Assembly: GCA_004297545.1 (NCBI GenBank)
Contig: SCTB01000085.1
Span: 1-64,000 of the forward strand
Direction: 5' to 3'
DNA: 64,000 nt
From: Alphaproteobacteria bacterium
GTDB lineage: Bacteria; Pseudomonadota; Alphaproteobacteria; Micavibrionales; UBA2020
Within the stretch, counting starts at the first letter, position 1. Each line of letters begins with the position of its first letter. Shown piece by piece: positions 1 through 64,000 of this stretch. The notes beneath the pieces are model-generated. The model had not been told where the DNA came from and did not search any database. It saw only the letters and a program-made list of their open reading frames with translations. A program made the position numbers and the translations under genes.

Positions 1-1
1 A

Positions 2-742
2 GCGAGCCACGGCGACATGGGCATGATCGTGCGCGGTGACGTCGTCCTCGCCCTCTCCAATTCCGGCGAGGCGAAGGAGCTTCTCGACCTTATCGAATAC
101 ACGCGCCGTTTCGCGATCCCCCTCATCGGCATCACCAGCAAGCCGGAATCCACGCTTGGCACGAAATCCGATGTCGTACTGCTGCTGCCCAACTGCCCCG
201 AGGCCTGCCCGAACGGTCTTGCCCCCACGACCTCGACCACCATGACCATGGCGCTGGGCGATGCGCTGGCTATCACGCTGCTGGAGCGCAAGGGCTTCAC
301 GGCGAAAGATTTCAAGGTTTTCCACCCCGGCGGAAAGCTCGGCCAGCAGCTGATGCGCGTATCCGAAATCATGCACAGGGACGACCGCCTGCCGGTCGCT
401 TCCGAAAACATCCTCGTCTCGCAGGCCGTGAAAATCATCAGCGAAAAAGGTTTCGGCTGCGTGGCGCTGACCGATGAAAACGGGGTTCTGGCCGGAATCA
501 TCACCGACGGCGACATCCGCCGCCATTTGAGCGACGGTCTTCTGGACAAGCCCGCGAAGGACATCATGAGCCGCACGCCGAAGACGGCGGCGCCCGATAC
601 GCTGGTGGCCGAAGCCATGGCGATCATGAACGACCTGAAAAACTCGTTCCGCAAGATCACCACGCTTATCGTCGTGGACAGGGACAACAAGCCTATCGGA
701 TTGTTGCACCTGCATGACTGCCTGCGCGCAGGATTTGCGTGA
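2..742 (+). CDS. kdsD: Arabinose-5-phosphate isomerase (SIS + 2 CBS domains), 5' truncated by window edge
   Basis: Open frame reads ASHGDMGMIVRGDVVLALSNSGEAKELLDLIEYTRR (SIS core) followed by tandem CBS sequence (DIMSRTPKTAAPDTLVAEAM); continues past the left edge. Confidence 0.93.
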   Translation, partial: ASHGDMGMIVRGDVVLALSNSGEAKELLDLIEYTRRFAIPLIGITSKPESTLGTKSDVVLLLPNCPEACPNGLAPTTSTTMTMALGDALAITLLERKGFTAKDFKVFHPGGKLGQQLMRVSEIMHRDDRLPVASENILVSQAVKIISEKGFGCVALTDENGVLAGIITDGDIRRHLSDGLLDKPAKDIMSRTPKTAAPDTLVAEAMAIMNDLKNSFRKITTLIVVDRDNKPIGLLHLHDCLRAGFA

Positions 743-1401
743 CGGCATCCCGGAAAAGACTGCGACATATCCAGCCGCGCCGGCGTCATACGGGCGGCGG
801 GGCCGGCCATACCTGGTTCGTGCGCATCACCAAATTCATCCTCCCCTTAAGCGCGCTGGTCATCATCGGCATCGTCGGCGCGCGGCTGTCGCAGGACCCG
901 CAGACACTGCAGATCGCCGAACTTCCGGCGCAGGAGAAAACAGCGCCCGGGCAGATCGACCTCGTCAAGCCCAAGTACGAGGGGCTGGACGCGGAAAATC
1001 GCCCCTATACGATTTCCGCCGACCGCGCCCACCGCGTGATGGGGCAGGAGCAGGTCGTCGCGATGGAAAACCCCAAGGGCGATATCGCGCTGGAAGACGG
1101 CAGCTGGCTGGCCGTGCAGGCGCTCGAGGGTCTCTACGACAACAAGGCATCGACCCTCGATCTTTCCGGCGGCGTGATCGTTTTTCACGACAGCGGCTAT
1201 GAAATGCACCTGAAGGATGCGCATCTCGACATCCAGACCCGCCACGCGAAAACGGACAATCCGGTGCAGGCGCAGGGACCGGCCGGCGGCATCGATGCGC
1301 AGAATCTTGAAATCAGTGATGCCGGCAACCTGGTCGTCTTCGGCGGCCCGGTGCGCCTGACGCTGTGGAACCGCTCCGCCACGAAGGAGAAACGCGGATG
1401 A
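739..1401 (+). CDS. lptC: LPS export ABC transporter periplasmic protein LptC
   Basis: Single N-terminal TM (FILPLSALVIIGIVGARL) plus LptC-like beta repeats; sits between kdsD and lptA/lptB. Confidence 0.85.
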   Translation: MTASRKRLRHIQPRRRHTGGGAGHTWFVRITKFILPLSALVIIGIVGARLSQDPQTLQIAELPAQEKTAPGQIDLVKPKYEGLDAENRPYTISADRAHRVMGQEQVVAMENPKGDIALEDGSWLAVQALEGLYDNKASTLDLSGGVIVFHDSGYEMHLKDAHLDIQTRHAKTDNPVQAQGPAGGIDAQNLEISDAGNLVVFGGPVRLTLWNRSATKEKRG

Positions 1402-2228
1402 GACTCCTTCTCGTTGTTCTTATCCTTGTAACCTTCACCCTGCCCGCGCTCGCGAAACAGGAGTCATCGTCGCCGCTGCCGGTCGCCTCGAAAGAACCTA
1501 TTGAAATTTCGGCGGCGAAGTCGCTGGAATGGGACCGGAAGAACCATACCTATACAGCGAAGAAAAGCGCTCTGGCCAAACGGGGGCTGTTCCAGATCGC
1601 CGCCGACAGGCTGGTCGCGAAATACCACGGCGCAAAGGGCGCGACGGATATTTACGAGCTGGACGCCGAAGAGAGCGTCGTCATCCAGAACCCGCCTTAT
1701 ACCGCCTATGGCGATCATGCCGTTTATGACGTCGCCACGGGCCATGCGCTGCTGACCGGCCAGAACCTGAAGATCATGACCGAAACCGAAAGCCTGACCG
1801 CAAAAGACAGTGTCGAGTTCTTCGCGCAGGAAAACCGCCTGACCGCGACCGGGGACGCCGTTGCCGTGAAAAGCCCCGATACGCTGAAAGCCGATGTGAT
1901 GAACGCCTATTTTCAAAAGGATGCGCAGGGCAAGCTGGCCATGCACAAGGTCACGGCAAGCGGCCACGTCGTGATACAGACCGCCAAGGAAACGGTCTAC
2001 GGCGATAAAGGCACTTATGACATTCCCGCGCAGAAGGCCGTGCTGACCGGCAAGGTGAAAATATACCAGGACCGCAACTGGCTGGAAGGCACCCGCGCCG
2101 AAGTTGACATGAAAACAGGAATAAGCCAATTATTTGCAGAGGGCAGTCCGGCCACGGAAGGCCGCGTGAAAGGGGTGTTTTACCCCAAAGCCCAAACCCC
2201 AGCGCCCGAGGCCCCGGCGACACCATGA
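1398..2228 (+). CDS. lptA: LptA/OstA-like LPS transport periplasmic protein
   Basis: Signal peptide MRLLLVVLILVTFTLPALA, OstA-type repeats (PIEISAAKSLEWDRKNHTYTAKKSALAKRG); ATG at 1398 preferred over ORF start at 1365. Confidence 0.86.
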   Translation: MRLLLVVLILVTFTLPALAKQESSSPLPVASKEPIEISAAKSLEWDRKNHTYTAKKSALAKRGLFQIAADRLVAKYHGAKGATDIYELDAEESVVIQNPPYTAYGDHAVYDVATGHALLTGQNLKIMTETESLTAKDSVEFFAQENRLTATGDAVAVKSPDTLKADVMNAYFQKDAQGKLAMHKVTASGHVVIQTAKETVYGDKGTYDIPAQKAVLTGKVKIYQDRNWLEGTRAEVDMKTGISQLFAEGSPATEGRVKGVFYPKAQTPAPEAPATP

Positions 2229-3001
2229 CCGAACCGACGTCTGACAGCAAACCGGCCGAGCCGAAACTGGTATCCTCGAATTCCGGGCTTGCTGTCGAGC
2301 ACCTGATGAAGCGCTATCGCCGCCGGCCGGTGTTGCGCGACGTGTCGCTGCATGTGCGCCGCGGGGAAGCGGTCGGGCTTCTGGGCCCCAATGGCGCGGG
2401 CAAGACCACCTGCTTTTACATCGTGACGGGGCTGATTGACGCTGACTCCGGGCATATCCGCCTCGACGGCAAGGACATCACGAAACTGCCGATGTACCGC
2501 CGCGCGCGGCTTGGCATCAGCTATCTGCCGCAGGAGTCCTCCATTTTCCGGGGCTTAAACGTCGAGGATAATATCCGCTCGGTCCTGCAGGTCGTGGAAG
2601 AAGACTATCAGCGCCGCGAACATATGCTGGAGGAACTGCTGGCGGAATTCTCGATCACACATCTGCGCTTCACCCCGGCCATCGCGCTCTCGGGCGGCGA
2701 GCGCCGCCGCGTCGAAATCGCGCGGGCGCTGGCGACGCATCCGCAATTCATCCTGCTCGACGAGCCGCTGGCCGGCATCGACCCCATTGCCGTCGGCGAG
2801 ATCCGCGACCTCGTGCGGCACCTGAAGGACCGCAATATCGGCGTGCTCATCACCGACCACAACGTGCGCGACACGCTCGACATCGTGGACCGCGCCTATA
2901 TCCTGCACGGCGGACAGGTGCTGATGGAAGGCAAGCCCTCCGACATCGTCGCGCACAAGGACGTGCGCCGGGTTTATCTGGGTGAGAAGTTCAGCCTCTA
3001 A
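2225..3001 (+). CDS. lptB: LPS export ABC transporter ATP-binding protein LptB
   Basis: Walker A GPNGAGKTT, signature LSGGERRRVEIARAL, Walker B FILLDEP; overlaps lptA stop. Confidence 0.96.
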   Translation: MTEPTSDSKPAEPKLVSSNSGLAVEHLMKRYRRRPVLRDVSLHVRRGEAVGLLGPNGAGKTTCFYIVTGLIDADSGHIRLDGKDITKLPMYRRARLGISYLPQESSIFRGLNVEDNIRSVLQVVEEDYQRREHMLEELLAEFSITHLRFTPAIALSGGERRRVEIARALATHPQFILLDEPLAGIDPIAVGEIRDLVRHLKDRNIGVLITDHNVRDTLDIVDRAYILHGGQVLMEGKPSDIVAHKDVRRVYLGEKFSL

Positions 3002-3043
3002 ACCTGTTGACATATTCTACCTGCCGTCGTTTACTGAAGTATC

Positions 3044-3592
3044 ATGAAATTGCGATTCTTCCTCGACTCAGAGTTCAACGAGCACGCGAAGCCGTTTGCG
3101 CTCGACCCCATCAGCATATCGCTTGTCCCTGAAGACAGGACAGCCCCCGATTATTACGGCGTCAGTCGCGATTTCGATGCCTCAAAAATCACGCCGTGGT
3201 TGCAGGACAATGTGGTGAAGCACCTGCCGGCCGAGCAGAACCGGCGCAGCAATGCCGAAATCCGCGATGAGATGGTCGAATACCTGAAAGACTTTTCGAC
3301 AAAGGATAACCCCGTCACATCCATTGAAATCTGGGCCTATAACGGCGCGACCGACCAGGTGGTGATGGCGAATTTTTTCGGCGGGCTGACATCCTTGCGC
3401 GCGGCGTTCAAGGCGGCGGGCCTGCCCTCGCCGCAGTTCCGCGAGCTGAAAGACCTCACCCGCGCCACGGGCGAAAGCCTCCCGCCGCCCGCCAATGCCC
3501 ACGACTGCCACGAAGACGCCCTCTGGGCGCGGGAGCTGTTCGAAACCCTTGCGCCCAAGCTGCCGCCGGCCCGGAAGTTCCTGATGGAGTAG
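3044..3592 (+). CDS. 3'-5' exoribonuclease, Rv2179c-like (DEDD-type)
   Basis: MKLRFFLDSEFNEH...PISISLVPEDR resembles the DxE start of Rv2179c-like exoribonucleases. Confidence 0.65.
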   Translation: MKLRFFLDSEFNEHAKPFALDPISISLVPEDRTAPDYYGVSRDFDASKITPWLQDNVVKHLPAEQNRRSNAEIRDEMVEYLKDFSTKDNPVTSIEIWAYNGATDQVVMANFFGGLTSLRAAFKAAGLPSPQFRELKDLTRATGESLPPPANAHDCHEDALWARELFETLAPKLPPARKFLME

Positions 3593-3664
3593 AAAAACCC
3601 TTGTTTTAAAGGGTATTCGCCTTAAAGCTACCGAAATGCTATATTACCGGTAAGGGGGAAACCG

Positions 3665-5227
3665 ATGGCCATTAACCAGCGCCTCGACCTGAAACAGGGC
3701 CAGACCCTGACCATGACGCCGCAGCTGCAGCAGGCTATCAAGCTTCTGCAGATGTCGAATATCGAGCTTTCCGAATTCGTCGAGGCGGAGCTGGAGAAAA
3801 ACCCCCTGCTGGAACGCGACGACAGCATGTCGTCGGAAAAGCCTGCCGAAAGTCCCGAGCCAGAGGCGCCTGCGACCGGAGAGGACGGCGAGCCGCTGCC
3901 CCCCCGCGACGATGCTGAGTCCGACGCGCCGCCGGAACGCGTCGAAGCGCCTCTTGAAAATGACGGCGGCGAGCGGGAACTGGATACGGATTTCGACAAT
4001 GTTTTCACCGGCGGCGGCATGGCGGAGCAGGAAGGCGGCTATGACGCCTTTGCGACCTCGTCCTTTGCCAGCGCCGGCAAGGGCGGCAGTCTGAAGTTCG
4101 ACGACCCCGAATACAGTTTCGAGAATAACATGGCGAAGGAAACGACCCTTCGCGACTATCTGCAGGACCAGATCAGCCTGGAGTTCGAGGATAACAGCGA
4201 CCGCGCGATTGCGCTGGTGCTGCTCGATTACCTGGATGAGTCCGGCTATATCCGCACGGATATCCCGGCGCTTGCCTCGCGCCTCGGCTGCGCGGCGGAC
4301 CGCGTGGAGAAAGTGCTCGACAAGCTGCAGCATCTCGACCCCGCCGGGCTTTTCGCGCGAAACTTAAGCGAATGTTTATCGCTGCAATTGCGGGAGCAGG
4401 ACCGGCTCGACCCCGCCATGCAGGCGCTGCTGAAAAACCTCGACGTGCTGGCGAGCCACGACCTGAAGAAGCTGAAAACCCTTTGCGGCGTGGACGAGGC
4501 CGACCTCAAGGAAATGATTTCCGAGATCAAGGCGCTGAACCCCAAGCCCGCGCTGGAGTTCGAGCATTTCGTCTCGCAGACCGTCATCCCGGATGTGCTG
4601 ATGCGCCCGCTGCCGAAATCCAAAGGCGGCGGCTGGGCCGTCGAACTCAACAACGACACGCTGCCGCGCGTACTGGTGAATAAAACTTACTATACTGAAA
4701 TCAGCAACAGCGCGAAGGCGAAGAAGGACAAAGAGTATTTATCCGAGCAGCTCAATACCGCCAACTGGCTGGTCAAGGCGCTGGACCAGCGCGCGGAAAC
4801 GATTTTGAAAACCGCTTCCGAAATCATCCTGCAGCAGGAGGCGTTTTTTCTGTATGGCGTCGAATTCCTGAAACCGCTGGTGCTGAAAGACATCGCGGAA
4901 GTCATCGGCATGCACGAAAGCACCGTGTCGCGCGTGACGACGAACAAATACATCGGCACGCCGCGCGGCGTTTTCGAGCTGAAATATTTCTTTACCAGCG
5001 GCGTGTCGTCGACGGATGGCGCCGCGGAGTTTTCATCGGAGGCCATCAAGGCGCGCATCAAAAGCCTGATCGATGCCGAGAAACCCTCCGCCATATTGTC
5101 GGACGACGATCTTGTCGTATCACTCAAAAAAGACGGTATCGACATCGCCAGACGCACCGTGGCGAAGTACCGGGAAGCTATGAAAATAGCCTCCTCCGTG
5201 CAGCGGCGGCGTCAGAAAAACACCTAA
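3665..5227 (+). CDS. rpoN: RNA polymerase sigma-54 factor
   Basis: N-terminal QGQTLTMTPQLQQAIKLLQMSNIEL; C-terminal RpoN box ARRTVAKYREAMKI. Confidence 0.97.
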   Translation: MAINQRLDLKQGQTLTMTPQLQQAIKLLQMSNIELSEFVEAELEKNPLLERDDSMSSEKPAESPEPEAPATGEDGEPLPPRDDAESDAPPERVEAPLENDGGERELDTDFDNVFTGGGMAEQEGGYDAFATSSFASAGKGGSLKFDDPEYSFENNMAKETTLRDYLQDQISLEFEDNSDRAIALVLLDYLDESGYIRTDIPALASRLGCAADRVEKVLDKLQHLDPAGLFARNLSECLSLQLREQDRLDPAMQALLKNLDVLASHDLKKLKTLCGVDEADLKEMISEIKALNPKPALEFEHFVSQTVIPDVLMRPLPKSKGGGWAVELNNDTLPRVLVNKTYYTEISNSAKAKKDKEYLSEQLNTANWLVKALDQRAETILKTASEIILQQEAFFLYGVEFLKPLVLKDIAEVIGMHESTVSRVTTNKYIGTPRGVFELKYFFTSGVSSTDGAAEFSSEAIKARIKSLIDAEKPSAILSDDDLVVSLKKDGIDIARRTVAKYREAMKIASSVQRRRQKNT

Positions 5228-5401
5228 AACTTTGTAAATATTCAAGAAAGCGGGTATCCCCGGCGTGGAATGCTTGACTTTGTCTATGAAAAACGATAAT
5301 TGATATTGATTTTAAAGGGGCCGGAGACCAAGATTTCCGGGCTGTTTTAGGGCATAATGCCCTCTAACAGCCAACAACGTAATTGCAGGGTTTCAAACAA
5401 A

Positions 5402-6100
5402 ATGCAGCTGACAGTCAAAGGCAAACACCTCGATGTGGGGGACAGCTTGCGCGAGCACGTGCGGGCCAACTTAACGCATACCGCCGGCAAATATTTCCGC
5501 GACCCGGTCGAAGCGACCGTCGTTTTCACCAAGGAAAAGAACCGCCGCTACAAGGCCGATATCTCGATCCATGTCGGCTCGGGCATCGTGCTGCAGGCAG
5601 CCTCCGAGGCAGATGATCCCTACCCCGCTTTCGATGTTGCATCGCAGCGCGTGGCGACCAGGCTTTCCCGCTACAAGGATCGCCTGCGCGACCATCACCG
5701 CCAGGAAGGGCTTTCCGAGGCCGCGACCGCCGCCTATACGACTTTCAGCAGCAACGAGAACGAGGCAGAGACCGCCAAGGGCGGCCCCGCTATCGTGGCT
5801 GAAATGCAGACGCAGGTGCCCACGCTGGCCGTCAGCGACGCCGTCATGCGCCTGGAGCTGGGCGACCTGCCCGCGCTCCTGTTCCGCAACCCGGGACACG
5901 GCGGCTATAACATGGTTTACCGCCGCAAGGACGGCAATATCGGCTGGGTCGACCCGGAAAACGGCAAGAAGAAAGAAAAGCCTGCTCCGGCAGCTGCGGC
6001 TGCAAAACCGACGAAAGCCGCGAAGACAGCGAAGGCGGCTGCAAAACCGGCCGCAAAACCTTTGAAAAAGGCCAAGGCGAAGTCATCCAGACGGAAGTAG
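5402..6100 (+). CDS. hpf: Long-form ribosome hibernation-promoting factor (HPF/RaiA) with Ala/Lys-rich C-terminal tail
   Basis: MQLTVKGKHLDVGDSLREHV...VEATVVFTKEKNRRYKADISIHV; C-terminal domain LFRNPGHGGYNMVYRRKDGNIGWVDPE; start at 5402. Confidence 0.93.
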   Translation: MQLTVKGKHLDVGDSLREHVRANLTHTAGKYFRDPVEATVVFTKEKNRRYKADISIHVGSGIVLQAASEADDPYPAFDVASQRVATRLSRYKDRLRDHHRQEGLSEAATAAYTTFSSNENEAETAKGGPAIVAEMQTQVPTLAVSDAVMRLELGDLPALLFRNPGHGGYNMVYRRKDGNIGWVDPENGKKKEKPAPAAAAAKPTKAAKTAKAAAKPAAKPLKKAKAKSSRRK

Positions 6101-6147
6101 TATCCGTATACATAAAAGAGACCAAGAAACGAAAAAACCAGAGACGT

Positions 6148-6657
6148 GTGTATGCCGGAATACTTGAAATTTCCGGCATGCTTTTGGGCAGAAAAAAGCA
6201 ACAGATGATAACAGCGGATCTCATCATCCCGGACCTGAAGGCTACCAGCAAGAAACAGGCTTTCCGGCAGCTCGCCGAGGCGACGGTCGGCATTTTCGGC
6301 GGCAATCCGGAGCGCGTGCTGGACGCGCTGATGGACCGCGAACGTATCGGCTCCACCGGCATCGGCGCCGGCGTCGCTATCCCGCATATAAAGCTGCCGC
6401 ATGTCACGAAGCTTTATGGCGTGCTCGCGCGGCTTGAAAAGCCCATCGATTACGACGCAATCGACACGAAGCCCGTCGACCTTATTTTCATGCTGGTGGC
6501 GCCGTCGGAGAGCAAGACCACGCAGCACCTGAAGATGCTGGCGCATATCTCGCGCCTGCTGAAGGACGAAAACACCTGCCAGGCCATCCGCAGCAGCTGC
6601 GAACAGGCCAAGATCGCCGAAGTCCTGACCAAGTGGGCGCAGAACCAGGCGGCTTAA
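6148..6657 (+). CDS. ptsN: PTS IIA-like nitrogen regulatory protein PtsN
   Basis: DRERIGSTGIGAGVAIPHIKLPHV (active-site His), downstream of rpoN-hpf; true start may be internal (6178 or 6205). Confidence 0.93.
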   Translation: MYAGILEISGMLLGRKKQQMITADLIIPDLKATSKKQAFRQLAEATVGIFGGNPERVLDALMDRERIGSTGIGAGVAIPHIKLPHVTKLYGVLARLEKPIDYDAIDTKPVDLIFMLVAPSESKTTQHLKMLAHISRLLKDENTCQAIRSSCEQAKIAEVLTKWAQNQAA

Positions 6658-6668
6658 TCAAAAGACAT

Positions 6669-6780
6669 GTCATTCCGGCGAAAGCCTGAATCCACGGACT
6701 GCAACAGTGCAGCTAACTGTATACTGGCCTGTTGCCTGAAAGGTAAATGTCCGTGGACCCCGGCCTTCGCCGGGGCAACA
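6669..6780. repeat. Imperfect inverted-repeat intergenic element
   Basis: Left arm gtcattccggcgaaagcctgaatccacggac; right arm gtccgtggaccccggccttcgccggggcaac; arms are imperfect reverse complements. Confidence 0.7.
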
Positions 6781-6794
6781 TCAGGTTTGTTGGA

Positions 6795-7025
6795 TTAATG
6801 AACCGCGACGAGGTCGAGTTCGTGGCTGCGTGCGCTCTGGAAGGCAGCATCTGGGTTGCCCTGCACGGTCAGCGCCGTGCCGTCGGCCGCGTGAAGCACC
6901 CAGGCGGGCTTGCCGTTGACCTTGTACTGCTTGACGTAGCCTACTTCTTCGAGCCCCAGTTCCTTCAGGTCGTTCTGGGACATCAGGAAAGGGATCATGT
7001 GGTCGGGAAGAAAATTGCTTTTCAT
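6795..7025 (-). CDS. DUF1150 family protein
   Basis: Small protein MKSNFLPDHM...LGLEEVGYVKQYKVNGKPAWVLHAADGTAL adjacent to Hsp20, as in other alphaproteobacteria. Confidence 0.8.
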   Translation of the reverse strand: MKSNFLPDHMIPFLMSQNDLKELGLEEVGYVKQYKVNGKPAWVLHAADGTALTVQGNPDAAFQSARSHELDLVAVH

Positions 7026-7041
7026 GCTGTGCCTCGCCCCC

Positions 7042-7527
7042 TTATTCTACTTTACTTTTGTCGTTCTTGTCATTGGAAACATCGATGGTCTGCGATTTTT
7101 TGCTGTCTTTTCCGGACTTTATGGCGATTGTTTGAACCTCCCGGTCGGGCAGGATGCGGCGCAAATCGACGTTAAGCAGCCCGTTATCGAGCGCCGCGCC
7201 CATCACCTCGACATCTTCGCTTAATATGAAAGATCGCTGGAACTGCCGGGTGGCGATGCCTCGATGCAGGAAGACACGGTTCTCCTCCTCTTCGGATTGC
7301 TTGCGGCCGCGGATGATCAGCTGGTTCTGTTCAATCTGGACCGAGAGGTCATCCATCTCGAAGCCCGCGACGGCGATGGTGATGCGCAGGCGGGTTTCGC
7401 CCAGCTGCTCGATGTTATAGGGCGGATAGCCTTCGCCAGCACTGCGCTGCACGCGGTCGAGCGCGCGTTCGAATTCGTCGAAACCGAGCAGGAAAGGGCT
7501 GTCGAAAAGGGACAGGCGGCGGGTCAT
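7042..7527 (-). CDS. Hsp20/IbpA-type small heat shock protein
   Basis: Alpha-crystallin domain: YPPYNIEQLGETRLRITIAVAGFEMDDLSVQIEQNQLIIRG...ALDNGLLNVDLRR. Confidence 0.95.
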   Translation of the reverse strand: MTRRLSLFDSPFLLGFDEFERALDRVQRSAGEGYPPYNIEQLGETRLRITIAVAGFEMDDLSVQIEQNQLIIRGRKQSEEEENRVFLHRGIATRQFQRSFILSEDVEVMGAALDNGLLNVDLRRILPDREVQTIAIKSGKDSKKSQTIDVSNDKNDKSKVE

Positions 7528-7655
7528 GTCGTCAGGGCTCCTTAAAAATCAAAGCGAGCGATATATCGCGGCGCCCCCTTCAATGGGCAGCGCCGTCATA
7601 CTTATGATATATGATGGATAAAGACGAAAGCAAGAAGCCGGAATAGCCAGCAATA

Positions 7656-8240
7656 TTAAGGCTTTGGCGGTTTCGGCGCAGCCGGTTTGGGCGCCTTGTC
7701 CCGCAGCGCCACCAGCGTCTCGCGCATGTCCTTCAGTGATTCTTTCATGAAATGGCGCTGGTTTTCGCGGTAGGCGAGCTCGAGCCCCTGCGGGTCGATG
7801 GGGTGGCGCCTCTTCCAGAACTCGAGACTGTCGGGAGTCAAGGGGCGGTAGGTGAGATCAAAATCGCGCTCGGCCACTTCGAGGACTTTCAGGACGTCCT
7901 CGAAAGCGGAAAGCCTGCCGTCCGTCTTCGCAGCAGGCGAGCGCGTGAGATCTTCGGAAAGGCCAATCACCTGCCGTATATCCTTCGCCTGATAACGCGC
8001 ACTGACGCGGGAGAAAACTTCCTTCAGCATCTTGTCCTCCTTCAGGTCGGAGGCCGCGAACATCACGGCGGCGGGCCAGCGGAAGGTTTCCTGCACGCGC
8101 ATATGGTCGGGCAGCGTGAGCTGTTCCTTGCCCTGCATAAAGGCGCGGCTCCAGGCGACGAGGTCCTGTATCTTCTGCGTCATCGCCTTGTGTATTTCTT
8201 CCAGCGCCTTTTCGCGCTCTTCGCGGAATTTACGGTCCAT
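7656..8240 (-). CDS. Uncharacterised protein, tandem paralog copy B
   Basis: Intact ORF; clear similarity to the adjacent ORF 8230-8832 (KFREEREKALEEI, DGRLSAFEDVLKVLEVAERDFDLTYRPL). Confidence 0.75.
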   Translation of the reverse strand: MDRKFREEREKALEEIHKAMTQKIQDLVAWSRAFMQGKEQLTLPDHMRVQETFRWPAAVMFAASDLKEDKMLKEVFSRVSARYQAKDIRQVIGLSEDLTRSPAAKTDGRLSAFEDVLKVLEVAERDFDLTYRPLTPDSLEFWKRRHPIDPQGLELAYRENQRHFMKESLKDMRETLVALRDKAPKPAAPKPPKP

Positions 8241-8832
8241 GATGTTTTACCCTGGCGGCTGCCGGCGCGGACTGTGGATTTTTCATGCCTTCGAGCATGT
8301 CACGGATGCTGCTGATTTGCTCTTTCATGCATTTTTCATGCGCCGCACGATGGGCGGCCTGGATATCGCTGTCATCGCCAGGATGACGGCGGCGCCAGTC
8401 GTCGACTTCGTCGCCGCGCAGGGGGCGATAGGTGATGGAAAAATCCCGCTCCGCGATATCGAGGGATTTCAGAATGGTTTCGAAAGCGTTGAGCCTGCCA
8501 TCCAGCTTCGCCTCAGGCGACAGCTGCAGGTCGTCCATCAGCCCCAGCACCTGGCGGCGGTCGGGAAGGTCGTAGCGGACAGAGACATGGGAGAAAGCCT
8601 CTTTCAGCCCCTTTTCCTCCTTCATGTCGGCGACGATATACAGGACGGCGACCGGCCAGTTGAAGCCCTCTTCGTCCCGCACGTAGTCCGCCATCGACTG
8701 TTTCCGGTCCTCCTCGGGAGTCCGTTTCGAGGTGATGCCGGAGAGGCGATTGATGCGCTCGATGCAGGCGTCGCGGATTTCCTCCAGCGCGCGGTCTCGG
8801 CCTTCCCTGAATTTTTTGTCAAAATCGCTCAT
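8230..8832 (-). CDS. Uncharacterised protein, tandem paralog copy A
   Basis: Intact ORF; KFREGRDRALEEI, DGRLNAFETILKSLDIAERDFSITYRPL match the neighbouring copy; overlaps it by a few bases. Confidence 0.75.
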   Translation of the reverse strand: MSDFDKKFREGRDRALEEIRDACIERINRLSGITSKRTPEEDRKQSMADYVRDEEGFNWPVAVLYIVADMKEEKGLKEAFSHVSVRYDLPDRRQVLGLMDDLQLSPEAKLDGRLNAFETILKSLDIAERDFSITYRPLRGDEVDDWRRRHPGDDSDIQAAHRAAHEKCMKEQISSIRDMLEGMKNPQSAPAAARVKHHGP

Positions 8833-9272
8833 GCTTTATTCCTGAACGCTTTTTCCACCGCCTCGAAAGGCAGCAGGATGGAATTATGCCGCGCCTTGTA
8901 GTCCTTGACCGGCTCCAGAATAATCAGTTTCGCCCAGTCGCCGGAGGGCACGACAGGCTTGCCGTTCAGCATGTCCTCAAGCTCCTGTCCCGCCCGAGCC
9001 ACGTCTGCGCGCGTCTTGCCGATAATAGCCTTCTTCATGACGGCGACGACGGATTTTGTCAAGGCGCAGGCCTCCACCTCGAAACCAAAGGCGCTGATTT
9101 TGTCCCCCGTCAGTTTCAGTTCGACCTCGATCTCGGACCCGCAGATGGGGCTGACGGCACGGGCTGTCAGCTGCGGCTTGTCAATGTGCTGCGGCAGCGC
9201 GACCTGCCCGGAGAGCGCGATGAGTTCTTCGTTGTAGAAGGAGATTAATTTGTCGTCATCATCAAGGGTCAA
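8829..9272 (-). CDS. Iron-sulfur cluster assembly scaffold protein (IscU/NifU-N-like)
   Basis: Conserved Cys positions SPICGSEIEVELKL and ACALTKSVVAVM, IGKTRADV; start probably TTG near 9272 (ORF runs to 9332). Confidence 0.82.
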   Translation of the reverse strand: MTLDDDDKLISFYNEELIALSGQVALPQHIDKPQLTARAVSPICGSEIEVELKLTGDKISAFGFEVEACALTKSVVAVMKKAIIGKTRADVARAGQELEDMLNGKPVVPSGDWAKLIILEPVKDYKARHNSILLPFEAVEKAFRNKA

Positions 9273-9469
9273 GCGGCACCCTTGTAGGACTTCGCCCCCG
9301 TGGTCGCCACCTTGGTGAAGACGCGGTCGCAATAGCCGCAGGTCACGGCCTCCTGCCCGTTGAACGTGTAATAGACTTTCGGGTGACCAAGCGCGCCGCC
9401 CCCGCCGTTGCAGGCCACCTGATGCTTGTCCTGCGGGACGAGGAAGATTTCGGGATCTTTTGTGGTCAT
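9269..9469 (-). CDS. Zinc-finger (zf-CHCC) domain protein
   Basis: VACNGGGGALGHPKVYYTFNGQEAVTCGYCDRVF. Confidence 0.88.
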   Translation of the reverse strand: MTTKDPEIFLVPQDKHQVACNGGGGALGHPKVYYTFNGQEAVTCGYCDRVFTKVATTGAKSYKGAA

Positions 9470-9474
9470 GTTGA

Positions 9475-11058
9475 TTATCCTTTCTTATCTACGAAGCAGA
9501 CCGACGAGGAGGGTTCTCCCTTCTCATCGCCGTCGATAATTTTGAGAAAAGTTGAAGAGCCGTCCTGCGGAAGCGCGAAGCCGCCTTCTTTGAGCAGGTT
9601 GTAGACTGCGTCCGCCTGCGCTTGCCTCTGTGCATGCTCCAGCGCTGGCGCCACGCTCACGTACCAAGAGGAACCTTCGGGACGATCTTTGACGGAAACG
9701 CCCGCTGATGTGAGATAGCTGCGATAAACATCCGCCGCTTTCCAATTCTTGTCGTGCCGTGCCTTGTCACGTGCGGATAGCACGGTTTGCAATGGCGGCG
9801 GCAATTCAGGTTTCGCGAGCGTAGCACCACCGAGCCCCAGCGCGCTGTCCGCGGCATCGAGGATGGCGAGCTTGTCCGGCGCAGAGAGCACGTCGTTGCG
9901 CATCGCTTCCCACAGTGCCGATAGCGCCACAGGAGAGTTCAGGTCGTCCTGCATCGCCGCGTCGATTTTGCCGATAACGGCTTTGGCCGCCGCCGAGGGC
10001 GGCGCGCCGGCGGGCGCTATTCCGCGCCATTCGTCCGCCTTGTGGCAGAGCGTGTCATAGGCCTGCCGTGCGGCATCGAGGGATTCAAAGCTGAACCTCA
10101 ACGGCCCGCGGTAATGCGCGGTGAGGCACAGGTAGCGGTAATGCAGCGGGTTATACCCTGCATCGATGACTTTCTGCAGCGTCATGAATTCGCCTTTGGA
10201 TTTCGACATCTTGCCGTCGTCCATCAAGAGGAATTCGCCGTGCAGCCAGTAGTTGACCCATTTATGGCCGAGGCAGGCCTCGGATTGCGCGATTTCGTTC
10301 GTATGATGCACGGGGATATGGTCGATGCCGCCACAGTGAATGTCAATCTGTTCGCCAAGGTATTTGGTAGCCATGGCCGAGCATTCGATATGCCAGCCTG
10401 GGAAACCTTCGCCCCAGGCACTTTCCCATTTCATGATCTGGTTCGGGTATTTGGAGCCCTGCAGCGTAAACCACAAAACAAAATCAGTCGGGTTGCGCTT
10501 GTTCGCATCCGCCTCGACGCGCCCCTGCGCCAGCTGGACTTCGGGCAGTCGCGCGAAGTCGGCATAGGCCGGGAATTGCGCCGTATCGAAATAGACGTTC
10601 GGCTGGTTGCCTCCTGCCTTATACGCGAAACCTTTTTTCTCAAGGCCGTCGATCATCCCCTGCATTTCCTTGATATGATCCGTCGCGCGGCAGACGATGT
10701 GCGGCCGCAGGATGCCCAGCTTGCGGCAGTCGTCGAAGAAGGCTTCCTCGTAAAACTTCGCGATGTCCCAAGGGGATTTCTGCTCGCGTTTGGAGGCAAG
10801 CGCCATTTTATCCTCGCCCTCGTCGGCGTCGGACTGCAGATGGCCCACATCGGTGATATTCATGACATGGGTAAGGCCGAGCCCAGCGCGCGCAATCGTG
10901 CGGCGCAGCAGGTCTTCGAAAATATAGGTGCGCAAATTACCGATATGCGCGTAGTTATAGACCGTGGGCCCGCAGCAATAGAGCCGCACGTTCTTGGGGT
11001 CGATTGCCCTGAACTCTTCCTTGGTCCGCGTCAGCGTATTGAAAAGATGTAAAGCCAT
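9475..11058 (-). CDS. cysS: Cysteinyl-tRNA synthetase
   Basis: MALHLFNTLTRTKEEF...VRLYCCGPTVYNYAHIGNLRTYIFEDLLRR; GWHIECSAMA; KMSKSKGEF. Confidence 0.98.
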   Translation of the reverse strand: MALHLFNTLTRTKEEFRAIDPKNVRLYCCGPTVYNYAHIGNLRTYIFEDLLRRTIARAGLGLTHVMNITDVGHLQSDADEGEDKMALASKREQKSPWDIAKFYEEAFFDDCRKLGILRPHIVCRATDHIKEMQGMIDGLEKKGFAYKAGGNQPNVYFDTAQFPAYADFARLPEVQLAQGRVEADANKRNPTDFVLWFTLQGSKYPNQIMKWESAWGEGFPGWHIECSAMATKYLGEQIDIHCGGIDHIPVHHTNEIAQSEACLGHKWVNYWLHGEFLLMDDGKMSKSKGEFMTLQKVIDAGYNPLHYRYLCLTAHYRGPLRFSFESLDAARQAYDTLCHKADEWRGIAPAGAPPSAAAKAVIGKIDAAMQDDLNSPVALSALWEAMRNDVLSAPDKLAILDAADSALGLGGATLAKPELPPPLQTVLSARDKARHDKNWKAADVYRSYLTSAGVSVKDRPEGSSWYVSVAPALEHAQRQAQADAVYNLLKEGGFALPQDGSSTFLKIIDGDEKGEPSSSVCFVDKKG

Positions 11059-11062
11059 GGTC

Positions 11063-11377
11063 CTATATCTTGAACGTCACGTAGAGCCCGCCCGCTTCCT
11101 GCGTCATCAGAGGCACCGCCTGCGCGATATAGCCGTTGTGCTTCTCGACCTTAAAGTAGCGCGCCACCGGCTGAAACAGGGTTTCGCCTTCCCCCGGACG
11201 CGCCGGGTCGAACTTGACGTAAAGCGTCTTCGCGGAGGATTTTTTGCAGTATTTCACGATATGGTCAAGCGTCTGCAGCGCGTCCTGCCGTTCCATGCCC
11301 CTGAGGTCGACTTTTACCTCGGCCTCGGCCGGGTTGGGGCTCCCGGCGCCCGCCATCTGATCGAAAATACTCATCAC
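11063..11377 (-). CDS. Uncharacterised small protein with possible degenerate Smr-like fold
   Basis: VKVDLRGMERQDALQTLDHIVKYCKKS resembles the Smr DLxGMxxxxA start but HGKG motif absent. Confidence 0.5.
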   Translation of the reverse strand: MMSIFDQMAGAGSPNPAEAEVKVDLRGMERQDALQTLDHIVKYCKKSSAKTLYVKFDPARPGEGETLFQPVARYFKVEKHNGYIAQAVPLMTQEAGGLYVTFKI

Positions 11378-11453
11378 AATCCCTTGTCAAACCTTGCTTT
11401 GGCCGTGCTATGGATAGTAGCAAAGTTCCAGCCCTGTTTTCGAGTCCTTAAAA

Positions 11454-12866
11454 ATGGCCCCCGTTGCCCCCGCTTTCGACCTGATTCTCAAAAACGGCCG
11501 CGTCGTGACGCCCGGCGGCATTGTTGACACCGATATCGCCGTCCGGGACGGACGGATTGCCGACCTCGGGGATTTCTCCCGCGCACCGGCCAAGGAAATC
11601 ATCGACTGCAAAAACCTCTATGTGCTGCCCGGCGTCATCGATACGCAGGTGCATTTCCGGGAACCGGGCCTGACGCATAAGGAAGATTTATCGACCGGCA
11701 CCCTGTCGGCCATTATGGGCGGCGTGACGACGGTGTTCGAGATGCCGAATACGGATCCGCTGACCATCACGGCGGCCACGCTACATGACAAGCTGCACCG
11801 CGCGGCGGAAAAAGCCTTTTGCGATTATGCGTTTTTTATCGGTGGCTGCGCGGAGAATGCGCATATCATCGGCGAGCTGGAAAAACTTCCTGGCTGCTGC
11901 GGCGTCAAGATTTTCATGGGGTCCTCCACCGGCGCGCTGCTGGCGGCGCAGGACGAAGTGATTCTAAAAATATTCCAGCACGGGTCGCGCCGCGTCGCGC
12001 TGCATGCGGAGGACGAGGAACGCCTGAAAAGCCGCAAATATATTGCGGAACAAAGCCATGATGTGAAGGACCATCCCGTCTGGCGCGACGTGGAATGCGC
12101 ACTGAAGGCGGTGCAGCGCGCGGTGAGGCTGGCGCGCGTCGCAGGCCGGAAGATCCATCTGCTGCATGTGACATCGGGCGACGAGATGGTTTTCCTGAAG
12201 GACCATAAGGACATCGCGACCATTGAGACCACGCCGCAGCACCTGACCCTGTCGGCGCCGGAATGTTACGAGAGATTGGGTCGCCTTGCCCAGATGAACC
12301 CGCCGATCCGCGACAAAAAGCACACCGAGATGCTGTGGACGGCGGTGCGCAACGGCACCGTCGACGTGCTGGGTTCCGACCACGCGCCGCATACGCTGGA
12401 AGAGAAAGCGAAAGAGTACCCCGCATCGCCCAGCGGCATGACCGGGGTGCAAACAATGCTGCCCGTGATGCTGGATCATGTGAACAAGGGAAATCTTTCT
12501 CTTGAAAGGCTCATTGATCTGCTGTCCCACGGACCGCAGCGCATCTACCAGATCGCTGGCAAAGGGCGCATTGCCGCGGGCTACGACGCCGATTTCGCTC
12601 TCGTGGACCTGAAACGCCGCGAAACCATCGCGAACCGCTGGATCAAGAGCAGGTGCGGCTGGACGCCCTTCGACGGCATGGCGGTGACAGGATGGGTTCA
12701 GGGCACCGTGCTGCGCGGAAGACCCGTCATGTGGGACGGGGAGCTGACAGAGGCCGCGAAATCGGGACTCGGGCGTGGCAAGGCCGTGAGATTCGCCGAT
12801 TCCTTGACATCGGCAAGCATCCCGGACGAGGCTGGTGTCATAATACCAAAGATTGAGTGCTGCTGA
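11454..12866 (+). CDS. pyrC: Dihydroorotase / cyclic amidohydrolase
   Basis: LPGVIDTQVHFREPGLTHKEDLSTGTLSAIMGGVTTVFEMPNTDP; GSDHAPHTLEEK. Confidence 0.9.
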   Translation: MAPVAPAFDLILKNGRVVTPGGIVDTDIAVRDGRIADLGDFSRAPAKEIIDCKNLYVLPGVIDTQVHFREPGLTHKEDLSTGTLSAIMGGVTTVFEMPNTDPLTITAATLHDKLHRAAEKAFCDYAFFIGGCAENAHIIGELEKLPGCCGVKIFMGSSTGALLAAQDEVILKIFQHGSRRVALHAEDEERLKSRKYIAEQSHDVKDHPVWRDVECALKAVQRAVRLARVAGRKIHLLHVTSGDEMVFLKDHKDIATIETTPQHLTLSAPECYERLGRLAQMNPPIRDKKHTEMLWTAVRNGTVDVLGSDHAPHTLEEKAKEYPASPSGMTGVQTMLPVMLDHVNKGNLSLERLIDLLSHGPQRIYQIAGKGRIAAGYDADFALVDLKRRETIANRWIKSRCGWTPFDGMAVTGWVQGTVLRGRPVMWDGELTEAAKSGLGRGKAVRFADSLTSASIPDEAGVIIPKIECC

Positions 12867-13069
12867 CGGCCAGAAACAGCGTCAATTTTCAATAACTTGG
12901 ATAATTAATAAATAAAAGGTGAAGGGCGCATCTACCCCTTACATCAAATTTTAAATAAATTCGCTTAAAATTGTGATTATGCTCGGGAACTTGGGGAAGT
13001 TTCCGAAAGCAACTAACGAGACGGGGTTATTCCGGGGTCATTTCTATCCTGGGAGTTTTAGGGGAACAT

Positions 13070-15271
13070 TTGGAAAAGGACACCACGAGCAAGCCGGAAG
13101 GACAGGATACGACACCCGCCGCCGCCCTGGGCGCGAAGCGCGGCCGCTGGGCCTTCATGCATTCAAGCGCCGCCGCCGCGTCGCCGCAGGTCTGGCGCAG
13201 CCGCATCAGCTGGCGCATCGCGCTGACCGTTTTCGCGACGCTGCTGTTCGTGCAGGGCGCCGTGCTGCTGTTCACCATCCGTCATTACGAGAGCGAGCGG
13301 CTGGACAGCCTGCGCGCGCTCGCCAATGCCGGCATTGCCGGCGCTCTCAACCATGACGCCGGCAAGGCAGCGCCCATCGGCGCCGGCGAAGCGGAGCACC
13401 TGCTGTCGAACACGGAGATCATCGGCATTTCCGTCTTCGGCGAGGATGCGAAGCCGCTGCAGCAGTTCGGCGAAAAGCCCGCGCTAGCCCCCGCCGGCAA
13501 GGCGGATATCGCCGCCGCAGTCAGGTCCGCAGATGGCATGAACTACGAAGTGATGTTCACGCCGCACGATCATGGCGTTCCGTATTACATCGTCGCGCGG
13601 GTCGATTCAAGCGCCGTCGAGCGCCAGATTTCGGAGCAGATACGCAAGACCGTCACCATCCTCCTGCTGATGTCCGGATTTGTGACGGCGGTCATGATGC
13701 TGGCGCTGGGCCAGTGGCTGCTGGAGCCCATCATGCTGCTGCGCACGAACCTTCTGAACGCGGCGAAGAACCCGGAAAAACCCGAGATCTTCCGCATGAA
13801 GAGGGAAACGCGCGACGAGATCGGCATCGCCATCCGCATCGCCAACGACCTGATCCGCCAGAACGCGAACAATCTGAAGCGCCTGCGCAGCCAGGCGGAG
13901 GACAAGATCCACAAGCTGGCCTACTTCGACGCGCTGACAGGGTTGCCGAACCGCACCTATTTCCTTGAAAAACTCGACGATCATATCCGCCACAAGGTCG
14001 TGGAGGAAGACCGCCGCATCGCCGTCATGTCCGTCGACCTCGACCATTTCAAGGACATCAACGACACCATGGGCCATGAATTCGGCGACAAGCTGCTGGA
14101 AGCCATCGGCCGGCGCCTGGTCAAGGCCCTGCCCGAGGACAGCGTTATTTCCCGCGCTTCCGCCGATGAATTCACGCTGATGGTCGTGCTCAAGCCGGAA
14201 TACCCGGATTCATCGATATTGGTGGACCGCATTTTCCACGCCATGACGGAGCCCGTGAGCATCCTGCAGGAACGCTTCCAGGTGCGCGTGTCGATCGGCG
14301 TTGCGCATTGCCCGGACGACGGCATGGAAGCGCGCCAAATTCTCAAGAACGCCGATATCGCCCTCAACCGCGCCAAGGAAGAAGGGCGCGACACGGTGCG
14401 CTATTACAGCCAGGACTTCGACCTGGCGGTCCAGCAGCGCTTCCAGCTCCTGCGCGACCTGCGCTCGGCGCTCGACGAAAACCAGCTGCAGCTGCATTTC
14501 CACCCGCAGTTCGACCTGCGCACGGGCCAGCTGATCGGCGCGGAGGCGTTGCTGCGCTGGTGGCTGCCCGACAACAGCCGCGAAGGCGGGTATTTCGTTT
14601 CGCCTGCCGAATTCATTCCTGTGGCCGAGCAGTCCGGCCTGATCGTCCCCATCGGCCAATGGGTTTTGAAGACCGCCTGCGCCGCCAACAAGAAGTGGCA
14701 GGAACAGGGCATCGCGCCATTCCGCATCGCCGTCAACATCTCGGGCGTGCAGTTCCACAAGGCGGATATCGTGACGCTGGTGGCCGACGTACTCAAGGAC
14801 ACCAAGCTCGACCCCAAATATCTGGAGCTGGAAGTCACCGAAAGCGTGTTCATGGAAAACATGCAGACGACCATCGACATCCTGAACCAGCTGCATCGGC
14901 AGGGCGTGGAACTGGCCGTTGACGACTTCGGCACGGGTTACTCCTCTCTCAGCTACCTGCGCCAGTTCCCCATCGATCGTCTTAAAATCGACCAGTCCTT
15001 TATCCGCAACGCCCTCGTCAACCCCGACGACCGCATGATCACCAAGACCATCATCAGCCTCGGCCACAGCCTCGGCCTGAAGGTCATCGCCGAAGGCGTG
15101 GAGACCAACGACCACGAGAACTTCCTGAAAGAGGAAGGCTGCGACGAGGTGCAGGGCTTCAAATACACAAAGCCGCTCAACATGGATAAATTCGTCGAAT
15201 TCGTCGTGAACCATAACCGCGAATTCGCCAAGAAGACGAAATTCGCCGTTGTGGATGAAAAAAAGGCCTGA
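13070..15271 (+). CDS. Membrane-anchored GGDEF-EAL protein, degenerate GGDEF
   Basis: Two TM segments, LAYFDALTGLPNRTYF, SRASADEF at the GGDEF position, GAEALLRWW, ELEVTESVFMEN, DDFGTGYSSLSYLRQFPIDRLKIDQSFI, KVIAEGVET. Confidence 0.94.
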   Translation: MEKDTTSKPEGQDTTPAAALGAKRGRWAFMHSSAAAASPQVWRSRISWRIALTVFATLLFVQGAVLLFTIRHYESERLDSLRALANAGIAGALNHDAGKAAPIGAGEAEHLLSNTEIIGISVFGEDAKPLQQFGEKPALAPAGKADIAAAVRSADGMNYEVMFTPHDHGVPYYIVARVDSSAVERQISEQIRKTVTILLLMSGFVTAVMMLALGQWLLEPIMLLRTNLLNAAKNPEKPEIFRMKRETRDEIGIAIRIANDLIRQNANNLKRLRSQAEDKIHKLAYFDALTGLPNRTYFLEKLDDHIRHKVVEEDRRIAVMSVDLDHFKDINDTMGHEFGDKLLEAIGRRLVKALPEDSVISRASADEFTLMVVLKPEYPDSSILVDRIFHAMTEPVSILQERFQVRVSIGVAHCPDDGMEARQILKNADIALNRAKEEGRDTVRYYSQDFDLAVQQRFQLLRDLRSALDENQLQLHFHPQFDLRTGQLIGAEALLRWWLPDNSREGGYFVSPAEFIPVAEQSGLIVPIGQWVLKTACAANKKWQEQGIAPFRIAVNISGVQFHKADIVTLVADVLKDTKLDPKYLELEVTESVFMENMQTTIDILNQLHRQGVELAVDDFGTGYSSLSYLRQFPIDRLKIDQSFIRNALVNPDDRMITKTIISLGHSLGLKVIAEGVETNDHENFLKEEGCDEVQGFKYTKPLNMDKFVEFVVNHNREFAKKTKFAVVDEKKA

Positions 15272-15325
15272 CCTTAATTCCTGCCGCGGTTGCGCCCCCT
15301 CCCCTCTTCCGTTATCTTAAACTGC

Positions 15326-16651
15326 ATGACAGGTCTTGTTTCCAAACCCGCTTCCAGCCTGAAAGGCACCGCCCGCGTTCCGGGCGATAAATCCATCTCT
15401 CACCGCTCGCTGATGTTCGGGGCGCTCGCAGAGGGCGTCACAACTGTGACTGGTTTGCTGGAAGGCGAGGATGTGCTGCGCACGGCGGCCGCACTGACCG
15501 CCATGGGCGCCGCGATCGAAACGCCAGCGGCGACGGGCGTCTGGCGCATCCGGGGCCTCGGCGCTGCGCCGCTGACCTCGCCGCGCGCAACCGTCTACCT
15601 TGGCAACAGCGGCACCTCCGCCCGGCTGCTGATGGGGCTGGCCGGCGGCTATCCACTGCAGGCGGTGTTTACGGGCGACGACTCGTTAAGCCGCCGCCCG
15701 ATGGGCCGGGTTATCAAGCCCCTGTCGCAAATGGGGGTGCGCTTCGAAACCAGCGACGGCGACAGGATGCCGCTGAAAATCATCGGCGCGGATAATCTGA
15801 CCCCGATCGAATACACGCTGCCCGTCGCCTCCGCGCAGGTGAAATCCGCCATTCTGCTGGCGGGGCTGCATGCCAGGGGCAATACTGTCGTCACCGAACC
15901 CTCGCCCACACGCGACCATACGGAGCGCATGCTGCGGTTCCTGGGCGCGGATATCACTTCTGTCACGCAGAACGACGGCTCCAATGTCATCACGCTGAAA
16001 GGCTTCCCGAAGCTGGTCGCCCGCGATTTCACGGTGCCGTCAGACCCCAGCTCCGCCGCTTTTCTGACCGTGGCGGCGCTGATTACAAAAGATTCCGACG
16101 TGCTGATACCCAATGTATCCGTGAACCCTTTAAGGGCGGGTATTTACGAGACCCTGCGCGAGATGGGCGGCGACATCACGTTTGAAAACCCGCGCGAAGC
16201 TTCCGGCGAGCCAGTGGCGGATATCCGCGTGCGCTCCAGCGCGCTAAAGGGGATAACGGTGCCGCCGGCACGCGTTCCCTCGATGATCGATGAATTCCCG
16301 GTGCTGTCTGTCGCGGCGTCTTTCGCGGAGGGAAAGACCTATATGTCCGACCTCGCCGAGCTGCGCGTGAAGGAAAGCGACCGGCTGGCCGCCATCGCCA
16401 GGGGCCTCGCCCAGACCGGCGTAAAGGCAGAGATGGGCGAAGATACACTGACCGTCCATGGCGGTCAGACGCCCCAGGGCGGTTGCACCATCGCCGCAAA
16501 CCTTGACCACCGCATCGCGATGAGCTTTCTGATCATGGGCCTGGCGGCGAAAGAACCCGTCGCCATCGATGATTCAGAAACCATCGGCACCAGCTTTCCG
16601 GGTTTTGCAGGGCTGATGAATGCGCTGGGCGCGGGCATCGGGCCGGCTTAG
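15326..16651 (+). CDS. aroA: 3-phosphoshikimate 1-carboxyvinyltransferase (EPSP synthase)
   Basis: LKGTARVPGDKSISHRSLMFGALAEG; LGNSGTSARLLMG; ELRVKESDRLAAIARGL. Confidence 0.97.
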   Translation: MTGLVSKPASSLKGTARVPGDKSISHRSLMFGALAEGVTTVTGLLEGEDVLRTAAALTAMGAAIETPAATGVWRIRGLGAAPLTSPRATVYLGNSGTSARLLMGLAGGYPLQAVFTGDDSLSRRPMGRVIKPLSQMGVRFETSDGDRMPLKIIGADNLTPIEYTLPVASAQVKSAILLAGLHARGNTVVTEPSPTRDHTERMLRFLGADITSVTQNDGSNVITLKGFPKLVARDFTVPSDPSSAAFLTVAALITKDSDVLIPNVSVNPLRAGIYETLREMGGDITFENPREASGEPVADIRVRSSALKGITVPPARVPSMIDEFPVLSVAASFAEGKTYMSDLAELRVKESDRLAAIARGLAQTGVKAEMGEDTLTVHGGQTPQGGCTIAANLDHRIAMSFLIMGLAAKEPVAIDDSETIGTSFPGFAGLMNALGAGIGPA

Positions 16652-16653
16652 CG

Positions 16654-16983
16654 CTATTTTTCCTTATCGCCTTCGTAGTAATAGCCTTTCAGGAAGGCGC
16701 CGTGCTGCTCGCGCTTCTTAAAGCACATCTGCAGAAGGTCGTGCTCATGCGTTCCCATTTCATGGGCAATGCAAAAAATGGCCTCGAGCATGTCGGCAAG
16801 TTCGATGAGCTTTTCGTGCGGCGTGTCGGCTTCAAGGTATTCGTTATATTCCTCGATCATCTTCGCCTGCAGGGCCTCGATAAGCCTGTCGCCCGTCAGC
16901 ACGGTAATGACAGGATCCCGCCCGTCCGCGCGGATGATGTCGGGGATCTTGTCCCGGATAAGCTTGTTCGTTCTTCTGTGCAT
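16654..16983 (-). CDS. MazG-like / phosphoribosyl-ATP pyrophosphohydrolase-like protein
   Basis: NKLIRDKIPDIIRADG...ALQAKMIEEYNEYLEA...KLIELADMLEAIFCIA; start at 16983 preferred. Confidence 0.82.
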   Translation of the reverse strand: MHRRTNKLIRDKIPDIIRADGRDPVITVLTGDRLIEALQAKMIEEYNEYLEADTPHEKLIELADMLEAIFCIAHEMGTHEHDLLQMCFKKREQHGAFLKGYYYEGDKEK

Positions 16984-17112
16984 GGGTCTTCGCTTTTGAA
17001 CGCTTCGATAACGCATCATACCAGAGCCGGCGGCGGGGTCTATTGAGATATGGGGCGCGCAGGCCTAGGATATCCGCGACGGGCAAGTTCCAAAAGAAGG
17101 GGCGCGGATATC

Positions 17113-17457
17113 ATGGCACGCGATAAATGCAAGGCCTGCGGCAGTTCCGATTTATACCATGGGCGCATGGCGGCACAGGGCGGCGTGATGCTGGGCCGCG
17201 CGAAGGGCATGTCATGGTCGATGGTAATGATCAAATGCGCCGTCTGCGTCACCTGCGGCGCGGTCGAGCCCTATGTCGAGGATACGGGGCTTGCGAAGGT
17301 CAGGGAATGGAAGGCCGCTGAATCGCATCAGGTCCCGCCCACGACCGATTCCGGCTCCCCCATCAACCCCGGCACGATCCTGCTGTTCCTCGCCCTGACG
17401 GGCGTTTTCGCCGCGCTTATCGTGCATATGCTGAGTATCGCCGAGAAGCTGAAGTAA
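17113..17457 (+). CDS. Small zinc-ribbon-like membrane protein
   Basis: CKACGSSDLYHG...CAVCVTCGAVEPY Cys clusters plus C-terminal TM ILLFLALTGVFAALIVHML. Confidence 0.7.
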   Translation: MARDKCKACGSSDLYHGRMAAQGGVMLGRAKGMSWSMVMIKCAVCVTCGAVEPYVEDTGLAKVREWKAAESHQVPPTTDSGSPINPGTILLFLALTGVFAALIVHMLSIAEKLK

Positions 17458-17713
17458 AAATTACGTCGCAAAATATTATGTAATATACCGATCGGCGGGA
17501 CCGGAGTCGGGGAAAATCAGGCGCTTTACCGAAACTTTTAAAGTCTGCCGATAACATCTCCTTTTATTACATGGTCTTTAACCACTTGATATAAGCTCAT
17601 TTTTCGTGGTAGAAGTTTTCGTCCTTGAAAAAATGTTAACATTATGTTAACCTTTTATTAATAGTTTTTTAACAGGTCGCGACCGATCAAAGCTGCCTGA
17701 CGGGGGATGTGTA

Positions 17714-18499
17714 ATGCCAATCGTGAACTTCAGGAAGACTGATTTTCTGCCCGCGCAGGAGCAAGGCTCCGCGTTGCAGAAGAAGCTGGTCATCACGGTG
17801 GACGGCCCTGCCGCCAGCGGCAAGGGCACGCTGGCCAAAAAGCTTGCGGAACGTCTGGGCTATGCCTATCTCGATACTGGCGCCCTGTATCGCGCCGTCG
17901 CCATGGCGACCCTCGAAATCGGCGGCGACCCTAACTATTTTCAAGATGTCCAGCCCGCCCTCGACATCATCAAGCGCAACCTGACGCCGGAACTGCTGGC
18001 CAGCGCAGCGCTGCGCACCCCTGAAGTTTCCGATGCCGCGTCCAAGGTGGCGGCGATCCCTGAAGTGCGTCAGGCCCTGCTGGATTATCAGCGTGAATTC
18101 GCTGAAAATCCCCCCGGCCTGGTGGGCGGCGCCGTGCTGGACGGGCGCGATATCGGGACTGTCGTCTGCCCGGACGCGGACATCAAGTTTTTCATCACCG
18201 CCTCCGTCGAGGAACGCGCCAAGCGCCGCTATACGGAGCTGTCCGAAAGACACGACGACGTGACATTCGAGCGGGTTCTGGGCGACCTGAAAGCCCGCGA
18301 CCTGCGCGATGCTACCCGCGCCGTGGCCCCCACGCTGGCGGCCGAGGACGCCTATATCCTCGACACGACCGGACTTAACCCCTCGGAAACGCTCGAAGAA
18401 GCCATTGCTGTCATCCGGTCCCGCTTCCTTTCCGAAACCAACGACAATGCCCTGGCGGCGGCAAAACCCCCGGCCCCGGCCCAGAAAACCGCGCTTTAA
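17714..18499 (+). CDS. cmk: Cytidylate kinase
   Basis: ITVDGPAASGKGTLAKKLAERLGYAYLDTGALYRAVA; LDGRDIGTVVCPDADIKFFITAS. Confidence 0.97.
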   Translation: MPIVNFRKTDFLPAQEQGSALQKKLVITVDGPAASGKGTLAKKLAERLGYAYLDTGALYRAVAMATLEIGGDPNYFQDVQPALDIIKRNLTPELLASAALRTPEVSDAASKVAAIPEVRQALLDYQREFAENPPGLVGGAVLDGRDIGTVVCPDADIKFFITASVEERAKRRYTELSERHDDVTFERVLGDLKARDLRDATRAVAPTLAAEDAYILDTTGLNPSETLEEAIAVIRSRFLSETNDNALAAAKPPAPAQKTAL

Positions 18500-18655
18500 C
18501 CCCCATTTTCCCCGGTATTTTGAGCCTTTTCAGGCCTTTTTCGTTGACTCTTCACCTCTTCACCCTTAATTATCCCTTTGAACGGCCAGGCGGGCCCGGG
18601 TGCCGCATGGCAGCCCTTTGGCCGTATTCCGCATACAAAAGAGAGAACTTAACCT

Positions 18656-20449
18656 ATGGCAAAAGTAGCCGCAAAAATCATTGAGAACGTGTCCGTGAAA
18701 GACATCACGGGCGAGAACTTCAGCTTCAAGTCCCTTCTGGACGAAAGCTTCAAGAACATCAAATCCTTCGAAGGCTCGGTCGTCGAAGGCACCGTGGTCG
18801 GCCTGGATGACGAATTCGTCACCCTCGACGTCGGCCTGAAATCCGAAGGGCGCATCGCGCTCCGCGAATTCGGCGCGCATGGCGCGAAATCCGAAATCAA
18901 GATCGGCGACAAGGTGGAAGTCTATGTCGAGCGCATGGAGAACAAGGACGGCGAAGCCGTTCTCTCCCGCGAGAAAGCCAAGCGCGAAGAGAGCTGGGTC
19001 CTGCTGGAAAAGCAGCACAAGGCCAACGAGCGCGTCACCGGCGTCATCTTCGGCCGCGTCAAAGGCGGCTTTACGGTCGACCTGTCGGGCGCGGTCGCAT
19101 TCCTGCCGGGTTCGCAGGTCGACATCCGCCCCGTGCGCGATATCAGCCCGCTGTTCGGCACCCCGCAACCCTTCCTGATCCTGAAAATGGACAGGCAGCG
19201 CGGCAACATCGTCGTTTCCCGCCGGGCCGTGCTGGAAGAATCCCGCGCGGAAGCCCGCTCGGAACTGGTCTCCAACCTCAAGGAAGGCCAGGAACTGCAG
19301 GGCGTGGTCAAGAACATTACCGATTACGGCGCGTTCATTGACCTGGGCGGCGTCGATGGCCTGCTGCACGTGACCGATATCTCGTGGAAGCGCATCAATC
19401 ACCCCTCGGAAGTCCTCTCGGTCGGCCAGACGGTCAACGTGAAGATCATCCGCTTCAACGAAGAAAGCCAGCGCATCAGCCTCGGCATGAAACAGCTGGA
19501 CAGCGACCCCTGGCAGGGCGTCGAAGGCAAGTTCAAGATCGGCGAACGCTACAAGGGCCGCGTCACGAACATTGCAGACTACGGCGCATTCGTCGAACTG
19601 GGCGAAGGCATCGAAGGCCTCGTGCACGTCTCGGAAATGTCCTGGACCAAGAAAAACATCCATCCCGGCAAGATCGTCTCGACCAGCCAGGAAGTGGAAG
19701 TTCAGGTGCTGGACGTCGATCTCACGAAACGCCGTATCTCGCTGGGCCTCAAGCAATGCGCTGAGAACCCCTGGAACAAGTTCGCCTCCAGCCACAAGCC
19801 GGGCGACGTTCTGGAAGGCGAAATCCGCAACGTGACCGAATTCGGCCTGTTCGTCGGCATTGGCGACCAGATCGACGGCATGGTGCATATGTCCGACCTG
19901 TCCTGGAAACAGGCCGGCGAGGAAGCCATCAAGGCGTTCAAGAAGGGCGACACCCTGAAGGTGAAAGTCCTCGAGATCGATCCCGAGAAGGAACGCGTTT
20001 CCTTAGGGGTCAAGCAGCTTGAAAGCGACCCGATGGAAGCGGACCTGGGCGGCGTCGCCAAGGGCTCGGTTGTCACCTGCACCGTCACGGCTGTGACGGG
20101 CGGCGGCATCGAGGTCTCGGTGAACGAGAAGCTCTCCGGCTTCATCAAGAAGGGCGATCTTTCCCGCGAACGCTCCGAGCAGCGCCCCGACCGTTTCGCC
20201 GTCGGCGAAAAGGTGGACGCGAAAGTGCTCAAAGTCGAGCGCTCCGGCCGCAAGCTGGAACTCTCGATCAAGCAGCGCGAGATCGACGAAGACAAGCAGG
20301 CGATGGCGGAATACGGATCTTCGGATTCGGGCGCCTCGCTCGGCGACATCCTGGGCGCAGCCCTGCAGAAGAAAGGCGTGAAAGCGCCCGAGGCTGCGGA
20401 AGAGGCTCCCAAGAAAGCCAAAAAGTCGAAGAAGGAATCTGAAGAGTAA
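18656..20449 (+). CDS. rpsA: 30S ribosomal protein S1
   Basis: Multiple S1 repeats (ITDYGAFIDLGGVDGLLHVTDISWKRINHPSEVL etc.), downstream of cmk. Confidence 0.98.
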   Translation: MAKVAAKIIENVSVKDITGENFSFKSLLDESFKNIKSFEGSVVEGTVVGLDDEFVTLDVGLKSEGRIALREFGAHGAKSEIKIGDKVEVYVERMENKDGEAVLSREKAKREESWVLLEKQHKANERVTGVIFGRVKGGFTVDLSGAVAFLPGSQVDIRPVRDISPLFGTPQPFLILKMDRQRGNIVVSRRAVLEESRAEARSELVSNLKEGQELQGVVKNITDYGAFIDLGGVDGLLHVTDISWKRINHPSEVLSVGQTVNVKIIRFNEESQRISLGMKQLDSDPWQGVEGKFKIGERYKGRVTNIADYGAFVELGEGIEGLVHVSEMSWTKKNIHPGKIVSTSQEVEVQVLDVDLTKRRISLGLKQCAENPWNKFASSHKPGDVLEGEIRNVTEFGLFVGIGDQIDGMVHMSDLSWKQAGEEAIKAFKKGDTLKVKVLEIDPEKERVSLGVKQLESDPMEADLGGVAKGSVVTCTVTAVTGGGIEVSVNEKLSGFIKKGDLSRERSEQRPDRFAVGEKVDAKVLKVERSGRKLELSIKQREIDEDKQAMAEYGSSDSGASLGDILGAALQKKGVKAPEAAEEAPKKAKKSKKESEE

Positions 20450-20472
20450 TCTTCAAATCTTTCCGACAACAA

Positions 20473-20508
20473 AACCCCCGGAAGGCAACTTCCGGGGGTT
20501 TTTGTTTT
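20473..20508 (+). terminator. Rho-independent terminator downstream of rpsA
   Basis: aacccccggaaggcaacttccgggggtttttgttttt: GC stem plus T tract 24 bp after the rpsA stop. Confidence 0.92.
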
Positions 20509-20588
20509 TGTCCGAGCAGCGGATTCTATTTCCCATTTAAACATGGTATCCTTATGGTGTATTCGCCCCATACCGATGGGAAAAGTCG

Positions 20589-21626
20589 ATGTTTGAAGAC
20601 GACCCAAAAAAGATTCCCCCGCCCTCCTTAAGTCCGCACCTCATAGAGCGTGTCCGCAGAGAGCAAAACTTCCCCTTCGCCATTTTCGCCGGCATTGGCG
20701 GCGCCCTTGTCGGCACCGTTGCGTGGATGGTCGTTACCGTTTCTACAGGGTGGGACATCGGTATTATGTCCGTTGTGACGGGGCTCGCTGTGGGGCTCGC
20801 CGTCAGGAAGACGGGTAAGGGGATAGACAAAAAGTTTGGATTTTTGGCAGCGGCCTGCGCACTTCTGGGGTGTGTGATTGGTGATATAGTGAGCGCCAAT
20901 GTCCTCATTGGTGCCTCCCGCCACACGCCTGCATCACTAGAGTTTTTCAGTCGTCAGAGCGCTGCGCCTGATACCCAAGCTTATACCCGCTGGTTCAGGG
21001 GCGACTGGCTCAATACTGACTGGTTCAAAGTGGACGACCTTCTTTTCTACGGCATCGCCATCTACGTTGCCTATAAGAACGCCTTTATGTATCGCCTGCC
21101 TTCCGTCTCCGGTCTTGTAGAACATCCCGTCATGCGCCCCCCGTCGCAAAAGACGCCAGATGATGTCCCACATGCGCAAAAGGTAGCTGCGGCAAAAGGC
21201 AGCGCCATCGAGCAGTATGAATTAGGCAAGAAGTACCGCGACGGGAAGGCAACGCGGAAGAATTACGTGGAGGCACTGAAATGGTTTCTGATGTCGGCGG
21301 AAAAAGGGAATCTGGCGGCGCAATTTGAAGTCGGATGGATGTATGAAAGCGGCACCGGTGTGAAGCAGGATCGCGCTGAGGCGATGAGGTGGTATACCAA
21401 GGCTGCCGAGCAAGGCTATGCACGCGCTCAGAATGAAATTGGACACCACCACGCAAACGGTATTGGCGTTCCCAGAAATCTCGAGGAGGCGTATTTCTGG
21501 TATTGCCTCCCCGCAGAAAGCGATAGCGCGCCAGATCGTGATGACACAGCCGAGAAACTCGATCAAGCCGAGATCGAACGGGTGCACCAAAGGGTGCGCG
21601 AATGGAAGGCAAAATCCGCAACGTGA
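20589..21626 (+). CDS. Sel1-repeat (TPR-like) protein with N-terminal membrane segments
   Basis: Hydrophobic N-terminus (IFAGIGGALVGTVAWMVVTVSTG); Sel1 repeats AAQFEVGWMYESGTGVKQDRAEAMRWYTKAAEQGYARAQNEIGHHHANGIGVPRNLEEAYFW. Confidence 0.87.
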   Translation: MFEDDPKKIPPPSLSPHLIERVRREQNFPFAIFAGIGGALVGTVAWMVVTVSTGWDIGIMSVVTGLAVGLAVRKTGKGIDKKFGFLAAACALLGCVIGDIVSANVLIGASRHTPASLEFFSRQSAAPDTQAYTRWFRGDWLNTDWFKVDDLLFYGIAIYVAYKNAFMYRLPSVSGLVEHPVMRPPSQKTPDDVPHAQKVAAAKGSAIEQYELGKKYRDGKATRKNYVEALKWFLMSAEKGNLAAQFEVGWMYESGTGVKQDRAEAMRWYTKAAEQGYARAQNEIGHHHANGIGVPRNLEEAYFWYCLPAESDSAPDRDDTAEKLDQAEIERVHQRVREWKAKSAT

Positions 21627-21754
21627 TCGAATTCGATCTGTTCGTCGCCATCGGCGACATCCTCGGCGCAGCCCTGCAGAAGAAAGGCGCAAAAGCGTCT
21701 GAAACGACTGAGGAAGCTCCCAAGAAAGCCAAAAGATCGAAGAAGGAATCTGAA
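21603..21754 (+). pseudogene. Truncated, internally deleted copy of the rpsA 3' region
   Basis: 21603-21658 matches rpsA 19812-19867; 21653-21754 matches rpsA 20342-20443; the two blocks join at GGCGAC shared by both source sites. Confidence 0.9.
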
Positions 21755-22443
21755 ATGCAAATCAACCGTAGGCTAACAGGCGCCGGCCGTTCTGTCGCAA
21801 CCAGCGGCGCGAGGCCGCGGCATCGGCCGTCAGGCCCGCGCAGAGCGCCCAGAACCTTCGGCTGTGGTTCAGGTGGACGCGATGAGCGACTTCATGCGCG
21901 ACGACGTAGTCCATGACCTCCGGGGGCGCCAGCAGCAGCCGCCACGAGTACATAAGCTTGCCGTCTGGGCCGCAGGAACCCCAGCGCGTCTTCGGGTCGA
22001 GAATGCGGACGGGCGCCGGCGGCAGCCCCAGCGTCGACGCTTTTTCATCGGACAGCCGCTTGAGCGCGCGCATGGCCTCGTTCTTCAGAAAGTCCTTCAC
22101 CCGTCGCGGCAGATGCTCGGGCTGGCCATGCACGACGATACGGCCTTCCTCCAGTCTTGTCAGGCCGCGGCCGGGAGCGTGTTCGATGACGCAGGGAGCG
22201 CCGGCGATGTGAAGCGTGGCGCCGGGCGCGAAAGGAATGGCGTCCGCCGACTTGCGGCGCTGGTCTTCGATCCAGCCGCGGTGGGTCTCAACAAATCGTT
22301 GCGCCCTTTCAAGCGAGACGCGGGATTTGAGCGGCCAGGTGAAAACGACGTCCCCCGCTTTCGCATCCACGCGCAGCGAAAACCGGCGTGCGCGTGATGA
22401 CGGTTTCACGCGCACGCCGCCTATATCGAGAGGGATGGGAGGC

Positions 22444-23985
<1,542 letters not shown>

Positions 23986-24088
23986 GGTATTTTCCTTAAC
24001 TTTAAATTTCGTCCCGCCTATAATAACGGCGGGTTTCGCCGTTTTCCAGTGCTTTTCCCTTGCTGCGCCGCGTCAATTCGGCCTCTTT

Positions 24089-24274
24089 TCAATCCAGCTT
24101 GCGGGCCTCGTCAACCAGCATGATGGGGATGCCTTCGCGGATAGGGAAGGCCAGTTTCGCCTGCCGGCTGATGAGTTCCTGCCGGGCGGCGTCATATTCC
24201 AGTGGCGCCTTGGTCAGCGGACAGACAAGAACCTCGAGCAGCTTCGGGTCGGCGGTTTTGGTGCTGACGGGCAT
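24089..24274 (-). CDS. Trm112/UPF0434 family protein
   Basis: [52 protein letters not shown]; start at 24274. Confidence 0.93.
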
Positions 24275-24284
24275 TTTTACTCCT

Positions 24285-24935
24285 CTAGTGGCAGGAAGCA
24301 GCGCAGTCTTCGCGCGCGGCAATCTCGAGCAGGGCCTGCAGGATTTTTGCGCGCTCAGGCAGCGTTTTCGCCTCGAGCAAGGCCTGTTTTTCATCGGTGT
24401 CGAAGGGGCAGACGACGCTTAAGGTGGATATCAGCTTTTCGCATTCGATATCGCGGATCGTCTCCCACTTGTCGCAGAACATATTCATTTTATCGAGATA
24501 TTTGCGCAGGGTTCTCATCATCGTATCGCGGCAGACATCGGTCACGCGGTCGGCCTCGAAATCGCCCTGATAGGGCTGCCAGTTCGCCTTCACATGACGA
24601 AAGCCGCCATTCGCCAGCGGCAGTTCCTGCACGACATCGAAGCGGCAGACGCCTTTCAGCGTAATCAGGTAACGGCCGTCCTCCGTCTCCGAAAACGAGG
24701 CGATGCGCCCCGCGCAGCCGGTCTTGAAAACCTGTTCCCCGTCGCCGTCAGGCCTCGGCTGGATCATGCCGATCAGACGGCCGTTGGTCATCGCGTGCGA
24801 GACCATCGCCAGATAGCGGGGTTCGAAGATATTCAGGGGCAGCTGCACGCGGGGCAGCAGAATGACGCGGGGCAGCGGGAAGACCGGGATTTCCTGCGGC
24901 AGGTCCTCGAATTTCGTGTCGAATGCCTCTCCCAT
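24285..24935 (-). CDS. LON peptidase substrate-binding domain protein
   Basis: [45 protein letters not shown]; start near 24935. Confidence 0.92.
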
Positions 24936-24946
24936 GCCCTCCCCCG

Positions 24947-25891
24947 TCAGGAAAAGAGAATGGAAGACAGCCTGCGCCGCCCGGCGGCAGTCAGTGGATG
25001 CGACGGGCCCATGCCCTCGAAAAGATCCAGCAGCAGCTTGCGCGCCTTCTGCTCTTTCCATTCGCGGTCGCGGCGCGTGAGTTCGACGAGCGCATCGATG
25101 CCGGCCTCGAGATCCGCGGCGGCAATCTTGCGCAACGCGAGGTCGTAGCGCGCCTGCAGGTCTTTCGGGTCTTTAGCGAGTTTTTCGGCAAGCTTTCCGG
25201 CCTCAGCGAGTTTTTCGGCGTCCGCGGCAATGTCCACGACCAGCTTGAGGCCTTTCAGGCGGGAATAGGAAAGATGTTCCGGCTTCGCCTGTCCGATGAA
25301 TTCGCGTAACGATTCCATGTCCTTTTCGGCCAGCAGGCACCAGCCGATGCCACTCAGCGCGTCGAGATTGTCGGGCGCCGCATCCAGCACGTTGCTGTAG
25401 GAGGTCATGGCCTCGCCGTACTTTCCCTCGCGGAAATTCTTGTCTCCCTCAGCCATCAGCTTGCCGATGTTTTCGGCCGACAGTTCCTGCGGCTTGTCTG
25501 CGGGGATGGCCCCACCCAGCTTGGTCAGCTTGACGACAAAGGCGCGCAGCTCGGTTTCGGAGCGTCCGCCCATGAAACCATCGACCGGCTGGCCCTGGAA
25601 GAAAGCAAAAATGGTGGGCACCGACTGGACGCGGAAGACTTCGGCCAGCTCGGGGTTTTTGTCGACGTTGACCTTGACCAGATGCACGGCCCCGCGCGCC
25701 TCCGCCACGACCTTTTCGAGCGCAGGCATCATCTGCTTGCACGGGCCGCACCAGGGCGCCCAGAAATCGACGATGACAGGGGTTTTGAGGGAAACGGCAA
25801 GGACGTCTTCTTCGAAACGCGCGGCATCGGTGTCGCGGATAAACGGGTTTTCCGGCGTCTTGTCTTTTTGTCCGAGGCTTAAGTCCAGCAT
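24947..25891 (-). CDS. Thioredoxin-TPR protein (YbbN/CnoX-like)
   Basis: VIVDFWAPWCGPCKQMMPALEKVV...VQSVPTIFAFFQGQPVDGFMG followed by TPR-like C-terminus. Confidence 0.93.
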   Translation of the reverse strand: MLDLSLGQKDKTPENPFIRDTDAARFEEDVLAVSLKTPVIVDFWAPWCGPCKQMMPALEKVVAEARGAVHLVKVNVDKNPELAEVFRVQSVPTIFAFFQGQPVDGFMGGRSETELRAFVVKLTKLGGAIPADKPQELSAENIGKLMAEGDKNFREGKYGEAMTSYSNVLDAAPDNLDALSGIGWCLLAEKDMESLREFIGQAKPEHLSYSRLKGLKLVVDIAADAEKLAEAGKLAEKLAKDPKDLQARYDLALRKIAAADLEAGIDALVELTRRDREWKEQKARKLLLDLFEGMGPSHPLTAAGRRRLSSILFS

Positions 25892-25935
25892 GTCCTGACC
25901 TTTGCTTTAGTGCCTTCCCTTGTGCATGAGATAAG

Positions 25936-26451
25936 CTATAGCCTTGAAAAATCAACAATCATAGGGTTATACCCCAGATTTTTCATGAATTTAACCAGAT
26001 CCTGCGGTTTCAGGCAGGTGGTGCGGTCATTTCTTAACGGGTGACAATTAATCACCTCATGCTCCATGAGGCGGTGATCCAGCACCGGCGAGACCTCCCT
26101 GCTGAGGTCATTCAGCAGCGCCAGGGGCGTGACGGAGCCCGGCGTGACGCCAATGACGCGCTGCATAAGCTCTGCATTGCCGAAGGACAGGCGGGCTGCA
26201 TTGATACGGGGAGGAAGTTTCTTGAGGTCAATCACCGTTTCATCGAGCGCAGTGACAAGCCAGATTTTGTCTTTTTTATCCTTTAAAAACAGGTTCTTGG
26301 TATGGCCGCCTGGGATCAGCTTCTTGAAATCCTCGCCCTCGGCCACCGTGAAAACAGGTCGATGTTCATAGGTCATAACCTCAATACCAAGTTCCGCGAA
26401 TTTGGCGGCCAGCGGGTCGGGGGTCGGGATGATTTTCAGCGCAGCGGACAT
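25936..26451 (-). CDS. Prolyl-tRNA deacylase / YbaK-EbsC family protein (ProX-like)
   Basis: YEHRPVFTVAEGEDFKKLIPGGHTKNLFLKDKKDKIWLVTALDETVIDLKKL; VTPGSVTPLALLND. Confidence 0.9.
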   Translation of the reverse strand: MSAALKIIPTPDPLAAKFAELGIEVMTYEHRPVFTVAEGEDFKKLIPGGHTKNLFLKDKKDKIWLVTALDETVIDLKKLPPRINAARLSFGNAELMQRVIGVTPGSVTPLALLNDLSREVSPVLDHRLMEHEVINCHPLRNDRTTCLKPQDLVKFMKNLGYNPMIVDFSRL

Positions 26452-26472
26452 GGCGGGTGATTTAACATAGAT

Positions 26473-27297
26473 TTAAGCCGGCTGGAAGCGGATATAAGAG
26501 CGGTCATCGAAGGATATGTGCCCCTTCTTCACCCCCTTTACCTGCGGGTGGAGCTTGTACATGAGGGGGTCTTCGGTGAGTACCCGCTTCAGTTCGGCCT
26601 CGGTTTCGGCCAGCGTGCCCAGCACGGTCGGGTAGCCGTCGCTGGCGAAAATGATTTCCTTTGCCCCTGCCGCCGGAAAGACCTCGATATGGACCTTCGG
26701 CACTGTCGAGCCGTTCAATACGCCGTAACCGAAGGGCCCGTCGTAATTGGCGAAGATTTTCAGCTCGCTGATGATCGGCGTGATGAGGTCCCACGAAATA
26801 TCGTTATCCAGCAGCTGCGCCTCGGTCATGCCCCTGGCGAGCTTCGCGCAGAAAAAGGCGCGCCGCAGCTCGGCCACTGTCGTCTCCTGCGGAAAAAATT
26901 TGTAATTGGCCTTTCCGTCCACGATGAAGGTGGAATCCGCCACGCGCCATATTTCTTTTCTCACGCGGGAGTAGACCAGCAGGGCGGCCGCCGGCCATGA
27001 CCAGGTTTCGGCGAAGGTTTTCCCTTCCTGCTTCGCTGCTGCCACCGAATTTTCGTGCAGCGTTTTATTCAGGGAAAGAACGGCGTGATGGGCGTCTATT
27101 TCAGCGGGCATCTGCGCGAGCGCGTCAGACAGCACGCCAGCCGCAAAGGCGCCTGTCGATGCCCCGTTCAGCATAAACCCGGCGCGCGAGGTCACGCCGT
27201 CGAAGACGCCGATAAAGTCCGGCGTGACCGCAATGCGGTCCTCGTTCTTTGAATCGTCGCCGGTTTTTCCGCAGGTGAATTGCTCGATGATCTTCAT
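26473..27297 (-). CDS. PP2C-like protein phosphatase family protein
   Basis: GKTGDDSKNEDRIAVTPDFIGVFDGVTS and KEIIFASDGY resemble PP2C metal-binding motifs. Confidence 0.65.
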   Translation of the reverse strand: MKIIEQFTCGKTGDDSKNEDRIAVTPDFIGVFDGVTSRAGFMLNGASTGAFAAGVLSDALAQMPAEIDAHHAVLSLNKTLHENSVAAAKQEGKTFAETWSWPAAALLVYSRVRKEIWRVADSTFIVDGKANYKFFPQETTVAELRRAFFCAKLARGMTEAQLLDNDISWDLITPIISELKIFANYDGPFGYGVLNGSTVPKVHIEVFPAAGAKEIIFASDGYPTVLGTLAETEAELKRVLTEDPLMYKLHPQVKGVKKGHISFDDRSYIRFQPA

Positions 27298-27309
27298 GAG
27301 CAGTTCAGG

Positions 27310-28551
27310 TCAGGGCTTCGGCGCAGAAGGCGGCGGCGCGGTTCCGTCGATGGCGGACGGCGGCGTGAGCAGGGGAAGTTTTTTCTCCACCAGATTGACC
27401 CAGTAGCTGGCCCCGATAGGCAGCGCCGCATCGTTGAAGTCGTATTTGGCGCTGTGGATGTCGGTGTAGTTTTTGTCGCCCAGCTTGCCGGAACCGGTGC
27501 CGATGCCCATGAAGTTGCCGGGCTTGTGCTGCAGGTAATAGGCGAAATCTTCCGTGCCCATCGTGCGCGGCACGGGGTTCATGACGGATTTGTCGCCGAC
27601 CGTGTCCTTTGCGACTTCGGTCGCAAAGGCCGTCGCGACCTTTTCGTTGACCAGCACGGGATAACCTTTTTTCATGTCGAAATCGAGCGCCACGCCGTAT
27701 TTCGCCTCGATCGCATCGACGATTTTGACCATCTCGTCGACCAGCTTCTGGTGCAGCACGGGGTCGAAAGTGCGGATAGTGCCGGTGAAATTCGCGGCAT
27801 CGGGGAGCGCGTTATGCGCCTCGCCCGTCGTCTTGAAGGTGCAGACGGAAAGTGCCGCCGGTTCGCCTTCGGGGATGTATTTCTTGGCCAGTTCCTTGAA
27901 CTGCATGACGGTGTCGGCCGCGGCGCCGAGCACGTCGGTAGCCGCCTCGGCATGCGAGGCATGACCGCCCTTGCCGCGCACGGTGATGGTGAAGTCATCG
28001 GAAGCCGCGAGCATCGCGCCCTCGCCCGTCGCCATCATGCCAAGCGGCAGGCCCGGGTAGTTATGCAGGCCGTAAATCTCTTCCGCCGGGAATTTGGTGA
28101 AGAGTCCCTGCTTGATCATTTCCTGCGCGCCGCCGATATGCTCCTCCGCGGGCTGGAACACGAAATAAACCGTGCCCTCGAAATTCTTCGTCTGCGACAG
28201 GTATTTTGCCGCGCCCAGCAGCATCGCCATATGGCCGTCGTGGCCGCAGGCATGCATCACGCCGGGATTGCGCGAGGAGTGCACCGCGCCGGTTTTTTCC
28301 TCGATGGGAAGGCCGTCCATGTCCGCGCGCAGCATGATGGCGGGGCCGCCCGGGCCGTTCTTGCCGTGCAGCACGCCGATGACGCCGGTCTTGGCGAGGC
28401 CGTGGGTTTCAATGTCCATGTCCTCGAGCGTGCGGATCAGGAAGCGCATGGTCTGCTTTTCCTCGAACGCGAGTTCGGGCGTCTGGTGCAGTTTCTGGCG
28501 CCAGCGCGTCATTTCCTGCTTCATTTCCTGGATTTTCTTGATGAGGCCCAT
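27310..28551 (-). CDS. M20-family amidohydrolase (hippurate hydrolase-like)
   Basis: RQKLHQTPELAFEEKQT; HACGHDGHMAMLLGAAKYL; GTVYFVFQPAEEHIGGAQEMIKQGLF; MGTEDFAYYLQ. Confidence 0.94.
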   Translation of the reverse strand: MGLIKKIQEMKQEMTRWRQKLHQTPELAFEEKQTMRFLIRTLEDMDIETHGLAKTGVIGVLHGKNGPGGPAIMLRADMDGLPIEEKTGAVHSSRNPGVMHACGHDGHMAMLLGAAKYLSQTKNFEGTVYFVFQPAEEHIGGAQEMIKQGLFTKFPAEEIYGLHNYPGLPLGMMATGEGAMLAASDDFTITVRGKGGHASHAEAATDVLGAAADTVMQFKELAKKYIPEGEPAALSVCTFKTTGEAHNALPDAANFTGTIRTFDPVLHQKLVDEMVKIVDAIEAKYGVALDFDMKKGYPVLVNEKVATAFATEVAKDTVGDKSVMNPVPRTMGTEDFAYYLQHKPGNFMGIGTGSGKLGDKNYTDIHSAKYDFNDAALPIGASYWVNLVEKKLPLLTPPSAIDGTAPPPSAPKP

Positions 28552-28715
28552 GCGAGTAATCCTTCTATTCCGGGCCGCACTATAGCGGTCCCTGATAAGC
28601 GCGTTGACATCACCCTCGAGCCGTCACGCTCTCGTGCATTTTTCGTTTTTATTTTTGATGGAGCATCATCCACCCAACATGGGTATTCTGTCAACGGGGC
28701 TTAAGGGGGCAGGCA

Positions 28716-28742
28716 ACAAAAAATCCCGCAAAATGCGGGACT
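28716..28742 (-). terminator. Rho-independent terminator downstream of tRNA-Gly
   Basis: Minus strand aagtcccgcattttgcgggattttttgtt: stem-loop plus T tract just 3' of the tRNA. Confidence 0.85.
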
Positions 28743-28754
28743 TCAGTGTAAAAA

Positions 28755-28829
28755 TGGAGCGGACGAAGGGATTTGAACCCTCGACCCCAACCTTGGCAAG
28801 GTTGTGCTCTACCCCTGAGCTACGTCCGC
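28755..28829 (-). tRNA. tRNA-Gly(GCC)
   Basis: Minus strand GCGGACGTAGCTCAGGGGTAGAGCACAACCTTGCCAAGGTTGGGGTCGAGGGTTCGAATCCCTTCGTCCGCTCCA; anticodon GCC, encoded CCA. Confidence 0.97.
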
Positions 28830-29056
28830 TTATGCCGATTCCGAAAGGACAGAATCTGTCCCGGAAGGGTACCGTATAGGGATATGGCATTTAAAGAGGG
28901 AAGTCAAGAATTGAAAAATCGTTTTATTACAAATAGATACAAGGCGTATTTCCGGTGATTCCGGGTCCGAGATTGATATTGACATAATACCGATTTTGGT
29001 AGATAAATATACAGGTTTGTTTTGGGTAATAGCAAAAAGAAGAATAACGGTGTGTC

Positions 29057-29800
29057 ATGGCGCTGCCGCCGGAACTACAGGATGAATTAAAGAAGATTGC
29101 CGATATCCCCCTTTCGTCTGTCATCGAGCAGCAAATGCAGGGGCATGCGAATCTTGCCGCCGCGAAGAAGGCCGGTAATAACGTCGGCATGAGCAACCTT
29201 TTCAACAGCATCATGATCGCGACGGAAAATCTGCCTGACGCCGAGAGGCTGGCGCGCGCCTACGCGAAGTCGCTCGCCGTGCAGGGGCTAGTCGAGAAAG
29301 ATGCGGTCAAAACGCTCGACTGGCAGACGATTTTCAACAACGCCGCCGGCAAGCCCGACCTTCACGCGGCCGTCGCCGAAAATATCAACCAGGCTTTCAA
29401 GGATGCGCAGGGCGGCGTGCTGATCATTTCCGAGCCCTATCAGTGCCCGGCCGACATGAGCCCGCGCGATTTCGCCTTCGCGAATTATTCGGCAACGGCC
29501 CACCTGATGGAAAAAATGGACGAGATGGCGGACAGCTTCGAGAACACCTTCGACGACCTGTATAAAAAGGGCAAGAACCTGAACGAAATCGACCGCCAGA
29601 TGTCGGGCAAGGATTTCGAGGACCCGCGCAAGCCCGTCGTCATCATGATCGGCAAGCCATTTGAAATGAACAGCATGCTGGCGGAAGACCCTTACCCCTG
29701 GGATATGCGCTTCATGCATAAAATCGGCATCAGCAAGGCCGCTCTCGAAGGCTCTCTTCCCAGGCAGCGTCCCGGCTACGGCAAGGGCCCGGGCGCTTAG
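29057..29800 (+). CDS. Uncharacterised protein, predicted degenerate CbxX/CfxQ-like AAA+ domain
   Basis: ENLPDAERLARAYAKSLAVQGLVEKDAVKTLD, GGVLIISEPY and VVIMIGKPFEMNSMLAEDPYPWDMRF align by eye with the CbxX core, without Walker residues. Confidence 0.55.
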   Translation: MALPPELQDELKKIADIPLSSVIEQQMQGHANLAAAKKAGNNVGMSNLFNSIMIATENLPDAERLARAYAKSLAVQGLVEKDAVKTLDWQTIFNNAAGKPDLHAAVAENINQAFKDAQGGVLIISEPYQCPADMSPRDFAFANYSATAHLMEKMDEMADSFENTFDDLYKKGKNLNEIDRQMSGKDFEDPRKPVVIMIGKPFEMNSMLAEDPYPWDMRFMHKIGISKAALEGSLPRQRPGYGKGPGA

Positions 29801-29815
29801 TTTTTCATTTTATCG

Positions 29816-30358
29816 TCAAAATCTTTCGAGGCGCGTCACGCTGCGCACGAAGGCATAGGGCGCGTCACCCTGCACCCTGACCCGCCCGCGTTCCGGCGCG
29901 GTTTTTTCAATCAGCGCCTTCGCCTTTTCGGCGACGACTTCCGGCAGCGCGGCGGCGCGATTGAAAGGCCCGGTGAGCGCATGAAGCTGTCGCTGCGCAA
30001 GATCGAGCCGATAGAGGTCTTGCCGCTGCCCCGTTAGCTCCTGCCCCGCCTCGTTGATATCGGCGATGACTTCCGCGCGGCGTTTCACGGGCGACGGATA
30101 GCGGCAGGCGGCGATAACGCCGGCCACACCCAATGCGCACAGGCCGAAAACAAGCCCGCCGGTCGCCACGGCCATGCCGCCGACCAGCCCCGCCATCACG
30201 CCGAAGAAATCCTCGACCTGCATGTGGAAGACGTACTTGTAATTCGACGCATGGTTGCCGCCCAGCCGGTCGAGCGCCTTCGTGCGCAGGAGGCGCAGGT
30301 CGGAGGGGAGGCCCTGGAAGAATTTTTTCAACTGCATCGCATGTCCGTCAAAAAACAA
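29816..30358 (-). CDS. Uncharacterised membrane protein
   Basis: Intact ORF with hydrophobic stretch FFGVMAGLVGGMAVATGGLVFGLCALGVAGVIAAC; no family recognised. Confidence 0.6.
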   Translation of the reverse strand: MFFDGHAMQLKKFFQGLPSDLRLLRTKALDRLGGNHASNYKYVFHMQVEDFFGVMAGLVGGMAVATGGLVFGLCALGVAGVIAACRYPSPVKRRAEVIADINEAGQELTGQRQDLYRLDLAQRQLHALTGPFNRAAALPEVVAEKAKALIEKTAPERGRVRVQGDAPYAFVRSVTRLERF

Positions 30359-30433
30359 ATGATGGCGGATTATAACCTGGACCGTTGTTATGTCAATTTA
30401 AAATAGTTTCATGAATTCAGTTGCTTAAAGAAC

Positions 30434-30468
30434 AGGCCTGCCTTCCGTTTCTGAAAGGCAGGCCCGTT
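30434..30468 (-). terminator. Likely terminator of the fad operon
   Basis: Inverted repeat aggcctgccttccgtttctgaaaggcaggcccg followed on the minus strand by a short T-rich stretch (tgttcttt). Confidence 0.65.
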
Positions 30469-30490
30469 TTCCACGTCGCGTGGAATTCGT

Positions 30491-33091
30491 TTAAGGCTGC
30501 TTCTTCTTGATCTTCGGCCAGTTCACCTGGGCCTTGGTGTCGCGCTTGAGGGCGTTGTCGTTCGCCTCATGGCCGCGGCGGCAGACCTTGTTGAAGACGT
30601 TTTTCACGGGGTTGCAGAACACGCGGGCGAAGAGCCCGGGTTTGTCGGCTTCCTCGCGGATCACCTGCGCGCGCTTGAAGTCCTTGAGCGCCGGCTCGCG
30701 TAAGGGTTTGTTGGTTTTCAGCATGTGCGAAATGCGCGCGACCGTGCGCGGATCGTGCACCAGCTCCATGAAGTGCGCATGCTCGAGCGAGCGCAGGTAG
30801 TCCTGCGTCAGGACCACGCCAGGGCCAGCTTTCTGGCCACCGGTCATGACGTCGCTGATCTTGTCGAGAACGACCACATCATAGGGCGTGGCGAGGCCCT
30901 TCAGGTAGTTGCCGTCGACCGCCATGCTGATGGCTGCCTTGCCCGAGGGGCCCGGCAATTGCATGTCGAAGGGAACTTCCGGCTTGAAGTCCCTCGCCAT
31001 CTCGAGCGCTTTTTTCTTGGCGTCCGAGAGCAAGCGCGACTTGTTCATGGTAATGCCGTCCGTCTCGCGCAGGTACATGAGATCCTTGGCTTCGAAGGCC
31101 GAGAGGGAGACCTTGGCCATGGAAATCGTTTCGAACGCGGTGCCGACTGCCGGCATCGGCCCGTTGGGCAGTTTCTTGTTCTGCTTCGCGCGGGAAAGCA
31201 GCTCGGTCGTGCCGCCCCAGGCGGGCAGCAGGCCGACGCCCATTTCGACGAGGCCGGCGTAAAGCTCGGCATGCGCCTGAACATGGTTCGAGTGCATGAG
31301 GATCTCGCAGCCGCCGCCAAAGGCAAAGCCAGTCGGGGCCGCCACGACCGGGAATTTCGCGTATTTCAGGCGCTTATAGGCGTCCTGTCCCGATTTCACG
31401 AGCTTGTCCACGATCCAGTATTGCTTGGCCTTGAGCGCGAGCTCGGCGAGCTTAAGGTTTGCGCCAACGGAGAAGTTCTCGGCCTCGTTATGGATCACGA
31501 GCGCCTTGAAAGGCTGGCCGTCGCGGCCCTTCACCTTGCCGCCTTCGATGATGTCGCAGGCCTTGTGGATCATCTTCATGGTCGAGGAGTCCAGCGCGTT
31601 CATCGGAGAGATGAACTCGAGGCAGAGCACGCCGTCGCCCACGTCCCACAGCGCGGCGCCGAGCTGTCCCAAAGGCGCCGGGAGCTTCCGCGTCTTGGCG
31701 ACGAGGTTCTTCTTGTCGCGCTTGATGTCGGAAAGCAGCAGCACGCCTTCGGGGCGCTTGATCTCGGAATAGGTTCCGTCCGCGTTCATCTGCTGGAGCT
31801 TGTTGTTTTCGGTCTTGTAGAAGGTTTTGCCGGCTGCTTTCTTCAGCAGCTCGGGCACCTTGTCGCCTTCTTTTTCCAGGCGGTTGATGACGTAGTCGAC
31901 GCCCAGCTTGTCGATCATCTCGAAGGGGCCCCATTTCCAGTTGTAGCCCAGCTTCATGGCCTGATCGACTGAAGAGATGTCGGCCGCGATGCTATGCGCA
32001 TGTTCGGCGGCATAGCACAGGGTCTGTTTCAGGACAGCCCAAGCGTAATCGCCCCCCTTGTCATGGGTTTCGACAAGCGCCTTAAGGCCGCCCTGGCTGC
32101 CGGCCTTCTTGGCGTTCGTGGCGGCCTGCATGTGAGCTTTCTGTTTGGGATGCATTTCTCCCGTGTGCAGGTCGACCGCGGTGTCGTTCTTGTTCTCGTC
32201 GCGGCGGTAGAACCCGCCTTTGGGCGTCTTGCGTCCTATAAACCCGTCCTTGATCATCTTGTCGATGACCGGAATGTCGCGCGCGATTTTACAGTAACCG
32301 TCTTCCTTGGGCAGCGCCCCGGTCAGGCTCTTGCTGATGTGCGGCATGAGGTCGAGGCCGACGAGATCGACGAGGCCGAAGATGCCGGTTTTCGGGATGC
32401 CCATGGGGGAGCCCACGATGGCGTCCGCTTCCTCGATGGAGAGCTTGCGGTCGAAGGCTTCGTTGATCGAGCACTGGATCCAGAACGTGCCGATGCGGTT
32501 CGCGATGAAGCCGGGCGTGTCCTTGCAGACGACGACGCCCTTGCCGAGCTTCTCGTCCATGAAGTTCGTGACTTCCCTCACCGTCTCCGGGCTGTTGTGC
32601 GCGGAGGTGATGAGCTCCAGCAGCTGCATGTAACGCGGGGGGTTGAAGAAGTGGGTGATGACGAAGTCCTTCTTGAATTGCTCCGACTGGTCCGCGATGA
32701 GGTTGTCGAGCGGAATCGTCGAGGTATTGGAAGCGACGATGGAGCCCGGCTTGCGGTTCGCGTCGATCTTCTTGAAGATGTCGGATTTCACCTTGGGGTC
32801 TTCGAAGACCGCCTCGATGATGATGTCGCATTCCTTCAGGCGGTCGAGGTTGTCTTCCGTGTTCCCGGCGCGGACCTTGCGAGCGTTCTTCTTGTGCATG
32901 AAGGCCTGCTGGTTGCCCTTGGTATTGGCCATTTTGTCAATGGCGCCCTGGGCGATGCCGTTGCGGTTTTCCGGGTTCTTCGGGTCGACGCGGTCGAGGA
33001 GCTCGACCTCATAGCCGGCGTTCGCGAGATGAGCGGCGATGCCCGCCCCCATGACGCCCGCGCCGATGACTGCTGCTTTTTTGATAGCCAT
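30491..33091 (-). CDS. fadJ: Bifunctional 3-hydroxyacyl-CoA dehydrogenase / enoyl-CoA hydratase
   Basis: AAVIGAGVMGAGIAAHLANAGYEVELLD; DFVITHFFNPPRYMQLLELI; crotonase region PTGFAFGGGCEILMHSNHVQAHAELYAGLVEMGVGLLPAWGGT. Confidence 0.94.
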   Translation of the reverse strand: MAIKKAAVIGAGVMGAGIAAHLANAGYEVELLDRVDPKNPENRNGIAQGAIDKMANTKGNQQAFMHKKNARKVRAGNTEDNLDRLKECDIIIEAVFEDPKVKSDIFKKIDANRKPGSIVASNTSTIPLDNLIADQSEQFKKDFVITHFFNPPRYMQLLELITSAHNSPETVREVTNFMDEKLGKGVVVCKDTPGFIANRIGTFWIQCSINEAFDRKLSIEEADAIVGSPMGIPKTGIFGLVDLVGLDLMPHISKSLTGALPKEDGYCKIARDIPVIDKMIKDGFIGRKTPKGGFYRRDENKNDTAVDLHTGEMHPKQKAHMQAATNAKKAGSQGGLKALVETHDKGGDYAWAVLKQTLCYAAEHAHSIAADISSVDQAMKLGYNWKWGPFEMIDKLGVDYVINRLEKEGDKVPELLKKAAGKTFYKTENNKLQQMNADGTYSEIKRPEGVLLLSDIKRDKKNLVAKTRKLPAPLGQLGAALWDVGDGVLCLEFISPMNALDSSTMKMIHKACDIIEGGKVKGRDGQPFKALVIHNEAENFSVGANLKLAELALKAKQYWIVDKLVKSGQDAYKRLKYAKFPVVAAPTGFAFGGGCEILMHSNHVQAHAELYAGLVEMGVGLLPAWGGTTELLSRAKQNKKLPNGPMPAVGTAFETISMAKVSLSAFEAKDLMYLRETDGITMNKSRLLSDAKKKALEMARDFKPEVPFDMQLPGPSGKAAISMAVDGNYLKGLATPYDVVVLDKISDVMTGGQKAGPGVVLTQDYLRSLEHAHFMELVHDPRTVARISHMLKTNKPLREPALKDFKRAQVIREEADKPGLFARVFCNPVKNVFNKVCRRGHEANDNALKRDTKAQVNWPKIKKKQP

Positions 33092-33112
33092 GGTTTTGTT
33101 CCTTTACAAAAA

Positions 33113-34288
33113 TCAGGGTTTCGGGGCGGCGGGTGTGTATTTTTTCAGGACCGTCGTGATGCCCTGGCCCGCGCCGATGCACTGGGTGGAAACGGCGTAG
33201 TCGCCGTCCTTGCCTTCATCGTGCAGCAGCTGCGCCGCCTTGCCCGTGATGCGTGCGCCCGTGGCGCCCAGCGGGTGGCCCAAAGCAATGGCGCCGCCGT
33301 GTACGTTGAGTTTTTCGTCGGGGATGCCGAGTTCCTTCTGGCAGGCGACGGATTGCGCGGCGAAGGCTTCGTTCATTTCAACGAAGGCCACGTTGTCCAT
33401 CGTGATGCCGGCCTTGGCCATGGCCTTTTTCGTGGCCGGGACCGGACCCATGCCCATGATGGTGGGGTCGAGGCCGGTGACCGCGAAAGATTTCACTTCG
33501 GCCAGGATCTCAAGGCCGTTCTTGAGCGCGAATTCCTCGGAACAGACCAGCACCGCGGTCGCGCCGTCGGTGACGGGCGAGGAGGTCGCGGCCGTGACCG
33601 TGCCGTCGGACTTGAAAGCGGGCTTCAGTTTCTTGAGGCCGTCGGCAGTCGAATCCGCACGGATGCAGCCGTCTTCCTTCACCAGCTTGCCCTTCGGCGT
33701 CTTGATAGCGACGATTTCGGCGTCGTATTTGCCGGCTTTTTTCGCGGCGGCCGCCTTGAACTGGGACTTCAGCGAGAAGGCTTCCTGCTCTTCGCGGGTG
33801 ACTTCCTTTTGCTTGGCGACATTCTCGGCGGTTTCGCCCATGCCCATATAGGCGCCGGGCGAGGATTTAAACAGGTTGGGATTTGGCAGCGGGTTGAAGC
33901 CGCCCATCGGCACGCGGCTCATGCTTTCGACGCCCGCGCAGATAACGGCGTCCTGCATGCCCATGGAGATGGCGCCGGCCGCATCGTGAATAGCTTGCAT
34001 GGACGAACCGCAGAAACGGTTGATGGTGACGCCGCCGATTTCTTCAGGCAGTCCCGCCTGCAGCACGACGAGGCGCGCCATGTTGAGGCCCTGTTCGCCT
34101 TCCGGCATGGCGCAGCCGAGTTTCAGGTCGTCGATTTTATGGGGGTCGACGCCGGTTTTCTTGATAAGGCCCGTTACGGTTTGCGCGACGAGATCGTCGG
34201 GACGCACCTCCGCGAGCTCTCCTTTCGCAGCGGGCGTAAAGGGAGAACGGACATATCCTGCGATAACCACTTTTTTAGATTCAGTCAT
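33113..34288 (-). CDS. Acetyl-CoA acyltransferase (thiolase)
   Basis: TINRFCGSSMQAIHDAAGAI; NVHGGAIALGHPLGATGARI; CIGAGQGITTVL; operonic with fadJ. Confidence 0.95.
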   Translation of the reverse strand: MTESKKVVIAGYVRSPFTPAAKGELAEVRPDDLVAQTVTGLIKKTGVDPHKIDDLKLGCAMPEGEQGLNMARLVVLQAGLPEEIGGVTINRFCGSSMQAIHDAAGAISMGMQDAVICAGVESMSRVPMGGFNPLPNPNLFKSSPGAYMGMGETAENVAKQKEVTREEQEAFSLKSQFKAAAAKKAGKYDAEIVAIKTPKGKLVKEDGCIRADSTADGLKKLKPAFKSDGTVTAATSSPVTDGATAVLVCSEEFALKNGLEILAEVKSFAVTGLDPTIMGMGPVPATKKAMAKAGITMDNVAFVEMNEAFAAQSVACQKELGIPDEKLNVHGGAIALGHPLGATGARITGKAAQLLHDEGKDGDYAVSTQCIGAGQGITTVLKKYTPAAPKP

Positions 34289-34544
34289 ACTGGCCTCTTG
34301 CTGTTAGAATTGAATCCGGCCACACCCCAAAAACCCCTGGGACGGCTTTTTTTCGTATCCAGGGAGAATCTCCCTTGAATCGCTTCAACCGCCATTTTTG
34401 TTTCGTTCGAGTATGAAGGATTGAATCCTTGCCGTAAAGTTGCAAAATTCAATTTTTTCAGGAAGCTGAAACCCGCGGCTGAGGCGGCTTTCCGCGACGG
34501 ATATTTTCATATCCGTAAATAAAAATTGCTGAAATTATGTATAG

Positions 34545-35654
34545 TTACTCGCCGCCCTTGGCGCGCTTCCTGGCTCTCTTTTTCCGCCAGGAGAGCATCG
34601 ACGGGAAGGCGGAGAAACCGCCCAGTTTGACCTCTTCGGTGCCCTCTTCCTTGGTCTTGTGCAGCGAGAACAGCCCCCCTGCGATAAGCGTGCCCAGCGT
34701 GATAGCCAGCGAGACCGCCGGGGAAATGTGGAAAGCATAGCTGCTGATCGTCTCGCCAAGGCCTTTGTCGAAATGGCCGGCCCACTCGCCCGCCTGTTCC
34801 ATGCCTTTATGGGCCAGCACCTTGAGACCGATGAAGATAAGCACCACGGACAGCGCGTATTTCAGGTACTGGAAACGGTCCAGCATGGCGGAAAGGGTGA
34901 AGTAAAGCGCGCGCAGGCCCATGATGGCGAAAAGGTTGCTGGTATAGACGAGGAAGGTGTCCTGCGTGATGGCCAGAATGGCCGGGATGCTGTCGACGGC
35001 GAAGATGATGTCCACGACCTCGACGACGCAGAGCGCGATCATCAGCGGCGTGAAATACAGCACCATCTTGCCCGTTTTCTTGTCCTTCTGCTTCACGGTG
35101 AAATTGTGACCGTGCAGCTCATGCGTGACGCGCATGCGCTTTTCGAAAAATTTGACGACGGCATTGTCTTTGATGTTATGCTCTTCTTCGTCGTCCATGA
35201 GCAGCATCTTGGCGCCGGTAAACACGAGGAAGGCCGCGAAAATCAAAAGCACCCACTGGAAGTTCGAGATGACGGCGACGCCCACGCCGATCATGAGGGC
35301 GCGCATGACGATGACGCCGAAAATGCCCCAGAACAGCACGCGGTGCTGGTAAGGCCGCGGCACGGCGAAATAATTCAGGACCAGCGAGATAACGAAGATA
35401 TTGTCCATCGAGAGGGACTGCTCGACGAGATAGCCGGTCAGGAACAGCCCGCTGGATTCGGCCCCTTCCACCCACCAGATCCAGCCGCCGAACAGGAAGG
35501 CGATAAGGCAGTAAATCGCGCTGAGCTTGAGGCTTTCGCGCATTTTGACGACGTGGTCGGTGCGATTCAGGATGGCGAGGTCGAAGACGAGCACGCCGAG
35601 AAACACGGCGAAAAATACTCCCCACTCCCACAACGGACGTTCCATCAGCAGCAC
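34545..35654 (-). CDS. TerC/Alx-family integral membrane protein
   Basis: TGYLVEQSLSMDNIFVISLVLNYFAVPRPYQHRVLFWGI; EVVDIIFAVDSIPAILAITQDTFLVYTSNLFAIMGLRALYF. Confidence 0.95.
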   Translation of the reverse strand: MLLMERPLWEWGVFFAVFLGVLVFDLAILNRTDHVVKMRESLKLSAIYCLIAFLFGGWIWWVEGAESSGLFLTGYLVEQSLSMDNIFVISLVLNYFAVPRPYQHRVLFWGIFGVIVMRALMIGVGVAVISNFQWVLLIFAAFLVFTGAKMLLMDDEEEHNIKDNAVVKFFEKRMRVTHELHGHNFTVKQKDKKTGKMVLYFTPLMIALCVVEVVDIIFAVDSIPAILAITQDTFLVYTSNLFAIMGLRALYFTLSAMLDRFQYLKYALSVVLIFIGLKVLAHKGMEQAGEWAGHFDKGLGETISSYAFHISPAVSLAITLGTLIAGGLFSLHKTKEEGTEEVKLGGFSAFPSMLSWRKKRARKRAKGGE

Positions 35655-35683
35655 CCCTTTAAATTAAGATTTTTTGCCCGCCG

Positions 35684-36202
35684 TCATTTGGTCATGACGA
35701 CCATCAGGTCGTCCCAGATGGGTCCGAAGACGTCGCGCATGAAGAAGAAAACCAGAAACACGCCGATGCTGACGCCCCAGAACGCGAGGAAGGGGTTCAT
35801 GTTCGGCTTGTCGATTGCGCGTATCCAGAGCAGCGTCGTTATCGGCAGGAGCCCGCCAAGCAGGAAAAAAACCGTTCCCCGCAGAAAAGGGACGATAATC
35901 ATATCCTGGTCCGCAACGCCCGTGATCGAGGGAACCCCCGACGAGAACATCAGGTGGTCGAAACCGTTCATGCCCGTGTGCCAGTTCAGGCCGTTGCTTT
36001 TCATGGCGCCGATCTGGAGAACGTAGGCGAGGGCGACGGCGATAAAGTATATAAGCGCGACAGTGGCGCCCCAGGGCTTCTGGCCCTCGCCCTTGGATTC
36101 GATATGGTCGCCAAGGCGGCCCCGCTTCAGCATCTGGGCCTTGATGAGCTTTTCCTTGGCGCCGACGAGTTTTGGACCCTTGTCCTTGCCCAACCCGAAC
36201 AT
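35684..36202 (-). CDS. Uncharacterised small membrane protein, adjacent to terC
   Basis: About three TM segments (VALIYFIAVALAYVLQI, GTVFFLLGGLLPITTLLWI, FWGVSIGVFLVFFFM); same strand, 30 bp upstream of terC. Confidence 0.65.
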   Translation of the reverse strand: MFGLGKDKGPKLVGAKEKLIKAQMLKRGRLGDHIESKGEGQKPWGATVALIYFIAVALAYVLQIGAMKSNGLNWHTGMNGFDHLMFSSGVPSITGVADQDMIIVPFLRGTVFFLLGGLLPITTLLWIRAIDKPNMNPFLAFWGVSIGVFLVFFFMRDVFGPIWDDLMVVMTK

Positions 36203-36277
36203 TATGCAATCCTCTCAGGCAGTTGCGTCACGAAACACAGTTTAGCCAAGCGCAGCCGGAATGAGAAGGGAAAAGGC

Positions 36278-37678
36278 TTACGCCTTGACGATATTGCCGC
36301 GCTGCCGCGCCCCGGCAAGAGCATTGCGCGTATCGACGACAAGTTTCGCGTGCGAGGCGATCATGTCATAATCAATTTTGTCATGATCCGTGACGATAAT
36401 CACCGCATCCTGGGCATGCAGCGTTTTCGCGTTCAGGGGCTGGGACGCGATACCGGTGAAGGCCGCATGCTCCCGCGTGGGAGGGATGATGTTCACATAA
36501 GGATCGTGATAGGTGACATAGGCCTTGCGCGCCTTCAGGAGCTCCATGATCGCGAAAGCCGGGCTTTCACGGATATCGGCCACGTTCTTCTTGTAGGCCA
36601 TGCCGATCAGCAGGATTTTGGCGCCGTTCAGCGGCGTCGCGAAGCGCTGGTCGAGCTCCTGCGCCAGGCGCTCCACGACGAAGCGCGGCATGGAGACGTT
36701 GATCTCGCCGGCCAGTTCGATAAACCTTGTCGCGATGCCGTATTCACGCGCTTTCCAGGTCAGGTAGAAAGGGTCGATCGGGATGCAATGCCCGCCCAGA
36801 CCCGGGCCGGGATAGAAGGGCATATAGCCGAAGGGCTTCGTCTTGGCGGCCTCGATAACCTCCCAGATGTCGATTCCCATGGCGTCGTAGATGACCTTCA
36901 GCTCGTTGACGAGGGCGATATTGACGGAGCGGAAGATATTTTCCGTCAGTTTCACGGCCTCGGCCGCTGCCGCCGACGACACCGCGACCGTTTTCACGAG
37001 GAACTGGTCGTACATCGTGCGCGCCAGCTTCAGCGCGTCTTCCCCGTCGCCGCCGACGACCTTGGGGATGATGGCGGTGTGGAACTTCGCGTTGCCGGGG
37101 TCCTCGCGCTCGGGCGAGAAGGCCAGGAAGAAATCGACGCCGGATTTGAGGCCTGTCGCTTCCTCGAGAATAGGGCGCACGAGATCGCGCGTGGTGCCGG
37201 GGTAGGTCGTCGATTCAAGGACGACAAGCTGGCCGCGCTTCAGGTATTTCGCGACGGACTCGGCAGTCTTAACGATATAGGTCATGTCCGGTTCGCGGTT
37301 GCGGTTGAGCGGCGTCGGCACGCAGAGCAGCACGGCATCGACCTCCGACAGCTTCCTGAAATCGGACGTCGGGTGCAGCTTGCCTCCCTTGACGTAGGAG
37401 GAAACCTTGTCGTTGTGGATGTTGCCGATATAGGACTGGCCTTTTTTGAGCTTCTGGATTTTCGACAAGTCGATATCGAAGCCCACAGCCTCGAAACCGG
37501 CCGCGCAGATGGCGCAGGCGAGCGGCAGGCCGACATACCCTAAGCCAATGACGCCGATTTTCGCCTTGCGGTGTTCGAACCGGGCGCAGAGCGCTTCCAC
37601 GCGGAGGGGGGCGGGGGCGGCTTTGATGGCGGATTTCAGCTTGCGGATCGGCATGGCCTTCCTCGTAAAAACAGTCAA
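36278..37678 (-). CDS. Nucleotide-sugar dehydrogenase (UDP-GlcNAc/UDP-Glc 6-dehydrogenase family, WbpA-like)
   Basis: KIGVIGLGYVGLPLACAICAAGFEAVGFDID; GPGLGGHCIPIDPFYL. Confidence 0.93.
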   Translation of the reverse strand: MTVFTRKAMPIRKLKSAIKAAPAPLRVEALCARFEHRKAKIGVIGLGYVGLPLACAICAAGFEAVGFDIDLSKIQKLKKGQSYIGNIHNDKVSSYVKGGKLHPTSDFRKLSEVDAVLLCVPTPLNRNREPDMTYIVKTAESVAKYLKRGQLVVLESTTYPGTTRDLVRPILEEATGLKSGVDFFLAFSPEREDPGNAKFHTAIIPKVVGGDGEDALKLARTMYDQFLVKTVAVSSAAAAEAVKLTENIFRSVNIALVNELKVIYDAMGIDIWEVIEAAKTKPFGYMPFYPGPGLGGHCIPIDPFYLTWKAREYGIATRFIELAGEINVSMPRFVVERLAQELDQRFATPLNGAKILLIGMAYKKNVADIRESPAFAIMELLKARKAYVTYHDPYVNIIPPTREHAAFTGIASQPLNAKTLHAQDAVIIVTDHDKIDYDMIASHAKLVVDTRNALAGARQRGNIVKA

Positions 37679-37738
37679 ATGACGCCGATTTCTAGCACGT
37701 ATGGCAGGAATGAGTCAAAAAAACGGGAATTTCAGGCC

Positions 37739-39247
37739 TCAGCCACGCCCCTTGAAGTGCCCCGGGCGGCCGAAAGTGCGCTTTTCGCGCCCTTCTTCAG
37801 GCCGGGACTTCTGCGGCGGGCCACGCCGGGGCTTGCGGCCCGGTATAGGCTGGCCCTGCGGCGGCGTGTTTCTGGCGGGCGGATTGTTGTCCTGACGGAA
37901 GTCCGGGACGCTTTCGTTGTCCTGCTTCTGGTAGCGCGCCTTGTTCTCGGCATCCAGACGGTCGCAGACTTTGGTGACGTCTTTCTTGAGCTGCAGAAAG
38001 CTGCGGTGCATCTCGGAGGCTTCCTCGAAGGGAAGCGCCTCGACGTCCATCTGCAGGTCGCGCACGGGCTGGCTGCGGAAGAAGCGCGCGAACTTCCAGA
38101 AGGCGGCGCGCTCTTTCGAAGTGTTTGTTTTCGCGGAAAGCTCGCTGAACGTATTCCGGACGTAAGCAGTGACGTCGCGCAGCGCCGGCTTGATGAGATC
38201 ATCGAGATGCGCTTTCGTCGCCGGCTCTTTCGCGATGGCATCGTTAAAAGCCTTGCGCAGGCCGGGCTTTTTCTGCGCTTCCTGCTGCGCGGCAAGCTCG
38301 GCCACCTTGGTATTCAGTTTGTCGGCTTCGGCGATCTGGCCGCGCACGATCTGGCGCACGCTGCCCATGTCTTTCAATTCGGCAAGTTCCGTCAGCGTCG
38401 TGCTGACGATGAATTCGCCATGCTCGGTCTTCTTGAAGTCGTCCATCGGGCGCAGGTCAAGGCCGGCGAGGCGGTGCGACGGATCCTGCTTCGGGCAGAC
38501 GAAGCCCGAAAACGCGGCATTGCGTTCCGGAATCATCATCAGAACCCATTTGTTCTGGCCGTGCGGCGTTTCGCTCGCGTATTGCAGGTCGTTCAGCTTG
38601 TTTTTGAATTCGTGGATCTTTTCGGGGAGGATGATGAAGTTGCCGAAGTGGTTGGGGTGGAATTTTTCGCCGCCGTCGGGCTGATCGGGATCTTTTTCTT
38701 TCGAAGCGCCCCAGACGCCGGAGCCGTTGCGCTCGATAATATGATCGATGTTGACCGAATAGAGCAACCCGTTTTCGTTGACCGGGTCGAGGCCCTGCCG
38801 CATGCGCTCGACGCCGCGGTCGCAGATGCCGAGGTCTTTCAGCTCGTCCGCGTGGTTTTCGGCAAGAAATTTCAGGAAACGCGGACGCACGTGGAAGGAA
38901 TATTCCTGCGTCAGCTCCTCTTTCGCCTTCGCGTCGATGCGCGAGTACAGGACAGGCGAGAGGCGAAAGCCTTTCGGCACTTCCTTGAGCATCTCTTCGA
39001 ATTGCTTCTGGTCTTCCAGAGCGCGCGACAACCTGACTTCGGGCTTGGGAGCATAGGGGTCCGTCGACGGCGGCGCGCCCGAAGCCACCAGCTTGCGCGC
39101 CGCATCGATGCGGTCGACAAGATCCTGGCGGATGCGGTCGATCAGTTGTTCGGGAGTGGGCGGGGGAGTCTCGGCAGTCTGGCGCCCGCGAAACGCGGGG
39201 TTCGATGTGATTTCGGTAATAGTGTCGGCGGAAACGCGTTTCGCCAC
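37739..39247 (-). CDS. Uncharacterised 502-aa protein with HNH-like motif
   Basis: LLYSVNIDHIIERNGSGVWG...KFHPNHFGNFIILPEKIHEFKNKLNDL; basic, proline-rich C-terminus. Confidence 0.6.
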   Translation of the reverse strand: MAKRVSADTITEITSNPAFRGRQTAETPPPTPEQLIDRIRQDLVDRIDAARKLVASGAPPSTDPYAPKPEVRLSRALEDQKQFEEMLKEVPKGFRLSPVLYSRIDAKAKEELTQEYSFHVRPRFLKFLAENHADELKDLGICDRGVERMRQGLDPVNENGLLYSVNIDHIIERNGSGVWGASKEKDPDQPDGGEKFHPNHFGNFIILPEKIHEFKNKLNDLQYASETPHGQNKWVLMMIPERNAAFSGFVCPKQDPSHRLAGLDLRPMDDFKKTEHGEFIVSTTLTELAELKDMGSVRQIVRGQIAEADKLNTKVAELAAQQEAQKKPGLRKAFNDAIAKEPATKAHLDDLIKPALRDVTAYVRNTFSELSAKTNTSKERAAFWKFARFFRSQPVRDLQMDVEALPFEEASEMHRSFLQLKKDVTKVCDRLDAENKARYQKQDNESVPDFRQDNNPPARNTPPQGQPIPGRKPRRGPPQKSRPEEGREKRTFGRPGHFKGRG

Positions 39248-39499
39248 CTAATTCTCCGTCACTTAAATATTTTTGAACACTGGAGCACCATAACAGGAAT
39301 TTTTGAAAAGTAAATCTGGAAAACGAGAAATAAAGTTTCTTTTTTCTGCGATATCAACAGAATAGACATAACTCTTAAAGTTTCCATAAATAACAAATTT
39401 TAACAGAGCCGCAGCGAACAAATCAGCCGAATCGCGCGCAAAGATTTACGGTTCGTAAAAATAATCCGCGTTATACTGACGCAAGGGTTTAAACGGGGG

Positions 39500-40084
39500 A
39501 TGCTTTCCATGCTGCAAAAAACAAAAGCGATCATCATTTCCATCGGCATTTTCTGTCTGGCGCTGCCGGTCCTGCCGGGCTGTTCGAGCCGGCCGGAGAA
39601 CGTGGGCACATCCGCCCAGGAAGTCGATCCGGAAGACTGGAAGGCCGAAAACAAGAAAGCGGAGAAGAGAATTGTTCTGGCCCGCGAAGCGTTCCATGAC
39701 GGCAAGATTGTGAACCGCCCGCCCGACCCGCCGCTGGGCATGCGCCCGGGTGCATATTCGCGGTCCTTCGAGAGCGGCATGCACTGGGAAGTGCCGCAGA
39801 AATTCAACTGCATATATTGCGGCAACGGGTCGCTGGCCGCCTATGAGAACATGCACCACAACAACCGGGATATTTACCGCCCGATGGGCTGGTTCCACGA
39901 TTACAAGGCCACGGCGGACATCTATTACGGCGACGGTTACCTGCCGGCCGGAAGCTGGACGGGACGACCGCTGGAGCCGGCGAAAACGCGCGAGCTGAGC
40001 TGGAAACAGGACGCGCAGGGGAGAGTCCGCTCTGACGAAGTCTCCGGCGCGCCCCTGAAAATCACACCCGCGCCGAACCGCTAG
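39500..40084 (+). CDS. Putative lipoprotein, cassette gene 1
   Basis: IIISIGIFCLALPVLPGCSS lipobox; followed 2 bp later by the beta-propeller gene. Confidence 0.7.
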   Translation: MLSMLQKTKAIIISIGIFCLALPVLPGCSSRPENVGTSAQEVDPEDWKAENKKAEKRIVLAREAFHDGKIVNRPPDPPLGMRPGAYSRSFESGMHWEVPQKFNCIYCGNGSLAAYENMHHNNRDIYRPMGWFHDYKATADIYYGDGYLPAGSWTGRPLEPAKTRELSWKQDAQGRVRSDEVSGAPLKITPAPNR

Positions 40085-40086
40085 GC

Positions 40087-41157
40087 ATGCTGCGCCTGAT
40101 TGTTTTCGCGGCCGTATTCTTCGCCGGCATCGCGGCAGCCTTCGCAGGAACTTCAAATAATAATATCGACGTCCTGATTTCCGGCCACGGCGGGCGCGTG
40201 GACTGGGGGGGCAATAGCCTGATTGCCTATGACCAGCAGGACAAAGACGGCTGGTTCCAGGTCTGGACGATGAAACCGGACGGCACGGGCAGGCATTGCA
40301 TCACTTGCGGCGACGGATTCCCGAAGCGGCACAACGGCAACCCGGCCTGGCATCCGTCGGGGAAATATATCGTCTTCCAGTCGCTGGATGAGAACATCAA
40401 GATGCCCTGGCTGTGGGGCAAGCTTTACCGCATCTATACCAACCCCGGCGCCGGCGTGAACAATAATATATGGATTGCATCCTCCAACGGGAAACGCGCC
40501 TGGCAGATGACCGTGCTCGGCAAAGGCAAGGGTGTGCTGCACCCGCATTTTTCGCATGACGGAAAGACGCTGATATGGGCGGAGATGACCAGCACCAAGC
40601 CCGGCCCCTTCGGCAGCTGGGTGATCCGCAAGGCGGCTTTCATCGAGCGCGGCGGCGGCCCGGCAGTGACGGATGTCGAGACGCTGGCGCCCGGCGACCT
40701 GCAGTTCTATGAAACGCACAGTTTCACGCCGGATGACAAATCCATCGTTTTTACCGGTAAGGCGCTCGATTCGAAAAGCCACGCGCTCGACATATACAGA
40801 TACGACTTCGACAGCAAAAAGCTGACGGTGCTCACCGACCCGGAACTGGACGAATGGGATGAGCACGCGCAGGTATCGCCCGACGGCGCGAAAATACTGT
40901 GGATGTCGAGCGCGGACATCAAGCCAAATACCAGGGGCCCCTTCGTCAAGACCGACTACTGGATGATGAATATCGACGGGTCGGACAAGCAACGCATCAC
41001 CCGCTTCAATGACAAGGGAGCGCCGGAATATCTGCCGGGCAAGGTCGTCTGCGCCGATTCGTCCTGGAGCCCTGACGGCAAAAAATTCATCGCCTATGTC
41101 GAACATAATTCGACGGCGACGAAAGCGGGGGATATTGTGGTGGTGGGGGTGAAATAG
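40087..41157 (+). CDS. Secreted TolB/PD40-like beta-propeller protein, cassette gene 2
   Basis: Signal peptide LRLIVFAAVFFAGIAAAFA; repeated PD40-type motifs (NPAWHPSGKYIVFQS, HPHFSHDGKTLIWAEM, HAQVSPDGAKILWMS, DSSWSPDGKKFIAYV). Confidence 0.85.
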   Translation: MLRLIVFAAVFFAGIAAAFAGTSNNNIDVLISGHGGRVDWGGNSLIAYDQQDKDGWFQVWTMKPDGTGRHCITCGDGFPKRHNGNPAWHPSGKYIVFQSLDENIKMPWLWGKLYRIYTNPGAGVNNNIWIASSNGKRAWQMTVLGKGKGVLHPHFSHDGKTLIWAEMTSTKPGPFGSWVIRKAAFIERGGGPAVTDVETLAPGDLQFYETHSFTPDDKSIVFTGKALDSKSHALDIYRYDFDSKKLTVLTDPELDEWDEHAQVSPDGAKILWMSSADIKPNTRGPFVKTDYWMMNIDGSDKQRITRFNDKGAPEYLPGKVVCADSSWSPDGKKFIAYVEHNSTATKAGDIVVVGVK

Positions 41158-41161
41158 CAAA

Positions 41162-42235
41162 ATGCTCGTCAAATCCCGCCACCGCGGCTTTTCCCTGATC
41201 GAGCTCGCCGTCGTGCTGACGATAGTGGGCCTGCTGCTGACGGCTTTCTTAAGGTTCTATGCCATCATGGACGAAAAGCAACGCATCGAAACGACGAGGA
41301 CGCGCTTGGCTGAAATCCGTACGTCGATGATTTACTACGTGCTGACGCATAACCGCCTGCCCTGTCCCGCAAGTCCCCTGAACCCCCGGACGGCCGACCA
41401 GGAGAAAGACCCCTGCGGCCCGGATGCCAGCGACCCGCCTGACGGCGTGGATACGCATACGGTTATGCTGGAGGGCCGTATCCAGACGGATGAATCGCTC
41501 GATATCTGGACGGGCGTGGTGCCGGTGCGCGACATGCAGCTGGACCCGCAGCTGGCCGTGGACGGCTGGGGCAACCGTTTCAGCTATGCCGTGAGCCGCA
41601 ACCTGACGCTCCCCTTCGGCATGCGCGGCAATCCCGTCCCAAAGGGGCATATTTCGGTCGTCGACGAGAACGGCGCGAACATTCTGGCGGTGCCGGACAC
41701 GGGGCGCTATGTCGTCATCTCGCACGGGCCGTCGGGAGGAGGGGCCTGGACGCGCGACGGCAAGCGGCGCCCCTGCCAGCCCGGCACGCTGGCCTCGAAA
41801 AACTGCGAGAACAGCGGCGCCTTTGTCATCGCGCCGTTCTCTTCCGCGCCGGGCGAGCGCTTTTTCGACAATATCGTCGTCAATGACGACGTCAACGCCG
41901 GCGGGACGCTTCTGGATCATATCGCCATCTGTACGCGCAAGCTGATGTTCTTCGAGCCGGGCGAACCGACCGCCGACAAGGAGGGCTGTGTCCACGCGGA
42001 GGAGGACAACGGCGCCTGGCACGGCATCTGCGTGAAAACGGGCGACCCCAATGCGGAAGAATCCGTCAAGGCGCTGTTAAGGCCGGCTATCGTCGAGGGC
42101 AAGACCTGCGGCTGTCTCCAGGGGTTGGGGTTGGCGCCGATACTGGCGGGCACCTGGCTGCAGGCGCCCGAGATAGCAAGCCACCCGCCCGTCAACGCGA
42201 TGATGAGCCTTTACACATGCGTACGCCAGAAATGA
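41162..42235 (+). CDS. Pseudopilin-like protein with long C-terminal domain, cassette gene 3
   Basis: Type IV N-methylation motif RGFSLIELAVVLTIVGLLLTAFLRFYA; LPCPASPL; AVDGWGNRFSYAVS. Confidence 0.87.
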   Translation: MLVKSRHRGFSLIELAVVLTIVGLLLTAFLRFYAIMDEKQRIETTRTRLAEIRTSMIYYVLTHNRLPCPASPLNPRTADQEKDPCGPDASDPPDGVDTHTVMLEGRIQTDESLDIWTGVVPVRDMQLDPQLAVDGWGNRFSYAVSRNLTLPFGMRGNPVPKGHISVVDENGANILAVPDTGRYVVISHGPSGGGAWTRDGKRRPCQPGTLASKNCENSGAFVIAPFSSAPGERFFDNIVVNDDVNAGGTLLDHIAICTRKLMFFEPGEPTADKEGCVHAEEDNGAWHGICVKTGDPNAEESVKALLRPAIVEGKTCGCLQGLGLAPILAGTWLQAPEIASHPPVNAMMSLYTCVRQK

Positions 42236-43611
42236 CACGACAGGACGCATCGCGCGGCGTAAGCCTGTTCGAGCTGGCCATCGTCATGCTGATTTCAGGC
42301 CTTATGCTGGTCGGTATCATGCGCCTGTTCCAGACGCTGCGGCTCGAGCAAGAGCTGAAAGTGACGCGTACGCGCATCGACAAAATCCAGCAGCAGCTCG
42401 ACGCCTTCGCGGACAGGAACGAGCGCTTCCCCTGCCCCCTGGTGCCCGCAGACGGGCCGATGGCAGGCGAGCCCGCCGGCTGCATCAATCCTGACCTGAA
42501 GCCCGGCGAGCGCGATGTCGCGGCGGGAATCCTGCCCGTCGCGGCGCTGGGACTCACGCCCGACGAGGCGCAGGACGGATGGGGCAACATGTTTACCTAT
42601 GCCGTGAGCGCGATGCTGACGAAAGAGAACGGCATGCGCGGCGTCACGCCGCCTGCGGGCGTCATCGGCCTTGTGAACGGTTATGGCGACAACGTGCTCG
42701 ACAAGCCGGACAGCGGCAGATATGTGATTATCTCTCACGGGCCAGACGGCAGGGGTGGCTTCACACCGGGGGGCCGCGCGATTCCCTGCCGCGAGGGGAC
42801 GCTCTCTGCGCGAAACTGCCATGCGCCGGTTGATTTCGTGGCGGCGTCCTGGAGTATGGCGCCCGGGCCCTATTTCTTCGACAATATCGTCATCGGCGAC
42901 GGGTCGCGGCGTCAGGCGCGGCTCCTTGACCATCTCGATTTCTGCGGGCGGGGCGGCAAATACTATGCGCCGGAGCGCTTTTACGCCGACAAAAACGGCT
43001 GCGTCGCCGACGACAAGGTCTACGGCGCCTGCAGCATCGAGTCCTCGTATATGGATCACGGCTACGGCGACCCCTTCACCGGCGACTGGAACGAAATTCC
43101 GAAGCAGGCGGTGTGGCCCGCCAGACTGGACCTGTACCCGAAAGAAAAGCCGATACTGGGGGCCTGCACCTGCGAGAGAAGCTTTGAGCTCATGAAAATC
43201 GGCGCCGGGGAATTGCCGCTCGATCACCCGGACCCTCCTTATACCCCAAGGCAGGACTGCCAGCGCGCCTACGCCCATTGGCAGCCGGCTATCCTGAAGG
43301 AACATTGCAGCGAGGAGCCGCCCGTGCTGGTGACGCGCGAGATCGAGTGGAAATACGAATACATCTCGACCATGAAAGGAGAGGTCTGGAAGCAGACCGG
43401 CTCGGAATGGAAGCTGGCCACCGGGCAGGGCTGGTCAATATTGCCGCTGATGGCGCTTCATCCCGACACCGGCAAGCTTGTCCACGCCAAGGCGGCAGCG
43501 CACCATGACCCGAACGACCCGGCGCAAACCAGAATTCGTGAGGTTGTCTGGGCGAAGCCGCTGGTGCAGAGGAACCACAAGCGCGCGCTTTACGCCTGTA
43601 TCAGGAAGTGA
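42217..43611 (+). CDS. Pseudopilin-like protein with long C-terminal domain, cassette gene 4
   Basis: RGVSLFELAIVMLISGLMLVGIMRLF; RFPCPLVPADG; AQDGWGNMFTYAVS; overlaps preceding gene by about 19 bp. Confidence 0.87.
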   Translation: MRTPEMTRQDASRGVSLFELAIVMLISGLMLVGIMRLFQTLRLEQELKVTRTRIDKIQQQLDAFADRNERFPCPLVPADGPMAGEPAGCINPDLKPGERDVAAGILPVAALGLTPDEAQDGWGNMFTYAVSAMLTKENGMRGVTPPAGVIGLVNGYGDNVLDKPDSGRYVIISHGPDGRGGFTPGGRAIPCREGTLSARNCHAPVDFVAASWSMAPGPYFFDNIVIGDGSRRQARLLDHLDFCGRGGKYYAPERFYADKNGCVADDKVYGACSIESSYMDHGYGDPFTGDWNEIPKQAVWPARLDLYPKEKPILGACTCERSFELMKIGAGELPLDHPDPPYTPRQDCQRAYAHWQPAILKEHCSEEPPVLVTREIEWKYEYISTMKGEVWKQTGSEWKLATGQGWSILPLMALHPDTGKLVHAKAAAHHDPNDPAQTRIREVVWAKPLVQRNHKRALYACIRK

Positions 43612-44307
43612 TCAGCCGAAAACCTTTTCCCAGTTCGCCTTCAGCGCGCGGTCCATGTCCTGCATCGGCACCTTGATGCCGAGATCAGCCAGCGAGGTGA
43701 CGCCATAGCCGGAAAGCCCGCAGGGGACGATGCCGTTATAATGCGAGAGGTCGGGGTTCACGTTGATGGCGATGCCGTGGTAGGAAACCCATTTTTTCAC
43801 GCGCACGCCGATGGCGGCGATTTTGGATTCCGTGCCCTTGGGGCGACCGTAATTCTTCATGTCGATCCAGATGCCGATGCGGCCTTCGCGGCGCTCGCCC
43901 TGCACGTCGAAGGTCTTCAGCGTTTCGATCGCCCATTCCTCGAGCTGGTGAATATAGGCTTTCAGGTCCGGGGTGCGCTTTTGCAGGTCCAGCATCACAT
44001 AGGCGACGCGCTGGCCCGGCCCGTGATAGGTGTATTGGCCGCCGCGGCCCGCCGCGTGGACGGGAAAGCGGGACTGCAGCAGATCTTTCGGGTCGGCGCT
44101 GGTGCCGGAGGTATAGACCGGCGGATGCTCGAGCAGCCAGACGTAGTCGTTGTCGCCCTTGTCGCGGATCATGCCGACCTTGGCTTCCATGAAAGCGAGC
44201 GCGCGGTCGTAGGCAACGGGACGGTCCGCCACATGCCAGTCGGGCTTGCGGAACGTGGACTTGGGTTTCGCGGGGGCTTTTACCGCAACTTTCTGTGCGA
44301 CAGCCAT
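43612..44307 (-). CDS. lipB: Octanoyltransferase LipB
   Basis: [70 protein letters not shown]; start at 44307. Confidence 0.96.
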
Positions 44308-44476
44308 GCAAATCACTTTCCAAAAATGTAAAAAGAATTCGCATAACATAATCGAAACTACCCCCGATGAAAAGCCCCCCTTGACATATCGGACGCCAGT
44401 ATCTACAAAAAATTCTACATTCATGAGCAAGTTTGGTCGAAAATTACAGGAATCTGTAAATTAAGGACGGGATTTC

Positions 44477-45001
44477 ATGAGAAACATCTTCAAACGCGTG
44501 GCCGATTCTTTTGACCAGGTCAAACTGATGGTCACCCGCAAGCTGCCGATCCCCGACATGGAAGGCACTGGCAAGTACGTAGAATTTCAGGCCAAACGCG
44601 ACAAGCAGGGCTTCTGGAGCATATCCAGCAAACATAATGTGACATCGGTAACCTACGGCTTCCAGACGGTGAGCCGCGCCTATCAGGCTGCGGTGCTCAA
44701 GCATACCGGACGCAACGTGGAAAAGGGCGACAGCCCCTTAATGAACTTCGACACCGCCTTCCTGATTCTGCGCGATATGGAAGAGGCGCTGCTGAAATTC
44801 AACAATACGCCCGCCGGGAGCGAGCCGCCGAACCATTACATGGCCGCCTACCGGCTGCTGCCGCAGCAGTTCCGCGAGGGGCTGGACGACCTGTTCTTCA
44901 GCCGCACCGAGAAAAAAGGCGAGGTTCTGGCGCCCAAGGCCAGGAAAGACCCCGCCCCCCAGCCGGCCTCCAAGCAGCCCGACCCGCCCAAGCCCAACTG
45001 A
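44477..45001 (+). CDS. Uncharacterised protein
   Basis: Intact ORF with upstream purine-rich ribosome-binding-like sequence (aaggacggga); no family recognised. Confidence 0.6.
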   Translation: MRNIFKRVADSFDQVKLMVTRKLPIPDMEGTGKYVEFQAKRDKQGFWSISSKHNVTSVTYGFQTVSRAYQAAVLKHTGRNVEKGDSPLMNFDTAFLILRDMEEALLKFNNTPAGSEPPNHYMAAYRLLPQQFREGLDDLFFSRTEKKGEVLAPKARKDPAPQPASKQPDPPKPN

Positions 45002-45081
45002 AAAAAGGGTTTTTTAAGGGTGGACTTGACGCTTGGCGGGCCAATCTGATATTGGAATACGGTAATTTGTTCCATCCCGTT

Positions 45082-45166
45082 GCGGTCGTGGCGGAATTGG
45101 TAGACGCACTACCTTGAGGTGGTAGCGGGGCAACCCGTGTAAGTTCGAGTCTTATCGACCGCACCA
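45082..45166 (+). tRNA. tRNA-Leu(GAG)
   Basis: gcggtcgtggcggaattggtagacgcactaccttgaggtggtagcggggcaacccgtgtaagttcgagtcttatcgaccgcacca; long variable arm, anticodon GAG, encoded CCA. Confidence 0.97.
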
Positions 45167-45392
45167 TTCACCTTCGCTCCTTCGGAGCTTCGGCGAACGA
45201 GGGAGAATCAAACGGATTTCGGTAAAGCCAATCCGCCGTAGCCTTGTGCGAAGGCGGATCGACGGCACCAATCTGCGCTCCCTTTCAGGGAGCTTCGGCT
45301 GGCAAGCCCTTCTGATAAAGAAGCAGCTACGGACTTGTCCGCCGAAGCCCCTTGGCGTAGGCGGATTTTCAATCCCAATCGACGGAAAACCA
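45154..45392. repeat. Tandem repeats containing tRNA-Leu 3'-end-like sequence
   Basis: atcgaccgcacca (45154), atcgacggcacca (45258), atcgacggaaaacca (45378); both intervening units share cgctcc...gagcttcggc and tccgccg.agcc...ttg.gcg.aggcgga. Confidence 0.75.
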
Positions 45393-45473
45393 TGCTACCC
45401 TTTTCAAGGGTTTATTTGGTTTTATTGCACATTCACCACGCAACGCAGCCGTTTTAAAAGGCAGGAGTAATCT

Positions 45474-47810
<2,337 letters not shown>

Positions 47811-47826
47811 GGAAGACCGGCAGGGG

Positions 47827-49254
47827 ATGGAAGGCGAAGAAGAAAAAGAAGAAGGGCCTGAGCAGAAGGACCCCGTAACGGAGCAACAGCCTGCGCCGGA
47901 GGACGAGCACAACATCGGCCTGTCGGACGAGTTCATCGCCGAAATCCTCGAGCTCGAAAGCCATTCCTACACCGACCGCATCCAGGAATTGTGCCGCGAC
48001 CTCTCCGCGCCCGACGCCGCGGAACTGCTGGGCAAGGTGGACGTCGAAAAACGCCATCACCTGGTCGAAATCCTCGAAACCGTCATCCCGCCCGATACCT
48101 TCACCTACCTCGACCATGTGATGATGAACGACCTTCTGGAGCACATGACTGACCCGCATGTCGCCTCTATCGTCAACGAGCTCGAAAGCGACGACGCTAT
48201 CTCCCTCATCAACGACCTCGACGGCAAGCGGCGCGTGGACATCCTGCGGCACCTGTCGCGCAAGGTGCGCGCCGCCGTCGAGGAGGGCCTGACCTTCCCG
48301 GAGCAGAGCGCGGGCCGACTGATGCAGCGCGAGTTCGTCGCCATCCCGCAGTTCTGGACCATCGGCAAGACGGTCGACTACCTGCGCGCTGCGGCGGATT
48401 CCCTGCCCGACCGCTTCTATGACATCTTCATCGTCGATCCGGCGCATAAATTCGTAGGCTCCGTCTCGCTGTCCAAGGTGCTCTGCGCGCAGCGCGCCAT
48501 CAAGGTCGACACGCTGGTGAACGAGGAGCATGTCACCATTCCCGTCACGATGGACCAGGAACAGGTCGCCTTCCAGTTCCGCCGCAAGGACCTTTTGTCC
48601 GCGCCCGTGGTGGATGACGACAACCGGCTGATCGGCGTGGTCACGGTCGATGACGTCGTCGACGTTATCGACGCGGAAGCGGAGGAGGACATCCTGAAGC
48701 TGGGGGGCGTTACCGATTCCGACATTCACCGCCCGACGTTTTCGACGGCGCGCCTGCGCTCCACCTGGCTGACCGTCAACCTGATGACGGCGTTTCTGGC
48801 GACGGCGGTCATCAGCATGTTTTCGGATTCCATCGAGAAACTTGTCGCGCTGGCGGCGCTGATGCCGATCGTGGCCTCGATGGGCGGCAACGCGGGAACG
48901 CAGACGCTCACCGTCGTGATCCGCGCGCTGGCGACGAAGGAAGTGTCCTCGGCCAACGCCGTGCGCGTGGTTCTCAAGGAGTGCATCGTCGGCCTGATGA
49001 ACGGCGTGTTCTTTGCACTGCTCATGACTGCCGTTGTTTTCTACTTTTATCAGGACGTGAAACTGGCGCTGGTGATGGCGGCGGCGCTTATCTTCAATCT
49101 CTTTGCGGCCGGCTGCGCAGGCGCGATTATCCCCCTCATCATCTCGAAAGCCGGACTGGACCCCGCCCCCTCCTCCGCGATTTTTCTTACAACAGTGACG
49201 GATGTCGTTGGATTCATGGCATTTCTGGGATTGGCCACCCTGTTTTTGTTTTGA
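47827..49254 (+). CDS. mgtE: MgtE-family magnesium transporter
   Basis: N-terminal MgtE domain, CBS pair, PIVASMGGNAGTQTLTVVIRALA, C-terminal TM region. Confidence 0.96.
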   Translation: MEGEEEKEEGPEQKDPVTEQQPAPEDEHNIGLSDEFIAEILELESHSYTDRIQELCRDLSAPDAAELLGKVDVEKRHHLVEILETVIPPDTFTYLDHVMMNDLLEHMTDPHVASIVNELESDDAISLINDLDGKRRVDILRHLSRKVRAAVEEGLTFPEQSAGRLMQREFVAIPQFWTIGKTVDYLRAAADSLPDRFYDIFIVDPAHKFVGSVSLSKVLCAQRAIKVDTLVNEEHVTIPVTMDQEQVAFQFRRKDLLSAPVVDDDNRLIGVVTVDDVVDVIDAEAEEDILKLGGVTDSDIHRPTFSTARLRSTWLTVNLMTAFLATAVISMFSDSIEKLVALAALMPIVASMGGNAGTQTLTVVIRALATKEVSSANAVRVVLKECIVGLMNGVFFALLMTAVVFYFYQDVKLALVMAAALIFNLFAAGCAGAIIPLIISKAGLDPAPSSAIFLTTVTDVVGFMAFLGLATLFLF

Positions 49255-49334
49255 CATAAACCAAATTCAAGGCCTATACTCAGTCTTTGTCTTTTGACCC
49301 TTACCCGGCCCCGCCACCCGAAGGAACGGACAGG

Positions 49335-49745
49335 ATGATTGCACTGGAATCCACAGAAGAAGCCGAGTTTATCTGTGCCTGCACGGAAGGCGACATCGAC
49401 GCCGTACGCCGGGTGATCGGAAAGCACCCGGAGGCGCTGAATGCGGTGACCAGCGAGGGCCTGACGCCGCTGGCGCACGCCATGGAAAGGGCGCAGGTGG
49501 AGATGGTCGCCTTTCTGCTGGACCAGGGGGCGGATATGAACATCCGCGACACGACGCAGCGCACCCCCTGCGAGCTGGCGGAAGCGCTGGGATTTACTCC
49601 GCTGGCCTCCCTCTTCCGCGCCGTGGCCGAGAAACGCGACCGCGCCGAGCAATGGGCGCAGGTGGTTGCCGCAGTGGAGCAGTATTCAAGCGGTCTCGAA
49701 GCCCCCCTCACCCTGCCCCGCAGAACCTTGCGGCTTTTAAAGTAA
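49335..49745 (+). CDS. Ankyrin-repeat protein
   Basis: EFICACTEGDIDAVRRVIGKHPEALNAVTSEGLTPLAHAMERAQVEMVAFLLDQGADMNIRDTTQRTPCELA. Confidence 0.85.
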   Translation: MIALESTEEAEFICACTEGDIDAVRRVIGKHPEALNAVTSEGLTPLAHAMERAQVEMVAFLLDQGADMNIRDTTQRTPCELAEALGFTPLASLFRAVAEKRDRAEQWAQVVAAVEQYSSGLEAPLTLPRRTLRLLK

Positions 49746-49773
49746 TTTAACCTGCAGCTGCAACGGATGTACA

Positions 49774-50100
49774 TTACATCTCGGCGGTGACGAGGCTGAA
49801 GAGGAGTTTTTTGACCCGGCCGGGTTTCTTGTTGAGATAGATCGTGGCGCCCGTATCGACGCGGCTGGGGACAATTTCCGTCAGAGCGGGGTATTTCTGC
49901 CGGAGTTCATGGCACAGGTTGCCGATTTCGGTATCACGCCCCCGAAGCGACGCGGCGGTATTGAAGGAGACGCTGCTGCGCCCCAGCTTCAGCGCTGCCT
50001 GAATCGCCGCCTCGGCTGATTCGCGGAGGTCCTGGCGGTCCTGCGCGGCAGTCCCGAAATCAAGGTCCAGCCCAGATGTCGTCCCGAGATCCAGTCCCAT
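49774..50100 (-). CDS. Uncharacterised protein
   Basis: Intact ORF, MGLDLGTTSGLDLDFGTAAQ...; no family recognised. Confidence 0.5.
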   Translation of the reverse strand: MGLDLGTTSGLDLDFGTAAQDRQDLRESAEAAIQAALKLGRSSVSFNTAASLRGRDTEIGNLCHELRQKYPALTEIVPSRVDTGATIYLNKKPGRVKKLLFSLVTAEM

Positions 50101-50255
50101 AAAGGCTCCTGTGGTGGCGTTAACTGACGCACCATATACCGAATCGGAGTATTATGTCAAAGAAATTCACGTTTATATGTCCTGTCGCGATTTCAGGCGC
50201 TTTTGAGTATGGTGTGGATAGTCGTTAACGCCATTTTTTTAGCGGGATAACCGTC

Positions 50256-51485
50256 ATGAAAGCTCAGAAAAAGCATCAGGAACACTCCATGTCCAAGAAA
50301 GAATCCTACCAAGCCAAGGCCCTCGATTACCCCTCGCTGAAGTTCGATCTGGGCGAGAATGCCGACATGATCCGGGACACGGTGAGGAAATTCGCGCAGA
50401 GCGCCATCGCCCCCATCGCGGCGGAGGTCGACCATATCAACGAATTCCCGAACCGGCTGTGGCCGGAATTCGGCAAGCTGGGCCTGCTCGGCATGACCGT
50501 CGCGGAGGAATACGGCGGCACCGGCCTTGGCTATATCGAGCATATCATCGCGATGGAAGAGATCAGCCGCGCCTCGGCCAGCATCGGCCTCTCCTACGGC
50601 GCCTTCTCGAACCTCTGTGTGAACCAGATCAGCCTGAACGGCTCGGAAGCACAGAAAAAGAAATACCTGCCGGATCTTTGCGCGGGCAAAAAAATCGGCG
50701 CGCTCGCGATGTCGGAACCCGGCGCGGGATCTGACGTCGTTTCCATGAAGCTGAAGGCCGAAAAGAAAGGCAACCGCTACATTCTGAACGGCAACAAGAT
50801 GTGGATCACCAACGGGCCGGACGCCCATGTGCTGGTGGTCTATGCCAAAACCGACCCCGCCGCGAATTCGAAAGGCATCACGGCCTTTATCATCGAAAGC
50901 GGTTTCAAAGGCTTTTCAACGGCGCAGAAGCTCGACAAGCTGGGTATGCGCGGCTCGAACACCTGCGAGCTCGTCTTCCGCGACTGCGAAGTGCCGGAAG
51001 AAAACGTGCTGGGCCAGGTCGGCAAGGGCGTCAACGTGCTGATGAGCGGCCTCGATTACGAGCGCGCCGTGCTGGCGGCCGGCCCCCTCGGCATCATGCA
51101 GGCCTGCATGGATGTCGTGCTGCCCTATGTGCATGAGCGCAAGCAGTTCGGTCAGAGCATCGGCGAATTCCAGCTGATGCAGGGAAAAATTGCGGATATG
51201 TATGTCGCGCTGAACACAGCCCGCGCCTATGTCTATGCCGTGGGCAAGGCTTGTGACCGCAAGGAAGTCACAAGGAAGGACGCGGCCGGCGCAATCCTGT
51301 ACGCCGCCGAGAAGGCGACGTGGATGGCCCTCGAAGCCATTCAGGCGCTGGGCGGCAACGGCTATATCAACGATTACCCGACGGGCCGCCTGCTGCGCGA
51401 CGCCAAGCTCTATGAAATCGGCGCCGGCACCAGCGAAATCCGCCGCATGCTGATCGGGCGGGAGTTGTTCAAGGAAACGACGTAA
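50256..51485 (+). CDS. Acyl-CoA dehydrogenase (isovaleryl-CoA dehydrogenase-like)
   Basis: [102 protein letters not shown]; start could be internal. Confidence 0.94.
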
Positions 51486-51594
51486 CCCTGAAATCCCTGT
51501 TTTTCGGCCATTTTCCTCCTGTTTTGACTTTTGTCACACCAGAACGATATTGATTATTTTATAATGTAATTTGTAGCTCGCGCGAGAGGAACTT

Positions 51595-52437
51595 ATGGAC
51601 GACAACAATAGCAACCCTGACGCAGGCTCCACCGGAAAGGCCGTGCCCTTCCCGGCGACCGAGTTTTTCGACGGCCTGCCGGAACCCGACCTTCTGGCTT
51701 TTGCGACGGCGGCGGAAAAGAAGCATTACGCCAAGGGCGATTACATCTTCGCCCAGGAAAACAACGCCACGCATTTCTATATCGTCATATCCGGCTGGGT
51801 GCGGCTTTACCGCACGACGCCCGATGGGCAGGAAGCCACGGCCGGCGTGCTGACGACGGGCGCGGTCATCGGCGAAAACGCGGTGTTTGAAAACGCCTAC
51901 CAGTATTCCGCACAGGCCATCGAGGCGGCCGAGGTGTCGGCCATTCCGGTCAGCCTGTTCCGGGAGCGCATGGCGCAAAGCCCGAACCTGATGCTGCGCG
52001 TGACGCAGGAGCTGGCCCGCAAGCTGGAAAGCGCGCAGCTGCAGATCGAGCATTCGACCCTGAAATCCGCGCTGCAGCGCGTGGGCTGCCTGCTGCTGCG
52101 CCTGAGCGCGAATATCACCGGCGCCGGCGGCGCCTTCAATTTTCCCTACGACAAAAAGATCGCGGCGCAGCAGCTGGGCATGCAACGCGAGACTTTTTCG
52201 CGCGGGCTGTCGGGCCTGCGCCCCGTCGGCGTGACGGTGAAGGGGAGCGAGATCGGCGTCGACAATTTCCAGCGTCTGACAGATTACGTCTGCAAGGGCT
52301 GTTCCGCCTATCCGGACAAATGCCCGGGCCCGCGCGTCGATGCGTCGGGACGCAAGATGCCGCTTTATAAAAAGCTCTATTTTTTCGTGGGGGGCGTGCT
52401 GTGCGATACCTACGGCGGGCTCCTGCAGATATTCTAG
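51595..52437 (+). CDS. Crp/Fnr-family transcriptional regulator with Cys-rich C-terminal extension
   Basis: cNMP-binding fold (GDYIFAQENNATHFYIVISGWVRLYRTTPDG), HTH KKIAAQQLGMQRETFSRGLSGL, then DYVCKGCSAYPDKCPGPR. Confidence 0.9.
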   Translation: MDDNNSNPDAGSTGKAVPFPATEFFDGLPEPDLLAFATAAEKKHYAKGDYIFAQENNATHFYIVISGWVRLYRTTPDGQEATAGVLTTGAVIGENAVFENAYQYSAQAIEAAEVSAIPVSLFRERMAQSPNLMLRVTQELARKLESAQLQIEHSTLKSALQRVGCLLLRLSANITGAGGAFNFPYDKKIAAQQLGMQRETFSRGLSGLRPVGVTVKGSEIGVDNFQRLTDYVCKGCSAYPDKCPGPRVDASGRKMPLYKKLYFFVGGVLCDTYGGLLQIF

Positions 52438-52461
52438 AATGCTCAAGGCAAGGGGTGTGCC

Positions 52462-53187
52462 ATGATCAAAAGCCTGAATAACATTTTCGCAGCCGCTCTG
52501 CGGCAATTCCTGATCGTCGCGGGATTCCTGTTCGTCAGCTTCGAGGCGCTCGCCGTCGAGGGTTGCGATCCGCGCGTCGAAAAGGCGCAACAGTCGAAGG
52601 CCACCGTGCGCGTCGCCTATGACGTCGCCGTGACGGAAGAGCATATCCAGAAACCCGACAGCGTGATGTCGATGACCTGCTTCAACCAGCAGGCCGGCAT
52701 CAACGCCAGCGGCGCCGCGAGCGGCGGCGGCGGTATTTTCTCGGGCGATTTCACCAGCGCCTCGCCGTCGGGCAACCCGGGCGGCGTCCGGGCGACGATC
52801 CAGGATGCGCTCCAGACTTTTTATACCGCCTATGTCGACGCGATGGGCGCGGACAGCGGTCTGGTCGATTACACGCAGACCGCGCTTGTGAATAACCCGA
52901 CCTGCACGGAGACGCAGGATTTGTGGACCGAGGTCAAGCAGGGTGGCGTGGAGCAGGGCGTGCCGAACGCGACGATCACCGACCTTATCAACGGCACGAT
53001 GCCCCTGGGCGGCAATATGGATTTCACCAAGGACTGGGGCACCTCGGCGACCACCGACAATAACTTCTCCACCTTCCAGGCCGACCTCGCCGCCCAGCCG
53101 CCGGCATGGCAGCCGAACTATGCGCCGAATAACGGCTTCTGCAACATGCTGGTTACGGCGAACGTCCCCGGCGCGGCCTGCCCGTAA
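52462..53187 (+). CDS. Putative secreted protein of unknown function
   Basis: Signal-like peptide FLIVAGFLFVSFEALA; several Cys in the mature part; no family recognised. Confidence 0.6.
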   Translation: MIKSLNNIFAAALRQFLIVAGFLFVSFEALAVEGCDPRVEKAQQSKATVRVAYDVAVTEEHIQKPDSVMSMTCFNQQAGINASGAASGGGGIFSGDFTSASPSGNPGGVRATIQDALQTFYTAYVDAMGADSGLVDYTQTALVNNPTCTETQDLWTEVKQGGVEQGVPNATITDLINGTMPLGGNMDFTKDWGTSATTDNNFSTFQADLAAQPPAWQPNYAPNNGFCNMLVTANVPGAACP

Positions 53188-54298
53188 AGGAATCTTTTTC
53201 CGCCGCATTCTTCAGCGCGCCCGTCACCTTCTCGCCGAAGGCGCCGGGATAGTGATATTCGTCGGGGTCTTTCATATAGATTTCCTGCGTGCGCCGGATA
53301 ACTTCCTGCCTGGCGTCGCGGAATTCCTGTTCCGTCAGCCTGTCCGCGCGGTTCACGGTATTCTGCGCAAGACGCAGCGCCTGCCGTTCATCCGCAGGCT
53401 GTGCGGCATAAAACGCCGCCATCAGCGCTTTCGGAGAGACCGACATAAATCCGGGACCATACAGCGCCGCCAGCGGGGCGTCAGCCTCGATGCCGCCTTG
53501 CTTCGAGTTCCCCACCCGCCGGCGAAAGGCCGCAAGATCTTCCGAAACCCTGAAGTGGAAACCCAGCCGCGAGAAGTATGAAGCGCGGTAGGATAACAGC
53601 CCTTCGGTCATCATCCCCGTGAACAAAGCGCGCGCAAAGGCGGCATCGTCCTTGAAGCTTTCATAAGGCTGCTGGCGCAGAAAGCCCGCGATATAGCGAT
53701 GCGGGCCGTAGTCCGGGCGGCTGAACATGGCGTCGAAATATTCCGGATTGCCGGATTTTTTCTGTTGCAGCGCCATCAGCGTTTCCGCGGTGAAGGCGTC
53801 GGCTTCGGCCATCATGCCCATGAGATGCGCTGTGCGCGGATCCTTCAGCTGCCCGCCGAAGGCCATGCCAGCAGGATTCCCTTCGTGCTGGCGCATGTGG
53901 CGCAGCTCATGCCAGAGCGCCATTGCCATCGCCGCGGGGTTGCCGCTGTTGGCGATGCCGATTTCGGGCGGCTCCTTTGCGGCATCGTAATACCCGTCGC
54001 TGCCGATTTCTTTCTTCGGCGCGACAACGATGCTGACGCCTCTCTTGGCCGCCTTTTGCAGTAGCTCCTGCCCGCCCGGAAACGTAGCGACGCGGGCGAG
54101 CATATCGGCTTTGCGCGTGTCATGCTTGCCGTGCCGTTGCTGGTAAAGCCAGCTGCCAAAAGACTTGGCGGCGCGGTTGAAGGCACCGGAGCTGTTTTCT
54201 GCCTGATCCTGTACAGCAGCCACGAAAACCCCATTGAATTCTTTACGTAAATTATAGCACGGGGGTCTTCCGCAATGCTTAATACGGTAGATTGTCAT
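53153..54298 (-). CDS. Putative zincin-like metallopeptidase
   Basis: AMAMALWHELRHMRQHEG (HExxH) followed by AEADAFTAE; convergent 35-bp overlap with 52462-53187. Confidence 0.6.
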   Translation of the reverse strand: MTIYRIKHCGRPPCYNLRKEFNGVFVAAVQDQAENSSGAFNRAAKSFGSWLYQQRHGKHDTRKADMLARVATFPGGQELLQKAAKRGVSIVVAPKKEIGSDGYYDAAKEPPEIGIANSGNPAAMAMALWHELRHMRQHEGNPAGMAFGGQLKDPRTAHLMGMMAEADAFTAETLMALQQKKSGNPEYFDAMFSRPDYGPHRYIAGFLRQQPYESFKDDAAFARALFTGMMTEGLLSYRASYFSRLGFHFRVSEDLAAFRRRVGNSKQGGIEADAPLAALYGPGFMSVSPKALMAAFYAAQPADERQALRLAQNTVNRADRLTEQEFRDARQEVIRRTQEIYMKDPDEYHYPGAFGEKVTGALKNAAEKDSFTGRPRRGRSP

Positions 54299-54336
54299 TG
54301 TAAATCAATGACTAGAATAGATACACAGACCGAAAA

Positions 54337-56250
54337 TCAGGCGATTTTGTTGACCAGCGCCGCCGCATCCATGCCCAGCGCCGTGGTCGCCTGCACCACG
54401 ATATGCTGCGCATTCAGCCCTGCGAGGTCGTATTGCTTCTGCGGCGCGTCGTGGTCGATGAAGATATCGGGCAGAGTCATCGTGCGGATCTTCAGCCCGG
54501 CGTCCAGCGCGCCGGATTTCGCAAGATACTGCAGCACGAAGGCGCCGAAGCCGCCGGCAGAGCCCTCTTCCACCGTCACCAGTACTTCGTGCTCGCGCGC
54601 AAGACGGGAAACGAGATCTGCGTCGAGCGGCTTGGCGAAGCGCGCATCGGCCACCGTCGTGGAGAGACCCATGGCGTTCAACTGGTCTGCCGCCTTCAGA
54701 CACTCCTGAAGCCGCGTGCCGTAACTGAACAGCGCGATCTTCGTGCCCTCGCGCAGGACGCGGCCCTTGCCGATCTCCAGCGGCACGCCATGCGACAGCA
54801 GCTCGAGCCCGATGCCTTCGCCACGCGGATAGCGGAAGGCGATAGGGCCTTCGGAATATGCGGCGGCGGTCGCCGTCATGTTCTGCAGCTCGACTTCATC
54901 CGCGGCCGCCATCAGCACGAAATTCGGCAGGCAGCCGAGATAGGCGATGTCGAAAGAGCCCGCATGCGTCGCGCCGTCCGCGCCGACAAGCCCGGCGCGG
55001 TCCATCGCGAAGCGCACGGGAAGGTTTTGTATCGCCACATCATGCACGACCTGGTCATAGGCGCGCTGCAGGAATGTGGAGTAGATGACGGCGAAGGGCT
55101 TGTAGCCTTCCGTCGCAAGACCGGCCGCAAAGGTGACCGCATGCTGTTCTGCGATGCCGACGTCGAAGGTGCGCGCCGGGAATTCCTTTTCGAACAGGTC
55201 GAGGCCGGTGCCCGAGGGCATGGCGGCCGTGATCGCGACGATTTTCGGGTCGCGGCGCGCTTCGTCAATCAGGCTTTGCGCGAAGACCTTGGTATAAGAC
55301 GGCAGCACTGATTTCGATTTCGCCTGCGCCCCGGTCAGCACGTCGAATTTGGCCACGCCATGCATTTTGTCGGCCGCGGTTTCGGCGGGAGGATAGCCCT
55401 TGCCCTTCTTGGTCACCACATGGATGAGAATAGGGCCTTCGTAAATCGTGTCGCGCACGTTTTCGAGCACCGGCAGCAGGTGGTCGAGGTTATGGCCGTC
55501 GACGGGGCCGACGTAATAGAAGCCCAGTTCCTCGAACAGCGTGCCGCCGGTCACCATCCCGCGGGCGTATTCCTCGGCGCGCTTGGCGGCCAGCTGCAGC
55601 GGCGCGGGCAGTTTTTCGGAGAATTTCTTGCCGATCTCGCGGATGCTCAGGTAAGGCTTCGAGGAAATCAGGCGCGAGAGATAGGCGCTCATCGCGCCCA
55701 CGGGCGGTGCGATCGACATATCGTTGTCATTCAGGACAACGATCAGGCGGCTTTTGAGAGCGCCCGCGTTGTTCATCGCCTCGTAGGCCATGCCCGCGCT
55801 CATCGCGCCGTCGCCGATGACGCAGATGACCTTGTGGTTGCCTTGTTCGAAATCGCGCGCGACCGCCATGCCAAGGCCGGCAGAGATGGAGGTGGAGCTG
55901 TGCGCCGCGCCGAAGGGGTCGTATTCGCTTTCCGAGCGTTTTGTAAACCCGGACAGACCGCCGCCCTGGCGCAGGGTTCGGATGCGGTCGCGGCGGCCGG
56001 TGACGATTTTATGCGGATAGGCCTGATGCCCGACGTCCCAGATAAGTCGGTCCTGCGGTGTATCGAAGACGTAGTGAATGGCGGTCGTCAGTTCGACCAC
56101 GCCAAGGCCTGCGCCCAGATGCCCGCCGGTGATGGAAACGGCGTCGATCATTTCCGCGCGCACTTCGTCCGCGAATCGCTGCAGATCTTTCCTGTCGAGC
56201 TTTCTTAAATCCTGCGGTGACGGAGCCTTGTCCAGGAGGAGCTTGGTCAT
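54337..56250 (-). CDS. dxs: 1-deoxy-D-xylulose-5-phosphate synthase
   Basis: [89 protein letters not shown]. Confidence 0.98.
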
Positions 56251-56476
56251 TTTTTTGTCCTTTTGCGCATAAATGTATACACATTTTCAGAACAATTGAC
56301 ACGCCAGTATTTTAGACGGCGTTAAAAAATCCAGAGCCGGATTCTCTTGACGTCTATGATTTCATTATACCATTGAAGTTGAATGATAATTATGCCGATT
56401 TCGTGCAAATTTTAAGGCTTTATTGCGCAGACTCGCAGCCAGAATGGAAGAAAAGAACGAGGTACTGAAAGTATGG

Positions 56477-57385
56477 TCAGACCCGGCGTTCAAGGACGTA
56501 GCGGGCGAGATCCTTGAGCAGGTCGACGCGGCCTTCGTCAAAGATGCGCAGGTGCGAAATGGCCTGATCGACCAACATTTCGGCGCGGGCGCGGGCCTGT
56601 TCGCGGCCCATTGCGGAGACGAAGGTCGCCTTTTTGCCGTCCTGCCCCGTGGGCTTGCCGATTTCGTGCACGTTGCCCTCGACGTCCAGCAGGTCGTCCG
56701 TGACCTGGAAAGCGAGGCCAAGGTCGTGCGCGTAATTGCGCAGGGCCTGCCGGTGCGCCGGGTTGGCCTTGCCCAGTATCGCGCCCGCCTCGCAGCAGAA
56801 GGCGATGAGCTTGCCGGTCTTGAGGCGCTGCAGCCGGCTGATCGTGCCGACATCGAACTCCTGCTTTTCGCCGATCAGGTCGAGCATCTGCCCGCCGACC
56901 ATGCCGTGCATGCCGATGGCGCCCGACAGGTTCGCGACAAGCTCGATCCGCACGCGCGGATCTTCGTGCGTTTCGGGGTCGGACAGGATTTCAAAAGCCA
57001 GCGTCAGGAGCGCGTCGCCGGCCAAGAGCGCCGTTGCCTCGTCGAATTTCTTGTGCAGGGAAGGCTTGCCGCGGCGAAGATCCGAGTTGTCCATGGCGGG
57101 CAAGTCGTCATGCGCGAGCGAGTAGCAATGGACGAATTCGGCCGCCGCCGCCACGCGCCTGGCGCGCGAGGCGTCGACCCCGAAGACCCGGGCGCTTTCC
57201 AGCACCATGAAGGGACGCAGGCGCTTGCCGCCGTTCAGGACGGCGTAGCGCATGGCGTCGAACAACGGCGCCTCAATCAGGTCGGTTGCGGGCAGCAGGC
57301 TCTGAACGGTCTTGTTGACCTTTTCGCGGCAATCTTCCATTGCCTGACCAAGCTTGGGTGTCGCCTCGCGGGGGGATGGTGCCAT
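56477..57385 (-). CDS. ispA: Polyprenyl (farnesyl) diphosphate synthase
   Basis: AVLNGGKRLRPFMVLE; CYSLAHDDLPAMDNSDLRRGKPSLHKKF; FQVTDDLLDVEG. Confidence 0.96.
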   Translation of the reverse strand: MAPSPREATPKLGQAMEDCREKVNKTVQSLLPATDLIEAPLFDAMRYAVLNGGKRLRPFMVLESARVFGVDASRARRVAAAAEFVHCYSLAHDDLPAMDNSDLRRGKPSLHKKFDEATALLAGDALLTLAFEILSDPETHEDPRVRIELVANLSGAIGMHGMVGGQMLDLIGEKQEFDVGTISRLQRLKTGKLIAFCCEAGAILGKANPAHRQALRNYAHDLGLAFQVTDDLLDVEGNVHEIGKPTGQDGKKATFVSAMGREQARARAEMLVDQAISHLRIFDEGRVDLLKDLARYVLERRV

Positions 57386-57459
57386 CTTCGAAATGACCCT
57401 TTTTTATGCCGTGACTGGAAACCTTTATACCCTAAGTCACAGAAAAATTGTCATTTTTT

Positions 57460-57747
57460 TTACTCGGAAAGCTTGAAGGGCTCAGTCGTCGCCTTGCCGT
57501 CCGCCGAGACGGTGATTTTCTCGATCCGCCCCTGCGCTTCCTTGAGCTTTGCATCGCAATATTTTTTAAGCGCCATGCCGCGCTCGTAGGAATCGATGGA
57601 GCTTTTCAGGTCGGCGGCTCCGGTTTCCAACTGGCGCACGATTTTTTCCAGTTCGGAGAGCGCCTCCTCGAAGCTGAGTTTCTCTAAGTCGGAGGCGGCG
57701 GCTGTTTTTGACATAACGTGTTTCTCTTTATTTACATCTTCTGACAT
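57460..57747 (-). CDS. xseB: Exodeoxyribonuclease VII small subunit
   Basis: LSFEEALSELEKIVRQLETGAADLKSSIDSYERGMALKKYCDAKLKEAQGRIEKI. Confidence 0.95.
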   Translation of the reverse strand: MSEDVNKEKHVMSKTAAASDLEKLSFEEALSELEKIVRQLETGAADLKSSIDSYERGMALKKYCDAKLKEAQGRIEKITVSADGKATTEPFKLSE

Positions 57748-57762
57748 AACACAGGGAAAACT

Positions 57763-58392
57763 TTACCCGGTTTTAACCGCCTTATGCATCGGCGCGGGTG
57801 CTTCCTGCGGAATCAGGCCGAGATTCATTTCCAGCGCGCCGCAGAGCATCTGGCCCAGCGTGATATGCATTTCCTGAATGCGGGCCGTGGTGGAAGAAGG
57901 CACGCGCAGCGCGATATCGCAAAGCGGCAGCATCTTGCCGCCCGACTTCCCCGTGAAGCCGACCGTCGTGATGCCCTGTTCGCGGCACTGTTCGAAAGCC
58001 TTCAGCACGTTTGGGCTGTTGCCGGAGGTGGAGATGCCGATAGCGAGATCCCCCTTACGGCCCAAGGCCTCGATCTGGCGAGAGAACAGGCGCTCGAAGC
58101 CGTAGTCGTTGCCGATGGCGGTCAGCGCCGATGTGTCCGTCGTCAACGCGATAGCGGCAATGGCGGCACGGTCTTTTTTGTAGCGTGCGGTGAGCTCGGT
58201 TGCGAGGTGTTGCGCATCCGCTGCGCTGCCGCCATTGCCGAAGAAGAATATCTTGCCGCCCTTTTCGATGCAGGCTGTCGCCGCCTTCAGCAGCTGTTCG
58301 AAGGCCTCCGCGCATTCCTGCCGGGTCAGGGCTGTGACGTCTTCGTGCTCGGTGAACTCGGACTGCCAGAAATTTTTGACATTAATGCGCAT
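57763..58392 (-). CDS. gmhA: SIS-domain phosphoheptose isomerase
   Basis: GGKIFFFGNGGSAADAQHLATELTARYKKDRAAIAAIALTTDTSALTAIGNDYGFERLFSRQIEALGRKGDLAIGISTSGNSPNVL. Confidence 0.93.
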   Translation of the reverse strand: MRINVKNFWQSEFTEHEDVTALTRQECAEAFEQLLKAATACIEKGGKIFFFGNGGSAADAQHLATELTARYKKDRAAIAAIALTTDTSALTAIGNDYGFERLFSRQIEALGRKGDLAIGISTSGNSPNVLKAFEQCREQGITTVGFTGKSGGKMLPLCDIALRVPSSTTARIQEMHITLGQMLCGALEMNLGLIPQEAPAPMHKAVKTG

Positions 58393-58915
58393 TGTTTTCC
58401 TTGTTATAGGTGATCTGTTGCGGCGTCAGCTGGAACCCGGCTGTAATCTTGTACGCAGGGCCCTTCATTTTGTCCCGCAGAGGAATACGAACCTTGTGCT
58501 CCTCTGCCGAGGCGCCGGCCCCGGCATTATCGAAATCGACGGTAGTTGAAAACTCCTGCCTTTGCAAGATTTGGTCATCCGGCGACAGGACGGCGATAAA
58601 ATATGGAAATTTATATTCTTTCAGCTGCTCCCCTTTGGCGCCGCGGCGACCCGAGAAGACCAGCGACAGTTTGACGGAGACTTCCCCGTCGCGCGTGTAC
58701 TTGCAGGTACCCTCGACAGCGCCGCCCATAGAGGCCGAGGCCGCCAAGTCCGCCGCCGCCAGATGCGGAGCATCGCTGGCGATGACAGGGTAAAAGGAAG
58801 CCCCCCTCAAAACGCCTGTCATGGGACAGTCCGGCACCACTTCCGTCTTGTGCCCCAGCATCGAACAGCCAGCCAGGACCAGCAGGGTGCAGCAGAAAAG
58901 CGCTATCTTTTTCAT
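58382..58915 (-). CDS. Putative lipoprotein
   Basis: [20 protein letters not shown] lipobox; intact ORF. Confidence 0.75.
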
Positions 58916-58999
58916 TGCCTGAATCCTTCGCATTTAAGGAACATAGCCGCCTTACCCCCTCGACTCAAGCCCCGCGGGGGCGATATAGTCCGCGAAGCC

Positions 59000-59944
59000 A
59001 TGACAAAGCCGAAACTGACCATATTGCTGGCCCGCCCCCGGGGATTTTGCGCCGGCGTCGACCGCGCCATCGAGATTGTCGAGAAGTCCCTCGCCAAGTT
59101 CGGTGCGCCCGTCTATGTGCGCCATGAGATTGTGCATAATAAACATGTCCTGGAGGGCCTGAAGGCAAAAGGGGCCATTTTCGTCAAGGAGCTGAATGAG
59201 GTCCCGGAAGGCGCTCCGGTCATTTTTTCCGCCCATGGCGTTCCCAAGCGCGTGCCGGAGGAGGCCCGGTGCCGCAACATGATCTACGTCGACGCCACCT
59301 GCCCGCTGGTCAGCAAGGTACACCGCGAGGCGGAGCTGCATCACCGTAACGGCCATAAAATCGTGCTCATCGGCCACCGGGGCCACCCGGAAGTCGTCGG
59401 CACGATGGGGCAGCTCCCCGAAGGGGCGGTCGTGCTGGTCGAAACCGTGGCGGATGTGGAAAAGCTCGATATACCCTCCTCCACCGCCATTGCCTATGTC
59501 ACGCAGACGACGCTTTCCATCGACGATACGAAGGAAATCGTGGAGGCCCTGCGCGCGAAATACCCAGGCGTCGCCGCCCCCCGGAAAGAGGATATATGTT
59601 ATGCCACGACCAACCGGCAGCTGGCGGTCAAGGATATCGCTCCCCGGTCGGATGCCGTCATCGTCATCGGATCGAAAAATTCCTCGAACTCCAACCGCCT
59701 TGTCGAGGTCGCCCGTGCCTATGGAGCCAAAAAAGCCCTGCTGGCCGATCGCGGCGAAGATATCCCCTGGGACGAGCTGAAGGACATTTCCACACTGGGA
59801 CTGACGGCAGGGGCCTCCGCCCCCGAAGTTCTTGTGCAGCGCGTCATAGATATGGCGCGGGAGCGCTTTGACGTGACACTGGAGACGGCGACGGTTGCCG
59901 AAGAGACTGTCATCTTTAAAGTTCCCCGGATTCTCGTGGCTTGA
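59000..59944 (+). CDS. ispH: 4-hydroxy-3-methylbut-2-enyl diphosphate reductase
   Basis: [68 protein letters not shown]; start moved to 59000. Confidence 0.97.
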
Positions 59945-60061
59945 CCCGGAAATTTGATACATTGTTTCAAGATTAGTGCTTGATTTTGAAACTTCGACTC
60001 ATATAGTGAGGCCACCCTAACATTTAATTCTATAAACAGAATCAGGACGCGCAGAAAAGCC

Positions 60062-60583
60062 ATGGCGAAGTCGTACTGCCTGACCGTGGAAGTCAAAAGC
60101 GAAGCCATCGAGAACGGGCTTGGCTACATGATTGCCTTCAGCCTGCCCGACGACCGGCTGCAGCCGGACCAAGTGCCGGATTTCACGGCCTGGTCTGATC
60201 AGGTAAAGACGGCGGTGCTGCGTGCCGGCGACCAGGTTTACGACCCCGACCCCTATACGAAAAAGCTGGCGATCGCCGAGCTGATGAACGAACTCGCGCA
60301 GCTGAATGAGCGTTACGATATCCGCATCGGCGGGCAGGCGGGCATTCCGGCGGTTCAGATACAGTCGACCAACCCCTTCGACAACCAGATCGATATCGAG
60401 TTTTCGGGCAAGGACGGCGAATTCCATGTTTCCGAGCACGGGCTGCACGACCTGCAGCGCTCGAAAGTCGATGAAAACGGCAAGACCGGCTTTGTCGAGG
60501 GAACGCCGCATCACTTTCCCTTCACCAAGACCCTGCCGGCCGTCACGAAAAAGCCGCCGCAACCGCGCCCGCCCGGCCTTTAA
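60062..60583 (+). CDS. Uncharacterised protein between ispH and thrB
   Basis: Intact ORF, MAKSYCLTVEVKSEAIENGLGYMIAFSLPDD...; no family recognised. Confidence 0.6.
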   Translation: MAKSYCLTVEVKSEAIENGLGYMIAFSLPDDRLQPDQVPDFTAWSDQVKTAVLRAGDQVYDPDPYTKKLAIAELMNELAQLNERYDIRIGGQAGIPAVQIQSTNPFDNQIDIEFSGKDGEFHVSEHGLHDLQRSKVDENGKTGFVEGTPHHFPFTKTLPAVTKKPPQPRPPGL

Positions 60584-60633
60584 AGACAGCATGCTGGTTT
60601 TAAGCCCTTTATTGCGCTAGTCTTTCTGGCGTC

Positions 60634-61605
60634 ATGGCCGTTTACACCCAGATTGAGGAAGAAGAAATCAAAAGCGTGCTGTCGCGTTTCGGCATCGGCA
60701 CGCTGATCTCCTTTAACGGCATCACGGAAGGCGTGGAAAACACCAATTACAGCCTGGAAACGACGACGGGCCGGTTCATCCTGACCATCGTCGAAAAACG
60801 TGCGAGCGCGGAAGAGCTGCCGTTTTACACGGGCTTTATGGGGCACCTGCGCGCGAAAGGCATCCCCTGCCCTGCGACGCTTCGGCAAAGCGGCGATGGC
60901 GAAATATTCATGTTGCGCGGCAAGCCCGCACTGCTGACCGAATTCCTGGAGGGCGCATGGCCGCGCGAGATAACGCCGCAGCACTGCCATGCGGTGGGCG
61001 AGCTGCTGGCGGCCATGCACCGTGCGGGCCGCGACTTTCCGGTGAAGCGCAAGAACACGATGTCGCTAGCCGCCTGGCAAAGCCTGATTCACGCCTGCGC
61101 CGCGCGCGCCGACGAGGTCGAGAAGGGACTTTTCGGCTTCCTTGACGCCGAACTGGACTTTCTTGAAAAGAACTGGCCGAAGTACCTGCCGCGCGGGGCG
61201 GTGCACGCGGATCTTTTCCCCGACAATGTTTTTTTCAAAGGCGATGAGATTTCAGGCGTCATCGACTTCTACTTTTCCTGCACCGACACGCTGGCCTACG
61301 ACCTGATGCTCACACTGAACCCGTGGTGCTTCGACTGGAAGGGCGATCTGGATGCCGGCAAGTCCCGCGCACTGCTTGAAAATTACCACCGCGCGCGGCC
61401 GCTCACGAAAAACGAGCTCAAGGCCCTGCCCTTTTTCGGGCGCGCGGCGGCGCTGCGAATCGTGGCGACCCGGCTCTACGACTGGCTGAATCCGGTCACG
61501 GGAGCCCTTGTCCGCGCCAAGGACCCCATGGAGCATGTGAAAATATTAAGGTTCCACCAGAAAGTGCAGTCCCTGGCCGACTATGGCTTCACAGGTGGCG
61601 CGTGA
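60634..61605 (+). CDS. thrB: Homoserine kinase (ThrB type II)
   Basis: [102 protein letters not shown]. Confidence 0.96.
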
Positions 61606-62060
61606 AGAAGGTCGACCTTTTCACCGATGGCGCCTGCAGCGGCAATCCGGGACCCGGGGGCTGGGGGGCCCTGCTGCGGTACAATGGCAATGAAAAGGAG
61701 CTGTCGGGCGGGGAGGAACTGACGACCAACAACCGCATGGAGCTGAGAGCCGTCATCGCGGGCTTAAGCGCGATCAAGCCACCCTGCGCCGTCACCGTGC
61801 ATACGGACAGCGAATATGTCATGAAGGGCGTCACGCAGTATCTGGAAAACTGGAAAAAGCGCGGCTGGAAGACCTCCGACAAAAAGGATGTCAAGAATAT
61901 CGACCTCTGGCAGGAGCTGGACGCGCTGTTGCCGCTGAACGCCGTCAAATGGGTATGGGTGCGCGGCCATTCAGGCCATGTCGAGAACGAGCGCGTCGAT
62001 GCGCTGGCCCGCGCCGCCGTGCCGCAGCGTCGCCCGGATGCAACAGATACGACCGAATAA
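61602..62060 (+). CDS. rnhA: Ribonuclease HI
   Basis: [69 protein letters not shown]. Confidence 0.98.
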
Positions 62061-62159
62061 AAAACTGTTAACAATTTATTAGGAACTTGCCCTGCATCCT
62101 GAAAGTATGGGGTTCCAAGGAACGTCCTTATCTCTCATCTTCGACAAGGAGGCAGGACC

Positions 62160-62537
62160 ATGAGACAGCAGCTGCAGAATGTTTCCCTTCCGGCGCTGAG
62201 CGGCAATGCCGACACCCTCACCCGCCATTTCCTGACCCAGTTCATGCACGAGCTCCAGCGCCAGCGTGGCAAGGATGCCTATTTCCGCATCTATGCCGCC
62301 ATCGAAAGCACCGCCGCGAAAACCGGGACGCCGCCTGAGGTCGTGGCGCGCGCGCTGGTCGAAAGCGGGCTGCGCGCCGCGCGGGAATCCTTCCCCGGAA
62401 AGTTCGTGGCCGCCGTGGAAAAGCGCGGCACGGAGCCGAAATGGAACATCGCCGCCGCGACCGAACAGCAGCGCGAGCTGCTCGAATTCTGGAACGCCGA
62501 CGTCACTGATTATAGACGGGAACGTCGCTTCCACTGA
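62160..62537 (+). CDS. Uncharacterised protein
   Basis: Intact ORF preceded by aaggaggca Shine-Dalgarno; converges with and overlaps the PBP gene by 35 bp. Confidence 0.65.
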   Translation: MRQQLQNVSLPALSGNADTLTRHFLTQFMHELQRQRGKDAYFRIYAAIESTAAKTGTPPEVVARALVESGLRAARESFPGKFVAAVEKRGTEPKWNIAAATEQQRELLEFWNADVTDYRRERRFH

Positions 62538-64000
62538 AACCGCCGAAATCGCCCGACGACCAGCGCCTGATCATGCGCGAGAAGCCGTCATCGCCGCCGT
62601 GCGGCATGCGCCTGGCGTACGACGGCACATCGACGTTTATCGCCTGCTCCATGTAATCGTGCCAGAGCCGGGCCGGATATTTCCCGCCCGAGACCTTTTC
62701 CATGGCCGAGTCGTCGTCATTTCCCATCCAGATGCCGGTGATGAAGCGGTTGGTGTAGCCGATGAACCACGCGTCGCGGTAATTCTGCGACGTGCCGGTT
62801 TTGCCCGCGACGTGGCCGCGCGACAGCTGCGCCGCCTGCCCCGTGCCCTGGGCCACCACCTGGACCAGCATGCCGTCGAGCGCCGCGATGTCGCGGCCGC
62901 TGAACATCCTGGCGTGGGTGACATCTTCATGCTCGTAAAGGACATTGCCCTCGGAGTCCTCGATCGACAGGACGGCATAGGGCCAGATGGAGTAACCGCC
63001 GTTCGCGATCATGGCATAGGCATTGGTCATGTCGAGAAGCGTCGTTTCATCGGCGCCCAGGCCGGTGGCAAGTTCGGGCGCAAAAGGATGCGGAAAGTTG
63101 AACCGCTGCGCCACGTCGATCAGCGCCGCGATGCCCACGTCCTGCAACAGGCGCACCGTCGCCGTGTTCAGAGAACGGGCCAGCGCTTCGGTGAGCGTGA
63201 CTTCGCCGAAGTACCTGTCGTCGTAATTATGCGGTTTGTAGGGACCGGAGGTGATCGGCGCATCGAGGAGCTTGTTTTCGGGGTCATAGCCGGCCTCGAG
63301 CGCGGCCAGGTAGACGAAAGGCTTGAAGGCCGAGCCGGGCTGCCGCTGCGCCTGCGTGGCGCGGTTGAACTGGCTGGCTTCGTAATCGACGCCGCCGATC
63401 ATCGCAAGCACCGCGCCGTCGGGCCCCATCGTGACCAGCGCCGCCTGGGATATTTTCTGCTCGGGCTTGAGCTGCTTGAACAATGCCTTCTCGCGCGTTT
63501 CCGCCAGCAATTGCAATTGCGGCACGAAGGTCGTGCGCACGACAAGATCACGGCCGGCATCTGTGATGTAGGAGTCGATCTGTTCCGTCACCCAGTCGGC
63601 GAAGTAGCGGTTGAGATCGCCAGCGGCGGCGCCCGCCAGGCGTATGCGCGCCTCGTCCAGTTCCTGCTTTTTCATGCCCTTGTCGATATACCCCGCCTCT
63701 TCCATCTTCGCGATGACGGTCTTGGCGCGGTCACGGGCAAGCTTGGGGTTGGAGGACGGCGAATATTTGGAGGGCGCTTTCAAAAGACCCGCCAGCACCG
63801 CGCTTTCCCACAAGGTGATGTCGGTCGCGGGCTTGCCGAAATATGTCTTGGCGGCGGCGTCGATGCCATAGGCGCCGGAGCCGAAATAGACGCGGTTGAG
63901 ATAGGCGCTTAATATCTCCTCCTTGGTGAACCTGTGCTCGATCCAGAGCGCCAGCATGGCTTCCTGTATCTTCCGCCGCAGGGTCTTGTCGGGGGTGAGG
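62503..64000 (-). CDS. Penicillin-binding protein 1A-family (transglycosylase/transpeptidase), 5' end outside window
   Basis: LNRVYFGSGAYGIDAAAKTYFGKPATDITLWESAVLAGLLKAPSKYSP; PGSAFKPFVYLAALEAGYDP; GKTGTSQNYRDAWFIGYT; frame open to the right edge. Confidence 0.95.
   Translation of the reverse strand, partial: LTPDKTLRRKIQEAMLALWIEHRFTKEEILSAYLNRVYFGSGAYGIDAAAKTYFGKPATDITLWESAVLAGLLKAPSKYSPSSNPKLARDRAKTVIAKMEEAGYIDKGMKKQELDEARIRLAGAAAGDLNRYFADWVTEQIDSYITDAGRDLVVRTTFVPQLQLLAETREKALFKQLKPEQKISQAALVTMGPDGAVLAMIGGVDYEASQFNRATQAQRQPGSAFKPFVYLAALEAGYDPENKLLDAPITSGPYKPHNYDDRYFGEVTLTEALARSLNTATVRLLQDVGIAALIDVAQRFNFPHPFAPELATGLGADETTLLDMTNAYAMIANGGYSIWPYAVLSIEDSEGNVLYEHEDVTHARMFSGRDIAALDGMLVQVVAQGTGQAAQLSRGHVAGKTGTSQNYRDAWFIGYTNRFITGIWMGNDDDSAMEKVSGGKYPARLWHDYMEQAINVDVPSYARRMPHGGDDGFSRMIRRWSSGDFGGFSGSDVPVYNQ

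Follow-up and report, generated by a model that had tools for sequence, protein, structure and literature searches.

Large minor pilins are a known kind of protein. In modular pilins such as PilB of Streptococcus sanguinis, an N-terminal pilin part is followed by a large C-terminal part, which has been argued to be exposed at the tip of the filament (PMC8179133). Operons for prepilin-type proteins have also been reported in Micavibrio: M. aeruginosavorus ARL-13 encodes eight such proteins in three operons, and type IV pili were tied to prey adhesion in this organism on transcript evidence (PMC3189940). In the predator Myxococcus, the Tips of the Kil/Tad pilus form interchangeable sets with variable exposed domains (PMC12075869). 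The specific pilin family that we report here, its expansion across the order Micavibrionales, and its link to an MSHA-type machine are not described in the open-licence papers that we consulted.

We analysed a stretch of 64,000 nucleotides (hereafter, the window) that forms contig C164 of the Micavibrionales genome G000 (3.86 Mb, 197 contigs). The host, which may or may not be a predator, belongs to another family of this order than ARL-13 does. A preliminary description of the window had pointed to a cassette of four genes as either an undescribed envelope appendage without a secretion system or a minor-pilin tip/adhesin system. Our results suggest that the two pilins of this cassette are probably minor pilins of a type IV pilus that is encoded elsewhere in the same genome.

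Results

As first described, the cassette consists of four tightly spaced open reading frames on one strand, the forward strand. They encode a small exported protein that may be a lipoprotein (gene 1, 39500..40084, 194 aa), a secreted PD40/TolB-like beta-propeller protein (gene 2, 40087..41157, 356 aa), long minor pilin A (gene 3, 41162..42235, 357 aa), and long minor pilin B (gene 4, 42232..43611, 459 aa), the last identified by its paralogy to pilin A and its ortholog in genome G005. Genes 1 and 2 are separated by 2 bp and genes 2 and 3 by 4 bp, and the start of pilin B overlaps the stop of pilin A by 4 bp (ATGA). An alternative ATG at 42217 would give a pilin B of 464 aa. The AT-rich intergenic region in front of the cassette (39248..39499, forward strand; 36% GC versus 62% in the cassette) is presumed to be its promoter region, and a consensus promoter scan found no sigma-70-like site there. 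The estimate of 330-430 aa for the prepilins was right in that they are unusually large, but slightly short of their real lengths.

Both pilins carry a class III prepilin signal, i.e., a short leader, Gly-1, Glu+5, and a hydrophobic helix, confirming the two prepilin N-termini that had been noticed earlier. Pilin A has the leader MLVKSRHRG and Glu+5, and it matches the N_methyl family (PF07963) above the cut-off (E=7.8e-7). Pilin B has the leader MTRQDASRG; its N_methyl match (E=0.024) falls below the Pfam cut-off, with Gly-1, Glu+5, and the 9-residue leader being evident. The motifs that the two prepilins had been said to share reflect true paralogy, with 43% identity over about 260 aa (E=1e-54). 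By alignment, these core signatures, all on the forward strand, are RLPCP (41354..41368), DGWGNRFSYAV (41561..41593), and YVVISHGP (41708..41731) in pilin A, and RFPCP (42424-42438), DGWGNMFTYAV (42574-42606), and YVIISHGP (42721-42744) in pilin B. Pilin A has a pilin-like core up to about residue 248 followed by a Cys-rich C-terminal head, and pilin B has the same core and a Cys-rich head of 230 aa; the two contain 10 and 12 cysteines, respectively. In an alignment of 22 family members, all of which (22/22) match N_methyl, this motif is kept together with R.PCP, D.WGN.F.YAV, and SHG..G.GAY, after which comes a DD or DN motif. The C-terminal half is variable and is modelled with low confidence.

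An AlphaFold model of pilin A shows a long helix at residues 12-63 (block pLDDT 87-97) and a well-modelled core at residues 35-248 (pLDDT 86, pTM 0.86), the C-terminal head being poorly modelled. A Foldseek search of the core against the PDB placed CofA first and also returned GspG, EpsG, and PilA1, none of them significant (all E>=0.57), and the full-length model had no match in the PDB and viral fold libraries. By sequence, the pilins matched essentially only pilin N-termini in the PDB, and their heads matched nothing in Pfam, NCBIfam, and PHROGs. The motif order (YP, D.WG..Y.Y, S.G.DG..GG, DI) is similar to that of GspG by eye, and hhalign aligned the pilins to GspG at 98.5% over the N-terminal 70 columns. 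We do not claim a GspG-like core, however, because this alignment covers only the N-terminal helix and the YP/PCP motif, and the Foldseek matches are non-significant. The core is best called a diverged pilin, by its sequence, its helix, and its context rather than by a proven fold match. Neither Pfam nor NCBIfam models the family beyond the N-methylation motif.

The cassette itself contains no ATPase, platform protein, peptidase, or secretin, as had been noted; however, a search of the rest of the genome for pilBCD and a prepilin peptidase, which the preliminary description had proposed, found all four on contig C153. The genes in this locus encode, in order, a PilB-type ATPase, PilC/GspF, PilM-, PilN-, and PilP-like proteins, an ABC ATPase, a TPR protein, a prepilin peptidase, PilT, PilU, and an MshL-type secretin (E=3e-60), and the locus continues with an ABC permease-like gene, a small protein gene, an AraC-type regulator, and a pilin gene that is truncated where the contig ends. 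The ATPase is of the PilB/MshE type (C153:38647-40563) and has the MshE-type c-di-GMP motif, and the peptidase assignment is supported by Peptidase_A24. The names PilM, PilN, and PilP are based on position and between-genome comparison, NCBIfam giving no match at 1e-5. In scans of G000 that were run by family or by protein, T2SSE matched only one assembly ATPase of the PilB/MshE kind genome-wide. Besides PilT and PilU, T2SSE also matched three weaker sequences taken to be Tad-type, a DotB-like protein on C129, and one sequence that scored far under the cut-off; these types were assigned by reading. The A24 peptidase model gave one further match, a frame on C151 that, at 113 aa, is as long as a Tad peptidase would be. 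The genome has a single MSHA/T4a-type pilus machine, and it is on C153.

The same locus bears on whether pilins A and B could be pseudopilins of type II secretion, in which a short periplasmic pseudopilus pushes exoproteins out. Their N-termini do score with the GspH and GspG models, and a type II system without GspC, G, H, and K has been argued to borrow pilus proteins in ARL-13 (PMC3189940). However, a PF08334 search found no GspG-type protein in G000, the secretin fits MshL rather than GspD (204 versus 97 bits), and the retraction ATPases PilT and PilU are encoded in the same locus, which makes this reading unlikely.

Several lines of evidence suggest that the pilin family belongs to the C153-type machine. 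G000 encodes further members as a tandem pair on C160, as singles on C27 and C111, and as a group of three on C47, one of which is 1063 aa long. In genome G006, three long pilins and the pilin PilA lie directly beside the whole machine, and the same arrangement is found in G001 with two PilA copies. The C47 cluster of G000 flanks dapD/dapE-like genes, as in G001; therefore, C47 and C153 are probably neighbours across an assembly gap. Three members sit between the secretin and PilB genes of a PilB-PilC-secretin locus on L069, an alphaproteobacterial contig of more distant origin, and on betaproteobacterial contigs members are found inside MSHA-like operons (MSHA-like operons with long pilins: L071, L073, and L074). 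The window pilins are not linked to the machine, and their assignment is by family, not by operon.

The family was also found to track the machine across the order. Among 94 Micavibrionales genomes, it was present in all 82 that have the PilB ATPase and in 1 of the 12 that do not (G087), counting presence at E<=1e-6; the other 11 ATPase-less genomes gave no match or a marginal one (E>=1e-5). This co-occurrence has a Fisher p of 1.7e-13 with phylogeny ignored, and the joint absence occurred in at least four separate places (f2, f6, most of f7, and G066 within f3), although incomplete assemblies could account for some absences. An undescribed appendage without a secretion system does not agree with these results, given the machine on C153, the family members beside it in sister genera, and a presence that follows the ATPase. 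In a tree of the pilin core, one subclade (support 0.999) stands apart from the machine-linked long pilins. This lineage-specific expansion comprises both window pilins with their orthologs in G005, the paralogs on C160, C27, and C111, and one member each from G002, G004, G005, and G008.

We compared the cassette site among related genomes, and the four genes were not co-conserved, an outcome that the preliminary description had itself named as a refutation. The cassette is flanked on one side by a 502-aa gene and on the other by lipB, a 174-aa gene, and malic enzyme; these flanks are kept in G001, G002, G004, G005, G006, G008, and G009. Only G005 has pilins at this site: it carries a lipoprotein-like gene and orthologs of pilin A (63% identity) and pilin B, the propeller being absent. 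In G003, in contrast, the propeller gene (59% identical) lies directly against lipB without intervening pilins, on a contig that starts inside the propeller. The other six genomes have none of the four genes there.

The two remaining cassette genes have few relatives. The propeller assignment of gene 2 held up (PF07676, E=2e-12), but we rejected TolB itself, as the TolB equivalog model scored 49 bits against a cut-off of 343. Besides the G003 gene, clear relatives in the order are limited to G001 (35%, at another site) and G065 (32%), and neither adjoins pilins. No relative was found at E<=1e-15 in 141 further genomes of the class, and propeller relatives are rare outside this site. A sequence search of the PDB gave no match. 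Gene 1 had been called an outer membrane-type lipoprotein. A lipobox is indeed seen, but it is atypical (LPGC|S, Cys28), and the sole relative among 93 other members of the order, in G005 (40%), does not have that Cys. The protein has Cys104 and Cys107 within a CIYC motif and matched no Pfam or NCBIfam family.

These observations weigh against a stand-alone structure of four genes, be it an envelope appendage or an adhesin complex, with the propeller and the lipoprotein as obligate partners to the pilins. The tight co-directional spacing would fit such a complex, and all four proteins look exported or membrane-anchored. However, the propeller and the pilins separate at the same site or are both absent, propeller relatives occur away from pilins, and the C160, C27, and C111 paralogs have no propeller or lipoprotein partners. 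With the C153 machine present and co-conservation broken, we rejected this reading as quite improbable. The cassette is not a unit, and its propeller and lipoprotein genes are loosely attached accessory genes. It is very improbable that the pilin genes are duplicates of little function that are in decay or go unassembled, for although they are dispersed, lineage-specific, and variably present, and the pilin B signal is under the N_methyl cut-off, both frames are intact and have orthologs in G005, and the core motifs, Glu+5, and the Cys pattern are kept.

Discussion

We propose, with a probability of roughly 75%, that pilins A and B are minor pilins of the single MSHA/T4a-type pilus of the host. 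The C153 prepilin peptidase would remove their 9-residue leaders, and their N-terminal helices would then join a filament built by the PilB/MshE-type ATPase, PilC, and the MshL-type secretin, and retracted by PilT and PilU. The large Cys-rich heads would be exposed and would fit best at the pilus tip, as was argued for modular pilins (PMC8179133), where they may attach to surfaces or to other cells, prey possibly among them. The genes for the propeller and the lipoprotein-like protein would be optional neighbours, whose products may assist in folding or anchoring the heads or may have an unrelated role. The assembly into the C153 pilus, the tip position, and the binding role are inferred, as is any role of the propeller and the lipoprotein. 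The earlier notion of a minor-pilin tip/adhesin system is, accordingly, a good fit for the two prepilins, but it does not extend to the propeller and the lipoprotein.

A broader scheme is also conceivable, though we regard it as rather doubtful. In Micavibrionales, one type IV pilus machine might be served by a large, swappable, lineage-specific set of big-headed minor pilins from scattered loci, each suited to particular prey or surfaces, much as the Kil Tips are but on a type IV pilus. The two window pilins would then be one tip set, and the propeller might be its dedicated chaperone or binding partner.

Nearly all Micavibrionales, the order to which the epibiotic predator Micavibrio belongs, encode the pilin family. 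It is most variable in its exposed C-terminal part, and its loss goes along with that of the pilus ATPase. For these reasons, it provides a candidate list for prey recognition by these predators. Naming the broader family would also improve annotation, since no curated model reaches beyond the N-terminal motif.

The closest described systems each differ from the window pilins in some respect. The Kil system is a Tad (Flp) system, whereas the window pilins carry N_methyl prepilin signals, so they are not Tad Tips. The genome that we took as that of M. aeruginosavorus ARL-13 has eight long family members in three loci, which are presumably the eight prepilin-type proteins reported earlier (PMC3189940); the window pilins branch in a different subclade and come from another family of Micavibrionales. 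Compared with modular pilins such as S. sanguinis PilB, the additional part of the window pilins is Cys-rich and unrecognised rather than a known binding domain, and it lies in a variable, low-confidence C-terminal half with no domain match. From the MSHA-type pilus (MshE, MshG, MshL), the present system differs in having PilT and PilU in the locus and in the window pilins, which had no match to an Msh minor-pilin model, are much larger, and are encoded away from the machine. It resembles that pilus, however, in its secretin, its ATPase, its N_methyl prepilins, and the gene neighbourhood that the family has on L069, L071, and L074.

Cassette site and pilin-family paralogs

At the site of the window cassette, the compared Micavibrionales genome G005 carries a phosphoglycerate-mutase-like gene (L061:11007-11839) that separates the pilins from lipB, and the cassette site is thus occupied by differing genes across species.

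Further pilin paralogs were found in the window's own genome. The one on contig C27 (L023:8256-10672) begins before the histidine kinase gene in front of it has ended; that gene is preceded by an OmpR-type regulator, and the paralog is possibly a sensor-controlled pilin. Another, on contig C47 (L025:5898-9089), is a 1063-aa pilin with Cys-rich repeats at its C-terminal end, which groups with the 500- to 1040-aa pilins adjoining the MSHA/T4a-type pilus locus in other genera. Contig C129 of this genome encodes a DotB-like ATPase (L028:1-2598) with neighbors that read as Dot/Icm-like, and Micavibrionales are on record as having type IV secretion systems of a kind related to lineages that carry Dot/Icm (PMC9418006).

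In Micavibrio ARL-13 (G056:C1), the C-terminal part of a pilin-family member on the reverse strand (L134:4000-5046) matched two PHROGs profiles, the phage tail-fibre profile phrog_8469 (residues 312-348; E = 7e-6) and the tail collar fibre profile phrog_1800 (E = 0.001). The sequences suggest that some family pilins bear a phage-like receptor-binding head. Similar endings with PPY.AL.YC-like motifs were seen in pilin-family members of the stretches L063, L064, and L067. The label or binning of L064 (Spartobacteria) may be doubtful, as also looks to be the case for L074, a contig whose title assigns it to a Klebsiella pneumoniae MAG and which holds a PilB-PilC-type pilus operon with one pilin-family member.

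The tandem paralogs on contig C160 of the window's genome (L022:7652-8827 and L022:8842-10002) have Ala or Thr in place of the usual Glu+5, and family members without Glu+5 are also present in L064, L066, and L134. GspK-type tip pseudopilins likewise lack Glu+5.
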